Below, one piece after another: positions 1-64,000 of a DNA stretch of 64,000 nucleotides. Each line of letters opens with the position of its first letter. Positions within the stretch are counted from its first letter, which is position 1. The position numbers and the translations under genes were made by a program. The DNA is from Methanococcus vannielii SB (GTDB taxonomy: Archaea > AGJL01 > Methanococci > Methanococcales > Methanococcaceae). The notes under the pieces were generated by a model, which worked only from the letters and a program-made list of their open reading frames with translations, searched no databases and was not told the origin of the DNA. The DNA is taken from NCBI RefSeq assembly GCF_000017165.1, contig NC_009634.1:820249-884248 (forward strand). The letters are read 5' to 3'.

Positions 1-1
1 C

Positions 2-865
2 TTAATATTTACTGAAACAGGTAAAACTTACGACTATTATCGTGAACAAGAAGCTGTTCATAGGCGAGCTAGGAAACGAAAAGCATTAAATGATTTTAAA
101 AATATTAAGGTAGTTGTAACTACGCCAAATGAGGAAACATTTCTAAGATTAAAAAACGAGCCAAAAATAATACCTATTTTGATGGCATATCGGAATAATG
201 ACCGATCCTCCATGATAAAACAAGCGGTAACAACGCTATTTACAAATAATATCGTTAAAAAAGGAGATGTTGTAGTATCAATCCTTGGAATTCCAAAATT
301 AACAGGCGGAACGGATACTATCTCCATTTTTGAAGTAAATGATTATCCTCAAATTTTAAAATTCTATGAATTCATATCGGGAATCGAAAAAACTAAAGGA
401 AAAGTCATAAATGAAGTTTTAAACATTTGTATGGAACTTGCAGTTGAAGGGCGAGAAGGAACTCCTGTTGGTACTATTTTTATAATAGGGGATAGTGAAA
501 AAGTGCTTAAAATGTCCTCACAACTGATTTTGAATCCGTTTGAAGGCCACAATTCAATTATATTTGATAAGCATGTTAAAGGAACGATAAAAGAACTTTC
601 AACTATTGACGGGGCGTTTGTAATTAGCGAAAAGGGGGAAGTTTTATGTGCGGGGCGTTATATTAGTTGTAGTGGTGGAAATATTGAATTACCATTGGGG
701 CTTGGAGCTAGGCATCATGCTGCTGCAACAATTTCACGGTATACTGGAGCAATTGCAATAACCGTTTCTGAAAGCGGAGGAATTATTAGAATATTTAAAA
801 ATGGGGAAATATTATCTGAAATAAAGCCTAAAAAGATAACTAATGATTCCGAATACTCTTATTAG
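2..865 (+). CDS. dacZ: Diadenylate cyclase (DacZ type), 5' end outside window
   Basis: This gene makes cyclic di-AMP from two ATP in the cytosol. The reading frame is open from base 2, so its start lies before the window; 287 residues are visible. The C-terminal third is a DAC domain: a DGA motif (in TIDGAFVIS) near base 600 and a GARHHAA motif near base 706, matching the DGA and RHR nucleotide-binding motifs of DisA-type cyclases. The second motif reads RHH here. The preceding part would be the N-terminal domain of archaeal DacZ. An ATG at 179 is internal, because coding sequence continues upstream of it. c-di-AMP usually controls osmolyte and potassium balance, and a MscS-type channel gene lies 5 kb away. 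Family assignment is firm; the exact start is unknown. Confidence 0.85.
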   Translation, partial: LIFTETGKTYDYYREQEAVHRRARKRKALNDFKNIKVVVTTPNEETFLRLKNEPKIIPILMAYRNNDRSSMIKQAVTTLFTNNIVKKGDVVVSILGIPKLTGGTDTISIFEVNDYPQILKFYEFISGIEKTKGKVINEVLNICMELAVEGREGTPVGTIFIIGDSEKVLKMSSQLILNPFEGHNSIIFDKHVKGTIKELSTIDGAFVISEKGEVLCAGRYISCSGGNIELPLGLGARHHAAATISRYTGAIAITVSESGGIIRIFKNGEILSEIKPKKITNDSEYSY

Positions 866-914
866 TATTTAAAGATTATGACATTATGAATAAATAAAAT
901 GTAAGAATAGAATA

Positions 915-949
915 AAATAACATTCAATACTATTTTAAAGATGTTATTT
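915..949. repeat. 9-bp inverted repeat upstream of hacA
   Basis: AAATAACAT at 915-923 is exactly complementary to ATGTTATTT at 941-949, with a 17-nt spacer. It lies between the dacZ stop and the ribosome binding site of the aconitase-family gene (GGTGA near 957). It could form an RNA hairpin or bind a regulator, but in DNA this rich in A and T such repeats also occur by chance. Confidence 0.3.
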
Positions 950-967
950 ATCTTATGGTGAGAATTT

Positions 968-2224
968 ATGACACTTGCTGAAGCAATTCTTTCAAAAAAA
1001 CTTGGAAAAAATGTATATGCTAAAGATAGCGTTGAAATAGACGTCGACCTTGCAATGACCCATGATGGAACTACGCCATTGACTGTAAAAGCTTTCGAAG
1101 AAATTTCAGACAGGGTTTTTGATAATAAAAAAATAGTAATAGTTTTTGACCATAATATTCCAGCAAATACGTCAAAAGCAGCAAATATGCAGATTATAAC
1201 AAGAGACTTCATTAAAAAACACGACATTAAAAACTACTATCTTGATGGAGAAGGAATATGTCATCAAATACTTCCTGAAAAAGGCCATGTAAAGCCAAAC
1301 ATGGTAATCGTTGGTGCAGATAGCCATACCTGTACCCATGGGGCATTTGGGGCTTTTGCAACGGGTTTTGGTGCAAGCGACATGGGTTACGTTTATGCTA
1401 CTGGAAAAACATGGTTTAGAGTTCCTGAAACAATACGGGTGAATGTTACTGGTAAAAACGAAAATATTTCCGGAAAGGACATTGTTTTAAAAACCTGTAA
1501 AGAAGTTGGAAGAAGTGGTGCAACATATATGGCATTGGAATACGGAGGAAGTGCTGTAAAAGCCCTAAACATGGATGAAAGAATGGTTTTATGCAATATG
1601 GCAATTGAAATGGGCGGAAAAGTTGGATTAATTGAAGCAGACCATACAACTTACGATTACCTTAAAAATGCAGGCGTTTCCAATCAAGAAATAGCCGAAT
1701 TACAAAGAAACAAAATTTCAATTACTGAAAATGAAGAAACATACTTTAAAACTGTTGAATTTGATATAACTGACATGGAAGAACAAGTTGCATGCCCACA
1801 TCATCCCGATAATGTAAAAGGTATTTCTGAGGTTTTAGGTACTCCTATTGACCAAATATTTATCGGTTCTTGTACAAATGGGCATATAGGCGACCTTAGA
1901 ATTGCTGCAAAAATTTTAAAAGGAAAATCCATAAATAAAAATACAAGGCTTATAGTAATTCCTGCATCTAAATCGATACTTAAACAGGCCCTAAATGAAG
2001 GATTAATTGATATTTTTGTGGATTTTGGTGCATTAATCTGTGCTCCAGGATGCGGCCCTTGCCTTGGCGCACATGAAGGGGTACTTGGCGATGGTGAAGT
2101 ATGTCTTGCAACTACAAACCGCAACTTTAAAGGAAGAATGGGAAACATTAATTCAGAGGTATATTTATCTTCTCCAGCAATTGCTGCAAAAAGTGCAATT
2201 AAAGGGCATATTACAAACGAATAA
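968..2224 (+). CDS. hacA: Homoaconitase / 3-isopropylmalate dehydratase large subunit (HacA type)
   Basis: This is the large, iron-sulfur subunit of an aconitase-family hydro-lyase, 418 residues, the usual length. The [4Fe-4S] ligands are visible in IGSCTNG and in CAPGCGPCLGAH, and the DSHTCTHGAFG block is conserved. The N-terminal DLAMTHDGTTPL block and the GCGPC motif resemble, from memory, the homoaconitase (coenzyme B pathway, 2-oxosuberate synthesis) paralog of methanogens more than their leucine-pathway LeuC. The small subunit is not next to it, as is common in Methanococcales. ATG at 968 has a GGTGA site 6 bases upstream. The choice of HacA over LeuC is the uncertain part. Confidence 0.8.
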   Translation: MTLAEAILSKKLGKNVYAKDSVEIDVDLAMTHDGTTPLTVKAFEEISDRVFDNKKIVIVFDHNIPANTSKAANMQIITRDFIKKHDIKNYYLDGEGICHQILPEKGHVKPNMVIVGADSHTCTHGAFGAFATGFGASDMGYVYATGKTWFRVPETIRVNVTGKNENISGKDIVLKTCKEVGRSGATYMALEYGGSAVKALNMDERMVLCNMAIEMGGKVGLIEADHTTYDYLKNAGVSNQEIAELQRNKISITENEETYFKTVEFDITDMEEQVACPHHPDNVKGISEVLGTPIDQIFIGSCTNGHIGDLRIAAKILKGKSINKNTRLIVIPASKSILKQALNEGLIDIFVDFGALICAPGCGPCLGAHEGVLGDGEVCLATTNRNFKGRMGNINSEVYLSSPAIAAKSAIKGHITNE

Positions 2225-2363
2225 AGTAGTAAATAACTTATTAATAAAGCTATTTTTTTAAATTTTTAAATTTAAACTTATATATCAGTTTACTGTATTA
2301 TTCAAGATATATTTCATTTTATAAAATAATCTAGAGTTGAATAGAAAATCATATATATTGAAT

Positions 2364-2410
2364 ACCAGTTAAAGATAACTGTAAGTATTAATAACATATC
2401 TTTAACTGGT
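2364..2410. promoter_or_regulatory. 14-bp perfect inverted repeat covering the cbiM ribosome binding site
   Basis: ACCAGTTAAAGATA at 2364-2377 is exactly complementary to TATCTTTAACTGGT at 2397-2410, with a 19-nt spacer. The second arm ends in the GGT of the GGTGAT ribosome binding site for cbiM (GTG at 2417). TATA-like boxes occur at about 2278-2286 and 2351-2358. If transcription starts from the first, the hairpin would hide the ribosome binding site. If it starts from the second (start near 2380), the DNA repeat would straddle the start site as an operator. Either fits metal-dependent control of the cobalt transporter. Confidence 0.6.
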
Positions 2411-2416
2411 GATAAA

Positions 2417-3094
2417 GTGCACATTATGGAAGGTTTTTTACCGCCGATGTGGGCTGCAATTTGGTTTTTAATTTCTGGAATTGTTGTAATTTATGGAATA
2501 ATTCAGCTAAATAAATTAATTAGCGAAAAACCAGAAATTAAACCCACACTTGCACTTGCAGGAGCATTTATGTTTGTGTTAAGTTCATTAAAACTTCCAT
2601 CGGTTACTGGAAGTTGTTCGCACCCAACAGGTAGCGGGCTTGGTGCAGTTATGTTTGGACCGGCAATTACTGCGGTTTTGGCAACTATTGTACTTTTATT
2701 TCAGGCAGTACTTCTTGCACACGGAGGTTTGACCACTCTTGGTGCAAACATATTTTCAATGGGTATAATGGGCCCCCTTATTGGATATATCGTGTTTAAA
2801 TTGTTAAAAGGAAAAATAAACATTACATGGGCAGTTGTGCTTGCTGCAATATTTGCAAACTGGGGGACGTATGTTGTAACATCAATACAGCTAGCTTTGG
2901 CATACCCGATACCTGACTTTGGAACTGCGCTTTCAAATTTTGGAACAGTATTTGCAATTACACAAATTCCACTTGCAATAATGGAAGGTTTATTAACTGG
3001 ACTTATATGGGATTATATCATGAAACTAAGGCCTGACCTCCTTTCCAAACTTGGAATTATTGATGGTAAGTTAAATAATGGAGGTGCCCAATAA
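2417..3094 (+). CDS. cbiM: Cobalt ECF transporter substrate-capture component CbiM
   Basis: CbiM is the integral membrane S-component that binds Co2+ in the CbiMNQO energy-coupling-factor transporter. The N terminus MHIMEGFLP is the family hallmark: the amino group of Met1 and the side chain of His2 form the metal site. That fixes the GTG at 2417 as the start, even though an ATG follows three codons later. The 225 residues contain several membrane segments and the conserved SCSHPTGSGLGA loop. It is the first of four genes in cobalt-uptake order and overlaps cbiN by one base (TAATG). The presence of CbiN favours cobalt over nickel. Cobalt is needed for the corrinoid of the Mtr methyltransferase. 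Confidence 0.93.
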   Translation: MHIMEGFLPPMWAAIWFLISGIVVIYGIIQLNKLISEKPEIKPTLALAGAFMFVLSSLKLPSVTGSCSHPTGSGLGAVMFGPAITAVLATIVLLFQAVLLAHGGLTTLGANIFSMGIMGPLIGYIVFKLLKGKINITWAVVLAAIFANWGTYVVTSIQLALAYPIPDFGTALSNFGTVFAITQIPLAIMEGLLTGLIWDYIMKLRPDLLSKLGIIDGKLNNGGAQ

Positions 3095-3393
3095 TGGAAT
3101 TAAAACATGTTTTAATGATTATAGGCATAATTATTCTTACAATAGCACCGTTAGTAATGTATTCTGGACTTACAGAAGAGGACGGTTACTTCGGAGGTGC
3201 AGATGGTGCTGCAAGTGACTTAATCATGGAATTAAGCCCAGAATACGAACCGTGGTTTGAACCATTTTGGGAGCCTCCAAGTGGGGAAATAGAAAGCCTT
3301 TTATTTGCACTCCAAGCTGCAATAGGTGCAATAATTATAGGTTATTTCTTTGGATACAATAAGGCAAAATATGATTTTGAATCTAAAAACTAA
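3094..3393 (+). CDS. cbiN: Cobalt transport protein CbiN
   Basis: CbiN is the small auxiliary membrane protein of the cobalt ECF transporter that helps load metal into CbiM. It has 99 residues, the family length. There is one membrane segment at each end (about residues 5-23 and 70-88) and between them an acidic loop with EEDGYFGGADGAA, typical of CbiN. Its ATG overlaps the cbiM stop codon, and GGAGG of the cbiM tail serves as ribosome binding site. CbiN is found with cobalt, not nickel, systems, so it supports the substrate assignment of the operon. Confidence 0.92.
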   Translation: MELKHVLMIIGIIILTIAPLVMYSGLTEEDGYFGGADGAASDLIMELSPEYEPWFEPFWEPPSGEIESLLFALQAAIGAIIIGYFFGYNKAKYDFESKN

Positions 3394-3401
3394 CTCGTGA
3401 T

Positions 3402-4169
3402 ATGATGGCAGATAGCTTCTTAATTGATAATATTGCAAACTACAATTCATTAAGGGATAAAAATCCAATTTTAAAAGTAGTATTTGCAGTATCTTCGTTA
3501 ATTGTTTCTGTCATCTCTTCATCTTTTTTAGTGCCGTTATTAATCGCATTAATTATGAGTATGATTTTAATATTTTTTGCAAAAGTTCCAAAAAAAATCT
3601 ACATTAATCTTCTTTTAGTCCCTATTTTTTTCGGCATTTTTAGTTTTTTTTTGATGATTTTTTTATTTGGAGATGTAGTATGGGCTTCTTTTGAGGTATT
3701 TGGATTTAAAATTAATATTTTAAAAGATGGATTTGAGTTAGGCCTTCTAACGTTTTCAAAGATGGTCGGGGGAGTCTGTTGTACCTTATTTTTAGCACTT
3801 ACAACGCCATTTACAGAAATATTTTACATATTAAAAAAGTTAAAAGTTCCAGAATCATTTTTAGAAATATCTATGCTGACGTATAGATACATCTTCGTCC
3901 TTTTAGGGGATACGATTATAATGAGTCACTCTCAAAAGACACGTTTGGGATATATGGGTTTAAAAAATTGCTACCGTTCGTTAGGGCTTTTAATGGGAAG
4001 TTTACTTATAAAATCTCTTGATAAGGGCGATTTTATATATACTACATTGAGTTCAAGAGGATATTCTGGAAACTTGATGTTTTTTGGAGAAATACCTTAT
4101 CCAAAAACTTCATACTTTGTATATCTCTTCGGATTTGAAATCTTTCTTGTTTCTTTAAACTATATCTAA
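3402..4169 (+). CDS. cbiQ: Cobalt ECF transporter transmembrane component CbiQ
   Basis: CbiQ is the T-component that couples ATP hydrolysis by CbiO to substrate movement through CbiM. It has 255 residues with hydrophobic segments near residues 25-60, 65-95, 110-135 and at the C terminus. The cytoplasmic coupling region contains SRGYSG near residue 222, matching the conserved Ala/Ser-Arg-Gly motifs of T-components. It starts 9 bases after cbiN. The family assignment rests on these motifs and on the cbiM-cbiN-cbiQ-cbiO order. A gap of 83 bases with its own promoter-like dyad separates it from cbiO. Confidence 0.9.
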   Translation: MMADSFLIDNIANYNSLRDKNPILKVVFAVSSLIVSVISSSFLVPLLIALIMSMILIFFAKVPKKIYINLLLVPIFFGIFSFFLMIFLFGDVVWASFEVFGFKINILKDGFELGLLTFSKMVGGVCCTLFLALTTPFTEIFYILKKLKVPESFLEISMLTYRYIFVLLGDTIIMSHSQKTRLGYMGLKNCYRSLGLLMGSLLIKSLDKGDFIYTTLSSRGYSGNLMFFGEIPYPKTSYFVYLFGFEIFLVSLNYI

Positions 4170-4216
4170 TTTTAATGCATTAATTTAGCTTAAAACTTAA
4201 AAAATCCAACTTTTTT

Positions 4217-4234
4217 TATACTCAAAAGAGTATA
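4217..4234. promoter_or_regulatory. TATACTC-N4-GAGTATA dyad before cbiO
   Basis: A 7-bp perfect inverted repeat with a 4-base spacer lies 19 bases before the cbiO start codon. It may be an operator or a secondary promoter element allowing cbiO to be controlled apart from cbiMNQ. The same TACTC-N4-GAGTA core recurs at 35874-35887. Confidence 0.4.
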
Positions 4235-4252
4235 TTTAAAAAAGGTGATTTT

Positions 4253-5089
4253 ATGGTTATTTTGGAAACAAAAGATTTAAGTTACTCATATCCTGATGGA
4301 ACAGTTGCGCTTAAAGGCCTAAATTTTAAAGCCGAAGAGGGCGAAATGATTGCAATTTTGGGGCCCAATGGAGCTGGAAAATCAACAACATTTCTTCATT
4401 TTAATGGCATATTAAAACCTTCAAGCGGAAAAGTTTTTTTAAAGGGAAAACCGATAAGTTATGATAATAAATCACTTTTAAATGTTAGAAAAACAGTTGG
4501 AATAGTGTTTCAAAATCCGGATGACCAGCTTTTTGCACCGACAGTTGAACAGGATGTTGCTTTTGGACCCATGAATCTTGGTTTTTCAAAAGAGGACGTT
4601 GAAAAAAAAGTAAAAGAAGCTTTAAAAGCCGTTTCAATGGAAGGATTTGAAAAAAAACCTCCACACCACCTGAGTGGAGGGCAAAAAAAACGTATTGCAA
4701 TTGCGGGAATTTTAGCGATGAATCCAGAAATTATTGTTTTAGATGAACCAACCACGGGACTTGACCCGCTTGGCGCATCGCAAATAATGAAACTACTTTA
4801 CGAACTAAACAAAAAAGGAATTACGATAATTATATCTACTCACGATGTCGATTTAGTTCCAGTATATGCAAGTAAGGTATATTTATTAAGTAATGGAAAA
4901 ATTATAATGGGCGGAACCCCTAAAGAAATATTTAGTAATCCAAAAATAGTTAGAAACGCAAATTTAAGGCTCCCAAGAGTTGCACACCTAATAGAACTCC
5001 TTGAAAAAGAAGATAATTTGGGAATAAAAATTGGTTACACAATAGGGGAAGCTAGACAAAATATCAAAGAATTTATACAGGGTGGATAA
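4253..5089 (+). CDS. cbiO: Cobalt ECF transporter ATPase CbiO
   Basis: This ATP-binding subunit powers the CbiMNQO transporter at the cytoplasmic face. It has 278 residues. Walker A is GPNGAGKS at residues 37-44, the Q-loop is VFQNPDDQLF near 84, the ABC signature is LSGGQKKR near 140, Walker B is IIVLDEP near 161, and the switch histidine is in STHDVD near 196. The C-terminal extension is typical of ECF ATPases. ATG at 4253 is preceded by GGTGAT. The following moaB start overlaps the end of this gene's context (GGTGG within the last codons serves it). Confidence 0.93.
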   Translation: MVILETKDLSYSYPDGTVALKGLNFKAEEGEMIAILGPNGAGKSTTFLHFNGILKPSSGKVFLKGKPISYDNKSLLNVRKTVGIVFQNPDDQLFAPTVEQDVAFGPMNLGFSKEDVEKKVKEALKAVSMEGFEKKPPHHLSGGQKKRIAIAGILAMNPEIIVLDEPTTGLDPLGASQIMKLLYELNKKGITIIISTHDVDLVPVYASKVYLLSNGKIIMGGTPKEIFSNPKIVRNANLRLPRVAHLIELLEKEDNLGIKIGYTIGEARQNIKEFIQGG

Positions 5090-5090
5090 A

Positions 5091-5576
5091 ATGCATGAAG
5101 AAATTTCAAATATAAAATATGCAGTAATTACTGTTAGTGACAGTAGATTTAACGATTTTTTATCTGGAAATAAATTTGAAGATAAATCTGGCGAATTTTT
5201 AAAAAATGAACTTCGTGCAGAGATTTATTTTCTAATTCCAGATAATAAATTAATGCTAAAAGGGTTAATTAACCATATTTCTGAATACTGCGGTGTTGAC
5301 TGTATTGTAATTACTGGTGGAACCGGCCTTACTAAAAGAGACAATACCCCGGAAGTTTTAAAGGAAATATATGAAAAAGAACTCGAAGGGTTTAAAATAA
5401 TATTTCATAAGTTGAGTTATGATGAAGTAGGATTTTCAACAATCCTTTCAAGAGCTTCCGCAGGCACTTATCAAGAAAAAATTATATTTTCATTACCTGG
5501 TTCATTAAACGCTTGTAAAACTGCTGTTCAAATAATTAAAAAAGAAACTGGCCATATCTTGGGCCATTTAAAATAA
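5091..5576 (+). CDS. moaB: Molybdenum cofactor biosynthesis protein MoaB/MogA family
   Basis: This is a MoaB/MogA-type adenylyltransferase (161 residues), which activates molybdopterin before metal insertion. Methanogens need it for the molybdopterin or tungstopterin of formylmethanofuran and formate dehydrogenases. Visible motifs are ITVSDSR at the N terminus, ITGGTGLTKRD near residue 77, and SLPGSLNAC near the C terminus, the substrate-binding blocks of the family. An in-frame GTG at 5082 would overlap cbiO, but GGTGG at 5081-5085 is better used as ribosome binding site for ATG 5091. It follows cbiO almost directly and may be cotranscribed with the cobalt transporter. Confidence 0.88.
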   Translation: MHEEISNIKYAVITVSDSRFNDFLSGNKFEDKSGEFLKNELRAEIYFLIPDNKLMLKGLINHISEYCGVDCIVITGGTGLTKRDNTPEVLKEIYEKELEGFKIIFHKLSYDEVGFSTILSRASAGTYQEKIIFSLPGSLNACKTAVQIIKKETGHILGHLK

Positions 5577-5627
5577 ATAATATTTTTTTAAAATATGTTT
5601 ATTAAAATAATTCAATTAAAAAAATAG

Positions 5628-6437
5628 TTAGTATTTATGAATATGCACATCCATCTGCGGAAATGGTATTTCTATTCCTTCTTTTTTATACTTTTCATAT
5701 ATTCCTCTTGTCAATTCACTTTTAAGTTTCCAATAATCCTCTGTTTTAGTCCAAGCCCTAAGCTGTAAATTAACTGAAGAATTTCCAAGTTCAGTAACAA
5801 TTACTGCCGGAGTAGGGTCTTTCAAAACCAAATTATGGCTTAAAATAAGTTCCATTGCAGAGGAAATTGCATCTTGGACACTTCCACTGTAGCTAACTCC
5901 AACTGCCACATCTACTCTTCTTAAATCCATTCTAGTATAGTTTGTTATTGGACTTCCCCAAACAAGCTTATTTGGTATTGTAATTACTACATTATCTGGC
6001 GTTAAAAGTTTTGTTGCCATTATACCTAATTCAACAACTTTTCCAGTTATTCCGCCAACCTGAACTACTTCATCCTTATCAAGGGGCCTCATTACGGCAA
6101 TCCATATTCCAGAGGTAAGATTTGTAAGAGTATCCTGAAATCCAAAACCCAAAATAAGTCCGATTGAAGCAGATAACCCAAGTATTATGGGCCCCGTTTC
6201 TATTCCAAAAACCCCTACTGCAAGTAAAAGTACCAGAACGTACAATAAAGAGCTAATAAGATGAATTACAAATTCAGAAACCAATTCTGGAATTTTACTC
6301 TTTTTTACGCCTCTTTTTAAAACTGTTTTTATTGTCCTAACTGAAATGTACCCAAAAATAAGTATTAAAAAAAATTTAACTAAAGTCATTATTTCAAAAC
6401 TTAGTGAGTACCCCATTAAAGATAATGTCTGAATCAT
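5628..6437 (-). CDS. Small-conductance mechanosensitive channel (MscS family)
   Basis: This membrane channel releases solutes upon osmotic downshock. It has 269 residues, close to E. coli MscS. Three hydrophobic segments occupy roughly residues 10-35, 50-75 and 82-110. The pore-lining third one has the Gly/Ala-rich pattern LGLSASIGLILGFGFQDTL typical of MscS TM3. The beta domain follows (GIWIAVMRPLDKDEVVQVGG), then the C-terminal alpha/beta domain. The gene is divergent from cofA and convergent with moaB. The 22-bp palindrome at 6465-6486 lies between the two divergent genes. Confidence 0.9.
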   Translation of the reverse strand: MIQTLSLMGYSLSFEIMTLVKFFLILIFGYISVRTIKTVLKRGVKKSKIPELVSEFVIHLISSLLYVLVLLLAVGVFGIETGPIILGLSASIGLILGFGFQDTLTNLTSGIWIAVMRPLDKDEVVQVGGITGKVVELGIMATKLLTPDNVVITIPNKLVWGSPITNYTRMDLRRVDVAVGVSYSGSVQDAISSAMELILSHNLVLKDPTPAVIVTELGNSSVNLQLRAWTKTEDYWKLKSELTRGIYEKYKKEGIEIPFPQMDVHIHKY

Positions 6438-6464
6438 AATAATTTACCCCATAATAAATAATTG

Positions 6465-6486
6465 TTTAATGTAAATTTACATTAAA
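6465..6486. promoter_or_regulatory. 22-bp perfect palindrome between mscS and cofA
   Basis: The half-site TTTAATGTAAA at 6465-6475 is followed directly by its exact reverse complement at 6476-6486. It lies just upstream of a TATA-like AATTTATAGC (6486-6495), which would place the cofA transcript start about 20 bases before its ATG. The position suits a dimeric regulator of cofA, of mscS, or of both. Confidence 0.55.
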
Positions 6487-6537
6487 ATTTATAGCAGGAT
6501 TTAGATATACTATTTATTATAATTAAAGGTGTATATA

Positions 6538-7935
6538 ATGTTTATAGATGGGAAATGGATATTAAGAGAAGACCTAGACATTTTAAACCCCTACACGCTT
6601 GAAATAATCGAAAGAATAACTGCACTTGATAGGGAAGAAACTAAATATGCAATAGAAGTTGCAACGGAAAATAAAGATGTTATGAAGGAGTTAAATCCTT
6701 CAAAAAGATATTCACTTTTAATGAAAATTGCTGAACATATTAGTTCAAAAAAAGACCTTTTTGCAAATACTATCTCTGTGGATGTTGGAAAACCAATAAA
6801 ACAGTCACGAATTGAAGTAGATAGAACCATTACAGCATTTAGGCTTTCTGCACTTTATGCAAAGGAACTTCGTGGGGAAACAATTCCTTCCGAAAATGAA
6901 ATTATATTCACAAAAAAAGAGCCAGTTGGAGTAGTTGGGGCAATTACTCCATTTAATTTTCCTTTAAATCTAATTACTCATAAAATTGGGCCTGCAATTG
7001 CTACAGGTAATGCTGTAGTATTACATCCTTCTTCAAAAGCACCAATTACTGCAATTTACCTTACAAAAGTAATAGAACATGTTTTAAAAAAAATGAATAT
7101 TGAAAGGGGAGTATTTAATCTTACGACCGGAAACGGTGAAATTGTAGGGGATGAAATAGCTAAAAACGAGAAAATAAACTTTTTATCATTTACGGGAAGT
7201 GTTGAAGTTGGGGAATTAATTTCTAAAAGCTCATATATGAAAAAAGTTGCACTTGAACTTGGCGGAAATAATCCCCTAATTGTCCTAAAAGATTCAGACA
7301 TAGAATTAGCCGCAAAATCTGCTGTAAAAAGTAAATTTTTAAATTCTGGTCAAGTTTGCATTTCTGTTGGAAAGGTAATTGTTGAAGAAGAAGTTTTAGA
7401 AACTTTTACAAAAAAGGTAATTGAAGAGACAAAAAAATTGGTATTAGGAAACCCGCTTGATGAAAAAACTGATTTAGGCCCACTAATAACCCCAGAAAGT
7501 GCTTTAAGAGTTGAAATTTTAATAAAAGAATCCATTAGCGAAGGTGGGGAATTGCTAATTGGTGGAAACCGTTCAAACAGCTTGATTTCACCCGCTGTCT
7601 TAAATATTGATGAAGATAATATTTTATCAAAAGTCGAAGCTTTTGGGCCCATTTTGCCAATATTGAAAGCAAAAGACGATGAACATGCCCTAAATATTGC
7701 TAATAACTCCAAATACGGCCTTCAAGCAGGCATATTCACAAACGACATAAATAAAGCGATGAAATTTGCAAACAAACTTGAATACGGCGGAGTTATAGTT
7801 AATGGAAGCCCCACATTTAGAAAAGACAATATGCCTTTTGGAGGCATTAAAAAAAGTGGACTTGGAAAGGAAGGTATAAAATATGCGGTTGAAGAGATGT
7901 GTGAAACAAAAACAGTTGTAATACATAACATGTAA
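6538..7935 (+). CDS. cofA: Lactaldehyde dehydrogenase (CofA-like aldehyde dehydrogenase)
   Basis: This is an NAD-dependent aldehyde dehydrogenase of 465 residues. The nucleotide-binding motif FTGSVEVG is near residue 220, the catalytic glutamate is in LELGGNNP near 240, and the catalytic cysteine is Cys274 in GQVCIS. The closest known type in methanogens is CofA, which oxidises lactaldehyde to lactate and was proposed to feed coenzyme F420 synthesis. A GTG at 6529 is in frame, but AAAGGTG overlaps it and serves as the ribosome binding site for ATG 6538, so the shorter start is used. The ALDH family is certain; the substrate is inferred from family knowledge. Confidence 0.85.
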   Translation: MFIDGKWILREDLDILNPYTLEIIERITALDREETKYAIEVATENKDVMKELNPSKRYSLLMKIAEHISSKKDLFANTISVDVGKPIKQSRIEVDRTITAFRLSALYAKELRGETIPSENEIIFTKKEPVGVVGAITPFNFPLNLITHKIGPAIATGNAVVLHPSSKAPITAIYLTKVIEHVLKKMNIERGVFNLTTGNGEIVGDEIAKNEKINFLSFTGSVEVGELISKSSYMKKVALELGGNNPLIVLKDSDIELAAKSAVKSKFLNSGQVCISVGKVIVEEEVLETFTKKVIEETKKLVLGNPLDEKTDLGPLITPESALRVEILIKESISEGGELLIGGNRSNSLISPAVLNIDEDNILSKVEAFGPILPILKAKDDEHALNIANNSKYGLQAGIFTNDINKAMKFANKLEYGGVIVNGSPTFRKDNMPFGGIKKSGLGKEGIKYAVEEMCETKTVVIHNM

Positions 7936-7971
7936 CTAATTAAGAGATTAAGTTAATACTTTGGTGAAATT

Positions 7972-9348
7972 GTGAGTTTTTTAAATGAACTTAACTTAGA
8001 TATTGAAAAACTTGAAAAATTACTTGAAATTGGAACTTACGCTGATTTAAGAGTAATTACTGGAGAATCAAATAATATAGTTCAAAAAGATGGCATAATT
8101 GAAGAGATTTCTTCAGGAATGGCATCTGGAGTAATTATAAGAGTTTTAGAGAAAAACGGATGGGGTTTTGCAACATCAAATAATATTTCAATAAATAATA
8201 TTGGCGAATTAATAAATAAAGCCTATAAAATGGCTAAAATATCAAATCAACATACTGATAAAGAAGTAACTTTGAAAGAAGTCCCAATAATTCAGGATAA
8301 AGTTAAATCAGGTATAAAAATACATCCTGAAGATATTTCTATCGGGGAAAAAAAAGAATATCTAAAATCTGCACATGAAAATATGTCTGGTGAAAAAATT
8401 GTCAGTACTTCTGTTTCATATGGAGATGGAGAAGGACATTCATTACTTTTAACGAGTGAAGGGACTAGAATTGAAAATGAAAGTATAAAAACACTTATTA
8501 GAATGACTGCAATCGCAAAAGATGGCAATTTACAGTTTGCATTTGATAGAGTAGGCGGAAATGGGTTTGAAGCAGTGTGTGATGCAAATATAGAAGGAAT
8601 GGCCCGTAGAACTAAAGAAAGAGCCTTAAGATTACTTCGTGCAGAAGCTTGCCCTAAAGGAAACTTTAATGTAATTTTAGACCCTGAACTTGCAGGCGTT
8701 TTCATACATGAAGCAGTGGGACATGCAGCTGAAGCTGATTTAATACTCCAAAACGACAGTGTATTTATAAACCAGCTTGAAAATTCCGTTGGGAGTGAAT
8801 TTGTAACAGTTATTGATGATGCAACTATTCCAAATTCTTTTGGGCAGTATAAATATGACCATGAAGGGGTTAGTGGAAAAAAAACAGTTTTAATTGAAAA
8901 TGGCATTTTAAAAAGTTATGTCCATTCAAGGGAAACTGCAGGACGATTAAATATGGAAACTACGGGAAATTCAAGATCAGAAGGACTTAGTAAGCCCATT
9001 GTAAGGATGAGTAATACCTACGTTAAACCAGGTTCTTGGACGTTTGAAGAACTTTTAGAAGATACAAATTCGGGTATTTTTCTAAAAGGTTCAAGGGGAG
9101 GGCAAGTTGATACTGGAAAAGGACTATTCCAGTTTAATGCTGTTGAAGCATTTTTAATTGAAAATGGACAGTTGACAAGACCATTAAGAGACGCAGGACT
9201 TAGTGGTGAAATTTTAGATATATTACACCACGTAGATGCAGTTTCAGACGAATTTGAATTAAGTGTTGGATATTGTGGAAAAGGAGGACAAAGTGTCCCA
9301 GTAGGCGATGGCGGGGGAAGCATTAGGACGAAAACAACGCTTTCTTAA
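7972..9348 (+). CDS. tldD: TldD-family metalloprotease subunit
   Basis: TldD is the catalytic half of the TldD/TldE (PmbA) protease heterodimer, known in bacteria for trimming modified peptides such as microcin B17. The zinc motif HEAVGHAAEAD is present, with His246, Glu247 and His251, so this 458-residue protein is the active TldD rather than the PmbA partner. The GTG start at 7972 has GGTGA 6 bases upstream. The PmbA-like partner gene is about 38 kb away at 47376-48638. A small membrane protein gene follows 10 bases downstream. Confidence 0.9.
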   Translation: MSFLNELNLDIEKLEKLLEIGTYADLRVITGESNNIVQKDGIIEEISSGMASGVIIRVLEKNGWGFATSNNISINNIGELINKAYKMAKISNQHTDKEVTLKEVPIIQDKVKSGIKIHPEDISIGEKKEYLKSAHENMSGEKIVSTSVSYGDGEGHSLLLTSEGTRIENESIKTLIRMTAIAKDGNLQFAFDRVGGNGFEAVCDANIEGMARRTKERALRLLRAEACPKGNFNVILDPELAGVFIHEAVGHAAEADLILQNDSVFINQLENSVGSEFVTVIDDATIPNSFGQYKYDHEGVSGKKTVLIENGILKSYVHSRETAGRLNMETTGNSRSEGLSKPIVRMSNTYVKPGSWTFEELLEDTNSGIFLKGSRGGQVDTGKGLFQFNAVEAFLIENGQLTRPLRDAGLSGEILDILHHVDAVSDEFELSVGYCGKGGQSVPVGDGGGSIRTKTTLS

Positions 9349-9358
9349 GGGGGTAACA

Positions 9359-9520
9359 ATGGAAAATTTAATTTCGAAAATGGTTGATTCACTTATTAAA
9401 GACATTTTGGGAATTTTATCAGATATGGCTTTTTTATTAGCTGCCCTACTGATTTTAATCATTTTAGCATACGCTTTTATATATCTTGTAAAAAATATGG
9501 TATTTAAAAAGAAAGAATAA
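9359..9520 (+). CDS. Small single-pass membrane protein (53 aa)
   Basis: No family was recognised. The ATG at 9359 has a strong AAGGGGG site and lies 10 bases after tldD, so it is probably cotranscribed. The product has an amphipathic N terminus (MENLISKMVDSLIKDILG), one long hydrophobic segment at about residues 22-46 and a Lys-rich tail (FKKKE), which predicts a cytoplasmic C terminus. The frame is open upstream to an ATG at 9308, but that part overlaps the conserved end of tldD and lacks a ribosome binding site. It may help place the TldD complex at the membrane; this is speculation from position only. Confidence 0.65.
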   Translation: MENLISKMVDSLIKDILGILSDMAFLLAALLILIILAYAFIYLVKNMVFKKKE

Positions 9521-9528
9521 ACAATAAT

Positions 9529-11232
9529 CTATTCCATTAAACTCAATTTTTTTAACTTGTTATAAAAATTATCCCCCTTTACGAAATATGCGTATGATTC
9601 GGATTTTCTAAGAACTAATTCATCGCCTGCTTTTGCCTCAAATTCAATATTTCCATCAACTACAATAAATGTTGACTTTTTTAGTATCTTAATTTTTATT
9701 TCTGAATTTGCATTTACAACTAACGGCCTTGAAGAAAGTTTAAATGGACATATTGGAACTATTACGAAACCATCCACTGTTGGTTCAATTATTGGGCCCC
9801 CTGCACTTAAAGAATATGCAGTTGATCCATTTGGTGTTGAAATTATAATCCCATCTGCCCGTACATCCTCTACCATACCCCCATTTATATGGACTTCAAA
9901 ATGTAGCATTTTTGCAGGGTTTTTTGTTGTTATAACAACTTCATTTAGGGAATCCGGTAAAATTTGCTGTTTTCCGTCAGAAAATCTCAAAAAACTTAGA
10001 AGTTTTGTTCGTTTTTCAATCTTATAGCTTCCAGAAGCTACTGAATCTATTGCAAAAAACACATCTTCCTTACTAAATTCAGTTAAAAATCCAACTGTGC
10101 CCATGTTTATGCAAATTATAGGAATTTCATTTCCGTTAATCATTTTTGAGGTTCGAAGTACAGTACCATCTCCTCCGATAGATATTACATGGGATATATC
10201 TTCAATTTTAGTAATGATATTACATTTTTCAGGTAACCTGCTTTTTAAAGCATCGTAAGTACCAATATCAAGTGCATATTTTATTCCTTTTGACTCCAAA
10301 TAATTTATAACATTTAATGCAAGTTCAGTAGATTCTTCCCTATCAATCCTTGAAACTATGCCGATATTTGTTGGTTTAAGGCTCCATTTGTTTCCAAAAA
10401 TTCCTACAAGCTTTTTATGGAGTATTTCATTTGAACATATTATTGAAGTTTTTGAATTTACATCTAAGCTAAGGTTTATTTCCTGTCCATTTTTATCCGT
10501 TACATATCCTCCTGCTTCCTTAATTATAACGTAACCTGCTGCAATATCGCATAATCTAGTTGTTTCATTTACATTTATAAAAGCATCAAGAGAACCCCTT
10601 GCAACATAACACATTTCAAGTGCAATCGAACCAAAAAGTCTTATACGCCTGAATTTCCTATCTTTTATAAAATCAAGAGTTTCTCCAGAAATATCATGTG
10701 CAAAAAGTCCTATTGAGGAGTCTTTAAGATTTGAAGTATTTGAAATAGATATTGCTTTTTTTTCATCTTTTTTTAAAAAATATGCCCCCTGTCCCCTTTT
10801 AGCGTAGTAAGTGTCACCTGTTGCAATATTTCTTACAACACCAACTTCAAGGTCTTTCATTTTAAGATTTTTAATTAATTCATCGGGTTTTTCAGTGTTA
10901 CCGTTTAATCTACCAATTGCAATTGATGCTGAATAAAAAGGAATGTCCTTTAAAGAATTATATGTTCCATCAACAGGGTCGAGCACTATTACGTACTCCG
11001 GATTATTTTTTCCAATTTTTTTAAATCCAATTTCTTCACTAACAAGTATTGCTGAACCGAACTTTTCTATCGAACTTATTGCAGTATTTTCTGCAACTAA
11101 GTCTATTCTTTTTGTTGGCGTCCCATCTGCACCAATTTTAACTACTTCATTTGATTTTTCCCAACCAATTAATGGCTTTATACTTTTTTCGATATTCTTA
11201 GTAATGGTTAACGCCATTTCAAGCATGTCCAT
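9529..11232 (-). CDS. Bifunctional NADP phosphatase / NAD kinase
   Basis: This 567-residue fusion sets the NAD/NADP balance. Residues 1 to about 270 form an inositol-monophosphatase-type domain, with the metal motifs EEIG near 67, DPVDGT near 85 and CDIAAG near 224, which removes phosphate from NADP and may also act on inositol-1-phosphate or fructose-1,6-bisphosphate. Residues about 290-567 are an ATP-NAD kinase domain, with GGDGTVLR and NGSTAYSLSAGGP. The same fusion is known from Methanocaldococcus (MJ0917). ATG at 11232 has GGTGA upstream. It is convergent with the small membrane protein and divergent from PSTK. Confidence 0.92.
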   Translation of the reverse strand: MDMLEMALTITKNIEKSIKPLIGWEKSNEVVKIGADGTPTKRIDLVAENTAISSIEKFGSAILVSEEIGFKKIGKNNPEYVIVLDPVDGTYNSLKDIPFYSASIAIGRLNGNTEKPDELIKNLKMKDLEVGVVRNIATGDTYYAKRGQGAYFLKKDEKKAISISNTSNLKDSSIGLFAHDISGETLDFIKDRKFRRIRLFGSIALEMCYVARGSLDAFINVNETTRLCDIAAGYVIIKEAGGYVTDKNGQEINLSLDVNSKTSIICSNEILHKKLVGIFGNKWSLKPTNIGIVSRIDREESTELALNVINYLESKGIKYALDIGTYDALKSRLPEKCNIITKIEDISHVISIGGDGTVLRTSKMINGNEIPIICINMGTVGFLTEFSKEDVFFAIDSVASGSYKIEKRTKLLSFLRFSDGKQQILPDSLNEVVITTKNPAKMLHFEVHINGGMVEDVRADGIIISTPNGSTAYSLSAGGPIIEPTVDGFVIVPICPFKLSSRPLVVNANSEIKIKILKKSTFIVVDGNIEFEAKAGDELVLRKSESYAYFVKGDNFYNKLKKLSLME

Positions 11233-11320
11233 TTTTTCACCAGTATTAAATAACCATTACGTATTATAAATAAATAACAAAAACATGAAATGATTTAAAA
11301 CTTTGTTCAAAGGTGTATGA

Positions 11321-12103
11321 ATGATTATTATCTTAACTGGACTTCCATCTGTTGGAAAATCCACCTTTTCAAAAACCATTTCAAAAAAAATGTCTGAAAA
11401 AAATATGGATAATATAATTCTTGGAACCGACTTATTAAGAGAAAGTTTTCCAATTTGGAAAGAGTCTTATGAAAAATATATACGTGATTCAAATACGTAT
11501 TTAATAAAAAAAGCACTTGAAAATAAATTCAGCGTTATTGTAGATGATACAAACTACTACAATTCAAAAAGAAGAGATTTGATAAATATCGCTAAATCTT
11601 ACGATACAGTATATATCACAATATACCTAAAAGCCCCTTTAAATATTCTATTAACTAGAAATGTTCAAAGAGGGCAGAAAATACCAAATGAAGTAATAAA
11701 AGATATGTACGAAAAGTTTGATACTCCTGGAAGCAAGTATTCATGGGATTTACCCGATATTGAAATAGATACAATGAAAAAAATAAATTATGATGAAATT
11801 TTAAATGAAATTTTAAAGATAAGTAAATTTAAAAATTTAAAAGCAATAAAAAAGTTAGAAAATCCAAAAATGGACTTTTTAGAAAACGACTTGCAAAAAA
11901 TCGATAGTATGTCAAGACAAATTGTTGGAAACTTAATAAAAACCGGAAAAATCGATAATAAGGAGATTAAGAAAGTTTCTAATATTAGAAAATCTTTTTT
12001 AAAAGAATTTAAAAGTATTGAGCATGAAAAAATTAATTTTAAAAAAATAGAAGAAGAATTTTTAATATATTTAAATGAAAATTTAAAAAAAGATTTTATT
12101 TAG
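11321..12103 (+). CDS. pstK: L-seryl-tRNA(Sec) kinase
   Basis: PSTK phosphorylates Ser-tRNA(Sec) to O-phosphoseryl-tRNA(Sec), the intermediate that SepSecS converts to selenocysteyl-tRNA. The P-loop GLPSVGKST is at residues 6-14, and downstream are the family's DDTNYY segment near 75 and the RNVQRG segment near 107. The C-terminal helical part, about 170-260, is the Lys-rich tRNA-binding region. It has 260 residues, the normal size. ATG 11321 has AAAGGTG. The gene overlaps the convergent dadD by 8 bases. Its presence shows that the organism makes selenocysteine. Confidence 0.9.
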   Translation: MIIILTGLPSVGKSTFSKTISKKMSEKNMDNIILGTDLLRESFPIWKESYEKYIRDSNTYLIKKALENKFSVIVDDTNYYNSKRRDLINIAKSYDTVYITIYLKAPLNILLTRNVQRGQKIPNEVIKDMYEKFDTPGSKYSWDLPDIEIDTMKKINYDEILNEILKISKFKNLKAIKKLENPKMDFLENDLQKIDSMSRQIVGNLIKTGKIDNKEIKKVSNIRKSFLKEFKSIEHEKINFKKIEEEFLIYLNENLKKDFI

Positions 12104-13364
12104 TTAATTCTAAATATGCCTCTTCTGCAAGTTCGTAAACTTTTTCTTCATCAATAGTTACCATTTTTCCATCCTTTAAAGTAAGTTTACCATCAATTAC
12201 AACACTATCAACTGCACCATTAAATGAATAAACTAAGTGTGATTCAATATTTTCTCTCGGTGTTAAGTAAGGTTTTTTAACATTTATAAGTGCAAAATCT
12301 GCAAGTTTTCCTTCTTTTATTTCTCCAGAATTAATATTTAATGCTTTTGCACCGTTTAGGGTTCCAAATTCAAATGCTTCTTTTGCAGTTACTAAAACAG
12401 GATTTAAATTTACCCCTTTATGTATTAAAGCTGCTGTTTTCATTTCTTCAAATAAATTTAAACTATTATTACTACCGCATCCATCAGTTCCAAGAGTTAT
12501 ATTAACTTCGTTTTCTAATAATTTTGCTACAGGGGACACTCCTGATGCCAATTTTAAGTTACTTATAGGATTATGTGCTACAAAGATATTTTTTTCTTTT
12601 ATTATCTTGATTTCAGAGTCATTTAAATGAACACAGTGTGCACAAACGGTAGTTACATTGTCAAAAAACCCAAATGAGTTTAAGTATTCAAAAGGCCTCA
12701 TTTTTGTTTTTTCCAAAACTTGATTTATTTCATCAACGGTTTCGTTCATGTGAATATGAATTGGAACATTATACTCCCTTGCAAGAGCATTTGTACTTTC
12801 CAACAGTTCTTTTGAACAAGTATACGGTGCATGTGGGCCTAAAGCCCCCGTAATTCTTGAATTATTTAATTTTTTAATCATTTCAATAGATTTTTTCGCA
12901 GATTTTAATTCTTTTTCCCTTTTTTCTTCATTAAATAAATCAATCATTCCATATGCAATTGTTGACCTAATTCCTGTTTCATCTACTGCCTTAATTATCG
13001 AATCAAGGAAAAAATACATGTCATTAAATGCAGTTGTTCCGCTTTTAATCATTTCAACTGCCCCAAGTAGGGTTCCAGCATATACTATTTTTTCATTTAA
13101 TTTTGATTCCATTGGCCAAATATGGCCACTTAACCACTCCATTAAAGGAATATCATCTGCAACCCCCCTAAAAAGTGACATTGGAATATGGGTATGCGTA
13201 TTTACCAATCCCGGAATTAAAATACAATTTTTTCCGTCAATTATTTCTGTTTCGTCTTTTGAAACTTCAGAAATTGGAACATTTCCAATTTTTTTAATAA
13301 TATTCCCTTCAACAAGTAAATCCTGTTTTTTTCCGTTAATAATTGCATCTTTTACCAAAATCAT
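12096..13364 (-). CDS. dadD: 5'-deoxyadenosine / S-adenosylhomocysteine / methylthioadenosine deaminase (DadD type)
   Basis: This amidohydrolase (422 residues) deaminates 5'-deoxyadenosine and related nucleosides, recycling by-products of SAM chemistry. Metal ligands are visible in NTHTHIPMSLF (HxH, near residue 60), HIHMNET (near 210), HCVH (near 240) and LGTDGCGSNN (near 290). The family has about 420 residues. A TTG at 13373 is in frame, but GGTTGA overlaps it as ribosome binding site for ATG 13364. It ends 8 bases into the convergent pstK. It is probably promoted from the 88-base gap before pyrE's end. The exact preferred substrate cannot be read from sequence. Confidence 0.88.
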   Translation of the reverse strand: MILVKDAIINGKKQDLLVEGNIIKKIGNVPISEVSKDETEIIDGKNCILIPGLVNTHTHIPMSLFRGVADDIPLMEWLSGHIWPMESKLNEKIVYAGTLLGAVEMIKSGTTAFNDMYFFLDSIIKAVDETGIRSTIAYGMIDLFNEEKREKELKSAKKSIEMIKKLNNSRITGALGPHAPYTCSKELLESTNALAREYNVPIHIHMNETVDEINQVLEKTKMRPFEYLNSFGFFDNVTTVCAHCVHLNDSEIKIIKEKNIFVAHNPISNLKLASGVSPVAKLLENEVNITLGTDGCGSNNSLNLFEEMKTAALIHKGVNLNPVLVTAKEAFEFGTLNGAKALNINSGEIKEGKLADFALINVKKPYLTPRENIESHLVYSFNGAVDSVVIDGKLTLKDGKMVTIDEEKVYELAEEAYLELTK

Positions 13365-13409
13365 TAAAATCAACCCTAAATTTAAAAATTATTAAGCGAC
13401 TAATTTACA

Positions 13410-13440
13410 ACTTTTAAATCCAATTTATAGATTTAAAAGT
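13410..13440. repeat. 11-bp perfect inverted repeat between pyrE and dadD
   Basis: ACTTTTAAATC at 13410-13420 pairs exactly with GATTTAAAAGT at 13430-13440 across a 9-base spacer. It begins 12 bases past the pyrE stop and lies upstream of dadD on the same strand. The spacer contains CTATAAATT on the minus strand, a possible TATA box. It could act as the pyrE 3' hairpin or as an operator around the dadD promoter. Confidence 0.4.
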
Positions 13441-13451
13441 AAATTTATAAA

Positions 13452-14009
13452 TTATTTATTAAGTCCAAGTTCTTCGATTGTAACTAAAGGGACTAGTTCA
13501 ACGTTGTTTTGTGCTAAATTTTCTTTTGCACCCTCCAGCCTATCAACAATTACGTAAATTTTCTTCACGATACCTCCAGATGCCCTAATTTCATCAACAG
13601 CCTTTGAAACACTACTTCCCGTTGTGGTAACGTCTTCCATCACGATTACATTGTCTTTTTGATTTAATTCTCCTTCAATTTTATTTTTTGTCCCATATTC
13701 TTTTGCTTTTTTCCTAATTATTAAAAGGTCTTTTTCTATTTCTAACGATACCGCTGTTGCAATAGAAACTGAACCAAGCTCTACTCCCGCAATTTTTAAG
13801 TTTTCGTAATTTTCTTTTGAAGCGTAGTGTTTTACCAATTTTGCAGCTGCTTTTAATACCTTAGGATTTGTAGTGGCTTTTTTAATATCTACATAGTATT
13901 TGCTCTCTTTTCCTGATGCGAGTATAAAGTCGCCAAACTTGACGCAGTTTACCTCTTTTAAAAGATTTACCAATTCATTTTTTAAACTCATTTCTTCCGT
14001 ATTTATCAA
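13452..14009 (-). CDS. pyrE: Orotate phosphoribosyltransferase
   Basis: PyrE joins orotate and PRPP to give OMP in pyrimidine synthesis. The PRPP-binding signature VIVMEDVTTTGSS and the FGDFILASGKESKYY substrate block are present. The start is not certain: TTG at 14009 has a well placed GGTGAT and gives 185 residues; ATG at 13991 gives 179 but has only a weak GGAAG nearby. A GTG at 14018 overlaps the ribosome binding site and is unlikely. TTG is chosen here. The gene is divergent from the S-layer-like gene. Confidence 0.9.
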   Translation of the reverse strand: MINTEEMSLKNELVNLLKEVNCVKFGDFILASGKESKYYVDIKKATTNPKVLKAAAKLVKHYASKENYENLKIAGVELGSVSIATAVSLEIEKDLLIIRKKAKEYGTKNKIEGELNQKDNVIVMEDVTTTGSSVSKAVDEIRASGGIVKKIYVIVDRLEGAKENLAQNNVELVPLVTIEELGLNK

Positions 14010-14115
14010 AAATATCACCTTATAATCCGAACAAAAAAGTAAACTATAAATGCTATTTGAATTATTATATTAAGGTAGTAGATATATCTTTTCTCAAAAA
14101 ATTAATGGTGATTTA

Positions 14116-15450
14116 ATGAGTGCTTCATGTAAGTTAGTCGCACTATTTGTTTTAGCTGCGCTATGTACTATGCCGATAACTTACGGTATAGCCGTAGATA
14201 ACCCCCTAATTGTAGTAAACAGCGGAAAAGTTGACAAAGAGTACGCAGAACTATTAATGAATGAATATTATACAAAAAGAACCGTTGAAGTAAATTCTAA
14301 TAAGGACTTGGTTTTTACGGAAAATATAATATATAATGTTCCTGCAATTGAGGAATTTGAAATTCAAGATGGAAAAGGTAAACTATTGGTTGAATTTACA
14401 AGGTCAGGCGATAGCATTACTTACAAAACTTTTGAATATGAAGAAGAACTTGAATCTAGAAATAAAGATGATGAAGTAACATTCATGGGTAAAACCTATA
14501 AACTTATAGATTATAATTCAGGAAGTAGAATAGTACTTGGAAATAAAGTTAAAGATATCGAAACCACTGGAGAATTCACCTATGAAGACTACAAGTTTAC
14601 GATTATCGGTAGAAATAGTAATAGTGAGCTATTAATGAGTGTTCATAAGGGAAATACTCGTGTAGAAAACGTAAAAATATTTTTAAAAGATAGATATACT
14701 GTAAAAGATTCGGAAATTTCAATATATTACGATGAATACCTTGAAAGTGGAAAAACACCTTATTTTTTCTTTGAAATCTATGATTCAATAGAGTTAAAAA
14801 ATAGAGAAAACTATGATTCAAATGGTGAATTTAGGGTAACTTTGGACGGAAAAAGAATAAATCTCGACTATAGATCACCTAGAACCCTATCAAAAGACTT
14901 TAAATTATTAAATTACGATATTAAAGTTTCAGAAATTAGCAATAGTGATTCAACAGTATTTTTTACAGTTAAAAGAAATGCTAACTACATTTTAGATATG
15001 AAAGAAGGAACCAAATACCTTGGAAATAACATTTTTGCAGTAAAAATAGAAAAAAGTAATTCAGATGATGAATTATACCTTTACAAAAACGGTAAAAGGT
15101 ATGAAAAAATTGTTGACTATCAGGGTTCTGTTCAGGTAATAGATCAGGACGAACTATTAAGTGCTTCATCTGACTTAATTTTAATTGGCGGCCCAGTTTC
15201 AAACAAAGTTACAGAAAGTATTCAAAATAGCTTAAAAATTAAAGTTACAAATGATAATCCTGGCCCAAAAAGGGGGGTAATTCAAAAAATTGTAAATCCT
15301 AAAAATAAAGATAGCACAATTTTAGTTCTTGCAGGTTCAGATAGGGAAGGAACCAAAGCATGTGTTTTAGCACTAAATCAGGGACTTTATAATGGCCAAG
15401 ACAATATTATAGTAGAGTTAACTGGAGACAATAGTGTAAGAATTATTTAA
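14116..15450 (+). CDS. S-layer-like secreted protein
   Basis: This 444-residue protein begins with a signal peptide of about 25 residues, a hydrophobic stretch (LVALFVLAALCTMPITYG) followed by small residues. The C-terminal region has SSDLILIGGPVSNKV followed by VLVLAGSDREGTKA-like sequence (here ILVLAGSDREGTKACVLAL), the typical ending of Methanococcales S-layer proteins (S_layer_N/S_layer_C families). Similar sequence lies at the N terminus (NPLIVVNSGKVDKEYAE). It is about 20-30 percent shorter than the main S-layer protein of this group, so it is probably an accessory surface protein. ATG 14116 has GGTGAT. It stands alone, between pyrE and DUF366. Confidence 0.75.
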   Translation: MSASCKLVALFVLAALCTMPITYGIAVDNPLIVVNSGKVDKEYAELLMNEYYTKRTVEVNSNKDLVFTENIIYNVPAIEEFEIQDGKGKLLVEFTRSGDSITYKTFEYEEELESRNKDDEVTFMGKTYKLIDYNSGSRIVLGNKVKDIETTGEFTYEDYKFTIIGRNSNSELLMSVHKGNTRVENVKIFLKDRYTVKDSEISIYYDEYLESGKTPYFFFEIYDSIELKNRENYDSNGEFRVTLDGKRINLDYRSPRTLSKDFKLLNYDIKVSEISNSDSTVFFTVKRNANYILDMKEGTKYLGNNIFAVKIEKSNSDDELYLYKNGKRYEKIVDYQGSVQVIDQDELLSASSDLILIGGPVSNKVTESIQNSLKIKVTNDNPGPKRGVIQKIVNPKNKDSTILVLAGSDREGTKACVLALNQGLYNGQDNIIVELTGDNSVRII

Positions 15451-15548
15451 ACAAAATAATAGTGATTTTGACTCCCATTTTAATTAAATATTATTTTATT
15501 TTTCCTTTCTTTTTGGATAACTTTTATAAAGAAAATTTTGGTGATTTT

Positions 15549-16160
15549 ATGAAAATTATGAAAAAAATCGACTTTGATACGATTTCTGTAGTCGTTTTAG
15601 AAGAAGTTAAAACATATACTGGAGAAGAAATTGAACCATTTTGGGCATTTAAAATGTTTGACATCCAAAAAGATAGTATTATCGGATTTAATGGCCCAAT
15701 GAACGTAAAAATAGAAAATATGAAAGATTTAAAAGATATAAAGGAAGAACAAGATATAAAAACCCCGATAATGTCGTCAGATGCCCTAAACTTTATAGTT
15801 GAACACTTTGATAATCCTGATTTAAAAATGATTTATTTAAGGCAGAGGATACTCGTATCAATTGCTAAAGACGTTATTGAAAATTATTCTGGATTAAAAT
15901 TGAAAAAATCTGGAGATGACCTTTATTTTAACGAAAAAAAGTTGTCAGTATGTATTGCATGTAGGGGGGTAAGTTCTGGAAAAATACATCTTGGAATAAA
16001 TGTAAAAAGTGATTTTGTCCCAACTCACGTTTCTGCAATCGGTTTAAATGATATTGGCTTAAGTAATGTATTAGAAATTATGGAAGATATTGCAGTTGAA
16101 TACGCAAATGAAATGTCAAAAATTGAAAGGGACATTAGAAAAACGCTTCCTTTATTTTAA
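15549..16160 (+). CDS. DUF366 family protein
   Basis: This conserved archaeal protein of unknown function has 203 residues. It shows family-type blocks: EPFWAFKMFDI near residue 28, DSIIGFNGP near 40, NFIVEHFD near 80, a central LRQRILVSIAKDVI helix and GDDLYFNEKKLSVCIA. ATG 15549 is preferred, with GGTGAT 4 bases upstream. The frame is open further upstream to 15462, but that stretch (hydrophobic and Phe-rich) overlaps the apparent promoter region and has no ribosome binding site. No membrane segment is visible, so it is probably cytosolic. The domain name rests on remembered family features; no reaction can be assigned. Confidence 0.7.
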   Translation: MKIMKKIDFDTISVVVLEEVKTYTGEEIEPFWAFKMFDIQKDSIIGFNGPMNVKIENMKDLKDIKEEQDIKTPIMSSDALNFIVEHFDNPDLKMIYLRQRILVSIAKDVIENYSGLKLKKSGDDLYFNEKKLSVCIACRGVSSGKIHLGINVKSDFVPTHVSAIGLNDIGLSNVLEIMEDIAVEYANEMSKIERDIRKTLPLF

Positions 16161-16204
16161 AATTTTATTCTGTTAATTTTTACTTTTACTTACTTTTATT
16201 TTTA

Positions 16205-17209
16205 TTAAAATTTTTCAATATATTTAAAACCCTGTTTTGAATTTCTCCTACTTAGTTCCTTTGAAACTTCGTTTAAAATTCTAAGACGCTTTAACGACCA
16301 TTCCGGTGAAATTTTTATTTCATTTGGAACTTTATCCTTTGAAACTCTTTGAATAATTACGTACTTTGAAAGATGTTCTAAAAAGTCAGTTACTAAATAG
16401 ATGTACTGTTTTTCATCTAAAGACTTATATTCTCCTTTCCAGTATAATAACTCTAATTCGGTGTTTTCTATGACTACAAGGGGGTAAATTTTAAGTGCGT
16501 CTATTTTTAAGTCGGATAACACCTTCGCAGTTTTCATCATCATTTTCCAATTTTCATTTGGAAGGCCCAAAATTATATGCCCACATACAAGTATTCCTCT
16601 TTTTTTGCATTCCGTTAAAACTCGTTCTACATCTTTTGACGTATGTTTTCGGTTTAAAAAATCAAGCGTTTCATCGTGCATCGTTTGAATTCCTAAATCT
16701 ATCCATATTTCATATCCTTGCTTCACATAATGTTCCAAAATATCGAGTTTTTCATTTTCAAGACAGTCTGGCCTTGTACCAATTGAAAGTCCTATTACAT
16801 CTTCAAAAGAAAGTGCATAATCCCATAACTTCTTTAGGTGGTTTAAAGGCCCGTGAGTGTTTGTTCCAGGATAAAAATAAACGTAAAATTTACTTATCCC
16901 TTTTTCCCTATTTTGTTGAATCTGGCATTCTATTTGTTCTTTTAAAGAATATTTAATATTGCAGTATTCTACACTTATTGATCGGCCCATTTTAGGGCAA
17001 AATATGCATCCCCTTGTATCTGTCGTTCCATCCTTATTAGGGCATGAAAATCCCGCATCAACTGCCACTTTAAACGTTTTATAGTCTCGCTCTCTTTTCA
17101 TGTAAAGGCCGTACTGGGCGATATTAAATCCATCCGTGTAAATTTTATCTACAATATTTTTATCTATTGAACCATTATTAGTTCTGTAAATCTGACCGAC
17201 CAAATTCAT
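16205..17209 (-). CDS. Radical SAM protein, YhcC/TIGR01212 family
   Basis: This is a radical S-adenosylmethionine enzyme of 334 residues, related to the Elp3 and coproporphyrinogen oxidase-like groups. The [4Fe-4S] cysteines lie in CPNKDGTTDTRGCIFC (near residue 54), a C-x11-C-x2-C spacing that differs from the common CxxxCxxC and is typical of this family. Further blocks are YFYPGTNTHGP near 112, IGTRPDCL near 142 and CGHIILGLP near 209. The substrate is unknown, with tRNA modification a possibility from relatives. ATG 17209 has GGTGG upstream. It is divergent from pheS. Confidence 0.88.
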   Translation of the reverse strand: MNLVGQIYRTNNGSIDKNIVDKIYTDGFNIAQYGLYMKRERDYKTFKVAVDAGFSCPNKDGTTDTRGCIFCPKMGRSISVEYCNIKYSLKEQIECQIQQNREKGISKFYVYFYPGTNTHGPLNHLKKLWDYALSFEDVIGLSIGTRPDCLENEKLDILEHYVKQGYEIWIDLGIQTMHDETLDFLNRKHTSKDVERVLTECKKRGILVCGHIILGLPNENWKMMMKTAKVLSDLKIDALKIYPLVVIENTELELLYWKGEYKSLDEKQYIYLVTDFLEHLSKYVIIQRVSKDKVPNEIKISPEWSLKRLRILNEVSKELSRRNSKQGFKYIEKF

Positions 17210-17291
17210 GAAACCACCGGAATCTAAAATTTATAGGATATAATAAATATCCGGTCTTTATATTGATATATGTTCATTAAAGGTGAAAATT

Positions 17292-18797
17292 ATGGAACTT
17301 CATAACGATGAAAAAAGATTATTAAAAGCATTTAAGGATTCAGCCAAGAATATAATTGACTCAGAAGGCCTTTTAGAATATATTGAGAAAGAAAAAATTA
17401 TGAGGGCAGCCTTTTGGCTTACTGGACGAGATTTTTTAAATATTATCGAAAAAAAATCAAAATTTTTGGAATTAACTGAACTTGGAAAAAATGCGATAGA
17501 ATCAGGATTTCCCGAAAGAAAGGTTTCAAATTACCTTAAAACCAATAAGTTGGATTCATTCCCAATAAAAGACCTTTCAAAAGTTTTAGAAAAAGATGAA
17601 GCCGGTGCAGCTTTAGGAAATCTAAAGAAAAAAGAATTGGTTACTATTGAAAAAGGGAATATTTTCTTTAAAAGTTTAGAATATAAGGATTTAGAAGAAG
17701 AACTATTAAAAAAAGTTTCTTTGTATCCTAATTTAGAAGAATACTCAAAAGAAGAAATTCTAACGATTGAAACGCTTAAAAAAAGAGGTTTTTTAAAATT
17801 AAATGAAGTTACCGAACGTGAATTTGAAATTACCGTAAAAGGACTTGAATACATTAAAAATCCAATAGAAATAAAGGAAGAGGTAACTCAAATTACAAGG
17901 GACCTTATAGTCAGTGGAAAATGGAAAGAAGTATCAATTAGGCCGTATGATGCAAAAATACCCACTGAAGAGATTTATCCTGCAAAAGCACATCCTATGT
18001 CAAAAATAATCGAAGAAGTAACCGAAGTACTTACTTCAATGGGATTTAGTGAAGTAAAAAGTCAGATTGTGCAGACTGAATTTTGGAATTTTGATACTCT
18101 TTTTGAGCCCCAAGACCATCCTGCAAGGGATATGCAAGATACATTTTTCGTAAAATATCCTGATACAGGCATCGTTCCACATGAACTCCTCAAAAAAGTA
18201 AAAAGCATTCATGAGTGTGGAAAAATCGAAAACGAAAAAATTTCAAAGGGCTGGTGCTATAAATTTGATGAAGAAGTTTCAAAAAGAACTGTTTTAAGGA
18301 CACATACTACAGTATCCTCGATAAAATACTTATCATCACTTTCTAATGAAGAAAAAGAAAATTTTCATAAGGTATTTTGTATCGATAGGGTTTTTAGGAA
18401 TGAAACAATTGATTATAAACATCTTCCTGAGTTTTACCAGTGTGAAGGAATCATAATGGCTGAGGACGTATCTTTTAATAACCTCGTAGGTATTTTAAAA
18501 GAGTTCTTAAGTAAATTAGGCTTTGAAAAAGTAAGAATTAGGCCTGCATATTTCCCATTTACCGAACCATCACTTGAAGCTGAAGTTTACATGGAAGGAA
18601 AAGGTTGGCTTGAACTTTTAGGGGCCGGAATATTTAGGCCTGAAGTATTAGAGCCATTTGGAATTAAAAAACCAGTTCTTGCGTGGGGAATTGGTTTAAG
18701 CAGGCTTGCAATGTTGAGACTTGGGCTCACGGACATTAGGGAGCTACATAAAAATGACATAGAATGGCTTAAAAAAACAGTTGTAATTGAAAAATAA
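17292..18797 (+). CDS. pheS: Phenylalanyl-tRNA synthetase alpha subunit
   Basis: PheS is the catalytic subunit of the (alpha-beta)2 enzyme that charges tRNA(Phe). It has 501 residues, the archaeal length. The N-terminal 200 residues are winged-helix domains. The class II core follows, with [27 protein letters not shown] (motif 1 region), RTHTT and [15 protein letters not shown] (motif 2), and [10 protein letters not shown] (motif 3, ATP-binding Arg). A GTG at 17283 is part of AAAGGTGA, the ribosome binding site for ATG 17292. The beta-subunit gene is not in the window. The next gene, hcgB, begins 14 bases later. Confidence 0.95.
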
Positions 18798-18811
18798 TAT
18801 CTGGTGTTTAA

Positions 18812-19291
18812 GTGGTTCTTGAAAAATTAATAAGTAACGCATATGCCGAATCTTTAAAAAATATGCGCTTTGGAGATAAATCTGAAGAATTGTCGGAAAT
18901 TCAAAGTATTATCTTAAATTCTAAAAGAATTGTCGTTGCAACAAACAATGAAAAGAAATTTAAAGTAGTATTTGATATTATCTCGAAAGTTTGTAATGCA
19001 GAAGTATTAATGCTTGGTATTTCAACAAATTCTGCCGATTTAACCCGAATGCCTGCTTTAAGCAAAGGATTAATTGCAGTCGATTCAACGGATGCAGATG
19101 TTGTAATTTCTAGAGGAAGACTTGGAATTCCAGGTTCTGGATCCTTGCTTCTTATAATGGATAAAAAGGGAAGAATTCTAACTGGTGCTATGTCTTCGTC
19201 TTCATTAATCCATAAAAATAGAATTGAAGATAGTATTAACTTAGAATTAACCATTGCCCTTGAAAGAATAGGTATTTTGGTGAAAAAATGA
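18812..19291 (+). CDS. hcgB: FeGP cofactor guanylyltransferase HcgB (DUF3236)
   Basis: HcgB couples GMP to the pyridinol of the iron-guanylylpyridinol (FeGP) cofactor of [Fe]-hydrogenase Hmd. It has 159 residues, which fits the DUF3236 family. It resembles the inosine triphosphatase-like fold, with NSKRIVVATNNEKKF near residue 35 and the SRGRLGIPGSGSLL loop near 110. The GTG start at 18812 has GGTG 6 bases upstream. It overlaps hcgC by 4 bases (ATGA), so the two act in one pathway. The other hcg genes and hmd are not in this window. Confidence 0.85.
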   Translation: MVLEKLISNAYAESLKNMRFGDKSEELSEIQSIILNSKRIVVATNNEKKFKVVFDIISKVCNAEVLMLGISTNSADLTRMPALSKGLIAVDSTDADVVISRGRLGIPGSGSLLLIMDKKGRILTGAMSSSSLIHKNRIEDSINLELTIALERIGILVKK

Positions 19292-20070
19292 AATATGGAA
19301 TTACTGAAAGTGTGAAAACAATAAATTCGAAAATAAAAATAAAGGATATTGTTTTAGACATTGTTGAAAAAAAAGCAAACGCCATAAAATACTTTTTAGA
19401 AGGAGAAGAGTTTAAACAAGCTATTATATTTGGAGCATACCTTTCTGGAAGTTATATTGCACACACACTAATTAAAGACTGTGAAGAAGTTATTATTGTA
19501 GATATTCATCCACATTTAAAAGACATTATTTTTGATGAAAGAATAAAATTTATGGATTTAAACAAATTACAGCTGGAATTAAGGAATAAAACTACAATAA
19601 ATCCAGATTTAGTTGTTGATTTGACGGGACTTGGAGGTATTTCTACTGACATATTATCAAAACTTGACCCAAAGGTTCTGATTGTTGAAGATCCAAAGGG
19701 AAATTATGATAAAAAAATAACAGGTATCGATAACACGAGTGAAAGGATATCTTTTGGAAATAAAAAAGGAGTATTAAAGACATATAGGTCTTCAAAAGTA
19801 TCAAAAACATCTGGAACAATGACACTTGTAATCGATATTATAACGGATGCTTGTAAAACGATAAATGAAATAGATGGGGTTTTATATGTAATCCCAAATT
19901 TAAAGTATTTTGAAGGAACAATTTTTCATGAAAAGGATGTAAAAAAGTTTTTAATGGAATTGAATACTCCTGCAATTACTGTTAGTTCTATTGATTACGT
20001 GGAATATGAACTAGATGAAGCACTTTGTAAAAACATTTCAAGAGTTAACTCATATGTTGAAACAATTTAA
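19288..20070 (+). CDS. hcgC: FeGP cofactor methyltransferase HcgC (DUF1188)
   Basis: HcgC is the SAM-dependent enzyme that methylates the pyridinol ring (C3) during FeGP cofactor synthesis. It has 260 residues. A Rossmann-like region contains FGAYLSGSYIAHTL near residue 49, VIIVDIHPHL near 68 and DLVVDLTGLGG near 110. The sequence KTYRSSKVSKTSGTMTL near 172 is characteristic of the family. It overlaps hcgB by 4 bases, which argues for translational coupling. [Fe]-hydrogenase is used when nickel is scarce, so control by nickel is likely but no site was seen here. Confidence 0.83.
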   Translation: MKYGITESVKTINSKIKIKDIVLDIVEKKANAIKYFLEGEEFKQAIIFGAYLSGSYIAHTLIKDCEEVIIVDIHPHLKDIIFDERIKFMDLNKLQLELRNKTTINPDLVVDLTGLGGISTDILSKLDPKVLIVEDPKGNYDKKITGIDNTSERISFGNKKGVLKTYRSSKVSKTSGTMTLVIDIITDACKTINEIDGVLYVIPNLKYFEGTIFHEKDVKKFLMELNTPAITVSSIDYVEYELDEALCKNISRVNSYVETI

Positions 20071-20082
20071 TTTTATATTAAT

Positions 20083-20595
20083 TTAAATTTTTGAAACAAC
20101 AATTTCAAGGGCCTCTAAAAACGAATTTTTTTCTGCAATGATTACTGCAACTGGAACTCTCACTACCTTTTCAATACTTGTACTTACGATTGGTGCACAA
20201 ACTATAGCTTTTACGCCTTCTCGTTCAGCATGAATTGCAGAAACAATACATTCTTCAAGCGTATTTGCAGGATATTCTTTTAAAAGATAATTTTTACCAT
20301 TTATATCTATTTTTTTAGTACTTATTTTGTTTAAAGACGGTCTTGCTGCAATTACTGCTATTTTATCTTCTAAATCATCACCCTTTTCAAGGGTTTTAAT
20401 TGTATTTACTATTTTTTTAAGAGTTGATATTCTAAAATCTTTTTCATTTATAACCTTATATAATGTACTATAAGGAATATCAGAAATTTCGGAAAATTCT
20501 TTTAATGGAATATCTAATTCAAGCAATATCTTTTTAAACTCGTCTGTAAATTTGTCAGAACCAACACTAAGTAAAAGTCGTTCATGAGCCCGCAT
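20083..20595 (-). CDS. Predicted HTH transcriptional regulator
   Basis: This 170-residue protein has an N-terminal Cro/XRE-like helix-turn-helix (LKEFSEISDIPYSTLYKVIN, about residues 33-52). A C-terminal domain of about 100 residues (GVKAIVCAPIVSTSIEKVV) may sense a ligand. No precise family was recognised; it resembles archaeal regulators that pair an HTH with a small alpha/beta domain. ATG 20595 is chosen, since AGGTGG just upstream overlaps an in-frame GTG at 20604. It lies tail to tail with hcgC and 26 bases before the end of the upstream ftsZ frame on the same strand, so it may be cotranscribed with ftsZ. Confidence 0.7.
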   Translation of the reverse strand: MRAHERLLLSVGSDKFTDEFKKILLELDIPLKEFSEISDIPYSTLYKVINEKDFRISTLKKIVNTIKTLEKGDDLEDKIAVIAARPSLNKISTKKIDINGKNYLLKEYPANTLEECIVSAIHAEREGVKAIVCAPIVSTSIEKVVRVPVAVIIAEKNSFLEALEIVVSKI

Positions 20596-20630
20596 ATATC
20601 CCACCTAGATTAAAAAAGAGAATAAGGTAT

Positions 20631-21728
20631 TTATACAATATAATCTATTCCCAATGATCCTTTTGTCCGATTAGCTGACTTTGGAATTATTTTTTGAGGG
20701 GATTTTCCACCACCAATTATGTTTGGAGATTTAACTCCCGTAATTATTGCCATTACTCGAATTGCCCCTTCCATTTCAGGGTCGAGTCTTGCACCCCATA
20801 TCACGTTTGCATTTGCATCCATGCTATTTGTAATCCCTTCACCAATCCTATTTGCTTCACCAAGGGTTAAATCGGGGCCACCCGTAATGTGAATTAATGC
20901 ACCTGTTGCCCCCTTGTAATCAATATCTAAAAGAGGACACTGCAACGTATCTTTTACAACTTTGTCTACCCTGTCACCTTTTGAATCAAAATCAACTTCA
21001 CCGACACCAATCATTGCAACACCGCCATTAGTCATCACGGCTTTAACGTCTGCATAGTCAATATTAATTAAACTTTTTAAAGAAATTGTTTCAGTAATTC
21101 CTTTTACAGCTTGTGCGATAATTTCATCAGCAATTCTAAATGCTTCATTCATTGGGAGATTTGGAACAAAATCAACTAGTCTATTATTATCAATTACAAT
21201 AACAGTATCACAACTTTCCGTAAGTCTCTTTAATCCTTCATCAGCTTTTTTAAGTCTTGCACGTTCAATTTTGAATGGATAAGTTACAACGCCAATAACA
21301 ACTGCACTATTCTCCTTTGCAATTTCTGCTACTACCGGTGCAGAACCCGTTCCTGTTCCGCCACCCATACCTGCAGAAACGAAAACTAAGTCAGCACTTT
21401 TTATTACATCTTCAAGAACGTTTTTGGCAAGTTCTGCCGATTTTTTACCGATTTCAGGATATCCTCCTGCACCTAATCCTCTTGTCAGTGTTGAGCCGAT
21501 AAGTATCTTTTTATCTGCACTAATATTCTCAAGGTGCTGTTTATCAGTATTAATTGCTATTGTTTCCGCACCTTCAATTCCAATTTCAGTTAAACGGTGG
21601 ATTGTATTGTTTCCCGCACCACCGCAACCCACAACAAGAATTTTAGCGTTTCCAAAATCATCTTTTGCCATTTGCGTGTTGTACATCTCGTCATTATTTT
21701 TAGCCAGTGCTTCTTTAACAAGTCTCAT
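20631..21728 (-). CDS. ftsZ: Cell division protein FtsZ
   Basis: FtsZ is the tubulin-like GTPase that forms the division ring. The GTP-binding signature [12 protein letters not shown] is near residue 117, the first loop [11 protein letters not shown] is near 33, and the T7 synergy loop [11 protein letters not shown] is near 222. It has 365 residues, with no extended C-terminal tail motif beyond [11 protein letters not shown] 21728 is preceded by a strong GGAGG. Longer readings upstream would run into the promoter. SepF, the archaeal membrane anchor for FtsZ, is encoded at 55371-55823 in this window. Confidence 0.95.
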
Positions 21729-21887
21729 GTTAATCCTCCAAAGCAGGTTAGGGGTGGTTGTGTAAATTAGCTTTAGTACATAATATGTCATAAAATAGTG
21801 TTTACTAAATATATACTCCCTTTTATCTTATATAATAGTTTTTATATGGATTTTGTACAGTTTATTGTGTATTTGACTCGATACCAT

Positions 21888-21898
21888 AAGGTATATAA
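21888..21898 (+). promoter_or_regulatory. TATA box for 7S RNA
   Basis: AAGGTATATAAAC provides BRE-like and TATA elements. A start about 25 bases downstream falls at 21920-21924, matching the predicted 5' end of the 7S RNA. Confidence 0.6.
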
Positions 21899-21921
21899 AC
21901 CAAGACTGTTAAACCTAATTA

Positions 21922-22228
21922 TGGCTAGGCTGGGAAGTTAGGCGTCTCCTGTAACTCGAAATCGCCTTTGCGAGAGCTGAAAACTTGGGGGCGGCTTAAA
22001 ATCGTACCTTCCATTCCCAAGTCCTGTATTGACATCTCGTCCTTTGGGGTACGATGGAGAAGGAGTCTTTTCTGGAAGGAAAAGCTAAACCTTCCTAATC
22101 TTTCGAACCCCGTCAGGCCCGGAAGGGAGCAGCGGTAGGAAGAACTTCAACGCTCAGAGGGTTGCGGGATAGAGCAGGATTTGGGGTTAAGTGGTTGTTA
22201 CGATTTTTTGCCCACCCCAACGATGCCT
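21922..22228 (+). ncRNA. Archaeal 7S RNA (signal recognition particle RNA)
   Basis: The universally conserved SRP54-binding helix 8 is present as GUCAGGCCCGGAAGGGAGCA at about 22112-22131. The Alu-domain sequence (GGCGTCTCCTGTAACTCG) is near 21941. The long helix 5 can be traced: CCCAAGTCCTG (near 22016) pairs with CAGGATTTGGG (near 22174), and further out TTGGGG (near 21988) pairs with CCCCAA at 22215-22220. The length of about 305 nt fits archaeal SRP RNA. The ends are estimates from the TATA box upstream and the T-tract downstream. Together with SRP19 and SRP54 it targets ribosomes to the Sec translocon, whose SecD and SecF are encoded at 45-47 kb. Confidence 0.93.
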
Positions 22229-22237
22229 TTTTTTATT
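22227..22237 (+). terminator. Oligo-T terminator of 7S RNA
   Basis: A CCTTTTTTTATTT tract directly follows the last paired segment of the 7S RNA. Archaeal RNA polymerase terminates on such T-runs. Confidence 0.5.
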
Positions 22238-22283
22238 TACTCGGTGTTAATGCTATTTTATTATAAATTTTAAAAGGCCAATC

Positions 22284-22778
22284 ATGATTATCGGTATTTT
22301 ATCAGATACACATATTCCTAAAAGGGCAGATTCACTTCCAAAAGAAATTTTCGAATATTTTTTTGATGTTGACTTAATTATCCACTGCGGAGATTTAACT
22401 TCCAAAAAAGTTCTAGAAGACTTAAAAAAAATCAGTAAAATTATTGCTGTTTCTGGAAACATGGATAATACCGATTTTCCAACTGAATACGAACTTTTAA
22501 TCGATAATTTTAGAATTGGAATAATCCATGGAAATCAAATTCATCCTAGGGGAGATTCACTAAAAATGAAATATTTATGCCTTGAAAATAATTGGGACAT
22601 TTTAATATCTGGACATACCCATATTCCAATGATAGAAGAGATTGATATTTCAGAAAATAAAAAAATATTGCTTTTAAACCCAGGTAGCCCCACAGTTCCA
22701 AGATACCCATTAAAGACGGTTATGAAGCTTAAGATTGAAAACAAAAAAGTTGATGTTACATTAATTCCAATTAAATAA
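22284..22778 (+). CDS. Metallophosphodiesterase, YfcE/MJ0936 family
   Basis: This 164-residue calcineurin-type phosphoesterase carries all dimetal motifs: LSDTH at residue 6, CGD near 38, SGNMDN near 62, IIHG near 82 and SGHTHIP near 110. The Methanocaldococcus relative MJ0936 hydrolyses phosphodiesters in vitro; the natural substrate is unknown. ATG 22284 has only a weak AAAGGCC upstream. The gene lies alone between the 7S RNA and the convergent por operon. Confidence 0.88.
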   Translation: MIIGILSDTHIPKRADSLPKEIFEYFFDVDLIIHCGDLTSKKVLEDLKKISKIIAVSGNMDNTDFPTEYELLIDNFRIGIIHGNQIHPRGDSLKMKYLCLENNWDILISGHTHIPMIEEIDISENKKILLLNPGSPTVPRYPLKTVMKLKIENKKVDVTLIPIK

Positions 22779-22821
22779 AAAAATTAAATATTGGTGTGGT
22801 TTTTGGTAAAGTAAAAATTTA

Positions 22822-23244
22822 TTACTTCTTTTTTCTTGGACTTATTTTCTTAAGTTTTGAAATTAATTCTGATCTCTTTGCTTCAAGAGTATTTTCATAA
22901 TAATCAAGTGCTTTTGTAGGACAAGTGTCCACACAAAGTTCAGAACCTAAATTTATGCAACCGTCACACTTTACTACAGTATTTGAACATCGATTCATAT
23001 CAATTGCACCGACAGGGCACGCTTCAATACATAATGCACAGCCTATACATTTTTCAGGGTTTAACACCACTTTATCATCGATTTTTGTTATCGCATCTTT
23101 TGGGCATGCAAAAATACATGGGGCATCTTCACAGTGCATACACCTTAAAGGGATTCCATCAAAAACATGGATTGCATTTAAAGGGCATATTCTTTCGCAT
23201 TTTCCACAGCTTACACAAAGCCCGATATTTGGTATTACTTTCAT
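22822..23244 (-). CDS. porF: Pyruvate oxidoreductase-associated ferredoxin PorF
   Basis: PorF is a polyferredoxin-like subunit of 140 residues. At least four CxxCxxC(x)nC iron-sulfur motifs are visible ([43 protein letters not shown]). It is the last gene of the minus-strand por operon. In Methanococcus maripaludis, PorE and PorF are needed for normal anabolic pyruvate oxidoreductase activity and probably carry electrons to it. The C terminus is basic (SPRKKK). It starts 18 bases after porE. Confidence 0.88.
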
Positions 23245-23261
23245 AACTTCACCAGATTAAA

Positions 23262-23762
23262 TTAAGGGTTGCATCGTGAAGATGCAGTAATTAAAGAGAG
23301 AAGTCCTTTCTTTTTAGGTTTTGATTTCGACCCAACTACGGCTAAATTTTCAATATTTTTAAGTTTTTTGTCCATTACAATTTCATCAACATTTAAGACG
23401 TCAAGGCATCTTTTACTGCATGCTTTAACACATGCATGATTTTCTCGATTGTAACATAAGTCGCACTTGTGGGCAGTTTTTCCAGTAACGTAAATTGCAC
23501 CAAACGGACATGCCATTGCACAGAGCCCGCATCCAATGCATGTCTCTTTATCTAGATAAATTACGCCATCTTTTGATTCAATTGCAGAAACAGGGCATAC
23601 TTCGCTACAGGGGGAAGAGGTACAGTGCTGGCAAACTACCTGTAGGTACCTACCATTATGCTCCCAAATACTAATGCCACTTATTTCGTGAATTTCAGAG
23701 CATGCCTTAACGCAATCCCCACAGTTATCGCAAGTATCGTTAACCATCATAACTTTTTTCAT
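23262..23762 (-). CDS. porE: Pyruvate oxidoreductase-associated ferredoxin PorE
   Basis: PorE has 166 residues and several 4Fe-4S motifs: CDNCGDCVKAC near the N terminus, CQHCTSSPCSEVCP near 46, CIGCGLCAMACP near 76 and a further Cys cluster (CDLCYNRENHACVKAC). It follows porB with a 20-base gap. As for PorF, the position within the por operon and the Methanococcus literature indicate an electron-transfer role specific to the pyruvate-synthesising reaction. The sequence ends with CNP, shortly before porF. Confidence 0.88.
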   Translation of the reverse strand: MKKVMMVNDTCDNCGDCVKACSEIHEISGISIWEHNGRYLQVVCQHCTSSPCSEVCPVSAIESKDGVIYLDKETCIGCGLCAMACPFGAIYVTGKTAHKCDLCYNRENHACVKACSKRCLDVLNVDEIVMDKKLKNIENLAVVGSKSKPKKKGLLSLITASSRCNP

Positions 23763-23782
23763 GATTGCACCTTAAAAATTAA

Positions 23783-24679
23783 TTAAAGACCGTATTCCTG
23801 ACATTTCAAATCAATTGCTTCTTGTATTTTGGAAATGTCTGCAGGAGTCAGGTGCCGGTATCTTTTCTGCATTTTCAGGTATTCATCAATAGATTTTCTT
23901 TTTAATGGCCTATAATTTAACTTAAATTCGCCGTTTTCAATTTCAAAAAGTGGCCAAAGACCAGTTTCTACTGCAAGTCTCCCAATTTCAATTGTATTTT
24001 CAGCAGGATATCCCCAACCAGTTGTACAAGGTTGCATTATTTGAATAAATGCTGGGCCATCAATTTCACAAGCTTTTTTAACCTTGTTCATGAAATCCTC
24101 AGGATAGCTTATAGATGCTGTTGCAATGTAGGGAATTCCGTGTGCAGCCATTATCATTGGCATGTCTTTTTTAGGCCGGTTTTCTCCACGAATATGGCTT
24201 CCTGCAGGAGAAGTAGTTGTTGAAGCCATGAATGGTGTTGACCCACTCCTTTGAGCTCCTGTATTCATGTAAGCCTCGTTATCGTACATTATATATACCA
24301 TATCGTGGCCCCGTTCCATTGCACCACTTAAAGCCTGAAATCCAATGTCTGCAGTACCTCCATCACCACCAAATGCAATGACGTTTACTTTTTCAGAGCC
24401 ATATTTCTGCCTTTTTCTTTTTAATGCAGCTACTGCACCTTCAATGCCACTTGCAACCGCTGCGGCATTTTCAAAACCTACGTGAATCCAAGGAACTCTC
24501 CATGCGGTTTCAGGGTACGGAGTTGTCATAACCTCAAGACAGCCTGTAGCGTTAGCCGCAATAGTATTTTTTCCGGCAGCTTTTAATGCGAGTCTAGCAA
24601 CGATTGCTGCACCGCATCCTGCACAGCCCCTGTGTCCTGGAGCAAATAATTCATCTCTAGGAAATTGCATTCCAGCCAT
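23783..24679 (-). CDS. porB: Pyruvate:ferredoxin oxidoreductase beta subunit
   Basis: PorB binds thiamine diphosphate and a 4Fe-4S cluster. The cluster ligands begin in GCAGCGAAI near residue 18. The TPP motif is [14 protein letters not shown] near 107, continuing to the metal-binding asparagine in [10 protein letters not shown] near 134. It has 298 residues, the normal length. It sits between porA and porE in the operon. The enzyme makes pyruvate from acetyl-CoA and CO2 with reduced ferredoxin, the entry to biosynthesis in this autotroph. Confidence 0.95.
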
Positions 24680-24700
24680 AATATCACCAAAATATCTAAA

Positions 24701-25861
24701 TTATTCCTTCAATCCTAACCAAATTGTTTTTCCATCTTCAGATGTTTCAACGTCCGTATAAATTTCCAAAATATCTTCAAAAGTAATATCTCGTCCACCA
24801 AGGCCGACAATATAGTTTACAGTTTTCTTATTTTTCAAGCTAGATACGACATCAACGTACACTATACCTTTATTCATTCCAAGGCTTATGCTCTTGTCAA
24901 GAACTGCAATGTTTTTTGCATTTTTAAGTGCATCTTTAATCATTTCAATAGGTAGCGGCCTAAAACATCTTATTTTTAGAAGCCCAATTTCTTTTCCTTC
25001 TTTCTTTTTTGCATCGATTACATCTTTTATTGTTCCACAAATTGAGCCCATTGCAACGATTACAGTTTCAGCTTTTTCCAAATTGTAACATTCAATAAGC
25101 CCGTTTCCATAACCTCTTTTAAATTTCTCCTTAAATTCATCATGAACATCAACTATAACTTTTTCTGCGTTTTTCATTGCCATTTCAATCGCATACTTTG
25201 TTTCCATATAATAATTAGGATCCCCTAAAGCTCCTTGAGTTATCGGTTTTTTTGGGTCTAAATATGCATGTTTTGGCTCATATGTTCCGATAAATTCAAG
25301 CACATTTTCCTGCTTTGGCAAAGTTACTGGCTCTACCGTATGAGTTAGAATAAACCCATCAAGATTTACCATTACCGGTAAAAGAACGTTTTCATTTTCT
25401 GCAATTTTAAACGCCTGAATAACGGAATCTAAAACTTCCTGATTATCTTCTGCATAAATTTGAATCCATCCAGAATCTCTTTCCGCTAAACTATCCTGCT
25501 GATCGTTCCAGATGTTAATCGGTGATGACAATGCTCTGTTTGCATTCATCATTACTATTGGAACCCTCATTCCTGCTGCTGAAAATAAAACTTCGTGCAT
25601 TAGTGCTAAACCTTGTGACGAAGTTGCAGTAAATGTTCTCGCACCTGCCGCACTTGAACCAATACACGCACTCATTGCAGAGTGTTCACTTTCTACTTTA
25701 ATATATTCTGCATCCAATTCACCGTTTGAAACAAATTCAGCGAGTTTTTCAACACATGTGGTCTGAGGCGTAATTGGATATGCTGCAATAACATCTACGT
25801 CTGCAAGCTTTGCAGCTTCTGCAGCTGCCGAAGTTCCCGTAATAACCTTAATTTCACACAT
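24701..25861 (-). CDS. porA: Pyruvate:ferredoxin oxidoreductase alpha subunit
   Basis: PorA has 386 residues and contains the pyrimidine-binding and transketolase C-like domains of the oxidoreductase. YPITPQTTCVEKLAE near residue 30 and SEHSAMSACIGSSAAGART near 58 are the conserved substrate and TPP-interface blocks. The ribosome binding site AGGAGG is strong. Order porC-porD-porA-porB is the classical four-subunit arrangement of archaea. Confidence 0.95.
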   Translation of the reverse strand: MCEIKVITGTSAAAEAAKLADVDVIAAYPITPQTTCVEKLAEFVSNGELDAEYIKVESEHSAMSACIGSSAAGARTFTATSSQGLALMHEVLFSAAGMRVPIVMMNANRALSSPINIWNDQQDSLAERDSGWIQIYAEDNQEVLDSVIQAFKIAENENVLLPVMVNLDGFILTHTVEPVTLPKQENVLEFIGTYEPKHAYLDPKKPITQGALGDPNYYMETKYAIEMAMKNAEKVIVDVHDEFKEKFKRGYGNGLIECYNLEKAETVIVAMGSICGTIKDVIDAKKKEGKEIGLLKIRCFRPLPIEMIKDALKNAKNIAVLDKSISLGMNKGIVYVDVVSSLKNKKTVNYIVGLGGRDITFEDILEIYTDVETSEDGKTIWLGLKE

Positions 25862-25879
25862 GATATCCTCCTTAAATAG

Positions 25880-26137
25880 TTATTTTTCTTCCCTTTCAGC
25901 TTTTATTGCTTTTACAGGACATTCTCTTTCACAGATAAGACATCCCTTACAGTAGTCATAATCGATTTCAAATTTTCCATTTTTCTCCTGGATACAGCCT
26001 TCTGGACAGAAAATATAGCAATTTTCACACATTACACATTTTTCTTTGTCCAAAATGGGTTTAAATACTCTCCAGCTCCCGGTTTTATTGTTTGCCGAAC
26101 TTCCCGGTTCATAAATAATAGTTCCAGTGTTTACCAT
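25880..26137 (-). CDS. porD: Pyruvate:ferredoxin oxidoreductase delta subunit (ferredoxin)
   Basis: PorD is the 85-residue 2[4Fe-4S] ferredoxin subunit. Two CxxCxxCxxxCP motifs are seen (CVMCENCYIFCPEGC near residue 34 and CKGCLICERECP near 63). It lies between porC and porA with 18-21-base gaps. It passes electrons between the TPP site and external ferredoxin. Confidence 0.95.
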   Translation of the reverse strand: MVNTGTIIYEPGSSANNKTGSWRVFKPILDKEKCVMCENCYIFCPEGCIQEKNGKFEIDYDYCKGCLICERECPVKAIKAEREEK

Positions 26138-26158
26138 AAAATCACCTTAAAAGACACA

Positions 26159-26689
26159 TTACAAACCTTTTACAATATTGTATGCTTTTTCAGCAGCTTC
26201 TGCATTTTTAGGGCCCAATTTTCCAGGAAATGTTTCAATAATTGCTTTTTTAAGCGATTCTAATGTAACTTCCCCAGTAACTCCTGCAAATGCACCACAA
26301 AGAGTCGTGTTTACTATTGGAACACCCAGTACTTCCAATGAAATTCCTGTTGCGTCTATTGTTACAACTTCAAATCCCTCAAATTTTACGTTTTTTAGCG
26401 TATTTACTAAAATTTTTCCGCCTTTTTTAAGTCCACTTGTAACGTCGACAGAATCCATCAACGTTGGATCTTGAACAACTACATAGTTTGGTTCATAAAT
26501 CTGGCTTCTTAATCGGATTTTTTCATCGTCAATTCTCGTAAATGCCATTACAGGCGCCCCTCTTCGCTCTACACCGAAGAATGGAAAAGCCTGACAGAAT
26601 TTACCATCATAAAAAGCAGCTTTTGCTAAAATTTGAGCAGCAGTTACTGCCCCCTGCCCTCCCCTTCCGTGGAACCTAATCTCTATCAT
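26159..26689 (-). CDS. porC: Pyruvate:ferredoxin oxidoreductase gamma subunit
   Basis: PorC has 176 residues and opens with the signature [39 protein letters not shown] near residue 36 is also conserved. It is the first gene of the operon; ATG 26689 has GAGGTGAA. The promoter and a 15-bp dyad lie directly upstream. In 2-oxoacid oxidoreductases this subunit forms the CoA-side domain. Confidence 0.95.
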
Positions 26690-26729
26690 TAATTCACCTC
26701 AAAAGACATCTAGGATGAAAGTAAATTTG

Positions 26730-26744
26730 TAATCATCATGATTA
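26730..26744. promoter_or_regulatory. TAATCAT-N-ATGATTA dyad at the por transcription start
   Basis: A 7-bp perfect dyad with one central base. The minus-strand TATA box (TTTATATA, 26762-26769) predicts a por transcript start near 26738, inside the dyad. A protein bound here would block initiation, so this is a candidate por operator. Confidence 0.5.
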
Positions 26745-26761
26745 ATCGTTACAATTATTAT

Positions 26762-26769
26762 TATATAAA
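26762..26769 (-). promoter_or_regulatory. TATA box of the por operon
   Basis: TTTATATA on the minus strand, about 75 bases before the porC start. No other TATA-like element lies closer. Confidence 0.55.
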
Positions 26770-26846
26770 TGTTTTCACGATACCCTTATTGTCGTAAAGT
26801 AATCCTCCAATTTTAAAGATAATTACGCTAATCAACGTTATCTAAA

Positions 26847-26857
26847 TATTTATATAT
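26847..26857 (+). promoter_or_regulatory. TATA box of the YitT-family gene
   Basis: ATTTATATATG gives a transcript start near 26878. That is downstream of the first in-frame ATG (26856), which therefore cannot be the start codon. Confidence 0.6.
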
Positions 26858-26900
26858 GTATAAACCATATGAAAAAATAGTAAATTTGAACAGGATAATC

Positions 26901-27764
26901 ATGGAAAAAAAACTTAAAACTGCATTTGACATATTTTTAAAATATATTTTAATAATAGTAGGTTCAGCTGCTGCTGCATGTGCATTTGGACTTTTTTTAG
27001 TCCCCAATAATTTAATTGATGGGGGAGTTACGGGAATTTCAATAATGGTTAGCCATATTACAGGATTACCTGTTCCAGTATCAATACTCCTTTTAAATAT
27101 CCCTTTTTATATTTTAGGATATAAACACGTTGGAAAAAACTTGATTTGGTTTTCAGTATTTTCAATAATTTGTTTATATATATTTAGCCCGATATTTGAA
27201 GCAATGCCTCAAGTTACAAGCGATTTATTTTTAACATCGGTTTTTGGAGGATTACTCCTTGGCTTTGGTGTTGGAATAATAATTAAATACGGTGGATCAC
27301 TAGACGGTACCGAGATTACTGCAATAATTTTAAATAAAAAAACTTCATTTTCAGTAGGCCAGATAGTGATGTTTATTAACGTGTTCATTTTAGGAAGTTC
27401 AGGGTTTCTTTTTGGATGGGATCGGGCAATGTATTCAATTGTAACATGTTTAATTGAAACAAAGGCAATAGATCTTACAATAAAAGGTTTTGATGAATCA
27501 AAATCCGTCATTATCGTATCAAATAACCCAGATGAACTAGCATGTAGAATAATGGAAAAAATGGAAAGGGGAGTAACCTATCTTGAAGGAAGCGGAGGAT
27601 ACTCAAAAGACGAAAAAAAGGTACTTTATATAGTAATTAACAGACTTGAGGTTTCTAAGTTAAAATCAATCATTGAAGAGGTTGATGAAAACGCATTTGT
27701 AACAATAAGTGGGGTACATGAAGTAATTGGCGGAAAAGTTAAACGAAAAAGGTTTCAATGCTAG
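26901..27764 (+). CDS. YitT family membrane protein (DUF161/DUF2179)
   Basis: This 287-residue protein has about five or six membrane segments in residues 1-185, with the GGVTGISIMVSHITGLPVP and KYGGSLDGTEITAIIL blocks of the YitT family. A soluble C-terminal DUF2179 domain (about 195-287, including RGVTYLEGSGGYSKDEKKVL) follows, which resembles a ligand-binding fold. Function is unknown; it may be a transporter. ATG 26901 has AGGA upstream and follows the predicted transcript start. The ATG at 26856 lies inside the TATA box and is rejected. Confidence 0.85.
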   Translation: MEKKLKTAFDIFLKYILIIVGSAAAACAFGLFLVPNNLIDGGVTGISIMVSHITGLPVPVSILLLNIPFYILGYKHVGKNLIWFSVFSIICLYIFSPIFEAMPQVTSDLFLTSVFGGLLLGFGVGIIIKYGGSLDGTEITAIILNKKTSFSVGQIVMFINVFILGSSGFLFGWDRAMYSIVTCLIETKAIDLTIKGFDESKSVIIVSNNPDELACRIMEKMERGVTYLEGSGGYSKDEKKVLYIVINRLEVSKLKSIIEEVDENAFVTISGVHEVIGGKVKRKRFQC

Positions 27765-27850
27765 TTCAGTACATAATTAAAAATTTTCCGATGGTTCTAT
27801 CAATAGTAAATAAATTAAAAAAAATTAATTAAAATTACTGCCGTGATTAA

Positions 27851-28156
27851 ATGAAAAAAATTGAAAATATAATAACTGATGAGAAAATAGAAAATTATTT
27901 ATCAAGAACTGAAGAAGCAATATCTATTATAAAAAAAGGTTTACCTTCAAAAAAAAGCCTTTTATTCGATGTTTCTTCTGATTTTCTTTTGATGATTGAC
28001 TGCTACTTTAACGATGCAAAAACATTTATAGATAAAGGGGATTATATAAATGCATTCGCTTCGTTGAATTATGCTTACGGCTGGATAGATGCTGGAGCAC
28101 GGCTCGGAATTTTTAATGTAGGAGACGACGATGTGAGATTTACACTAGCAAAATAG
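27851..28156 (+). CDS. DUF357 family protein
   Basis: A short archaeal protein (101 residues) rich in helices. The core [34 protein letters not shown] is the DUF357 signature, here spread over residues 53-88. It is cytosolic by composition. Function is unknown. It is followed 20 bases later by the UPF0212 gene, so the pair is probably cotranscribed. ATG 27851 has GTGAT upstream. Confidence 0.8.
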
Positions 28157-28176
28157 CGAGATTTCGGTGAGATAAC

Positions 28177-28518
28177 ATGGGAAATTACCACGTAACATTA
28201 CAGGCTTCATATATTGCAAAAAATGTTGAAGATGTAGAGGATGCAATTGGAGTTGCAATATCCCAAATTGGAAAACTTTTAAACAAAGGAAGTTTAGACT
28301 ACGTAGATATTGACGTTGGTTTAACAATCTGCCCAAAATGTGGCGAACCAATTGATTGTGTACTTGTCGTTGCAAAAACTGCAATTGTAGGTATATTATT
28401 ATCTATGAAGGTATTCAATGCAGAAAGCCCTGAGCATGCAGTTAGAATTGCAAAATCCTCAATTGGAAGGGCTTTAAAGGATATCCCGTTGGAAGATGTG
28501 GATGTTGTAGAAATTTAA
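28177..28518 (+). CDS. UPF0212 / DUF555 family protein
   Basis: A 113-residue protein conserved in euryarchaea. [10 protein letters not shown] zinc-ribbon-like pair is near residue 51. The ends are [19 protein letters not shown] (N terminus) and [17 protein letters not shown] (C terminus). Function is unknown. GGTGA lies before ATG 28177. Its pairing with the DUF357 gene is the main context clue. Confidence 0.85.
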
Positions 28519-28726
28519 TTTTTAATTTTTTTTAATACATTATGTAAATTTATTATTTATTAATAAAATTTGCTATTTTTTGATAATTTTTAAAAATATT
28601 TTTCCCACTATTTATAATACCCTAAATAATTTTTTAGTTATTTTTCCGACAAATAAACAATTATAGGGATACATATATAAATTAGAATTCTACTTAGTAT
28701 AATATAGTACATTAAATCAGATTTAA

Positions 28727-28745
28727 TATTCATAAAATATGAATA
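28727..28745. promoter_or_regulatory. TATTCATA-N3-TATGAATA dyad before the binding-protein gene
   Basis: An 8-bp perfect inverted repeat with a 3-base loop lies 19 bases before the ATG at 28764. It falls downstream of a TATA-like ACATATATAAA (28670-28680), so it would be in the 5' leader or overlap the transcript start as an operator. Confidence 0.35.
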
Positions 28746-28763
28746 AAATAAAAGTGGTGAATT

Positions 28764-29522
28764 ATGAAATCACTCTATATAATACTGATAACACTATTAA
28801 GCCCATTTTCAAGTATAATCGATATTGGAACTGATGATTATGAAATTACGGGAGTTTTAACCGTTGGAGTTTATCCAAATTTACCGCCCTATACTTATGA
28901 AGAAAACGGGGAGCTTAAGGGGTTTGAAATAGATTTATTAACTGAAATATCGAAGAGAATGAAAGTATCTCCTGAATTTATTCCGTATAATTATAATAAT
29001 GAACCATATAATGCAGTGAAAAATCGAGACATTGACTGTGCAATATCTTCAAACTTTTTATCTGCGCATAAAAATGAGATTAAGTACAGTAGGGCGTATT
29101 TAAGTACATATGAAGTTATATTATGCAGTAAAAACAGTAAATATTATAGACTTGAAGACATGAAGGGTAAAAAAATAGGGGTGCTTAAATTTTCATCTTC
29201 AGAAGAAAAAGGAAAATATCTTTTAAGGAGTATGAATTTTATTCCCGTAAGTTATGATAATAATGAAATAATGATAGAAGATCTAATTTCCGGAAATATT
29301 GACGCTGTTATAACAGATAAAAGATATTTTAACCATTTACAGGAGGAAACGGATTCGATAAGGTTTGTACAAGAACTTGATATAAAATATATAAGTATTG
29401 CAGTAAATCCTAAAAATCAGGAACTGGTTGGAAAAATTGATAAAATTTTGCTTGAAATGGAAAAAGATGGAACATATGCCAAAATATATGAAAAATGGTT
29501 TTCAAATGCGAAATCACTGTAA
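28764..29522 (+). CDS. Extracellular solute-binding protein, family 3 (amino-acid type)
   Basis: This 252-residue protein has a hydrophobic N-terminal signal segment (YIILITLLSPFSSII) but no lipobox cysteine. The family 3 pattern follows: LTVGVYPNLPPYTYEENGELKGFEIDLL near residue 32, RDIDCAISSNFL near 88, KGKKIGVLKFS near 134 and KIYEKWFS at the C terminus. It should bind an amino acid or similar ligand outside the cell. No permease or ATPase gene is adjacent, so it is an orphan or works with a distant transporter. GGTGAA precedes ATG 28764. Confidence 0.82.
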   Translation: MKSLYIILITLLSPFSSIIDIGTDDYEITGVLTVGVYPNLPPYTYEENGELKGFEIDLLTEISKRMKVSPEFIPYNYNNEPYNAVKNRDIDCAISSNFLSAHKNEIKYSRAYLSTYEVILCSKNSKYYRLEDMKGKKIGVLKFSSSEEKGKYLLRSMNFIPVSYDNNEIMIEDLISGNIDAVITDKRYFNHLQEETDSIRFVQELDIKYISIAVNPKNQELVGKIDKILLEMEKDGTYAKIYEKWFSNAKSL

Positions 29523-29589
29523 CCATTTTTTTTTAAATATTAGCCATTTTAACTATTTTAAATACGTTATTTATTTAAAGGGGGTAAAT

Positions 29590-30045
29590 ATGACTACAAA
29601 AACAGTAAAAACCGAAATAAAAACAACTAAACTATCTTCTGAATTTTTAAAGTATACTAAAAACTTTTCAAAAAGCATAAATTCGAATTTTAACACCATT
29701 TCTCCATTAGATTATCTTTATATTGTTATGGATACTATGCATATGTTTAGACTACTTGAATTAGAAATTGATGGAAAAATACTTTCCGAAAGTGAAAGAA
29801 AAACTGTTGAGCTTCTAAAAAAATATAAAAAATGGGAGTATGTGAAACCTTTTTCTGAAAATTATGTCGTTTTTTCAACATTACGGTGTGAGAAATTCGG
29901 AATAGAATACAAACTTTTAATTCCCGATGAAAAAAATACAGATTTTGATAACCAGATATATTCTGCCATTTTACCAAATAAAAAAATTATAACTGCAATA
30001 TATAAATTATTTATAAAAATTGCATGTAATTTTTGTAAACCCTAA
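29590..30045 (+). CDS. Hypothetical protein (151 aa)
   Basis: No family was recognised. The ATG at 29590 has a strong AAAGGGGGT site, and longer readings upstream overlap the binding-protein gene in another frame. The product is soluble, with an N-terminal Lys/Thr-rich stretch (TTKTVKTEIKTTK), a helical middle (DYLYIVMDTMHMFRLLELEI) and a C terminus with two cysteines (ACNFCKP). It lies 67 bases after the binding-protein gene. Composition is like that of its neighbours. Confidence 0.6.
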   Translation: MTTKTVKTEIKTTKLSSEFLKYTKNFSKSINSNFNTISPLDYLYIVMDTMHMFRLLELEIDGKILSESERKTVELLKKYKKWEYVKPFSENYVVFSTLRCEKFGIEYKLLIPDEKNTDFDNQIYSAILPNKKIITAIYKLFIKIACNFCKP

Positions 30046-30094
30046 AAAATATTAAAGATAAATTTTTATAATTTATGTAATTTCAAATAAAAAT

Positions 30095-31390
30095 TTAATA
30101 ATTATTTTCAAATTCAATCATTGCACTTAATACTTTTTCATCGTCAAGGGACGCCCCTTGAATTTGTAGGCCAACAGGAATTCCATTAATATTTCCGCAG
30201 CCAACAACTCCTGAACATATCCCACAAATATTTGTAAGAACCGTTAGAACGTCGTATGCATACATTTCCATGGGGGAAAGTTCCTCACCAATTTTATGGG
30301 GTAATTTAGGGACTGTTGGCCCCACAATTAAATCTACACTATTAAATAATCCAATCATTTCTTTTTTCATTTCTTTCCTTGCTTGGAGCGCTTTTTTGTA
30401 ATATTTGCCACTAAACTCTTGTTCACTAATGTGTTTTCCAATTAAAATCCTTCTTAAAACTTCCTCACCACATGCTTCTTCAATAACCTCCCCAAACCTT
30501 CTTCCATCATATTTTCTAGTTGCGGAATAAAATTCAACATAGTTTATTAGGTAGTATGTTGGAAGTGCAAGGTCAATGTATTTATAACTTAAGTCCACAA
30601 TTTCGCAACCTAAATCCCTAAACACTTCAATTCCCTTTTCAATTTCATTTCTAATTTTTTCGTCGGTGACATCCATAAATTCCCTAACTACTCCTATTTT
30701 ATAGTCTTTAATTTCCTTTTTTTCAAATTTGGGAGTTTTTAATGAAGTAGTATTTGATAAATCAAGTCCTTTTATAACATTTGTTAAATTCAAGGAATCT
30801 TCTGCAGTTTTTGTAAGCGGCCCAATCTGGTCAAAACTCATTGCAAGGTCGCATAAACCCTGTCTTGAAACAACCCCATACGTGGGCTTAAATCCAACTA
30901 CACCGCAGTGACTTGCAGGGTTTCTAATACTTCCCCCAGTATCGCTTCCAAGTGCCATATCACATAAATCTGCTGAAACTGCAGCTGCACTACCTGAACT
31001 ACTACCGCCAGGAATCCTATCCAGTGCTTTAGGGTTTTTAGTAGGGCCATAATAAGAAGTTTCGCCACTACTCCCGCTTGCAAATTCATCCATGTTTGTC
31101 ATACCAATAATTAAAGCCCCTTCCGACCGTAATTTTTTAATTACTGTTGCATCGTAAGTTCCCGTGTAGTTATCAAGAGTTTTTGATGCACATGAAATTT
31201 TATATCCTTCAACATTGATATTTGACTTTACAGCAATTATTTTTCCATACAAAGATTTATTTTTAAGTTTTTCATTTTTTTCCAAGTCTTTTGCTTCTTT
31301 AAGTACTCTCTCGCCATTTAAATCGATAAAAGCATTAATATCAGACTTTTCGATTTTTTCCAAGTAATCGGAAACCCTGTCCGTAATCAT
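30095..31390 (-). CDS. gatA: Glutamyl-tRNA(Gln) amidotransferase subunit A
   Basis: GatA releases ammonia from glutamine for conversion of misacylated tRNA by GatCAB. In many archaea it is used for Asn-tRNA. The amidase signature is clear: the catalytic lysine in IIAVKSNIN near residue 50, the serine block PGGSSSGSAAAVSA near 128 and DTGGSIRNPASHCG near 150. It has 431 residues. ATG 31390 has AGGTGAT. The gatB and gatC genes are not in the window. Confidence 0.93.
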   Translation of the reverse strand: MITDRVSDYLEKIEKSDINAFIDLNGERVLKEAKDLEKNEKLKNKSLYGKIIAVKSNINVEGYKISCASKTLDNYTGTYDATVIKKLRSEGALIIGMTNMDEFASGSSGETSYYGPTKNPKALDRIPGGSSSGSAAAVSADLCDMALGSDTGGSIRNPASHCGVVGFKPTYGVVSRQGLCDLAMSFDQIGPLTKTAEDSLNLTNVIKGLDLSNTTSLKTPKFEKKEIKDYKIGVVREFMDVTDEKIRNEIEKGIEVFRDLGCEIVDLSYKYIDLALPTYYLINYVEFYSATRKYDGRRFGEVIEEACGEEVLRRILIGKHISEQEFSGKYYKKALQARKEMKKEMIGLFNSVDLIVGPTVPKLPHKIGEELSPMEMYAYDVLTVLTNICGICSGVVGCGNINGIPVGLQIQGASLDDEKVLSAMIEFENNY

Positions 31391-31588
31391 TCAATCACCT
31401 AAATTACAAGTCCTATAACGTTATTCATTTTACGTATAAAAAAGTATTGAGAAAATAACAATAATTAAATAAAATTATAAATCCGACTGATTTAAATAAT
31501 GTTAAAAAGCGCATTTTGACATAATCTTAAATTTAAAATTAAACAAAAAGATATTTAGTAATTAAAACATTTTTTACTTATTTTATTT

Positions 31589-31671
31589 TTACTTATTCAT
31601 TTCATTTTTTCTTAGTTCGTTGAAAGCTTTTGTTTCGCTAACAACTACTCCTGAAAGTAATAATAATCCAA
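31589..31671 (-). pseudogene. Out-of-frame remainder of agcS (last membrane helix and tail)
   Basis: Just past the premature agcS stop, the other reading frame continues the family sequence: NLIGLLLLSGVVVSETKAFN, followed by a charged tail, to a TAA at 31589-31591. Adding one A to CCAACTTG near 31672-31680 (giving CCAAACTTG) joins the two parts as MAIP-NLIGLLLLSG. The 29 restored residues give a protein of about 452 residues, the normal size for AgcS. Confidence 0.8.
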
Positions 31672-32946
31672 TCAAGTTGGAATTGCCATTGCACCGTTTA
31701 AAGTGTCTGCAATATCCCATACTAAAGGTAAACTTGCAGTTGCACCCCAGAATGCAACAAGTACGAATGCAATTCTATATAATTTAATTCCTTTTGTTCC
31801 AACCAAATATTCAAAACATTTCTCACCGTAGTATGACCATCCAAGAACGGTCGAATATGCGAAAAAAATCAAACCAATTGTAACTATCATTCCACCCATT
31901 GGCATTAATGCATCGAATGAAGCCGCAGTTAAAGATGCGCCCGTTAAATCTGAAAGTCCGGGGAAAGCTTTTAATCCTGCAATGGTTAAAACTAAACCAG
32001 TTATAGTACAAACGATTATTGTATCTAAAAATGTTCCGGTCATAGATACAAGTGCTTGCCTTCCAGGGTGGTCAGTTTTAGCTGCTGCAGCAGCAATTGG
32101 TGCTGAACCAAGACCCGCTTCGTTTGAAAATACTCCTCGTTTAACCCCCCACATGATTGCAGTACCGATTAATGCACCAAATCCTGCCTCAAAGTTAAAT
32201 GCGGATGAAAATATTGTTGAAAAAGCAGGAACGATATAATTTATATTCATTGCAAGAATTGCTAAACCGCCCAAAATATAAAATACGGCCATAAATGGAA
32301 CAATAATTCCTGTAGCCCTACCAATACTCTTAATGCCTCCCAAAATTACTGCTGCAGTAAGTAATGCAAGTAAGAATCCAGTAATTAAAGGACTTACGCC
32401 AAAATTCGATAAAACTGCATCTGCAACTGAATTCGTTTGAACCATGTTTCCAATACCAAATGCTGCAAATGCGCCAAAAAATGCAAATGCTATACCTAAA
32501 ATTTTTCCAATCCCATAATTTGGAATCCCTTTTTCAAGGAAATACATTGGGCCGCCAGCCATTTCCCCATTATCATCTACGGTTCTATATTTAATTGCAA
32601 GAATTGCTTCTGCATATTTCGTAGCCATTCCAAAAAAAGCTGTAAACCACATCCAAAATATTGCACCGGGGCCTCCTAAAACGTATGCTGTTGCAACTCC
32701 TGCAATATTTCCCGTACCTATTGTTGCTGCAAGTGCAGTCATTAGTGATTGAAAGTGTGAAATGTCACCAGGAGAAGTTTTATCCTGATTTTTTGAAAAA
32801 GCGAGTTTTAATGCATATGGAAGTGTGTGTATTTGCATAAAACCAAGTCTTAATGTTAAAAAAATCCCTGTACCGAGTAAGAGTACAAGCATATAGGGAC
32901 CCCAAACAAAATTGTTAACAATTGAAACAATAGAAACAAAGTCCAT
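31672..32946 (-). CDS. agcS: Alanine/glycine:cation symporter AgcS, truncated by a frameshift
   Basis: This sodium-coupled alanine and glycine transporter has about ten or eleven membrane helices. Sodium and substrate motifs are present: GTGNIAGVATA near residue 77, GGPMYFLEKG near 130 and SNEAGLGSAPIAAAAAKTDH near 270. The frame reads 424 residues and ends in MAIPT followed by TGA. The family continues MAIPNLIGLLLLSG, and exactly that sequence lies in the next frame, so one A appears to be missing. The protein would lose its last helix and tail. ATG 32946 has AGGAGTGA; a GTG at 32955 is within that site. It follows ald and alr in one cassette. Confidence 0.88.
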   Translation of the reverse strand: MDFVSIVSIVNNFVWGPYMLVLLLGTGIFLTLRLGFMQIHTLPYALKLAFSKNQDKTSPGDISHFQSLMTALAATIGTGNIAGVATAYVLGGPGAIFWMWFTAFFGMATKYAEAILAIKYRTVDDNGEMAGGPMYFLEKGIPNYGIGKILGIAFAFFGAFAAFGIGNMVQTNSVADAVLSNFGVSPLITGFLLALLTAAVILGGIKSIGRATGIIVPFMAVFYILGGLAILAMNINYIVPAFSTIFSSAFNFEAGFGALIGTAIMWGVKRGVFSNEAGLGSAPIAAAAAKTDHPGRQALVSMTGTFLDTIIVCTITGLVLTIAGLKAFPGLSDLTGASLTAASFDALMPMGGMIVTIGLIFFAYSTVLGWSYYGEKCFEYLVGTKGIKLYRIAFVLVAFWGATASLPLVWDIADTLNGAMAIPT

Positions 32947-33066
32947 ATTTTTCACTCCTATTTTTAACGGTTAATCATTATAGATACATATTTTTTCTTT
33001 TGAATCATTTATATGAATTGTTATTTGAATTTTTTATGTATGGCATTATTGAATTATATATACTAC

Positions 33067-33082
33067 CGGAATATATATTCCG
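33067..33082. promoter_or_regulatory. Candidate NrpR operator (GGAA-N6-TTCC) upstream of agcS
   Basis: CGGAATATATATTCCG is a perfect 16-bp palindrome whose core is GGAA-TATATA-TTCC, the published NrpR operator pattern of Methanococcus nitrogen genes. It includes a TATA-like element and lies between alr and agcS, about 120 bases before the agcS start. Repression when ammonia is plentiful would suit genes for using alanine as nitrogen source. Confidence 0.65.
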
Positions 33083-33131
33083 TTATAAAAGTATAAAAAT
33101 ATTATTATATTTAAATATATGTGTTAAAAAA

Positions 33132-34274
33132 TTAATATCTATATACTCTTGGAACGCGGTTAGAAATCATGCAGACCAGTTCATAATTTATAGTTTTTAG
33201 TTCGTTTGAAATTTCTTCTACTGGAACAGTATACTTTTCATGTTTTCCAAAAACAAGTACTGTATCGCCAATTTTTACGTCATCTATATTGGAAACATCC
33301 GCCATACACTGATCCATACATATCCGTCCAACAATTGGCGCCCTTTTTCCACCAACTAGGACTTTTCCATTCTTTAACATCCTTGTAAATCCATCCGCAT
33401 AACCTAAGGGAATAGATGCAATTTTTGATTTTTTTTTGGTAATATATGTACAGCCATAGCTTATTTTTGTTCCCCTTGGAACGTCTTTTACGTGTGTAAT
33501 CAAGCACTTTAAGCTCATAACGGGCTCTAAATTAATCTTATCTTTTTGGACTAATTCCGATGGATAAAGCCCATAAAGAATAATTCCCGGCCTTACCATG
33601 TTTAAATGAGTTTCCGGATGATCAATTATTGCTGCACTGTTTGATACATGCTTTATTGGAATATTAATTCCCGAATCTTCTAAATCAGTCAAAAATTCCA
33701 TAAATTTTGAAAATTGCTTTTTTGTATACGTTTTATCAGAATTATCCGCATCTGCAAAATGTGTATATATTCCCTCAATTTCGATATTTAAAAATTCACT
33801 AATTTTCAATATTTCATTAATAGTCTTTTTATCGGGAATAAATCCAAGTCTATTCATTCCGGTATCTATCTTTAAATGTACTTTTGCAATCTTTTGAATG
33901 TCTTTTGCAATCTTTTGAATGTCTTTTGCAATCTTTTGAATGTCTTTTGCAATTTCAATAGAATAAACTGTTAATATAACATCGTTTTTAATCAGTTCCA
34001 AAATTTCTTCTATTGTATTATATCCAAAGACTAAAATAGGGCATTTAAATCCTGCATTTCTTAATTCAATAGCTTCTTTTGATCTTGCAACAGCAAGCCT
34101 ATCGGCACCGTTTTTTAAAACTACTTTTGAAATTTCAACTGCCCCGTGTCCATAAGCATTTGCTTTTACTACTGCCATTATCTGGGAATCCGAGTTTGTA
34201 ATTCTCCTTATTTCTTTAATATTATTTTTAACTGCATTTAAATCAATTTCAGCCCATATTGGATGTGAAATCAT
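33132..34274 (-). CDS. alr: Alanine racemase with an internal 7-residue tandem repeat
   Basis: This PLP enzyme interconverts L- and D-alanine. The PLP lysine is in MAVVKANAYGHGA near residue 35, and the second catalytic tyrosine is in YGCTY in the second domain. It has 380 residues. About residues 107-131 hold three copies of KDIQKIA-type heptads (IAKDIQK repeated) before VHLKIDTGMNRLGF, where other racemases have one. The frame is intact. The start at ATG 34274 has AGGTGAA; frames upstream to 34334 overlap the end of ald. D-alanine made from the medium is used here by conversion to L-alanine and then deamination by Ald. Confidence 0.9.
   Translation of the reverse strand: MISHPIWAEIDLNAVKNNIKEIRRITNSDSQIMAVVKANAYGHGAVEISKVVLKNGADRLAVARSKEAIELRNAGFKCPILVFGYNTIEEILELIKNDVILTVYSIEIAKDIQKIAKDIQKIAKDIQKIAKVHLKIDTGMNRLGFIPDKKTINEILKISEFLNIEIEGIYTHFADADNSDKTYTKKQFSKFMEFLTDLEDSGINIPIKHVSNSAAIIDHPETHLNMVRPGIILYGLYPSELVQKDKINLEPVMSLKCLITHVKDVPRGTKISYGCTYITKKKSKIASIPLGYADGFTRMLKNGKVLVGGKRAPIVGRICMDQCMADVSNIDDVKIGDTVLVFGKHEKYTVPVEEISNELKTINYELVCMISNRVPRVYRY
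33881..33953. repeat. 21-bp tandem repeat, three full copies, inside alr
   Basis: Three identical 21-bp units (33881-33901, 33902-33922, 33923-33943) are followed by the first 10 bases of a fourth. On the coding strand each adds seven residues (IAKDIQK register), so any copy number keeps the frame. Exact identity points to recent slippage or unequal exchange. Confidence 0.9.
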
Positions 34275-34326
34275 TAAATTCACCTGAAAAAAGTTACCTA
34301 GGTAAGTTATATCAAAAATAAGAGAA

Positions 34327-35448
34327 TTATTCATTTAAAGCTTTTTCTACTGGTGTGTATGGAAGGTTATGTGCGTTTGCAATAGCTTCATAAGTAATTT
34401 TGCCATTAATTACATTTAAACCATTTAATAATGCTGGATTTTCACTCATTGCTTTTTTGTAACCTTTATTTGCAATTTGTAATGCATAAGGGAGGGTAAC
34501 GTTTGTTAATGCGAAAGTTGAGGTTCTAGAAACTGCGCCCGGAATGTTTGCAACTGCGTAGTGGATAACACCATATTTTTCATACGTTGGGTTGTCGTGT
34601 GTTGTAATTCTATCGATTGTTTCAATTGAACCGCCCTGATCAATTGCAACATCAACAATTACTGAACCTTGTTGCATTGATTTTACCATTTCTTCTGAAA
34701 CTAATTTTGGAGCTTTTGCACCCGGAATTAAAACACAACCTACGAGTAAATCCGCCTTTTTAACCGCTTTTGCAATATTAAAACTGTTTGACATTAGTGT
34801 TGTTACCTTATTTCCAAAAATTTCATCTAAATATGCAAGTCTTCTCGTATTAACGTCTAAAATCGTTACTTTTGCACCCATCCCAACTGCGATTTTTGCG
34901 GCATTTGTACCAACTATCCCTCCACCAACGATTACAACTTCAGCAGGCTCAACTCCCGGAACTCCCCCTAACAGCACACCTTTTCCACCTTCCTGTTTTT
35001 CTAAAAACTGTGCACCAAGCTGTATTGCCATTCTTCCTGCAACTTCACTCATGGGAGTTAGTAATGGTAAACTTCTATCATCAAGCTGTACGGTTTCATA
35101 AGCAATTCCAATAATTTTTTTATCCAAAAGAACTTTTGTAAGTTCAGGTTCGGGTGCAAGGTGTAGATACGTGAATAAAATTTGCCCTTCTTTAAAAAGT
35201 TCAAATTCTGATTTTAAAGGTTCTTTAACTTTTATAATCATTTCTGCAGTATCAAATACTTCTTTTGCAGTATTTAATATTTCAGCACCTGCACTTTCGT
35301 ATTCTTCATCCGTAATTCCACTACCTGTTCCTGCGTTTTTTTCAATGTATACTTTGTGACCCGATAAAACAAATGCCTCTACACCTGCAGGAGTAATTGC
35401 TACCCTGTTTTCATTGTTTTTGATTTCTTTTGGTACTCCAATTAACAT
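34327..35448 (-). CDS. ald: Alanine dehydrogenase
   Basis: Ald converts L-alanine to pyruvate and ammonia with NAD. It is the AlaDH/PNT family type (373 residues), not the ornithine cyclodeaminase-like archaeal type. [23 protein letters not shown] is the family N terminus, the catalytic Lys and His blocks KVKEPL and FTYLHLAPE follow near residues 75-97, and the NAD motif is [22 protein letters not shown] near 170. GAGGGA precedes ATG 35448. Together with alr and agcS it lets the cell use alanine as nitrogen source; bacterial origin is plausible. Confidence 0.95.
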
Positions 35449-35549
35449 CTTGATCCCTCATCTATCAAATTTTGCAGTTTTTTTAATAAGTTTATGCGAC
35501 CTAATACAGCGTTTTTGTATTTATTTCTTTCATAAGGATTTTCTAGTGA

Positions 35550-35557
35550 TTTATATA
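35550..35557 (+). promoter_or_regulatory. TATA box for the 41-aa gene
   Basis: TTTATATAC, predicted transcript start near 35577, 22 bases before the ATG at 35599. Confidence 0.5.
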
Positions 35558-35598
35558 CTATTGCAAAAAATTTAAAAAATAAAAAATGGTTGTGATAA

Positions 35599-35724
35599 AT
35601 GGCTGCACAAATTCAGGTTATAATCCAGCCCTATTATCTAATCAATATATTTTTCATATGTGTTTTAATATACTTTTTTGCCATTAAAGAACTTAAAGAA
35701 AATGTAGCAACAAACGACTTATGA
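35599..35724 (+). CDS. Small membrane protein (41 aa)
   Basis: No family was recognised. ATG at 35599 is preceded by TTGTGAT and by a well placed TATA box. The product is MAAQIQVII, then a hydrophobic helix (about residues 12-29: LINIFFICVLIYFFAI) and a charged tail (KELKENVATNDL). The promoter, ribosome binding site and membrane-protein composition together argue that it is real. It is divergent from ald and unrelated to the following SH3-like gene by sequence. Confidence 0.55.
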   Translation: MAAQIQVIIQPYYLINIFFICVLIYFFAIKELKENVATNDL

Positions 35725-35760
35725 AAATGTTCCTTAAAAGATGTCTGTATGTAAGTGCAT

Positions 35761-35898
35761 GTGACATCAGGTAGCGGTTGTTCAAGATTAAAAGCTCCAT
35801 TATTAAAGGCTCATGAAGATAATAAAAGTTCAATAAAAAAAATTATGAGGATAGAATTGTTAAATAATCAGATTACTCTTAAGAGTATATGGAAATAG
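35761..35898 (+). other. Possible 45-aa reading frame or gene remnant
   Basis: From GTG 35761 the frame reads TSGSGCSRLKAPLLKAHED and on to a stop at 35896-35898. The first half has protein-like composition, but there is no ribosome binding site and no ATG. It may be the end of a decayed gene. Confidence is low. Confidence 0.25.
35874..35887. promoter_or_regulatory. TACTCTTAAGAGTA palindrome before the SH3-like gene
   Basis: A perfect 14-bp palindrome, which can be read as TACTC-N4-GAGTA. It overlaps AGAGTATATGG, the likely TATA box for the gene at 35949. It shares its core with the dyad before cbiO at 4217-4234. Confidence 0.4.
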
Positions 35899-35948
35899 AA
35901 GAAAAGAAACTTAATTTACCATAATCTTAATAAAAAAAGAGAGTAAAT

Positions 35949-36299
35949 ATGGGCAATTACATAGTAATTAAAGAAAGAAAATCTGAAGCAGAAAAGCCAA
36001 TTCAACTGGTGAAAGGTGAGACTGTTGAGTGTATTGAAGAATCAGATGATAATAGTGATTGGGCCGGCTGGATTTTATGCAAAGGGATTAATAAAGAAGG
36101 ATGGGTTCCGAAGCAGATAGTTGAAAGGACAAACAATCAAGGATTGATTTTAGATGACTATGATGCAATTGAGTTTGATTTAGAAGTAGGGGAGGTTATA
36201 ATTGCTGAAAAAGTTTTAAATGGCTGGGCCTATGGGGCAAAAAAAGATGATCCGTTGGGAAAAGCATGGGCCCCATTAAATCATTTACAGATAATGTAG
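35949..36299 (+). CDS. SH3-like domain protein (116 aa)
   Basis: This cytosolic protein appears to hold two SH3-like barrels. The first (residues about 2-58) has LVKGETVECIEESDDNSDWAGW followed by KEGWVPKQIVE. The second (about 64-116) begins ILDDYDAIEFDLEVGEVIIAE and ends WAYGAKKDDPLGKAWAPLNHLQIM. The order of an ALYDY-like start, an acidic turn, a W-containing strand and a GWVP-like strand matches variant SH3 folds. Its ligand is unknown. It has its own promoter and stands alone, 111 bases before tyrA. Confidence 0.65.
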   Translation: MGNYIVIKERKSEAEKPIQLVKGETVECIEESDDNSDWAGWILCKGINKEGWVPKQIVERTNNQGLILDDYDAIEFDLEVGEVIIAEKVLNGWAYGAKKDDPLGKAWAPLNHLQIM

Positions 36300-36410
36300 G
36301 TTATTTATAGGATGTAATGTTTTTGATTTTTTTAGCACTTTATTCATAAATAGTTATAATGCATGAAATATAATATAAAAATCAAAAAACTACGTTAAAA
36401 AGGAAAAATT

Positions 36411-37730
36411 ATGATAATTTCGATAATTGGTGGAACTGACGGCCTTGGAAAATGGTTTGCAAGTTTTTTAAAGAATAAAGGTTTTACAGTAATTGTATCA
36501 GGTAGGGATAACATAAAGGGAAAAGAAGCTGAAAAAGAACTTGGTGTTTTATATACAAGTAGTAACGTTGAAGCTTCGAAAAAGGGAGATATTGTAATTA
36601 TTTCAGTTCCAATAAACGTTACAGATTCAGTCATTAAAGAAGTTGCACCCCATGTAAAGCCTGGATCTTTACTAATGGATATAACTTCAATAAAAGAAGG
36701 GCCTTCAAAATTAATGAAAGAATATTCAAATGAAGGCGTTTTTATTTTGCCATCTCACCCGATGTTTGGGCCGGAAACTCCTTCATTAAAAAGACAAGTT
36801 GTAATATTGACTCCAATTGAAGGCGAAATTAATCCTTTTTTTAAAAAAATACGTAAATTTTTAGAAAATGAAGGGGCAAAGGTAATTGTTGTATCTCCAA
36901 AAGAACATGATAAGATCATGGGTGTTGTTCAGGGATTAACCCATTTCGTGTACATTTCGCTTGGTTCTACGTTAAAAGACCTTGAAATTGATATAAAAGA
37001 GTCGAGAAACTTTGCATCTCCAATTTATGAACTAATGATAAATATTATTGCAAGAATTATTGGGCAAAATCCTTATCTTTATGCAGATATACAGATGCAT
37101 AACTCCCAAATTATCAATATTCATGAAGCATTTATAAAAAACTGCGAAAAAATTAGTAAAATCGTGCAGGAACAGGATCGAGACAGTTTTGTAGAAAACA
37201 TGAAAAATTCTGCTGAACACTTTGGAAACGAAACTAAAAGAGGCCTTAACTGTTCAAATAAAGCGGTTTATGCAATTTCAAGAGAGAATGAAAAACTTTT
37301 AAAGTCCATTGGAAAAGAAGTCGGTTTGAAGCATATTTATTCTGAAAATGTGCATTGTGGGATTTTAAAGGAAGTTTATTCAGATTATCTAGTTATTAAA
37401 CAGAATGAAAAAGAAATAATTTTAAATATTTCAAATGTTTCACTCATGGATGATAAAGACCTTAAACTTTGGAAAGACGAAAATTTGGAAAAATATTTCA
37501 CAGATATTTCCGTTTTATTTAAAAAAAACATTGATTTGAGTATTATTATTGAATTATTAGCCCATAAATTTGAAATTCAAGTAATTGACACATATTCGGG
37601 GGAAAAAATTGATAAAAATGAATTGAGTGTAACTTTCAGAGTATATTCATTTAATAAACCTGAATTAAAGGTGCTTAGGGAAACTTTCAGTTTTATTATC
37701 GATAATATCGGGGGAAAAATAAGATACTAG
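36411..37730 (+). CDS. tyrA: Prephenate dehydrogenase
   Basis: TyrA makes 4-hydroxyphenylpyruvate from prephenate for tyrosine synthesis. The N-terminal NAD(P) motif is IIGGTDGLGKWFASFL, and the catalytic histidine block SHPMFGPETPS is near residue 121. The dehydrogenase domain ends near 280. Residues about 300-439 form an extra C-terminal region that resembles the form seen in other Methanococcales (439 residues there too), perhaps regulatory. GGAAAAATT precedes ATG 36411. The phenylalanine-branch enzyme PheA is encoded at 50774. Confidence 0.9.
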   Translation: MIISIIGGTDGLGKWFASFLKNKGFTVIVSGRDNIKGKEAEKELGVLYTSSNVEASKKGDIVIISVPINVTDSVIKEVAPHVKPGSLLMDITSIKEGPSKLMKEYSNEGVFILPSHPMFGPETPSLKRQVVILTPIEGEINPFFKKIRKFLENEGAKVIVVSPKEHDKIMGVVQGLTHFVYISLGSTLKDLEIDIKESRNFASPIYELMINIIARIIGQNPYLYADIQMHNSQIINIHEAFIKNCEKISKIVQEQDRDSFVENMKNSAEHFGNETKRGLNCSNKAVYAISRENEKLLKSIGKEVGLKHIYSENVHCGILKEVYSDYLVIKQNEKEIILNISNVSLMDDKDLKLWKDENLEKYFTDISVLFKKNIDLSIIIELLAHKFEIQVIDTYSGEKIDKNELSVTFRVYSFNKPELKVLRETFSFIIDNIGGKIRY

Positions 37731-37831
37731 TTTAAAATTATATTTACACTTTATCTGAAAAACCGAAAACTTAAATATAATATATCTAAATTTATAAATA
37801 TTTTTTTGAAAATAAAAAAGGGGAAGGGAAA

Positions 37832-39463
37832 TTACATCATTCCTCCCATTCCGCCCATACCTCCCATTCCGCCCATGTCGCCCATGTCAGGTGCGCCACC
37901 TCTTAATTTTTCTGCAGCAATTACGTCATCGATTCTGAGTAACATTTCTGTTGATTCTGCTGCTGATTGAACTGCTTGAGTTTTAACTCTTAATGGTTCA
38001 ACAACGCCGTTTGCACACATATCTTCAACGTTTCCTGTGAATACGTTTAAACCTGCGCACTTGTTACCGTTGCTTGCGTGTGCTGCCCTAACTTTAACGA
38101 GGATTTCGATTGCATCAAGTCCTGCGTTTTCAGCTAAAGTTCTAGGAATTACCTCTAAAGCATCTGCAAATGCCCTAACTGCGAGTTGTTCTCTTCCGCT
38201 GATTCCTTCTGCGTATTCTCTTAATCTTAAGGATAATTCAACTTCTGTTGAACCCCCACCTGATACGATTTTTCCATCTTCAATTGTACATGCAACTACA
38301 CCAACAGCGTCGTCAACTGCTCTTGCAACTTCTTCGATTACATGTTCAGTTGTACCCCTGATAAGCATTGTAACTGCTTTTGGAAGTTTGCATTCTTCAA
38401 CGAAAATCATTGCGTCTCCTGAGATTTTCTTCTCTTCAACGATTCCAGCGTCCCCTAAATCAGCAGCGCTTAAGTCTTTAATGTTATTAATTACGGTTGC
38501 ACCGGTTGCTTTTGCGAGTTTTTCCATGTCGGATTTTTTAACTCTTCTTGCAGCAACGATTCCTTCTTTAGCTAAGAAGTGTTGTGCTAAGTCGTCAATT
38601 CCTTTTTGACAGAATACTACGTTTGCACCGCTTGCTTTGATTTCATTGACCATGTCTTTTAACATTTTTTCTTCTTGTTCAATGAATTCCATTAATTTTG
38701 CAGGGTCAGTAATTCTAATTTCTGCATCGGTTTCGGTTTCTTTGATTTCAATTGCACAGTTTAAGAGTGCAATTTTTGCGTTAACAACTTTTTTAGGCAT
38801 TTGAGCGCTTACTCTTTCTTTGTCAACCAAAACACCTTTGATTAATTCAGTGTCGTCAATTGATGCGCCTTGCTTTTTCTCGATTTTGATTAAGTCTTTG
38901 TCAACTTTTCCATCTTCGTCAACAACTGCTGAAACTGCGTCAACGATAATTTCAGCTAATTGTTCTTTAGCTTTTTCAGCACCCTTTCCGGTGATTGATG
39001 TCATTGCAATTTTTATTAAAAGTTCTTTATCTTGTGCACTAACGTCACATGCAACTTCTTTTAAAATTTCTTGTGCCTTTTGTGCAGCCATTTGGTAACC
39101 CTTAACAACGATTGTTGGGTGTACGTTTTGGTCCAATAATTCTTCAGCTTTTCTTAACAATTCCCCAGCAAGTACAACTGCGGTTGTTGTACCATCTCCT
39201 ACTTCTTTTTCTTGGGTTTTTGCAACTTCAATTAACATTTTAGCTGCAGGGTGTTCTACACTCATTTCTCTTAAGATTGTAACTCCGTCGTTTGTAACAA
39301 CAACGTCACCTAAATCGTCAACTAACATTTTGTCCATTCCTTTTGGGCCGAGTGTTGATCTTACGGTTTCTGCGATAATCCTTCCTGCTAAAATGTTCAT
39401 TCTCTGAGCATCTCTTCCCATATACCTTTTCATGTTTTCAGGTAAAACTCCTGGTTGTGCCAT
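37832..39463 (-). CDS. thsA: Thermosome (group II chaperonin) subunit
   Basis: This subunit of the ATP-driven protein-folding ring has 543 residues. [15 protein letters not shown] near residue 92 is the ATP-hydrolysis motif, with [18 protein letters not shown] near 37 and the [12 protein letters not shown] block near 402. The C terminus ends in a GGM-rich tail ([18 protein letters not shown]), as in other thermosomes. GAGGTGT precedes ATG 39463. Only one subunit gene is in the window. Confidence 0.96.
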
Positions 39464-39532
39464 AACTACACCTCATTTTTAATATGTTTGGTTTTAAAAT
39501 GTACTGCTTCGGTATGTATATGACTATGAAGG

Positions 39533-39541
39533 TATATATAA
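39533..39541 (-). promoter_or_regulatory. TATA box of the thermosome gene
   Basis: TTATATATACC on the minus strand, about 70 bases before ATG 39463. A transcript start near 39508 is predicted. Confidence 0.5.
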
Positions 39542-39612
39542 CTATTTCGATTTGATTTTTTTGATATGGTTTGCAATAATCTTAATAAGTTTAAAAAAGT
39601 ATAATAAAAATA

Positions 39613-40281
39613 TTATTTTTTTAATTCGATGCTTAATTCTTCAAATAAAGTTTCCTGCTCTAAATCAATTTTTCCATCATTTGCAAGATATAATACAGGT
39701 AGAAAATTTTTTATTAATTCATCCCTTGTTTTAAATTTATTTTGAAATATAAATTTTCCGCCTGATTTTTTTAATTCCAAAATCATAAATTCCATTAGAT
39801 CGGAAATATCGTCTTCTTCAATCATTTCTTCAACTAACCTATATAATTCGGTTGGCCGTACAATTTCTCTTTTTTTGCGGGGTTTTATTTCCTTAATTTT
39901 TTTAAGTTCAGTTTTAAGGGTACTGATAAGGCCATCTAAGGTCATATTTTCCAGTTTTGGCTCTTTTTGTTTTTTTTCAATAGGTTCAACTATTTGGTCA
40001 TCTAAATATTCTTCATCTAAATATTCTTCATCGTCATAATTATCTTCAACTTCCTCTTTAAACGCATTTTCACACTCCCCATAAAGTACTTGCGATTTTA
40101 AACGAAGTAAAATCCCTGCAACCAGTACGACATCTGCAGAAAGCCGTATATCAAATTTTCTAAGTTCTCTTATGGTTCCAAGGTATTGATCCGTTATCTC
40201 AGAGATGTTGACGTTCCAAGGGTCAACATTCTTTTGTTCGATACTTTCTTTAATAATTCTAACCCATAGGTCAAATTCCAT
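39613..40281 (-). CDS. scpA: Segregation and condensation protein ScpA (kleisin)
   Basis: ScpA bridges SMC heads in the chromosome condensin. The N-terminal kleisin domain is clear: FDLWVRIIKESIEQKNVDPWNVNI and TDQYLGTIRE, then LRLKSQVLYG. The middle is acidic and has a short tandem repeat (EEYLDEEYLDD). The C-terminal winged helix has TRDELIKNFLPVLYLANDGKIDLEQ. It has 222 residues. It lies 18 bases downstream of the M50 protease gene on the same strand. The smc gene is not here. Confidence 0.9.
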   Translation of the reverse strand: MEFDLWVRIIKESIEQKNVDPWNVNISEITDQYLGTIRELRKFDIRLSADVVLVAGILLRLKSQVLYGECENAFKEEVEDNYDDEEYLDEEYLDDQIVEPIEKKQKEPKLENMTLDGLISTLKTELKKIKEIKPRKKREIVRPTELYRLVEEMIEEDDISDLMEFMILELKKSGGKFIFQNKFKTRDELIKNFLPVLYLANDGKIDLEQETLFEELSIELKK

Positions 40282-40299
40282 TTTATCATTCCATGTTTT

Positions 40300-40899
40300 T
40301 TAGAAGAACGTCAGTACAAATAGGGGAATAAATATTAAAAGCCATACTAAAAAATTCCAAGAGATTACTTTTGAACCGTCAAACGGATATATTGGAAGCA
40401 TATTGAAAAATGCCAAAAACATGTTTACATAGTACCCATATCCTGAAATATCGATATAATGTCCTGAAAAAATTATTGGAGGTATTGGTAGTATCAAAAA
40501 TAAAATTGCAAGTGTTACATTTGTTAAAGGTCCAGCTAAGGAAATAAGGGCGTTTTCTTTTGTTGTTAAATAATCTTTATGAATATATACTGCCCCAGGT
40601 GCAATAAATGTAAATCCCAAAATTATTTTTAAAACTATTGCAATTGCAAGTCCTTCATACCATGCCCTAAATTCACTCCAAGCTCCAAATTTTCTTGCAA
40701 CTGTTCTATGGGCGAGTTCGTGTAATATAAATGCAAGTCCAACTGTAAAAAATGTAGCTATGAACTGAGCTAAAAAGCCAGTATTTAACGTTGGAAATCC
40801 CCTTGGCCAGATAAATACAAGTGCGATTAAAAATGAAGAAATAATCAAGTCTTTTATTTCAATGTGGTTAAAACTAAATATGTTTTCACGGTATCCCAT
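40300..40899 (-). CDS. Site-2 protease family membrane metalloprotease (M50)
   Basis: This 199-residue integral membrane protein has the zinc motif HELAH near residue 66 in a membrane helix and a second metal-binding region NMLPIYPFDGSKV near 175, the NxxPxxPxDG motif of the S2P family. About five membrane segments. GGTGAA precedes ATG 40899. The substrate is unknown; it may cut a membrane-bound regulator. It is probably cotranscribed with scpA. Confidence 0.9.
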   Translation of the reverse strand: MGYRENIFSFNHIEIKDLIISSFLIALVFIWPRGFPTLNTGFLAQFIATFFTVGLAFILHELAHRTVARKFGAWSEFRAWYEGLAIAIVLKIILGFTFIAPGAVYIHKDYLTTKENALISLAGPLTNVTLAILFLILPIPPIIFSGHYIDISGYGYYVNMFLAFFNMLPIYPFDGSKVISWNFLVWLLIFIPLFVLTFF

Positions 40900-41031
40900 A
40901 ATTATTCACCAATTATACTTTAATAACATGTATTATACATTTTTTGCTTTGAAATTATATTGAGTAAGTATTAAATAATATTTAAAGATGTAAATTTAAA
41001 AAATAGTATAAAAAATATTAATAAAATAAAG

Positions 41032-41976
41032 TTAATTAAGAGATATTTTTCGCTTGTAAAAAACTTTTACGTCTTCCCCAATTTTCAAGTTATTTGTACC
41101 TTTTGTAATACATTTTACACTATATTCATCAATTTTTACATTTAATTTTCGATAATATCCAAAATCTACAATAGATTCAACTTTTCCAAAATAATGTTGT
41201 TCAATAGGATTTTGAACTTCATTTGGCCTTTTAACAACAGTTTCTTCAGGAGCTACAGCATAATTTTTATTTTCAATTTTTACGAGGTTGTAGCCTAAAA
41301 ATTTCGCTATTTTTTCATTTTTTGGGGTTTTAAATATTTCTGAATCTCCAAAATCATTTAATTCTCCATTTATTAGTATCGCAATCTGGTTTCCAAGCGT
41401 CCTTGCTTCAACAAAATCGTGTGTAATATGAACTACTGGAACTATTTCCCCAATTTTTTTTAGTTCAGATATAACGTTTTCCTTAATACTTGTATCCAAT
41501 GCAGCGGTCGGTTCATCGAGCAGTAAAATTTTAGGGTCAAGTACAAGAGCTCTTGCAATTGCGGTTCTTTGTTGTTCGCCACCACTTAATGTTAAAGGTT
41601 TCCTATTCAAAATACGAGTTATACCTAAAAATTCCGAAATGTCTAAGACTTTTTTATCGATTTCTAATTTAGATCTACCCCTTATTTTCATTCCATAAGC
41701 AATATTTTTATAAACACTCATGTTTGGAAAAAGGGCATAATTTTGGGGAACATAACCGAAATTTCTTCTTTCAGGAGGTAAGTTTGTTATGTCTTCACCA
41801 TTAAAATATATTTTTCCTGAATCAGGTTTAATAATTCCAGTAATACATTGTATTATAACAGATTTTCCAGCACCGCTTGGCCCAAGTAAAATACAGTAAT
41901 TTTTATCCATTTCAAGGCTTATATTACTTAATTTAAATTCTTTCCATGATTTAGATACGTTTTCCAGTTTTAGCAT
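41032..41976 (-). CDS. wtpC: Molybdate/tungstate ABC transporter ATPase
   Basis: This ABC ATPase has 314 residues. Walker A is GPSGAGKS near residue 34, the Q-loop YVPQNYALF near 80, the signature LSGGEQQR near 131, and Walker B ILLLDEP near 153. The C-terminal region is longer than the ABC core and contains a TOBE-like beta domain (residues about 225-314), as in ModC and WtpC. A TTG at 41988 is in frame, but GGTGA lies between it and ATG 41976, which is used. The substrate is assigned from the ModC-like TOBE region and the paired permease; tungstate or molybdate cannot be separated. Confidence 0.8.
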   Translation of the reverse strand: MLKLENVSKSWKEFKLSNISLEMDKNYCILLGPSGAGKSVIIQCITGIIKPDSGKIYFNGEDITNLPPERRNFGYVPQNYALFPNMSVYKNIAYGMKIRGRSKLEIDKKVLDISEFLGITRILNRKPLTLSGGEQQRTAIARALVLDPKILLLDEPTAALDTSIKENVISELKKIGEIVPVVHITHDFVEARTLGNQIAILINGELNDFGDSEIFKTPKNEKIAKFLGYNLVKIENKNYAVAPEETVVKRPNEVQNPIEQHYFGKVESIVDFGYYRKLNVKIDEYSVKCITKGTNNLKIGEDVKVFYKRKISLN

Positions 41977-41988
41977 GATTTTCACCAA

Positions 41989-42756
41989 TTACTTTTGTTT
42001 ATATCGTACAAGCCTAAATACTGAGAACAAAAGTATGCTTAAAATTATCATTATAACTGAAATAGGCTTTGATGCAGTTAATCCATACTGATTAAACCGG
42101 TCAAGAATTAGTACAGGCGCTGTTTTTGGAAAGTAAGCTATAACTAGTATTGCCCCTACTTCACTAATCCCTCTTGCAAATGTAAGAATGCTTCCTGAAA
42201 CAATATTATTTTTAATTAAGGGAAGGGATATTTTAAAAAATGTTTTTGCCCTAGATGCCCCAAGTGTCCTTGAAACGTTTTCTAGTTCCTCATCAACCAT
42301 TAAAAAGCCATCCCTTGCACTATTTACCATGTAAGGAAGGCCAACATAAAGCATTACTGTAACAATTCCCCAAAAATTATCAACAATTTTAAAGCCAATG
42401 CTTTCAAATCCTCTGCCAATTGAAGTACCATAGTAAAATGCCAAAATCATTATCCCGATTACTGCGTGAGGTATTGCCATTGGAATATCAATAATTGCCT
42501 CTACAACATTTTTTCCAAAAAAATGGTACCTTGAAAGAAGGTATGAAATTGGAACCCCAATATATAATGCAATTACGGTTGCAGTTCCAGCAGCTTTTAG
42601 ACTTATCAAAAGAGAATTGATTACTTCAGAATCAAAAATTGCATTCTGGATATTTCCGGGATTTAAAATCATGTTTAAAAGAGGTAAAACTAAGAACAAC
42701 AACAAAAGCGCTGATAAAACGATAAATACAGTAAAAAAACTTTTGTCTTGATTCAA
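41989..42756 (-). CDS. wtpB: Molybdate/tungstate ABC transporter permease
   Basis: This permease has 255 residues and six membrane segments. The coupling-helix EAA motif is SRTLGASRAKTFFKISLPLI near residue 165. DIPMAIPHAVIGIMIL near 88 is typical of ModB, WtpB and CysTW-like permeases. The start is TTG at 42756 with AGTGAT upstream. It is followed by the ATPase gene after 12 bases. No substrate-binding protein gene (wtpA or modA) is adjacent; the 182-base gap upstream holds no coding frame, and the next gene is hypB. Confidence 0.8.
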   Translation of the reverse strand: MNQDKSFFTVFIVLSALLLLFLVLPLLNMILNPGNIQNAIFDSEVINSLLISLKAAGTATVIALYIGVPISYLLSRYHFFGKNVVEAIIDIPMAIPHAVIGIMILAFYYGTSIGRGFESIGFKIVDNFWGIVTVMLYVGLPYMVNSARDGFLMVDEELENVSRTLGASRAKTFFKISLPLIKNNIVSGSILTFARGISEVGAILVIAYFPKTAPVLILDRFNQYGLTASKPISVIMIILSILLFSVFRLVRYKQK

Positions 42757-42938
42757 GGTATCACTCAGACGATATTTAATAGTAAATAGTTAAAATTAAT
42801 ATATTAATCTAATGGTAACATAATATAATTAACACAGTACTGAACTAACTTTTAAATGGTACTATTTTTTATAAAAGAAGATAGAATCAGGTATATATTT
42901 TAAAGTGATGAAAGTTTAGTATATTTAGGTGACAAAAT

Positions 42939-43622
42939 ATGCATTTCGTTGATGTACTTAATATCGGAAAAGATATCCTTAAAGCCAATAAAAAGCATGC
43001 GGATAAAAATCGAGAATTATTAAATTCCCATGGAATTGCAGCATTTGACTTCATGGGTGCAATCGGCAGTGGTAAAACCCTTTTAATCGAATTTTTAATT
43101 AATGAATTAAAAGATGAATATAAAATTGCATGTATTGCAGGAGATGTCATTGCAAAGTACGATGCTGGAAGAATGGAAAGGCACGGTGTAAAAGTAATTC
43201 CATTAAATACGGGAAAAGAGTGTCATCTTGATTCACATCAAGTTGGACATTCCTATTTAGACCTTGACCTCGATAATTTAGACATTATATTCATTGAAAA
43301 CGTTGGAAACTTAATATGCCCAACAGATTTTGACCTTGGAACGCATAAACGAACGGTAGTAGTAAGCGTGAGTGAAGGAGACGATACTGTTGAAAAACAT
43401 CCTGAAATATTTAAAACTGCGGATTTAACAATAATCAATAAAATAGATATTGCAAAAGCCGTTGGTTCCGACCCAGTTAAGATGTTCAACGATGCAAAAA
43501 CCATTAATAAGGATATGGAAGTTTTACTTACCTCCATAAAAAATACAGAAGGACTTGAAAAGGTAGTCGAATTTATTAAAAATACGGTTAAAGAAGTTAA
43601 ATCAAATAAAAATAAAAAATAA
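42939..43622 (+). CDS. hypB: Hydrogenase nickel incorporation GTPase HypB
   Basis: HypB uses GTP to insert nickel during maturation of NiFe hydrogenases. The P-loop is MGAIGSGKT near residue 38. The metal-site region has IPLNTGKECHLDSHQVGH near 90, with Cys and His ligands. The G3 motif is in IFIENVGNLICPTDF, and NKID near 166 is the base-specificity motif. It has 227 residues and no His-rich N-terminal stretch. AGGTGA precedes ATG 42939. hypA is not adjacent. Confidence 0.95.
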   Translation: MHFVDVLNIGKDILKANKKHADKNRELLNSHGIAAFDFMGAIGSGKTLLIEFLINELKDEYKIACIAGDVIAKYDAGRMERHGVKVIPLNTGKECHLDSHQVGHSYLDLDLDNLDIIFIENVGNLICPTDFDLGTHKRTVVVSVSEGDDTVEKHPEIFKTADLTIINKIDIAKAVGSDPVKMFNDAKTINKDMEVLLTSIKNTEGLEKVVEFIKNTVKEVKSNKNKK

Positions 43623-43681
43623 ATTTTTGGATTATTGCCTTATTACATTTATTATTTTATTTATTTTTATTTATTTCAAAG

Positions 43682-44101
43682 TTATACACAAATTACTTCC
43701 ACAAATTTTGGTTCCTTTAGCTCCTTTTCAAACCACATACTTATTCCAACATAAGTACTTCCTTTTTTTCCAACGGCATAGTCACAAACACAACCCATAG
43801 CTTCAAAAGTACTTTTTACGCCATCAAATGCAAATTCATCAGTATATGTATCACTTGTCCCAAGTGCCTCGTTTATCCGTATAACCATTTCTAAAATTTC
43901 CTCATCATTTACAATTTCAAAATCGTTTTCAACTAATTTATCCATTAGATATTCTTTTATTGAAGGATATTCATCAATTTTTTTATCCTTACATATACTC
44001 CTTACTGCAAGAACTTCATCCTTATTTATTACTGGCTTAGAGCCTTTAAATGCTTCAATTGACCGCACAATTCTACCAATGATCATGTTAAAGTTGTTCA
44101 T
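43682..44101 (-). CDS. DUF2120 family protein
   Basis: This methanogen-specific conserved protein has 139 residues and no membrane segment. Blocks are GRIVRSIEAFKGSKPVI, DEILEMVIRINEALGTSDTYTDEFAFDG and VCDYAVGKKGSTYVGISMW. The function is unknown. ATG 44101 has AAGGTGA; a reading from 44110 would start before the ribosome binding site. It follows the lysyltransferase-like membrane protein gene in the same orientation after 19 bases, so the two form a pair. The family name is from memory. Confidence 0.65.
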   Translation of the reverse strand: MNNFNMIIGRIVRSIEAFKGSKPVINKDEVLAVRSICKDKKIDEYPSIKEYLMDKLVENDFEIVNDEEILEMVIRINEALGTSDTYTDEFAFDGVKSTFEAMGCVCDYAVGKKGSTYVGISMWFEKELKEPKFVEVICV

Positions 44102-44120
44102 TTTTTTCACCTTAATCTAA

Positions 44121-45143
44121 CTAGCATTCTATTTCATAATTTTGATTTTTAGATTTCTTTTTTATTATTTTAAATGCAACTGAACCTACAATTGTAACAA
44201 AAATATACGATATAGATCTATCAAGTAACGTTCCAGCAGCAGCTTTTGAATAGGGGATATTAAAAAATGAATACATTGCAATCATTGCAGTGTCACTTGT
44301 TCCAAGTCCCCCAGGTAATGTTGGTAAAACTCCAACAAGCAGTGCTACAAGATATGTTGATGAAACAGTAATAAAATTTAAATTTGTATTTATGGCTATA
44401 AAAAGTGTATATATTCTTAAAATATCTAAAAACCACCAAATAATAGATAACATTAACGAATTTATCATTCCTTTTTTTCGTTCTTTAAAAAAAAGCATAC
44501 TCTCTTGAAATTTTTTGATTGTATCATTTATTTTTTTTTCATCTATCTTTTTTGAAGAAAACTTTGTAACGATTTTTGCAATGCGTAATGTAATTTTAAA
44601 TGCCAACTTCTTATGCATTGCAATATATAGTATTCCAAAAGTAACAAAAACGACTAATATCCATGCAATTATAAAAAAACCTGTGTAAATCATTCCTTTT
44701 ATTGTAAAATAAATTATAACAAAAAACGTGAGCATTAGAAATACTACACTATCCAAAAGCCGTTCTATAACTACTGTCGAAAATGAAACGTGATAGGGTA
44801 TGTTCTCAAGCTTTGAAAGATAATATGCACGAAATGGTTCACTGCCACCTTTCATTGATGGAGTTACGTTATTTATAAATTGTCCCATGGTAATTAAAAG
44901 AACCAGATTTTTAAATCCTGCATGATATCCATTTAGCCCCAAAAGATAATTCCAACGAACTGAAATTGCGAAAAGGGTTAAAAGATATATTAAAACTGCA
45001 AACAGGTAAATTTTTATATCTGCAGACTTTAAGACGTTGTAAACTTCAAAGATTCCTATTTTGTAAATTATAAATGAAATTATGGAGATTCCAATACCGT
45101 AAAAAAAGGCATTTTTTATAAATTTAGACTTAATTTTGCTCAT
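44121..45143 (-). CDS. UPF0104 / lysylphosphatidylglycerol synthase-like membrane protein
   Basis: This polytopic membrane protein has 340 residues and about eight hydrophobic segments. The conserved blocks are GQFINNVTPSMKGGSEPFRAYYLSK near residue 90 and LLVGVLPTLPGGLGTSDTAM near 270, typical of the LPG synthase flippase-like domain (AglD N-terminal type/UPF0104). It may move or modify lipid-linked molecules; the exact role is unknown. GGGGATTGA precedes ATG 45143. The DUF2120 gene follows on the same strand. Confidence 0.82.
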   Translation of the reverse strand: MSKIKSKFIKNAFFYGIGISIISFIIYKIGIFEVYNVLKSADIKIYLFAVLIYLLTLFAISVRWNYLLGLNGYHAGFKNLVLLITMGQFINNVTPSMKGGSEPFRAYYLSKLENIPYHVSFSTVVIERLLDSVVFLMLTFFVIIYFTIKGMIYTGFFIIAWILVVFVTFGILYIAMHKKLAFKITLRIAKIVTKFSSKKIDEKKINDTIKKFQESMLFFKERKKGMINSLMLSIIWWFLDILRIYTLFIAINTNLNFITVSSTYLVALLVGVLPTLPGGLGTSDTAMIAMYSFFNIPYSKAAAGTLLDRSISYIFVTIVGSVAFKIIKKKSKNQNYEIEC

Positions 45144-45236
45144 TCAATCCCCGAAAAAATAAAATAATTGGTTATTTTTTTAATCTTTTATAGTTATTCT
45201 TTTGATGCCGTTAATTAGTTCGATTTTGACTATATC

Positions 45237-46403
45237 TTAGTGTTTTAGTACATATTGCATTATTCTAGCAAATGCAGGTCTTGATATTAATATACCCATT
45301 AAAACACCTGCAATTGTTGTTATCGCAAATCCTTTGAGCATTCCGATACCCATTACAAATAAAGGAAGCATTGCTGCAATGGTTGTAGCGGCTGCACCAA
45401 ATATAATAAAGAAAGCTCTTTTAATATTTTTTGTAACTTTTTTTGATTCTCCAGCAATTGTTTCGTCAGTAATTACAATTTGGTGATCTACACCAGTACC
45501 TACTGCTGCAACAATCCCTGCAATTGATGCCAAATCAAGTTTCCAATCAATAAGTGATGCAAAACCCAGTATGAGAAGGACTTCTGAAAATCCTGTTATT
45601 AATATCGGTAGCACGATTTTCGGGTTTTTGTATCTAAATGAAATAACTGTTGCAACTGCAAGGAATGCGAATAATCCTGCAATTAATGCCCCTTTTATAA
45701 ATTCTGCACCCAATGTTGGTGAAACAGAACTTATATATGCTATTTCAACTTTTACTGGAAGCGAACCAGATTTCAAAGCAGTATATATTACCCATGCCTT
45801 TTCAATATCCTCTCTTGTTGGGCTAGCCCCTGCTACGGTAATTACCTGACTTTGATGGGGCCTACCATCTGCAAGGTCGGGAGAAAGTATCGGAGCACTT
45901 ACAAGATTTCCATCCATGTATAGTTCTACAGGATACCCCCCTTTTCCGTATGCAACTTCTGCAAAGTTATTTGCGCCATCTGAGGATAATCTAAATCCTA
46001 CACCATATCCTGATGCAGTCATTCTTGGTTCTTCAACGTAGGATATATCCTGTCCAACATATGCAGTTTTATTATCAATTGTTGCTATAAATACCCCTTG
46101 CTGAGTTAAAATTCGTTCAATTCGCTCTAAATCAGCACTTTTTGGTATTTCAATTACTATTTCATCACTACCCCGGGGGTAAATTCTAACATCACTTAAT
46201 CCATTGGTATTTAGCCTGCTTGTCAAAATTTCAGTTACTGAAACCATTTCAGCGTCACTTAATGGTTTTTCAGTGTTTAATACTATTGTTGAGCCACCAC
46301 TTAAATCTACACCAAAGGAAAGTCCTTTGAATGTAAGAAGAAGTACGGAGGCTAGAACAAACACTAAAAGAATTGCAACTTTAGGATCTTTTAGTAATTT
46401 CAT
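45237..46403 (-). CDS. secD: Protein-export membrane protein SecD
   Basis: SecD assists Sec-dependent translocation, probably using the ion gradient. It has 388 residues. An N-terminal membrane helix is followed by GLSFGVDLSGGSTIVL, a periplasm-like extracellular domain, and five C-terminal helices with GIVAAVGTGVDHQIVITDE near residue 292, a block conserved in SecD. AGGAGGG precedes the ATG. It lies 10 bases after secF, the usual archaeal order. Confidence 0.93.
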   Translation of the reverse strand: MKLLKDPKVAILLVFVLASVLLLTFKGLSFGVDLSGGSTIVLNTEKPLSDAEMVSVTEILTSRLNTNGLSDVRIYPRGSDEIVIEIPKSADLERIERILTQQGVFIATIDNKTAYVGQDISYVEEPRMTASGYGVGFRLSSDGANNFAEVAYGKGGYPVELYMDGNLVSAPILSPDLADGRPHQSQVITVAGASPTREDIEKAWVIYTALKSGSLPVKVEIAYISSVSPTLGAEFIKGALIAGLFAFLAVATVISFRYKNPKIVLPILITGFSEVLLILGFASLIDWKLDLASIAGIVAAVGTGVDHQIVITDETIAGESKKVTKNIKRAFFIIFGAAATTIAAMLPLFVMGIGMLKGFAITTIAGVLMGILISRPAFARIMQYVLKH

Positions 46404-46413
46404 GGTATCCCTC

Positions 46414-47262
46414 CTAATTCCTCTCCTTTTTATATTCTGTTACGTAGTATCTCAATATTCCTACGTTTGTAAGCCATGTAAGCATTAAATCTCCAATTAA
46501 TCCAATTAATAAAACTGCTGCAATGTTTCCTAAAACTTCTGCGGCAGGTACTACGTAAGTAACTACAATTAAAAGAACCGCCATTGCAAGAATTGTTGTA
46601 AGCGACATTGTAATTCCAGTTTTCATTGATTCTTTTATTCTCTCGTCAAGAGTTCCAGTTCTCCGTTTTAAAACCCTTGTTGTTAGCATGATGTCAGTAT
46701 CGACACTGTAACCTACAAGCATTAAAAGGGCAGCAATTGTTGCTGTCGAAATTGGGATCTGAAAAAGACTCATTCCTCCAAGGGCTATTGCAATATCTGC
46801 TGCAGCTGCTAAAATTACGGCAGCACTTGGAACTGCGGTTCTAAATATTGCATATACTACGATGGCCATGAATATAAATGCAAAACCTACTGCTTTAAGG
46901 CCATCTTCCCAAAATCTACTGCTTAAAACTGAACCAATTTGTTTTTCAGTATATGCGAGTTCGGATAAATCTTCAGTATTGAATATTTCCCGTAGTGCGG
47001 CCCGTATAGGGTCCATATCCACATCTAATCCCGATTTAATAATTACAAACGTACCGCTAGCTGATTGTGCGGTTCTTACTTCGGAATTCGGCATTTTTTC
47101 TTTTAGCATGGATAAATCCACATTTTCTGGGGCTAGAATACTTATTTCAACTCCCCCACTAACGTCAATGCTTTCTTTAAGCCCGTTTACTGAAACAAGA
47201 ACTAAAGAAAGAAGTGCTAAAATTACCGGAATAATTGCTAACACTTTGTAATTAATATTCAT
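46414..47262 (-). CDS. secF: Protein-export membrane protein SecF
   Basis: SecF partners SecD. It has 282 residues: one N-terminal membrane helix with LKESIDVSGGVEISIL after it, an extracellular domain, and five C-terminal helices with LLMLVGYSVDTDIMLTTRVLKRR near residue 190, the family's characteristic block. ATG 47262 has GGAGGG at about 47270; readings up to 47289 are before the ribosome binding site. It is divergent from pmbA. Confidence 0.93.
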   Translation of the reverse strand: MNINYKVLAIIPVILALLSLVLVSVNGLKESIDVSGGVEISILAPENVDLSMLKEKMPNSEVRTAQSASGTFVIIKSGLDVDMDPIRAALREIFNTEDLSELAYTEKQIGSVLSSRFWEDGLKAVGFAFIFMAIVVYAIFRTAVPSAAVILAAAADIAIALGGMSLFQIPISTATIAALLMLVGYSVDTDIMLTTRVLKRRTGTLDERIKESMKTGITMSLTTILAMAVLLIVVTYVVPAAEVLGNIAAVLLIGLIGDLMLTWLTNVGILRYYVTEYKKERN

Positions 47263-47375
47263 TCCTTTCCCTCCTAGACTAGAGTTCATAGCATCAGTTA
47301 TTAAAAAACAATATTATTTAAATATTTAAGAACTATAAAAAACGATTGTATATTCATTTTAAGATTGGTGCTATA

Positions 47376-48638
47376 ATGGAAACGGATTTATCTCATTTAG
47401 TTGATAGAATAATGGAAATTTCGGAAAAAAGAGGTTTTGAAACAGAAGTGTTTGTATCAGAAGGAAAGCACTTTAGTTCCGAACTTGAAGGCGAAAATTT
47501 AGATAGTGTTGAAGAATCAGAAGATTTTGGAATAGGAGTTAGGGTATTAAAAGATAAAAAGATGGGATTTGCATATTCCTCTAAAAAGGACTATGAAGTA
47601 ATATATAAAGCAATGGAAAATCTGATAAATGATGAATACACGAGTTTTTCAGGAAATGATACATACAAAACGCCAAAAGGAATGTTTTACAAGGATGTAG
47701 TGAATCTAACTGAAAAAGAATTAATGAATGCTCTTTTTGAAATGAGTGAAATTTTAAAAGAAAACAAGATAACAACTGTTAACGGAGGAGTTTCAAATTC
47801 TTACGATTATAATCGGATTGTAAACTCAAATGGCGTGGATATTGAAGAAGAAAATACTTTTTATTCTGCTTCAATTGCAGGAATTAATAACGGGGAGACT
47901 GCATACGATTATTTAACCAGACACGATAGTTTCAATGTTAAAGAACTTGCGGAAAATGTTGTCGAATTTTTAAAAAATCCAAATGCAGTAAGAACAGAGT
48001 TTACCGGAAATATCGTGCTTGATCAAAGGGCATTAAATTCTCTTTTAAGTTATACATTGCTTCCTGCATTTAATGCAGAAAATATACAGCGAAACAGATC
48101 GGTTTTAAAGGATAAAATGGGTGAAGAGATATTTGGTGAGAAAATCACGATTGAAGATGATGGTACACTTGATTATGCACTTTATTCTTCTGCAGTAGAT
48201 GGCGAAGGCATTAAAACTCAAAAAACGGTACTTGTTGAAAATGGAATTTTGAAAAATTACCTCTACGATATAAAACGAGCAAACATTGACGGATGTAATT
48301 CTACTGGAAACGGGAGTAGGGGGTATTCAAGTCTTCCAACAGTTTCTCCTTCCAACATAGTAGTTAAACCTGTTGAAAAACAGGGAAGTTTTAATGAGTA
48401 TCTATATATAAATACGCTTATTGGAACACATACTGCAAATCCCGTTACAGGAGACTTTTCAGTTGAAATCAGTAACAGCTACATAGTAAAAAACGATGAA
48501 AAAACACCCGTTAAAAAAGGACTACTTTCAGGAAATATTTTCGAAATTTTAAAAACTGCAACTCCCCTTGATAAAGTATGCCAACGTGGAAAATTAATTT
48601 CTCCACCACTCCTTTTTGAAGGAAAGATTTTAATTTAA
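47376..48638 (+). CDS. pmbA: TldE/PmbA family protein
   Basis: This is the non-catalytic partner type of the TldD/TldE protease: 420 residues of the same fold as the protein at 7972-9348, but without the HExxxH motif. The matching region reads LDQRALNSLLSYTLLP. C-terminal blocks GNGSRGYSSLPTVSPSNIVV and NSYIVKNDEKTPVKKGLLSGN are typical of PmbA. ATG 47376 has TTGGTG upstream. Divergent from secF and followed by the RNase III gene. That it acts with the distant TldD is an inference from bacterial pairs. Confidence 0.88.
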   Translation: METDLSHLVDRIMEISEKRGFETEVFVSEGKHFSSELEGENLDSVEESEDFGIGVRVLKDKKMGFAYSSKKDYEVIYKAMENLINDEYTSFSGNDTYKTPKGMFYKDVVNLTEKELMNALFEMSEILKENKITTVNGGVSNSYDYNRIVNSNGVDIEEENTFYSASIAGINNGETAYDYLTRHDSFNVKELAENVVEFLKNPNAVRTEFTGNIVLDQRALNSLLSYTLLPAFNAENIQRNRSVLKDKMGEEIFGEKITIEDDGTLDYALYSSAVDGEGIKTQKTVLVENGILKNYLYDIKRANIDGCNSTGNGSRGYSSLPTVSPSNIVVKPVEKQGSFNEYLYINTLIGTHTANPVTGDFSVEISNSYIVKNDEKTPVKKGLLSGNIFEILKTATPLDKVCQRGKLISPPLLFEGKILI

Positions 48639-48695
48639 AATAACTTAAAAATCTAATAATTTAATTTTAAATTCCATTTTAGAATTGGGGATTTG

Positions 48696-49379
48696 ATGGA
48701 CAATTTTGAAAAACTGTTATTAGAACTCGATATTAAATTTAATAATTTAAATATATTTAAACAGGCATTTATTCACTCTTCATACGTTAACGAACATGAT
48801 AACGAAAATTTAGAAGATAATGAACGTTTAGAATATTTGGGAGATGCAGTTTTAGAATTAGTAGTTAGCGAATATTTATTTGAAAATAAATTATTAAATG
48901 AAGGTGAAATGTCAAAACTGCGTTCAAAGTACGTTTGTGAATATTCACTTTTTTTATATGCTAAAAAATTAAATTTCGGTGACTACATACTTTTAGGAAA
49001 AGGAGAAATTAATTCAAACGGATTTAACCGGCCAACAATACTTTCAGACGTTTTTGAAGCATTTATTGCTGCAATATATCTTGATTTAGGATTATGCTCG
49101 GTAAAAAAGTTTTTTAATAAATTTATAGTCCCAATCATTGAGGAAAATTCAAAAAAATTATTTATAGATTATAAAACAAAGTTACAAGAGATGATTCAAT
49201 CCGAAAATAAAACTGTACGATATATATTACTTGAAGAACTTGGTGAACCCCATGATAAGGAATTTATCGTTGCAGTAAAAATTGGAAGAAAAATTATTTC
49301 AAAGGGTGTAGGTAAAAGTAAAAAAGATGCTGAAAGACAAGCTGCTAAAATAGCACTTTTAAAACTTGAAAAAAAATAA
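48696..49379 (+). CDS. rnc: Ribonuclease III, bacterial type
   Basis: RNase III cuts double-stranded RNA. The catalytic signature NERLEYLGDAVLEL is near residue 41, and DVFEAFIAAIYLDLG near 110 supplies the other acidic residues. A double-stranded-RNA-binding domain follows (about 155-227: DYKTKLQEMIQSENKTVRY to KSKKDAERQAAKIALLKLEK). It has 227 residues and both domains are intact. Most archaea lack this enzyme, so it was probably acquired from bacteria, although its AT-rich codon use matches the neighbours. GGGGAT precedes ATG 48696 (a TTG just before is ignored). Confidence 0.92.
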   Translation: MDNFEKLLLELDIKFNNLNIFKQAFIHSSYVNEHDNENLEDNERLEYLGDAVLELVVSEYLFENKLLNEGEMSKLRSKYVCEYSLFLYAKKLNFGDYILLGKGEINSNGFNRPTILSDVFEAFIAAIYLDLGLCSVKKFFNKFIVPIIEENSKKLFIDYKTKLQEMIQSENKTVRYILLEELGEPHDKEFIVAVKIGRKIISKGVGKSKKDAERQAAKIALLKLEKK

Positions 49380-49392
49380 AAAAATTTAAAAT

Positions 49393-50643
49393 TTATTCGA
49401 AAACAAACTCTACTTCTGTTAATCTTTTTTTAACTTCATTTAAAATTCGGTCTTCTTCTTCAACTGAAATTTCACCATTTTTAAATGCCTCAAAACATGC
49501 TGCCATTCTAAAGTAGTGTCCTGCATCGTCCCAAGGAACTGTTGAAATTAATTTTTCTTTTATTAAATACTGAGAAAACTCTTCTGCATTTTCAAATTTA
49601 GCACCGCCTTTTGTACCAATTGGAGCTTTCACGTAGAGATAAAAAGTTCCCCCTGGCATTTTTGCATTAAATCCTGCTTCTTTTAATATTTTAACCATTT
49701 TTAAAAGTCTTCTTTCGTATTTAACCCTTGTTTTTTCGGTAATTTCAGGATGTCTTAAGCAATGGATACCTGCTTTTTGAATTGGAATGAACTGACCGCT
49801 GTCGTAATTATCTTTAACCGTTGCAAAACCCCTTACAATAAGTTCGTTTCCTGCAACAAATGCAAGCCTCCATCCTGTCATATTGTAAGCTTTTGAAAAG
49901 CTGTGGATTTCCACCCCAACTTCTTTTGCGTCATTTACTGAAAGGAATGAAAGTGGTTTTTCCCCATAAGTTAATGCTGCATATGCTGCATCTTGAACGA
50001 TTACTACATCGTTTTCAAATGCAAAATCAACTGCTTTTTTGTAAAATTTTTTTGTTGCCTGTGCGCCCGTAGGATTATTTGGGTAATTTAAATAAAGGAT
50101 TTTTGCTTTTTCCTTCACTTCTTTTGAAATTGCGTCGAGTTCGGGTAAAAATTTATTTTTTTCAAGTAATGGGAGTGGTTCAACACTTCCACCGTACCAT
50201 TTTGTGTGGGTTGCAGTAACGGGATATCCTGGAACGGTCATTAGTGTTACATCGCCAGGATTAATAAATACTGAGGTAATATATGCTAAAGCAGGTTTTG
50301 AACCGATTGCATGAATTACTTCGTTTACTGGATCTAATTCTCCAACTCCAAAAACTTCTTTCATGTAAATTGGAATTTCATCCTTTAATTCCTGAACTCC
50401 GTTATCTGAGTAACCCCTATTTTCAGGTTTTTTCGATTCATTACATAACACATCAACTACTGAAGAATCGGCCATTTCATCAGGTTCTCCAACACCCATG
50501 TCAATTAACTCAACATTTGGAAACTTTAACTTAGCAGCTTTTTTTGCTCGCTTTATTTTTTCAAATTTATAAATTACATCTTCTTTACCAAAATTTTTTC
50601 CACCAAGCCTTTCAGAAAAGAGATTTTGAATGTAACTTTCCAT
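49393..50643 (-). CDS. dapL: LL-diaminopimelate aminotransferase
   Basis: DapL transfers an amino group to tetrahydrodipicolinate in one step, making LL-diaminopimelate for lysine. It is a fold-type I PLP aminotransferase of 416 residues. ELIDMGVGEPDEMAD is near residue 40, the LNYPNNPTGA block near 184, DAAYAALTYG near 219, and the PLP lysine is in SFSKAYNMTGWRLAF near 248. DapL is the known route in Methanococcales. TTGGTG lies before ATG 50643. It is convergent with rnc. Confidence 0.87.
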   Translation of the reverse strand: MESYIQNLFSERLGGKNFGKEDVIYKFEKIKRAKKAAKLKFPNVELIDMGVGEPDEMADSSVVDVLCNESKKPENRGYSDNGVQELKDEIPIYMKEVFGVGELDPVNEVIHAIGSKPALAYITSVFINPGDVTLMTVPGYPVTATHTKWYGGSVEPLPLLEKNKFLPELDAISKEVKEKAKILYLNYPNNPTGAQATKKFYKKAVDFAFENDVVIVQDAAYAALTYGEKPLSFLSVNDAKEVGVEIHSFSKAYNMTGWRLAFVAGNELIVRGFATVKDNYDSGQFIPIQKAGIHCLRHPEITEKTRVKYERRLLKMVKILKEAGFNAKMPGGTFYLYVKAPIGTKGGAKFENAEEFSQYLIKEKLISTVPWDDAGHYFRMAACFEAFKNGEISVEEEDRILNEVKKRLTEVEFVFE

Positions 50644-50773
50644 TTTAACACCAATAAGTGATTTTTAGTAGATAAGTAGTCTTTCTATAAATACTTTACT
50701 ATATATTCAAATATATAGTTTAATATATAGTTTAATATGTATTTATAGAAATACCTGCCCGTTAAATCATAAA

Positions 50774-51580
50774 TTACCGGATTACAAAGTAACTGCCAAT
50801 TTCAATTACATTTGATGCCCTCTTTCGTAAATCAGTGAGTAATCCTAAATTATCATCATCTTGTTCATAATCGATATAAAATACATAATTTCCAATTTCC
50901 TTTTTTGATGGCCTAGATTCTATTCTGGTTAAATTAACATTTCGATATTTAAACACTTCTAAAAGCTCATAAAATGCACCGGGCCTGTTTTTCTTTAATT
51001 CTACGATTATTGTAGATTTTGATGGCATTAAATTCGTTTTAAAATTCATATTTTTATTGCATATCAAAAAAAATCTTGTTTTATTATTTTGATAATCTTG
51101 AACGTTTTCTTCCAAAACTTTTATGCCATAAATCCTTGCATTTTCAATTGAACCAATTGCAGCTAATTCTTCATTTTTTTCTTCGAAAACGATTTTTGCA
51201 GCTTTTGCAGTGCTTTCAACGGGCCTTACCTTCCAGCCGTGTTTATATATATAACGGCCGCACTGAGCGAGTGCTTGGGGGTGTGAGAGTATTTCCCTTA
51301 TCTTTTCGATATTATACCCAATTAAACTGTGATTTATTTCTATATCCACTTCACCAATAATTTTTACCGGAAACTCTAAAAAAAGGTCTTGGGTAATCGT
51401 TACTGACCCTTCGATTGAATTTTCAGATGGAACAACCCCTAAAAGCTCAAAATCAGTTTCAAGAGACTTAAAAACGTCATATATTGATTTTTTAAATATA
51501 ATTTCCTGATTTAGTAATCCTGAAAATTTTTGGGCTGCTTTTTCACTATAACTCCCTTTTGGCCCAAGACAGCATATCAT
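50774..51580 (-). CDS. pheA: Prephenate dehydratase
   Basis: PheA makes phenylpyruvate for phenylalanine. It has 268 residues and no chorismate mutase domain. GPKGSYSEKAAQKF is the N-terminal block; VVPSENSIEGSVTITQDL near residue 60 and the catalytic-threonine segment NNKTRFFLI near 165 are conserved. A C-terminal ACT domain (about 188-268, with KNRPGAFYELLEVFKYRNVNLTRIESRP) gives feedback control by phenylalanine. It overlaps the upstream methyltransferase gene by 4 bases (ATGA). Confidence 0.94.
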   Translation of the reverse strand: MICCLGPKGSYSEKAAQKFSGLLNQEIIFKKSIYDVFKSLETDFELLGVVPSENSIEGSVTITQDLFLEFPVKIIGEVDIEINHSLIGYNIEKIREILSHPQALAQCGRYIYKHGWKVRPVESTAKAAKIVFEEKNEELAAIGSIENARIYGIKVLEENVQDYQNNKTRFFLICNKNMNFKTNLMPSKSTIIVELKKNRPGAFYELLEVFKYRNVNLTRIESRPSKKEIGNYVFYIDYEQDDDNLGLLTDLRKRASNVIEIGSYFVIR

Positions 51581-52290
51581 TTTTTCACCATCTTACAAAT
51601 TAAAAACTGTCCTTTAAACTTTAAATATTTCGAAATTTTTTCGTCATTTTTAAAAAATAAATCAATTATCTTTTTTAAAATAGATTTTGGGAATATTTTA
51701 AAAAGGGGAGGTAAAAAATAAAAGGATCGTATAGATTCTAATTGAAAGTCAAATGATTCAAGAGCTTTAAAATCATTAACAGATATTAATTCATGTGGGA
51801 TTTTCCAATCAATAAATATTTCATCATTTATTATAGAATTTTTATTCACGACTACAAAATATGCCCTCCCATTCGGTTTTAAAACCCTTTTTACCTCTAA
51901 AATTGCGTTTAAAAAGTTTACGTGTTCTAAAACGTTTATACATAAAACTAAATTAAAAACGGAATCGTTAAAAGGCATTTTTTCAATATCTGCACAGATT
52001 TTATTTTTTTTAGATTTAAATTTTTTTAATAAATTTTTTGAAAAATCCATGTAAATTGTATCAAAATCCTTTGTAAGGTTATAAAATGAACCAAAGCCAC
52101 ATCCTGCATCAAGAACTTTTGAAAAATCAGTTTCAAGTTTTAAAGATTTAAAAAATTCGTCTTTTGATATTATATCATAAATAAGGTTTTCTTCAAAGTC
52201 CATAAGTAGTGTTAAATAGTCTGGATATTTTGAAAAATCCCAGTTTTCATAAAATTCCAAAACATCTGCGGATTTTTTAGAATTGGTCAT
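51577..52290 (-). CDS. Class I SAM-dependent methyltransferase
   Basis: This 237-residue protein has a Rossmann methyltransferase core: VLDAGCGFGSFYNL (motif I, near residue 57), TIYMDFSKNLLKKF (motif II), FNLVLCINVLEHVN (near 111) and VKRVLKPNGRAYFVV. The substrate is unknown. It is joined to pheA and to the upstream 96-residue gene by 4-base overlaps at both ends, so the three are translated from one message. Lys- and Phe-rich C-terminal third. Confidence 0.85.
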   Translation of the reverse strand: MTNSKKSADVLEFYENWDFSKYPDYLTLLMDFEENLIYDIISKDEFFKSLKLETDFSKVLDAGCGFGSFYNLTKDFDTIYMDFSKNLLKKFKSKKNKICADIEKMPFNDSVFNLVLCINVLEHVNFLNAILEVKRVLKPNGRAYFVVVNKNSIINDEIFIDWKIPHELISVNDFKALESFDFQLESIRSFYFLPPLFKIFPKSILKKIIDLFFKNDEKISKYLKFKGQFLICKMVKK

Positions 52291-52577
52291 AAAATTTCAC
52301 AGTTAAGACTATATACGATAGTATCTCTTGGAAATTCTTTTATAATCTTTTCCCTAATTTCTTTTAGCTCCATTTCAGTTAACTCTACTTCAATTTCCTT
52401 ATCTAAACAAAATCCTGACCGGTAATAACATTCTGGTTCATAAATTGCTGCAAGTTCGGGAAATTCTAATGAAAGTACTTTTAAATCTTCGCCCAAAATC
52501 TCTACAAGCCGTTGAAGGATTTTTTGAAAATCTATTGGCTCAGGATTATAAAATACGCCGTCAATCATTATTTTCAT
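52287..52577 (-). CDS. Conserved hypothetical protein (96 aa)
   Basis: No family was recognised with confidence. The product is acidic and soluble, with MKIMIDGVFYNPEPIDFQKI at the start, FPELAAIYEPECYYRSGFCL in the middle and a helical C-terminal half (VELTEMELKEIREKIIKEF). Two cysteines near the middle and one near the end are seen. It overlaps the methyltransferase gene by 4 bases and probably starts the pheA operon. ATG 52577 has CGTGGTAG upstream. Confidence 0.65.
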   Translation of the reverse strand: MKIMIDGVFYNPEPIDFQKILQRLVEILGEDLKVLSLEFPELAAIYEPECYYRSGFCLDKEIEVELTEMELKEIREKIIKEFPRDTIVYSLNCEIL

Positions 52578-52615
52578 GCTACCACGTAAAAATTATGTTA
52601 AAATAGATATGGTAT

Positions 52616-53587
52616 TTAGCAACCACATATATATTCCCTTCCAAAATCAAATAATACTTCTTTATCTTTCCCGTCAGTTATAATAAATTTTTTATCCTCT
52701 TTAACTTCACCACAGACTGATGCAGTGATTCCAACAAATTCAAGAGTAGATAACAGTTCTTTTACATTGTTTTCAGGAGTGGTAAATACAAAACCGCTAC
52801 CCGGATACATTTTAAGCCATGCGTCAATTTTAATATCTTCTGCAATTGGAATTTTTGATACGTCTACAATTGCACCTTTTTTGGAAACCTCAAGAAGCAT
52901 TCCAAGCGTTCCAAGGCCTCCCGGATTACTTATATCCTTACATGAATTTGCAAGGTGGTTTTCACCTATAATTTCAAGTGATTTTAGCTGATCCCTTACA
53001 TATTTTTTGGATTTCATTGAAGTTGTATCCCAATTTAGCTTAAATGTTTCATGAATAGCCCCATCTAAATCATATGCAAAAACTACTTTATCACCTATTT
53101 TTGCAGAGTCACTTCTTAGAACGTTTTCTTTTTTAACGATTCCCGTAATGGATACATCTAAAACATTGCAGTGTGCATCAGGATGCGTGTGGCCCCCAAC
53201 AACTGGAACTCCAAATTTTTTAATTCCTTCTTTAAGGCCCTTTAAAAGTTCTTTACCTTTATCACAGTCTTTTATGCCGATAATATTTGTCATTGCAATT
53301 GCTCGTCCACCCATTGCTGCAATATCATTTGTATTTACCAATACAGAACAGTAACCTGCCCACCAAGGGTCTTTTTCCAATAATTTACCCCAAATACCGT
53401 CTGCAGCAAGCAAAAGTGCATTTTCCCCATCAAGCCCGATTATTGCAGCATCGTCCCCAAAATCTGCAATTATGTCAAAATCATATTCCTCTTCAAAATT
53501 AAAGTTATTTACAACATTTTTAATTTCTTTTTTTCTTGTTACGCCTTCAAAATTCCTAATTTCTTCGGCAAGCTTACTTAATTCCAT
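52616..53587 (-). CDS. Methanogenesis marker protein 2 (AIR synthase-related)
   Basis: This 323-residue protein belongs to the PurM/SelD/HypE superfamily of ATP-dependent enzymes. DFGDDAAIIGLDGENALLLAADG near residue 50 and VNTNDIAAMGGRAIAMTNII near 90 are the ATP-site blocks; VVGGHTHPDAHCNVLDVSITG near 133 follows. It matches the form found only in methanogens. Its role is unknown. ATG 53587 gives the family length; earlier readings from 53617 lack a ribosome binding site. GGGCGAT lies before the ATG. Confidence 0.83.
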   Translation of the reverse strand: MELSKLAEEIRNFEGVTRKKEIKNVVNNFNFEEEYDFDIIADFGDDAAIIGLDGENALLLAADGIWGKLLEKDPWWAGYCSVLVNTNDIAAMGGRAIAMTNIIGIKDCDKGKELLKGLKEGIKKFGVPVVGGHTHPDAHCNVLDVSITGIVKKENVLRSDSAKIGDKVVFAYDLDGAIHETFKLNWDTTSMKSKKYVRDQLKSLEIIGENHLANSCKDISNPGGLGTLGMLLEVSKKGAIVDVSKIPIAEDIKIDAWLKMYPGSGFVFTTPENNVKELLSTLEFVGITASVCGEVKEDKKFIITDGKDKEVLFDFGREYICGC

Positions 53588-53742
53588 AAAATCGCCCACA
53601 CGTTCTATAATTTCCAAAAAAACTATTTTAATAATAAAATAATAAGTTGATTCTTATATATAATTTTCCATTTAAAATATATTTTCAGTACTTTTTTAAA
53701 ATAAGAGTAAAAAATAAGTCTAAATGAAATATTTTGATGGAA

Positions 53743-54987
53743 TTAGGCTTTATGTTTTTCATAAGACTCTAAAAGCATTTCAATTACGGGAAGTCTTTTT
53801 CCTGCCAAAAATTCAATACACGCACCCCCTCCAGTGCTTATGTGGCCCACATTTCCAGAAATTCCGACTACTTCAGCAGCAGCAGACAGATGTCCGCCTC
53901 CAATTACTGAAAATCCTTTTGAACTTGCAGTTGCTTTTAAAATTTCTTCTGTTCCTTTTAAGAAATTTTTGTTTTCAAATACTCCTGCAGGGCCGTTTGC
54001 AACTATTGTCTTGGCATTCTTTAAAATTTCCCAATAACTTTCAATTGTTTTTTGACCCAGATCATGGATTGGATGACTTACTTCATTATTTAAATTTAAT
54101 TCAGTTTCTTTTCTTTCCCCTTCAATATTTAAAGCTGCATCAATAGGTATTACGATTTTCTCACCGTATTTTTCAATTAACTCTTTTGCAATAGTTACTT
54201 GCCCAGTGTAACCCATATCGTCAATTAATTTTTCGTTAGGGCCCAATTTAAATCCTTTTGCAATTAAAAATATATTTGCAACAATCCCACTTGTAATTAC
54301 TTGATCAGCAGTCTGTTTTTCAAGCACGTTTTTAATTACTTCGATACTGTCATCCGCTTTTGCACCCCCTAGTGCAAATACACATGGCCTATCTGGATTT
54401 TTAATAACTTTTGTAAGCGTAAAAAGTTCTTTTTCCATGACCCGTCCACAAAGCATTGGCATATAATATGAAAAGCCTACAAGTGAAGGTTGGGCCCTGT
54501 GGGCTGCTGCAAACGCATCATTTACGAAATAATCAAAAAAAGGATGTAATTTTTTTACCATTATTGTTTTTGCCTGTTTTTCAGGGGTAATTTTATCCCA
54601 AGATTTCCATTCTGAAAGGACTTCTTCAGATAAAAGCCTTACATTTTCAAGAAGTATTACTTCGCCGTTGTCCATCCCTAAAATAGATTCTCGTACAGTA
54701 GACCCCAATAACCCATCAACATATCCTACTTCGATACCTAAGACCTCGGATAATTTTTTTGCGTGAGATTCGAGGGTTGTAAAATCCTTTTTTCCAGGCC
54801 TACTCTGGTGGGCCAAAATTACTACTTTTGCACCTTTGTTAGAAAGGTCTTTTATCGTATTGTAACATGCTTTAATTCTCGTGTCATCCAAAATAGCCCC
54901 ATTATTCACATCAATCGGACTATTAATATCTACACGTAATGCAACCGTTTTTCCTTCCAAATTAAAGTCATCAAGGGTCAAAAACAT
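53743..54987 (-). CDS. pgk: Phosphoglycerate kinase
   Basis: Pgk interconverts 3-phosphoglycerate and 1,3-bisphosphoglycerate; here it works mainly in gluconeogenesis. It has 414 residues. The N-terminal [12 protein letters not shown] block, [14 protein letters not shown] near residue 57, [18 protein letters not shown] near 156, the [15 protein letters not shown] lysine loop and the C-terminal [13 protein letters not shown] and [13 protein letters not shown] nucleotide blocks are all present. GGAGGA precedes ATG 54987. Confidence 0.96.
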
Positions 54988-55370
54988 AACGCATCCTCCA
55001 GTTGATATTTTACTTTTATTTTCGCACTATTATGACATTAAATCGTTAAAAGCTAGATAACTTAGTTATATATATCTTTCCAATCCTGTAAAATGTATTA
55101 TTTTGGTTGTATAAAATAATTTTGATGGTAATGTAAGCTCCAAAATTGTTCATTTGAAAAATATAAACTTGAATTTTATAAAATTAAAGTTTAAAATCAA
55201 TAAAAAGTCGCCTAAGTCAATTTAATTCGTTTGAACATTGCAAAATATAGGTTGAAGTTTAAAAATTTAATAAAACACAAAAATTCAATCAAAAAGGATA
55301 AATAACTTCATTAAATAAATGTATATTAATCAATTGTATTTAGGCACAAAGAAAAGGCGGTGGAGTAGTT
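54988..55370. other. Intergenic region between pgk and sepF
   Basis: This 383-base stretch separates two divergent genes and shows no convincing coding frame. It holds a minus-strand TATA box for pgk (TATATATAAC, around 55065-55076), a 28-base near-palindrome at 55165-55192, and a TATA-like AAATGTATATTAA (55317-55329) for sepF. Confidence 0.6.
55165..55192. repeat. 28-base near-perfect palindrome in the pgk-sepF region
   Basis: The outer arms AAACTT and AAGTTT flank an inner perfect palindrome AATTTTATAAAATT. Thirteen of fourteen base pairs match; only the G at 55171 and A at 55186 do not. It is AT-rich, so chance is possible, but length and position between divergent promoters suit an operator. 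Confidence 0.4.
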
Positions 55371-55823
55371 ATGTTCAAAAAAATAAAAAGAATATTTGTA
55401 GGAAATAAAGAGTTACCTGCTCAAGTACCTGTTCATGATGAGGAATATGTCGTTATAGGCCAATCATATCCTGCATATGAAATTAAAGAGTCTAAAGAAA
55501 TTCCATTACCAAAAGAAACCGTTCCTGAAGAAAAAGTAAAAATTGTAAAACATAAAATCTATCCGCGAGTCCTTACTACAAGAATTAAATCTCCTGAGGA
55601 CTTTGAACATATAAAAAACATAGTAGAACATGATGTTTTAATAATCAATCTTGAAGAAGTGCCTATCGAAGCAATTATTAAGGAATTCAATGATTTTAAA
55701 AAATATCTTGAAACACTCGATTACAGCCTAGGTAGGGTTGGAGAAAACACGATTCTTGCAATTAAGTCTGATGTTGAAGTTGATAAATACGTTTCTGAAG
55801 AACCCGTAAAAGAATCTGAATAA
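55371..55823 (+). CDS. sepF: Archaeal cell division protein SepF
   Basis: SepF anchors FtsZ to the membrane in archaea that use FtsZ. It has 150 residues. The N terminus MFKKIKRIFVG forms the amphipathic, basic membrane-targeting helix. A variable linker follows to about residue 65, then the core SepF fold (PRVLTTRIKSPEDFEHIKNI, DVLIINLEEVPIEAI, LDYSLGRVGENTILAI). The tail is acidic. GGTGGAG precedes ATG 55371. Its partner FtsZ is encoded at 20631-21728. The kinase gene downstream begins about 11 bases after its stop. Confidence 0.87.
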   Translation: MFKKIKRIFVGNKELPAQVPVHDEEYVVIGQSYPAYEIKESKEIPLPKETVPEEKVKIVKHKIYPRVLTTRIKSPEDFEHIKNIVEHDVLIINLEEVPIEAIIKEFNDFKKYLETLDYSLGRVGENTILAIKSDVEVDKYVSEEPVKESE

Positions 55824-55834
55824 TAGGTGAAATT

Positions 55835-56386
55835 ATACGAATAGCAATTACTGGAACTCCGGGCGTTGGAAAAACAACTGTTTCTAAAAATCTTTTTGAA
55901 AAACTGATAAATCTTGAAAATAACGTAAAAAACATAAATATTACAGAGATTGTTTCTAAAAATCAATTATATATTGAAAAAGACGATGAAATGAACTCAT
56001 ATGTTATTGATTTTCCTAAATTGAATAATTTTTTAGAATTAAACACGACCTGTGAAGATTTAATAATTCTTGATGGCCATGTAAGTCATCTTTTAAATCC
56101 TGACTGCATTATTGTACTTCGACTTAACCCTGAGAGGATATTTGATAGACTAAGCCTTAGAAATTATTCTGAAAAAAAGATAAAGGAAAACGTTGAAGCA
56201 GAAATTTTAGACGTGTGCCTCGTTGAATCTATTGAAAATAATGTTGAGTCAAAGATATTTGAAATAGATTGTACCGAAAAATCTGTTTTGGATATTTGTA
56301 ACATTATAATATCATTTTTAGAACACAATACGCCAAAATATGGCAATGTAAGTTGGCTTGAAGATTATTTTTACATGTTAGAATAA
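55835..56386 (+). CDS. AK6/Fap7-type adenylate kinase-like protein with a probable ATA start
   Basis: This P-loop nucleotide kinase has 183 residues if read from ATA 55835. RIAITGTPGVGKTTVSKNL is the N-terminal P-loop, needed for activity. LIILDGHVSHLL near residue 75 and LRLNPERIFDRLSLRNYSEKKI near 95 are the AK6/Fap7 blocks (putative adenylate kinase, ribosome assembly role in eukaryotes). No ATG, GTG or TTG lies between the in-frame stop at 55817 and the P-loop. The first ATG, 55991, would delete the P-loop. GGTGA at 55826-55830 is spaced normally for ATA 55835, less well for ATT 55832. The family is firm; the start is the oddity. Confidence 0.78.
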   Translation: MRIAITGTPGVGKTTVSKNLFEKLINLENNVKNINITEIVSKNQLYIEKDDEMNSYVIDFPKLNNFLELNTTCEDLIILDGHVSHLLNPDCIIVLRLNPERIFDRLSLRNYSEKKIKENVEAEILDVCLVESIENNVESKIFEIDCTEKSVLDICNIIISFLEHNTPKYGNVSWLEDYFYMLE

Positions 56387-56400
56387 CTTTTTTTATATTC

Positions 56401-57597
56401 TTAGTATATTCCTAAAAAATAAAAAATTGTCGGAAAAATTAAAACTGACATCATATTTGACATATTTACTTGTTTTTTAATACATATAATTCCAATGGAT
56501 ATTGATACTATATAGATTACAGCATGATATGTAAAATAATTGTTAAATGTCAATAAAAATATCAAAAAAGTGCAGAATATAATCAAATATTTTGAGATAT
56601 CACCATAGTTATATCGATTTATATTTTTCAGTACATATTTTGAAGCAGTTGATAAAAAAAGTAGCGATAAGCCAGATGCAAGAAAAATACTCCCAAATAT
56701 ATCAAAAGCAGTATACTCAAGATTTAAATTTTTTATTGTTTCTGCAATTCCACTTCTTCCAGTTCCGATTAAAACAAGTGCAAGTATCGAAAATAATTCA
56801 TTTGAAAGTGTTATTGCACCTTGTGAAACAATGAAATTTTCAATGTTTTCTTCTTTTATTAGCTTGCTTAAAAAGTAGTTTATTTGGGCTCCGCCAGTTG
56901 CAGGTATAAATATTCTTAAAAATCCGCCAATTGTTCCAAAAACTACTGATTTTAAATAAGAACCATTTAACTTTGGAAAACTCATGTACTGATATCCTAA
57001 TTTTTTTCTTCCAAGATTTGTAATTAAAAATGGAATTCCAAACATTCCTGTAAATAGTACTGCCATTGTGTTATTATAAGAAGGATTTATATAAAATACG
57101 GATATTCCAAGGGTTCCTGAAAATAAAATTACTAAAAATGTCCAGAATTTATTTTTTGAGAAGATTATTGATGTAAAAATTAAAATTATAAGGATATATG
57201 GTAAAAATGGCTTTAAAATACCATATATTGAATTTAAATCCAAATTTAACGTAAAAATTATTAAAAATAAAATTGATGAAAAAATAATTCCTAAAAATCC
57301 CCCCATTCCTGCTAAAATTACGGCTTCATAACCTTTTCCATCTTTTGTTAATTTATGCATTGGAATTGATGAAACTGCCGATTCTGAGTCGGGAACTCCG
57401 ATAAATGCAGAAGGAATATAGTTCAAAAAGTAATGAGATATAACAAGCCCCATTAAAAATCCAAAATAGTTTGTTTGTCCGAAATAAGGTAGTAAAATCG
57501 TTGAAAAGGGAATTAATAAATTTGGATGAATTCCAGGAATTAATCCAGTAAATGAGCCAGTAATCGCACCAAAAGCTACAAAAAACAAATTTACCAT
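56401..57597 (-). CDS. Tripartite tricarboxylate transporter TctA-like permease
   Basis: This membrane protein of 398 residues has about ten hydrophobic segments. GLIPGIHPNLLIPFSTILLP near residue 17 and FIGVPDSESAVSSIPMHKLTKDG near 64 match the TctA/DUF112 family, and PATGGAQINYFLSKL near 226 gives the second inverted repeat block. The archaeal members are shorter than bacterial TctA (about 500) and usually lack TctB and TctC, as here. The substrate is unknown. It starts one base after the stop of the upstream OB-fold gene, so the two are cotranscribed. Confidence 0.8.
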   Translation of the reverse strand: MVNLFFVAFGAITGSFTGLIPGIHPNLLIPFSTILLPYFGQTNYFGFLMGLVISHYFLNYIPSAFIGVPDSESAVSSIPMHKLTKDGKGYEAVILAGMGGFLGIIFSSILFLIIFTLNLDLNSIYGILKPFLPYILIILIFTSIIFSKNKFWTFLVILFSGTLGISVFYINPSYNNTMAVLFTGMFGIPFLITNLGRKKLGYQYMSFPKLNGSYLKSVVFGTIGGFLRIFIPATGGAQINYFLSKLIKEENIENFIVSQGAITLSNELFSILALVLIGTGRSGIAETIKNLNLEYTAFDIFGSIFLASGLSLLFLSTASKYVLKNINRYNYGDISKYLIIFCTFLIFLLTFNNYFTYHAVIYIVSISIGIICIKKQVNMSNMMSVLIFPTIFYFLGIY

Positions 57598-58200
57598 TTA
57601 ATCCCTTTTTTCACAGTAGCTGCATTTTTTGTACCCTAAATTTAAAGCATCTTCTTCATTAATAAAATACACTTTTTCATTTATTTTTAAGCCATAAGAA
57701 CAGCTAGCATGCGTATGATACGACTTACTGCTTTTAGATGCATAGTATTTTGTAGGCACTTTTGAAAAGAGTATATCTTTTTCAAAATTTAATTTTTCAA
57801 CGATTTCAAAATTAGATATGTCTTTTAATGTTATACCATACAATCCATTGTAGACGTTAATTTTTCCGGTAACTCTTACAATATCTCCTTCTTTTATTCG
57901 CGGGTCAGTTTTTAAAGTATATTCTAAAAATTCTTTTGAAATTTCTGTTGAAATATATAATCTAAGATCAGAAGCTGTTTCATCCATTAACCTAACTGAT
58001 TTTATGCCGATTACTTCACGATATTCATTATAGTTTACATCCATTCTTTGAATTTTAGAGGTTATTTTAACAAAATCCCCATCTTTTAAGTGAGATATTG
58101 GCTTTTCAGAGGGAGTAAGCTCGTATGTAGTTAAAAATAAACTTCCTAAAACCACAAAAACTACACTAAAAAATATTATCTTTTTTTCGGTCAAAATCAT
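57598..58200 (-). CDS. Membrane-anchored OB-fold protein with a His/Cys C-terminal motif
   Basis: This 200-residue protein has one N-terminal membrane helix (KIIFFSVVFVVLGSLFLTTY), then an OB-fold-like domain (DGDFVKITSKIQRMDVN to DPRIKEGDIVRVTGKINVYNGLYGI). The C terminus has YHTHASCSYGLKI and YKKCSYCEK, an H-x3-C-xn-C-x2-C pattern like the small metal-binding module found at the ends of secreted nucleases and Ada-like proteins. ATG 58200 is chosen; 58224 also is possible but lies close to the predicted TATA box. The protein probably faces outward. Function is unknown. Confidence 0.65.
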   Translation of the reverse strand: MILTEKKIIFFSVVFVVLGSLFLTTYELTPSEKPISHLKDGDFVKITSKIQRMDVNYNEYREVIGIKSVRLMDETASDLRLYISTEISKEFLEYTLKTDPRIKEGDIVRVTGKINVYNGLYGITLKDISNFEIVEKLNFEKDILFSKVPTKYYASKSSKSYHTHASCSYGLKINEKVYFINEEDALNLGYKKCSYCEKRD

Positions 58201-58259
58201 AATTATCAGTTTGAATATAAACATACAATTTTATATAGTTATGTTATAGTGTAAAAAAC

Positions 58260-58310
58260 ATTAGATTATCTAATAAAAAAATAGTTATAAATCTATCTAA
58301 TAAATAGATA
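58260..58310. promoter_or_regulatory. Two dyads sharing the half-site TATCTAA before the yedE operon
   Basis: ATTAGAT-T-ATCTAAT at 58260-58274 is a 15-base dyad. TATCTA-N5-TAGATA at 58294-58310 is a second. The 11-base word TATCTAATAAA occurs in both, at 58267-58277 and 58294-58304, 27 bases apart. They lie next to a TATA box (about 58309-58316) between two divergent genes, a layout typical of cooperative operator sites. Confidence 0.5.
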
Positions 58311-58404
58311 TATATACATTCTTATTCAAAATAACCTTGTATTTGCTACATACCTATTAATATACTTAATATATAAAACCATTATTAAAAATATAGGTGA
58401 TAGC

Positions 58405-58860
58405 GTGAAAATTTCACCGTTAAAAACTGGCCTCATAGGAGGGTTTTCAGCAATATTGTTAGAAGTCATGTTTAAGGTAAGTCCTCCTCCAGCATATGGG
58501 TTATGTGTTGCATGCCACACTAGAGACCTTATGAACTGGATTGTAAATAATTTACTAGGAACCAATCTTGGTATGGCGCCTGTATCAAAATTCTTACCTG
58601 TGTTAACTGTTATCGGGTTATTAATCGGTGCATTAGCCGGTGCAATTATTCATAAAGATTTCAAAATTAGAAGAACCCACAATTTAGTTGTTGGATTTAT
58701 ACTTGGAGTACTTGTGTTAAACTTCGCACTTTTGATGGGCGGATGCCCTATCAGAATGGCTTTAAGGGCAGGTTATGGGGATTTATTCGGACTAATTGGG
58801 TTAGTAGGGATAGCTATTGGAGCTGTTGTAGGTTCTGAAGTATATTTGAAAAAAGCATAA
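58405..58860 (+). CDS. YeeE/YedE family membrane protein, first half
   Basis: This 151-residue membrane protein has four or five helices. GLCVACHTRDLMNW near residue 32 and MGGCPIRMALRAGYGDL near 112 carry the conserved cysteines of the YeeE/YedE (DUF395) family, whose bacterial members import thiosulfate through cysteine contacts. It is about half the size of fused bacterial YeeE/YedE, and the partner gene follows after 18 bases. Start is GTG 58405 with GGTGAT. In some bacteria YedE-type proteins accompany selenium genes. Confidence 0.83.
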   Translation: MKISPLKTGLIGGFSAILLEVMFKVSPPPAYGLCVACHTRDLMNWIVNNLLGTNLGMAPVSKFLPVLTVIGLLIGALAGAIIHKDFKIRRTHNLVVGFILGVLVLNFALLMGGCPIRMALRAGYGDLFGLIGLVGIAIGAVVGSEVYLKKA

Positions 58861-58878
58861 TTTATAAAGGGTGATAAT

Positions 58879-59358
58879 ATGGATATTTATCAATACTTGC
58901 CTGCAATTGGCACTTTAGTATTTGGTACCCTTTTGGGATATCTTGGACAAAGATCCGCTCTTTGTTTCTGTGGAGGACTTAGGGACTTTTCTTTAATGAA
59001 AGACACGTGGCTACTCAAAGGTTTATTTGGATTTATTGGTGGAGCATTAATAGGTTCAATCTTATTCCACATTGTAGGGCTTTTACCCCTATTTCCTTGG
59101 ATACTTACAAAAGGAGTTACTGCAATTCCAGGGGGGGCCGCAGGTGGATTAGGTTTTATGCCAAACCTCGTTGCAGCACTTATCGGGGGTTTTGGAGTAG
59201 GTTTCCTGTCAATAATTCAGGGCGGTTGTCCATTTAGAAACTTTATAATGGCAGGAGAAGGGAACCAAACTGCAATCATGTATATAATTGGTTTAGCAGT
59301 TGGTGCAGTAATCTACCACCAGTGGGCACTTTCATTCATACAGTCAATACTTGCATAA
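58879..59358 (+). CDS. YeeE/YedE family membrane protein, second half
   Basis: This 159-residue membrane protein is the second half-size YeeE/YedE unit. RSALCFCGGLRDFSL near residue 25 and IQGGCPFRNFIMAGEGN near 115 are the cysteine blocks. Four or five helices. It should pair with the preceding product to form a full channel-like transporter. GGGTGAT precedes ATG 58879. The gap to the DUF3343 gene is 84 bases. Confidence 0.83.
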   Translation: MDIYQYLPAIGTLVFGTLLGYLGQRSALCFCGGLRDFSLMKDTWLLKGLFGFIGGALIGSILFHIVGLLPLFPWILTKGVTAIPGGAAGGLGFMPNLVAALIGGFGVGFLSIIQGGCPFRNFIMAGEGNQTAIMYIIGLAVGAVIYHQWALSFIQSILA

Positions 59359-59442
59359 TTACTAAATACTAAGTATTATATTATTTATTATACCATTTGA
59401 TATACTATTTTTTTATCAGCACTTTTTTACTTTGGTGAAAAT

Positions 59443-59997
59443 ATGTCCTCATTTTTTAATAAGTTAAAGTCGGTTTTGGAACCTAAAAAAGAATTTAAAG
59501 TAGGAAAAGGATTAATAATATTTAAAAGCGTAAGGGATGCAATGAAGGCTGAAAAAATTTTAAAAAACTATTCTGCAAAAGTAGTTGCTCCTCCGCATGA
59601 AATACGGGAAGGTTGTGACCTTGCAGTGGAATACGAAGTTTTAGAAGAAACAGGAATAAAAAGGGAACTTAAAAAAAATAAATTAGTTCCATTAAAATTT
59701 ATTTCACTTGATGGGCAGTTAATGGAACCTTTAGATATCGTTAAAGTAAAAGAAATCCAAGGATTTACAATGGTAAGATCTGGAAATATGAAAATAACAA
59801 TAGATGGTACCGGAAAGATAGTAAACATTTCTGGAGGGGGCTGTCCTGATGTTCCTTATCTTAATTTACAGTTGATTGGTAGAAACATTTTAGAAATTAA
59901 TGAAAATGAAACTCCAAAAGCTTTAGGGTACACTTTATGTGCCTATACATTAAATAAAGCATTTGAAGAGGCTAAAAAAATATTTAGCGGTGAATAA
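59443..59997 (+). CDS. DUF3343-containing protein
   Basis: This cytosolic protein of 184 residues has an N-terminal DUF3343-like part: LIIFKSVRDAMKAEKILKNYSAKVVAPPHEIREGCDLAVEYE over about residues 25-67, with one cysteine. In bacteria DUF3343 proteins occur beside YedE/YedF and selenium genes. The remaining 115 residues have TMVRSGNMKITIDGTGKIVN and a GGGCPDVPYL motif whose cysteine resembles the GGCP motifs of the two membrane proteins. This suggests sulfur or selenium handover, an inference from motif and operon. GGTGAA precedes ATG 59443. Confidence 0.7.
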   Translation: MSSFFNKLKSVLEPKKEFKVGKGLIIFKSVRDAMKAEKILKNYSAKVVAPPHEIREGCDLAVEYEVLEETGIKRELKKNKLVPLKFISLDGQLMEPLDIVKVKEIQGFTMVRSGNMKITIDGTGKIVNISGGGCPDVPYLNLQLIGRNILEINENETPKALGYTLCAYTLNKAFEEAKKIFSGE

Positions 59998-59998
59998 T

Positions 59999-60820
59999 AT
60001 GATGGTTGCAGGAGCAATGCCCATAAAAGGTATGGAACTTGTTAAAGGCCAAGTACATATTGAAAAAAATAAGATATTTGTTAAAAATAAAGAATTTCCA
60101 ATTACAATGGGCAGTGGAGCCCTCGTTGGGGCAGCATTTAAAACATTGGAATATTTTGGAATGGAAAAAGAGCTAATTTTTTTAACTGCGGGAGATGTGG
60201 GGGAAGGTGAGGGTAGTTTAAAAATTTATCGGGATTTAAATGAAATTACGGAAGAAATAACAATTATTCATTATATAAAACCAAAAATTTCAGAAATTTT
60301 AAACGTAGATTTTTCCAAAACCGTTATCGGCGATGCAGGAGGGATGTATGCTGGAAAGGCTGCAGGTATTGGGGATAAATTTCGAATGTTTTTTCCAGAT
60401 GTAGGCGAACTTGCATTTTTAGCAGATGATAAGTCATCACATCCTGCGTACGTTAGAGGATTTATATCTAAAATAGATGATTTAGACGTTCCAAAACTAA
60501 TTGAAATGGCGTATTTTCAAAAAATGCCCGACAATATGGTTGTAAAAGGGGAAAAAGACTATATTGTACAGTGCGGAAAAATCATTGACCATGTGGCAAA
60601 TCCAAAGTTTGAAGCAATGGAATGCATCGGGGGAACTGGAGATACGCTAACAGGAATTACTACGTCATTAATTGCATGTGGATTTAAAATAGAGGAAGCA
60701 TCGATATTGGGGTGTAAATTAAATCGTAAATTGGGCGAAATTGTAAATCCAAAACCCGATACAAAGATATACGAAATTATAAAAAAAATTCCTGAAGCCC
60801 TAAAAGAATTTAAACTCTAA
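59999..60820 (+). CDS. Ribokinase/NAD(P)HX dehydratase-fold protein
   Basis: This 273-residue protein resembles the YjeF C-terminal (NAD(P)HX dehydratase) and related ribokinase-fold enzymes. MGSGALVGAAFKTLEYFG near residue 37, VIGDAGGMYAGKAAG near 112 and the nucleotide-binding IGGTGDTLTGITTSLIACG near 220, with its GTGD anion-hole motif, support this. It may phosphorylate a small molecule. The start ATG 59999 lies one base after the DUF3343 stop (TAATATGATG), with CGGTGA, so the two are translationally coupled. The substrate is unknown. Confidence 0.68.
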   Translation: MMVAGAMPIKGMELVKGQVHIEKNKIFVKNKEFPITMGSGALVGAAFKTLEYFGMEKELIFLTAGDVGEGEGSLKIYRDLNEITEEITIIHYIKPKISEILNVDFSKTVIGDAGGMYAGKAAGIGDKFRMFFPDVGELAFLADDKSSHPAYVRGFISKIDDLDVPKLIEMAYFQKMPDNMVVKGEKDYIVQCGKIIDHVANPKFEAMECIGGTGDTLTGITTSLIACGFKIEEASILGCKLNRKLGEIVNPKPDTKIYEIIKKIPEALKEFKL

Positions 60821-60844
60821 AAAAAGTAAAAAAATGAAAAATAA

Positions 60845-61162
60845 TTACATATATTTTTCTGCCATATCGCCAATTACGGGTAATTTATACATTTCCCCTT
60901 TGTAAGCCTTAAACATACAGAAAAACCAGATTATTAAGCTTGCAGGCATTAATAGTAAACCGAGTAACCATCCTATAATTGGAATAAATGCAAGAACAAT
61001 ACTTAAAACAAATATTGCTGCTGAAACTATTATCGACTGCATTGCATGAAATTTAACAAAAGAACTCTCTTTTTCGATAACTAACAAGATACCGCCTGAA
61101 ACAAATCCTAAAAGGTATGCTAAAACTGCTTCGTGATTTTCTTCAAGACCTAACGATGTCAT
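60845..61162 (-). CDS. DUF4870-type small membrane protein
   Basis: This 105-residue protein has three hydrophobic segments. ENHEAVLAYLLGFVSGGILLV, ESSFVKFHAMQSIIVSA and YKLPVIGDMAEKYM match the DUF4870 family. The function is unknown. AGGGGA precedes ATG 61162. A frameshifted second copy lies upstream at 61321-61636. The two share the same ends and the same FVKFHAMQSII core. Confidence 0.82.
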   Translation of the reverse strand: MTSLGLEENHEAVLAYLLGFVSGGILLVIEKESSFVKFHAMQSIIVSAAIFVLSIVLAFIPIIGWLLGLLLMPASLIIWFFCMFKAYKGEMYKLPVIGDMAEKYM

Positions 61163-61320
61163 CTTTTCCCCTTTTTAATATTTTTACTAACAAAATATGT
61201 ATTATAATATTGTATCACTAATATATAAATCCAAGGTATGCACCTATACTCCAAAACATAGCAAAAAAAATTCTAATATGGATTAAAATTTAAAAACATA
61301 TAAAAATATGTGGACATTTA

Positions 61321-61636
61321 TTACAGGTATTTTTCAGCAATGTCGCCAATAATTGGGAATTTATATTTTTCACCTTGGTATGATTTTATTATTCCAACTA
61401 TCCATAATGCCAATGAAATTAGACTTAATAACATTCCCAAAATTCCCCCAATATAAGGAATATATCCAAAAACTAGACTTAACGCAAAAATTAAACCAAA
61501 GCATATAATGGATTGCATTGCATGAAATTTAACAAATTTACTCTGTTTCCAGTAGTAAAACTATAATTCCAGATAGGAATCCTAAAAGGTATGCTAAAAT
61601 TGCTGCGTGATTTTCTTTTAAACCGAATAATGCCAT
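61321..61636 (-). pseudogene. Frameshifted DUF4870 paralog
   Basis: Translation from ATG 61636 (site AAGGGGGAA) gives MALFGLKENHAAILAYLLG to LLLETE and then a stop. The next frame continues FVKFHAMQSIICFGLIFAL to IGDIAEKYL. The intact paralog has GAGAGT at the break where this gene has GAGT (near 61540), so two bases (AG) seem to be lost. The 65-residue frame 61321-61518 is thus a fragment, not a gene. Confidence 0.85.
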
Positions 61637-61826
61637 TATATTCCCCCTTAGCGGTTTATAATTAAAATATGTATTTAAGGGGCATATATAATCAATTAGT
61701 TTGTATTGCATTTAAACATTTTACCAAAAAGTTTAAATATTAAAACACCTTATTTCATTTTGCTTTGAAAGGCATTGGAAATTCAGATAAAATCATTCTA
61801 AGGTTTCCTCGAATAAGTTGCAGTAT

Positions 61827-61901
61827 AGGGCAGTGGCTCAGCCTGGTTAGAGTGCTCGGCTGATAACCGAGTGGCCCGGGGTTCGAATCCCCGCTGCCCT
61901 A
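61827..61901 (+). tRNA. tRNA-Ile (anticodon GAU)
   Basis: The cloverleaf folds fully: acceptor AGGGCAG/CTGCCCT, D stem GCTC/GAGT, anticodon stem CTCGG/CCGAG around the loop CTGATAA (anticodon GAT, isoleucine), T stem CGGGG/CCCCG around TTCGAAT, and discriminator A at 61901. CCA is not encoded; CTTTTTATTTT follows directly. No intron. Confidence 0.96.
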
Positions 61902-61914
61902 CTTTTTATTTTAA
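61902..61914 (+). terminator. Oligo-T terminator after tRNA-Ile
   Basis: CTTTTTATTTTAA follows the tRNA 3' end directly. Confidence 0.45.
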
Positions 61915-61967
61915 AAATATTAATTTGTATATCTAAATGTTATACTTAAAAATTATTAAAAAATAAA

Positions 61968-62558
61968 TTAAGGTTTAAATTTAGATAGTTCTGTTCTAAG
62001 CTTTAAATTTTCTGTAAAGCTTATTAAATCCCCGTGAGTTTTTTCCAGTATACTTCTTGAAACGTCTTGTTTTCTTCTTAGTCCGTCTATTAAATTATAA
62101 TAGTCAAATTTCATTGTAAAATCATAAATATTTTCCATGTGGAAAAAATAACACTCTGCATTTTTAAAGTCGTCTTCTTTAATTGATTCGAGTATTTTTC
62201 TCCTAAGTTCCCCAATAACATCACAAAGTCCCAATATATAATTCTCTATTGAAACATTTTTAAAGTTAGAGTAATTTAAAAACCGATTTTCAAAAACTAA
62301 GTGATAATAAACCTTGGCTTCAACGTATTCCTGTTCTGGAGCTTGTAGATATTTGATAAATTCGGGATGATCCAAACATAAATTTGAAATACCTAAAAGT
62401 TTATCTTCAAGTTCAAAAAAACTGACTTGTTCACGTTTCTGAATTTTTCGAATAATTATTGAAGAATCCTTAACAATATCTCTTGAAATTTTTAAAATTT
62501 TTTCCCTTTTTTCGTTCTTTTTTTCAAAATATTCTATCATAAAGCTCATGTTTTCCAT
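61968..62558 (-). CDS. Translin family protein
   Basis: This all-helical protein of 196 residues resembles archaeal translin/TRAX. SSIIIRKIQKREQVSFFE near residue 31 and EYVEAKVYYHLVFENRF near 75 carry acidic residues at the site where TRAX-type nucleases hold metal. GLCDVIGELRRKILESI near 109 is the family's best block, followed by YDFTMKFDYYNLIDGLRRKQDVSRSILEKTHGDL. Eukaryotic translin-TRAX (C3PO) degrades small RNAs. The archaeal role is unsettled. GGTGATTGA precedes ATG 62558. It stands alone on the minus strand. Confidence 0.83.
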   Translation of the reverse strand: MENMSFMIEYFEKKNEKREKILKISRDIVKDSSIIIRKIQKREQVSFFELEDKLLGISNLCLDHPEFIKYLQAPEQEYVEAKVYYHLVFENRFLNYSNFKNVSIENYILGLCDVIGELRRKILESIKEDDFKNAECYFFHMENIYDFTMKFDYYNLIDGLRRKQDVSRSILEKTHGDLISFTENLKLRTELSKFKP

Positions 62559-62677
62559 TCAATCACCATTTTATCGTTAAAATTATATTTTATACCAATA
62601 AATATCTCTTTTTTAAGATATATAGTGATTGAATTTAATTAGGGTTAACTATATATATTGTAATGATTAATGTATGT

Positions 62678-62729
62678 AGGCAACTATATGGAAGACCTGA
62701 AAAGGCGGAACGCCATTAATAGGTTGCTT
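62678..62729 (+). promoter_or_regulatory. Structured leader of the L3/L4 operon
   Basis: AGGCAAC at 62678-62684 can pair with GTTGCTT at 62723-62729. Inside lies the hairpin GGCG-GAA-CGCC (62704-62714) and a competing ACCT/AGGT pair (62696-62699 with 62721-62724). The TATA box (TATATATA near 62650-62657) places the transcript start at about 62678, so the structure would sit at the very 5' end of a 147-base leader. This suits autogenous control by a ribosomal protein. Confidence 0.45.
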
Positions 62730-62824
62730 GTTTTTAAAAGATTAACAACTACTCTAAAAACGACTAGTTCTACACAAAAATAAAACACAAGGGGTACTAG
62801 TTAACTATCAAAGGAGGTTATACT

Positions 62825-63829
62825 ATGGGTATGAAAAAAAATAGACCTCGTAGAGGTTCTCTAGCATTTAGCCCAAGGAAAAGAGCTAAGAAATTAGTTC
62901 CTAAAATCAGATCATGGCCTGCTGATAAAAAAGTAGGACTTCAGGCATTTCCAGTATACAAAGCAGGTACTACCCATGCTTTATTAGTAGAAAACAACCC
63001 TAAAAGCCCAAACAATGGGCAGGAAGTATTTTCCCCAGTAACCGTATTGGAAACACCTGAAATTACTGTTGCAGGTATTAGGGCATACGGAAAAACGACA
63101 AAAGGCTTAAAAGCTTTAACTGAAGTTTGGGCAAAGCAACAGGACAAAGAATTAGGAAGAAAGTTAACCGTTACAAAAAAGGAAGAAATAAAAACAGTAG
63201 AATCATTAGATGCTGTTTTAGAAAAAACGGTTGATTTAAGAGTAATCGTACACACTAATCCTAAAACTACAGGAATCCCTAAGAAAAAACCTGAAGTTGT
63301 TGAAATTAGAGTTGGCGGTTCCTCAGTCGCTGAAAAATTAGCTTACGCTAAAGATATTTTAGGCAAAACGCTCTCAATCAATGATGTATTTGAAACTGGA
63401 GAATTTATCGACACTTTGGCAGTTACCAAAGGTAAAGGATTCCAAGGCCCAGTTAAAAGATGGGGCGTAAAAATACAGTTTGGAAAGCACCAAAGAAAAG
63501 GTGTAGGTAGACAGACCGGTTCAATCGGGCCATGGAGACCAAAAAGAGTTATGTGGACTGTTCCATTAGCGGGTCAAATGGGTTTCCACCAGAGAACCGA
63601 ATACAATAAGAGAATCTTAAAATTAGGCAGCGAAGGTGCTGAAATTACACCTAAAGGAGGATTCTTAAACTACGGTGCTGTTAAAAACGGTTACGTTGTA
63701 GTTAAGGGAACTGTTCAAGGCCCTGCAAAAAGATTAGTAGTTTTAAGAGGAGCTGTAAGACCTGCTGAAGATAAATTCGGATTACCGGAAGTTACTTACA
63801 TCAGCAAAGAGTCCAAACAAGGAAACTAA
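62825..63829 (+). CDS. rpl3: Large-subunit ribosomal protein L3 (uL3)
   Basis: uL3 binds 23S rRNA near the peptidyl transferase centre. It has 334 residues, the archaeal and eukaryotic length. The start [20 protein letters not shown], the [19 protein letters not shown] block near residue 197 and [34 protein letters not shown] near 232 are conserved. AAAGGAGGT precedes ATG 62825. It opens the S10-type operon; L4 follows after 29 bases. Confidence 0.97.
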
Positions 63830-63858
63830 TTACTCAAAAACACGAGCAGGTGTAACTT

Positions 63859-64000
63859 ATGAATGTTAAGGTTTACAATTTAGATGGTTCTGAAAAAGGG
63901 GCAATTGAATTACCTAGCGTATTTGAAACAGAATACCGGCCAGATGTAATTAAAAGAGCAGTAATTTCATCATTAACTGCACGATTGCAACCAAAAGGTT
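63859..64000 (+). CDS. rpl4: Large-subunit ribosomal protein L4 (uL4), 3' end outside window
   Basis: The first 47 residues are visible: [19 protein letters not shown], then [20 protein letters not shown], matching the N terminus of archaeal uL4. GCAGGTGT precedes ATG 63859. It follows L3 in the usual operon order and runs past the end of the window. In bacteria L4 represses this operon; the same in archaea is unproven. Confidence 0.93.

Follow-up and report, generated by a model that had tools for sequence, protein, structure and literature searches.

In Methanococcus vannielii SB, a four-gene block encodes a YedE transporter in two pieces, a long DUF3343 protein and a ribokinase-fold enzyme. 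What appears to be new is the constancy of this partnership, since YedE, long DUF3343 and a distinct ribokinase-fold enzyme recur together across archaea and bacteria, with two gene fusions in support. We consider the block best explained as a selenium-scavenging import and relay module, a reading to which we give a probability of about 0.58. A role in selenium supply is likely, and the narrower proposal that the block performs import, which we make by analogy with a better-known transporter, stands somewhat above even odds. Because the same gene set recurs in unrelated bacteria that are mostly selenium users, the enzyme is also a good candidate for a new step of selenium uptake. A previous sequence-only reading of this DNA had suggested that the four genes could import a sulfur or selenium compound, pass it through cysteines and activate it with ATP, and our analysis supports that interpretation in part.

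Organization of the four-gene block

The DNA that we analyzed (the window) comprises bases 820249 to 884248 (64 kb) of the complete 1,720,048-bp genome. All four open reading frames attributed to the block proved real and lie on the forward strand: yedE1 (58405 to 58860), yedE2 (58879 to 59358), the long DUF3343, or Se_S_carrier, gene (59443 to 59997), and the gene for the ribokinase-fold enzyme (59999 to 60820), called the kinase below. The reported one-base gap between the last two genes is likewise present, with the TAA stop codon at 59995 to 59997 and an ATG at 59999. Each of the 20 kinase orthologues in our alignment begins at the methionine of this ATG, making the TTG start at 59963 chosen by the ORF finder unlikely. 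An AT-rich spacer of 84 bases separates yedE2 from the DUF3343 gene, and a single transcript of all four genes is a candidate only. The PSTK gene that had been noted elsewhere in the window was located at about 11324 to 12076.

The two YedE genes encode one split and permuted transporter

Profile searches matched YedE1 to positions 5 to 132 (2.1e-18) and YedE2 to positions 184 to 310 (5.9e-20) of TIGR04112, a family of putative selenium transporters. The pair thus represents the N-terminal and C-terminal halves of this family in order and belongs to it over the length of the model; neither half by itself reaches the 200-bit cut-off set for the whole protein, as one would expect when a gene is split. 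YedE2 reached only 38 of 400 bits and 16 of 645 bits against the TsuA equivalogs. Against PF04143 and StYeeE, the matches came in the opposite order, YedE2 corresponding to the N-terminal half of StYeeE and YedE1 to its C-terminal half. Given that the halves run in order on TIGR04112 but in reverse on PF04143 and StYeeE, these alignments indicate that YedE1 and YedE2 are one transporter, split and circularly permuted with respect to TsuA. The splitting of YedE in archaea is itself already described by Lin et al. 2015 (PMC5322559), and we also found a split YedE in a Desulfobacterales genome, in the gene order DUF3343-kinase-yedE1-yedE2-tusA.

According to the StYeeE-StYeeD structure paper, thiosulfate encounters first C293, next C91 and then C22 of YeeE, and finally C17 of YeeD (PMC11073785). 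YedE1 C114 aligns with C293 and YedE2 C29 with C22, and YedE2 C117 aligns with C91 in a weak match that its GGC motif supports, so that all three relay cysteines are retained in the YedE pair. The paired cysteine motifs emphasized by the sequence-only reading largely withstood comparison across 22 Methanococcales, in which YedE1 C34 and C37 (the CxxC of CVACH) and C114 (GGCP) and YedE2 C29 and C117 (GGCP) are invariant; the exception is YedE2 C31, the second cysteine of CFCGG, which occurs only in the genus Methanococcus. The N-terminal CxxC of YedE1 is an addition relative to the thiosulfate importer YeeE.

The block is gained and lost as a unit in Methanococcales

A phylum-wide search covered 36 genomes, all Methanococcales, of which 27 are near-complete. 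Of these, 21 have the complete set of four genes, and the other six have none of them. They co-occur even in several Methanocaldococcus-group genomes where they are dispersed over two or three separate places. SelD was found over the cut-off in 33 of the 36 genomes, including every near-complete one; in these 27 it carries the in-frame TGA expected of a selenoprotein SelD, and PSTK is likewise present. The sequence-only reading had proposed to look for co-occurrence of the block with SelD and PSTK, and both do accompany it, but both are also found in the six near-complete genomes that lack it. The presence of SelD or PSTK therefore fails as a cause of the presence of the block in Methanococcales, and neither gene can explain its loss. 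TusA was equally uninformative as a diagnostic partner, occurring in all 36 Methanococcales, those without the block included. Since six near-complete Methanococcales keep SelD and PSTK without the block, and Nostoc has the block without SelD, we class the block as accessory to the use of selenium and as dispensable for selenocysteine synthesis.

The surroundings of the block vary. It is divergent from genes for an OB-fold protein and a TctA-family membrane protein in Methanococcus and in two further genomes, PSTK is the divergent neighbor of yedE1 in three others, and in the genome G004 the yedE1 piece adjoins SelD. Both yedE genes of G004 appear broken or shortened, and a kinase remnant lies near PSTK in the genome G026, which suggests that loss of the block is under way in places. 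More widely, genes of the block with internal stops or reduced length were seen at five loci of the Methanocaldococcus-group genomes G004 and G002, and these copies suggest decay or sequence errors.

A wider module in bacteria

We scanned 84,980 species genomes for two conserved motifs of the kinase, a search that covers the genomes holding these motifs and may omit some near the genome of the window. This yielded 32 bacterial loci and, within the archaea, Methanococcales only. The bacteria with the module include Coriobacteriia, Clostridia, Desulfobacterales, Omnitrophota and Nostoc. A long DUF3343 gene adjoins the kinase in 30 of the 32 loci, while contig ends truncate the remaining two, and YedE is encoded near the kinase in 27 (24 recognized by profile and three by Pfam). 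The expectation that the same block would be found in other methanogens was thus confirmed and extended to a broader bacterial module. Two fusions tie its parts together. Nostoc sp. FACHB-152 encodes a YedE-DUF3343 protein of 543 residues, and an Omnitrophota genome encodes a kinase-YedE protein of 652 residues. The DUF3343 and kinase trees are in broad agreement, and a plasmid search found yedE, tusA, DUF3343 and kinase genes beside selD in Peptoclostridium acidaminophilum DSM 3953. On a plasmid of Nostoc carneum the YedE-DUF3343 fusion is broken up, its DUF3343 end preceding the kinase and its YedE start lying elsewhere on the plasmid.

Kinase-bearing bacteria are mostly equipped to use selenium, with SelD over the cut-off in 26 of 31 genomes. 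Among 300 Coriobacteriia genomes, drawn from the class of a Slackia MAG, SelD occurs in 25 of 26 with the kinase and in 180 of 274 without it (Fisher p 4e-4, kinship ignored). Among the SelD matches listed, an in-frame TGA is present in 24 of 24 from kinase genomes and in 65 of 125 others (p 1e-6, kinship again ignored). Genomes with the kinase but no SelD over the cut-off are two of Nostoc, two of Omnitrophota, one Desulfobacterales MAG and one of Coriobacteriia. In one Omnitrophota genome (G061, contig C14, 138367 to 139299), a SelD-like match lies within an open frame of 5843 residues.

These patterns bear on a first alternative, namely that the module serves sulfur: it would import thiosulfate or sulfane sulfur, relay it through DUF3343 and activate it with ATP, and selenium users would keep it since selenium starvation raises the demand for sulfur by cysteine isoenzymes. 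YeeE/TsuA and other YeeE/YedE relatives do transport sulfur (PMC11073785, PMC11582611), the YedE pair keeps the three thiosulfate cysteines, the module occurs without SelD in Nostoc and Omnitrophota, and selenium depletion induces TusA genes as well (PMC11097638). However, the YedE pair scores as TIGR04112 and not as TsuA, the module has PSTK and SelD as neighbors, and SelD is enriched among the genomes that bear it. Methanococci, moreover, live on sulfide and should not require a thiosulfate importer, which also counts against a sulfur role. We regard such a role as rather unlikely.

The long DUF3343 protein and the ribokinase-fold enzyme

The DUF3343 protein contains the PF11823 domain at residues 22 to 86 (7.6e-15; 54.6 bits against a gathering score of 25), which places it in that family, and an extra C-terminal domain with an SGGGCPD (GGGCPD-type) motif. 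The GGCP cysteine that had been singled out is present, but it is one of three, C58, C134 and C166, that are invariant in 23 archaeal proteins and the aligned bacterial relatives. An AF2 model was confident for both domains (mean pLDDT 88), while its pTM of 0.54 makes their arrangement uncertain. The N-terminal domain is ferredoxin-like and resembles many small domains in a fold search, and nothing in the PDB matched the protein below an E value of 0.01 or otherwise convincingly. Searches for solved relatives by sequence likewise returned none for the DUF3343 profile or for that of the kinase. In kinase-bearing loci the DUF3343 protein is the long form; a short form of 79 residues follows YedE in Pusillibacter and Enterococcus raffinosus, a small sample, with no kinase alongside.

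The kinase matches PF01256 at residues 100 to 253 (9.8e-8). A ribokinase-superfamily fold is predicted for it (AF2 pLDDT 93.7), and this fold together with the GxGD motif places it in that superfamily. The GGTGD form of the motif (amino acids 211 to 215) is invariant across archaea and bacteria, as are DAGGMY, PD-x-x-E, HP and KG. The same alignment contains no invariant cysteine, so the kinase itself is probably outside the cysteine relay.

Could the kinase simply be a housekeeping NAD(P)HX dehydratase that travels with the YedE-DUF3343 pair? It matches PF01256 and TIGR00196, it shares the ribokinase fold and GGTGD with the C-terminal YjeF domain of that enzyme, and its best PDB matches by Foldseek, TM0922, EF1790 and YxkO, include NAD(P)HX dehydratases. 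Public records annotate the family accordingly, as NAD(P)H-hydrate dehydratase or nnrD. Against this, the kinase scores just 33.4 of the 129.85 bits that TIGR00196 requires, its identity to the closest folds is about 16% at TM scores of about 0.55 to 0.6, its N-terminal half has diverged and its gene context is different. Many of the same genomes also encode separate proteins of about 500 residues, matched weakly through their C-terminal part, which are probably the genuine bifunctional Nnr. In addition, the kinase has a long DUF3343 partner in every bacterial locus uncut by a contig end, and in one it is fused to YedE. We find a housekeeping role improbable and conclude that the kinase, nearest to NAD(P)HX dehydratase, forms its own family; the public label is probably a wrong transfer of function. 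A literature search found no paper that mentions the kinase. If the selenium reading holds, a family that public records now file under NAD(P)H-hydrate dehydratase would have to be renamed and assigned another function.

Selenium depletion and the proposed mechanism

From their synteny in three genomes with one YedE pair each, and from the same divergent TctA gene, we infer that M. maripaludis MMJJ_13000-13010 is orthologous to this locus. The YedE gene MMJJ_13000 rises by 5.28 log2 on selenium depletion (PMC11097638), so that the selenium link made in the sequence-only reading is now supported by the transporter family, the neighboring genes, the co-occurrence with SelD and this published induction. 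That reading would also expect deletion to affect sulfur or selenium phenotypes, and here it fared less well: a strain lacking MMJJ_13000-13010 could still use every selenium source tested and showed no clear phenotype (PMC11097638). Only the yedE pair was deleted, and the main text of that study is silent on DUF3343 and the kinase. With both of these genes intact and other routes available, the deletion may have been uninformative. A later paper credits the study with demonstrating a role in selenium transport (PMC11582611), a wording stronger than that of its source. In Campylobacter jejuni, formate dehydrogenase activity at limiting selenium falls when the YedE-family protein FdhT is lost, and falls further when SelF is lost with it (PMC11237541). 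FdhT thus supports a selenium-dependent enzyme at low selenium, but it belongs to the related NCBI family NF033796 and the YedE of the block to TIGR04112.

The strong response of the operon to selenium and the lack of a clear transport phenotype after yedE deletion (PMC11097638) raise the possibility that YedE and DUF3343 form a sensor, reporting selenium status outside or inside the cell to a regulator as SoxT1B, a YeeE-like signaling unit, does for sulfur (PMC11582611). However, no regulator accompanies the module consistently in the loci that we examined, a signaling role is not one that a ribokinase-fold enzyme readily suggests, and the selenium reporter of the yedE deletion strain remained responsive (PMC11097638). 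A sensor is thus quite improbable in our view. Export or detoxification of selenium, which Lin et al. also consider for YedE (PMC5322559), gains something from the ArsP-type permease in the same cluster in some Omnitrophota and one Firmicutes genome, and from the fact that the direction of transport is one that we infer. Yet induction follows selenium depletion and not excess (PMC11097638), and FdhT loss reduces selenium-dependent enzyme activity (PMC11237541). We consider export very improbable.

We therefore return to selenium import and relay, for which YeeE-YeeD (TsuA-TsuB) offers a good and, by analogy, the favored model (PMC11073785). Both systems share a plan of a membrane protein with three relay cysteines and a small cytoplasmic cysteine protein, sometimes fused; the block differs in that the two halves are separate and in permuted order, an extra CxxC is found, DUF3343 replaces the TusA-like partner and a kinase-fold enzyme is present. 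YedE1 and YedE2 would assemble into a single YedE channel, set apart from the thiosulfate YeeE by the extra CxxC of YedE1, and a selenium (or selenium/sulfur) species would pass YedE1 C114, YedE2 C117 and YedE2 C29. At the inner face the long DUF3343 protein may take it over through its cysteines, in the place of YeeD/TusA; the bacterial loci encode a TusA protein as well. The kinase would bind ATP and act on the carried species or on a co-released small molecule, which it would trap or activate in such a way that selenium arrives at SelD. The direction of transport, the substrate, the order of the relay and the whole chemistry of the enzyme are conditional in this scheme. The specific ATP-activation step, suggested by the fold and the intact GGTGD motif, is doubtful. 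It is unlikely that the kinase family is an unrecognized selenium-assimilation enzyme using ATP on a DUF3343-held selenium (or sulfur) species upstream of, or in place of, SelD; if it were, YedE, DUF3343 and kinase would form a dedicated ATP-driven route of uptake and activation common to archaea and bacteria.

Lin et al. 2015 (PMC5322559) already treat this transporter family, with its archaeal split, the idea of DUF3343 as a candidate selenium carrier and the association with SelD; the passages searched contain neither the kinase nor its long DUF3343 partner, and neither the fusions nor a split YedE of Desulfobacterales. According to a 2026 review, a specific high-affinity system for selenium transport has yet to be identified in prokaryotes (PMC13188914), and by the account of the M. 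maripaludis study no such system is known in any organism (PMC11097638). The conserved combination of transporter, carrier and enzyme, present in methanococci amenable to genetics and in cultured bacteria, provides a concrete, testable system.

Genes next to the block

The divergent genes upstream of the block, on the reverse strand, encode the OB-fold protein (57598 to 58224; PF01336 1.4e-5, just under the cut-off) and the TctA-family membrane protein (56401 to 57597; PF01970 1.6e-36), both also recognized by synteny. They are separated from yedE1 by a shared intergenic region (58225 to 58404), in which alignment revealed no regulatory motif beyond AT-rich, promoter-like conservation. The two genes may belong to the same system as the block, given that the likely M. 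maripaludis orthologue of the TctA gene, MMJJ_13030, which lies near yedE, is also induced by selenium depletion (+2.63 log2; PMC11097638, Table 1). Downstream, two short reverse-strand ORFs at 61321 to 61711 jointly resemble one DUF4870 protein (compare 60845 to 61162) and may be a broken second copy. A translin-family protein is encoded on the reverse strand at 61968 to 62558, and its gene stays near the block in genomes G015 to G020 and G033 to G035.
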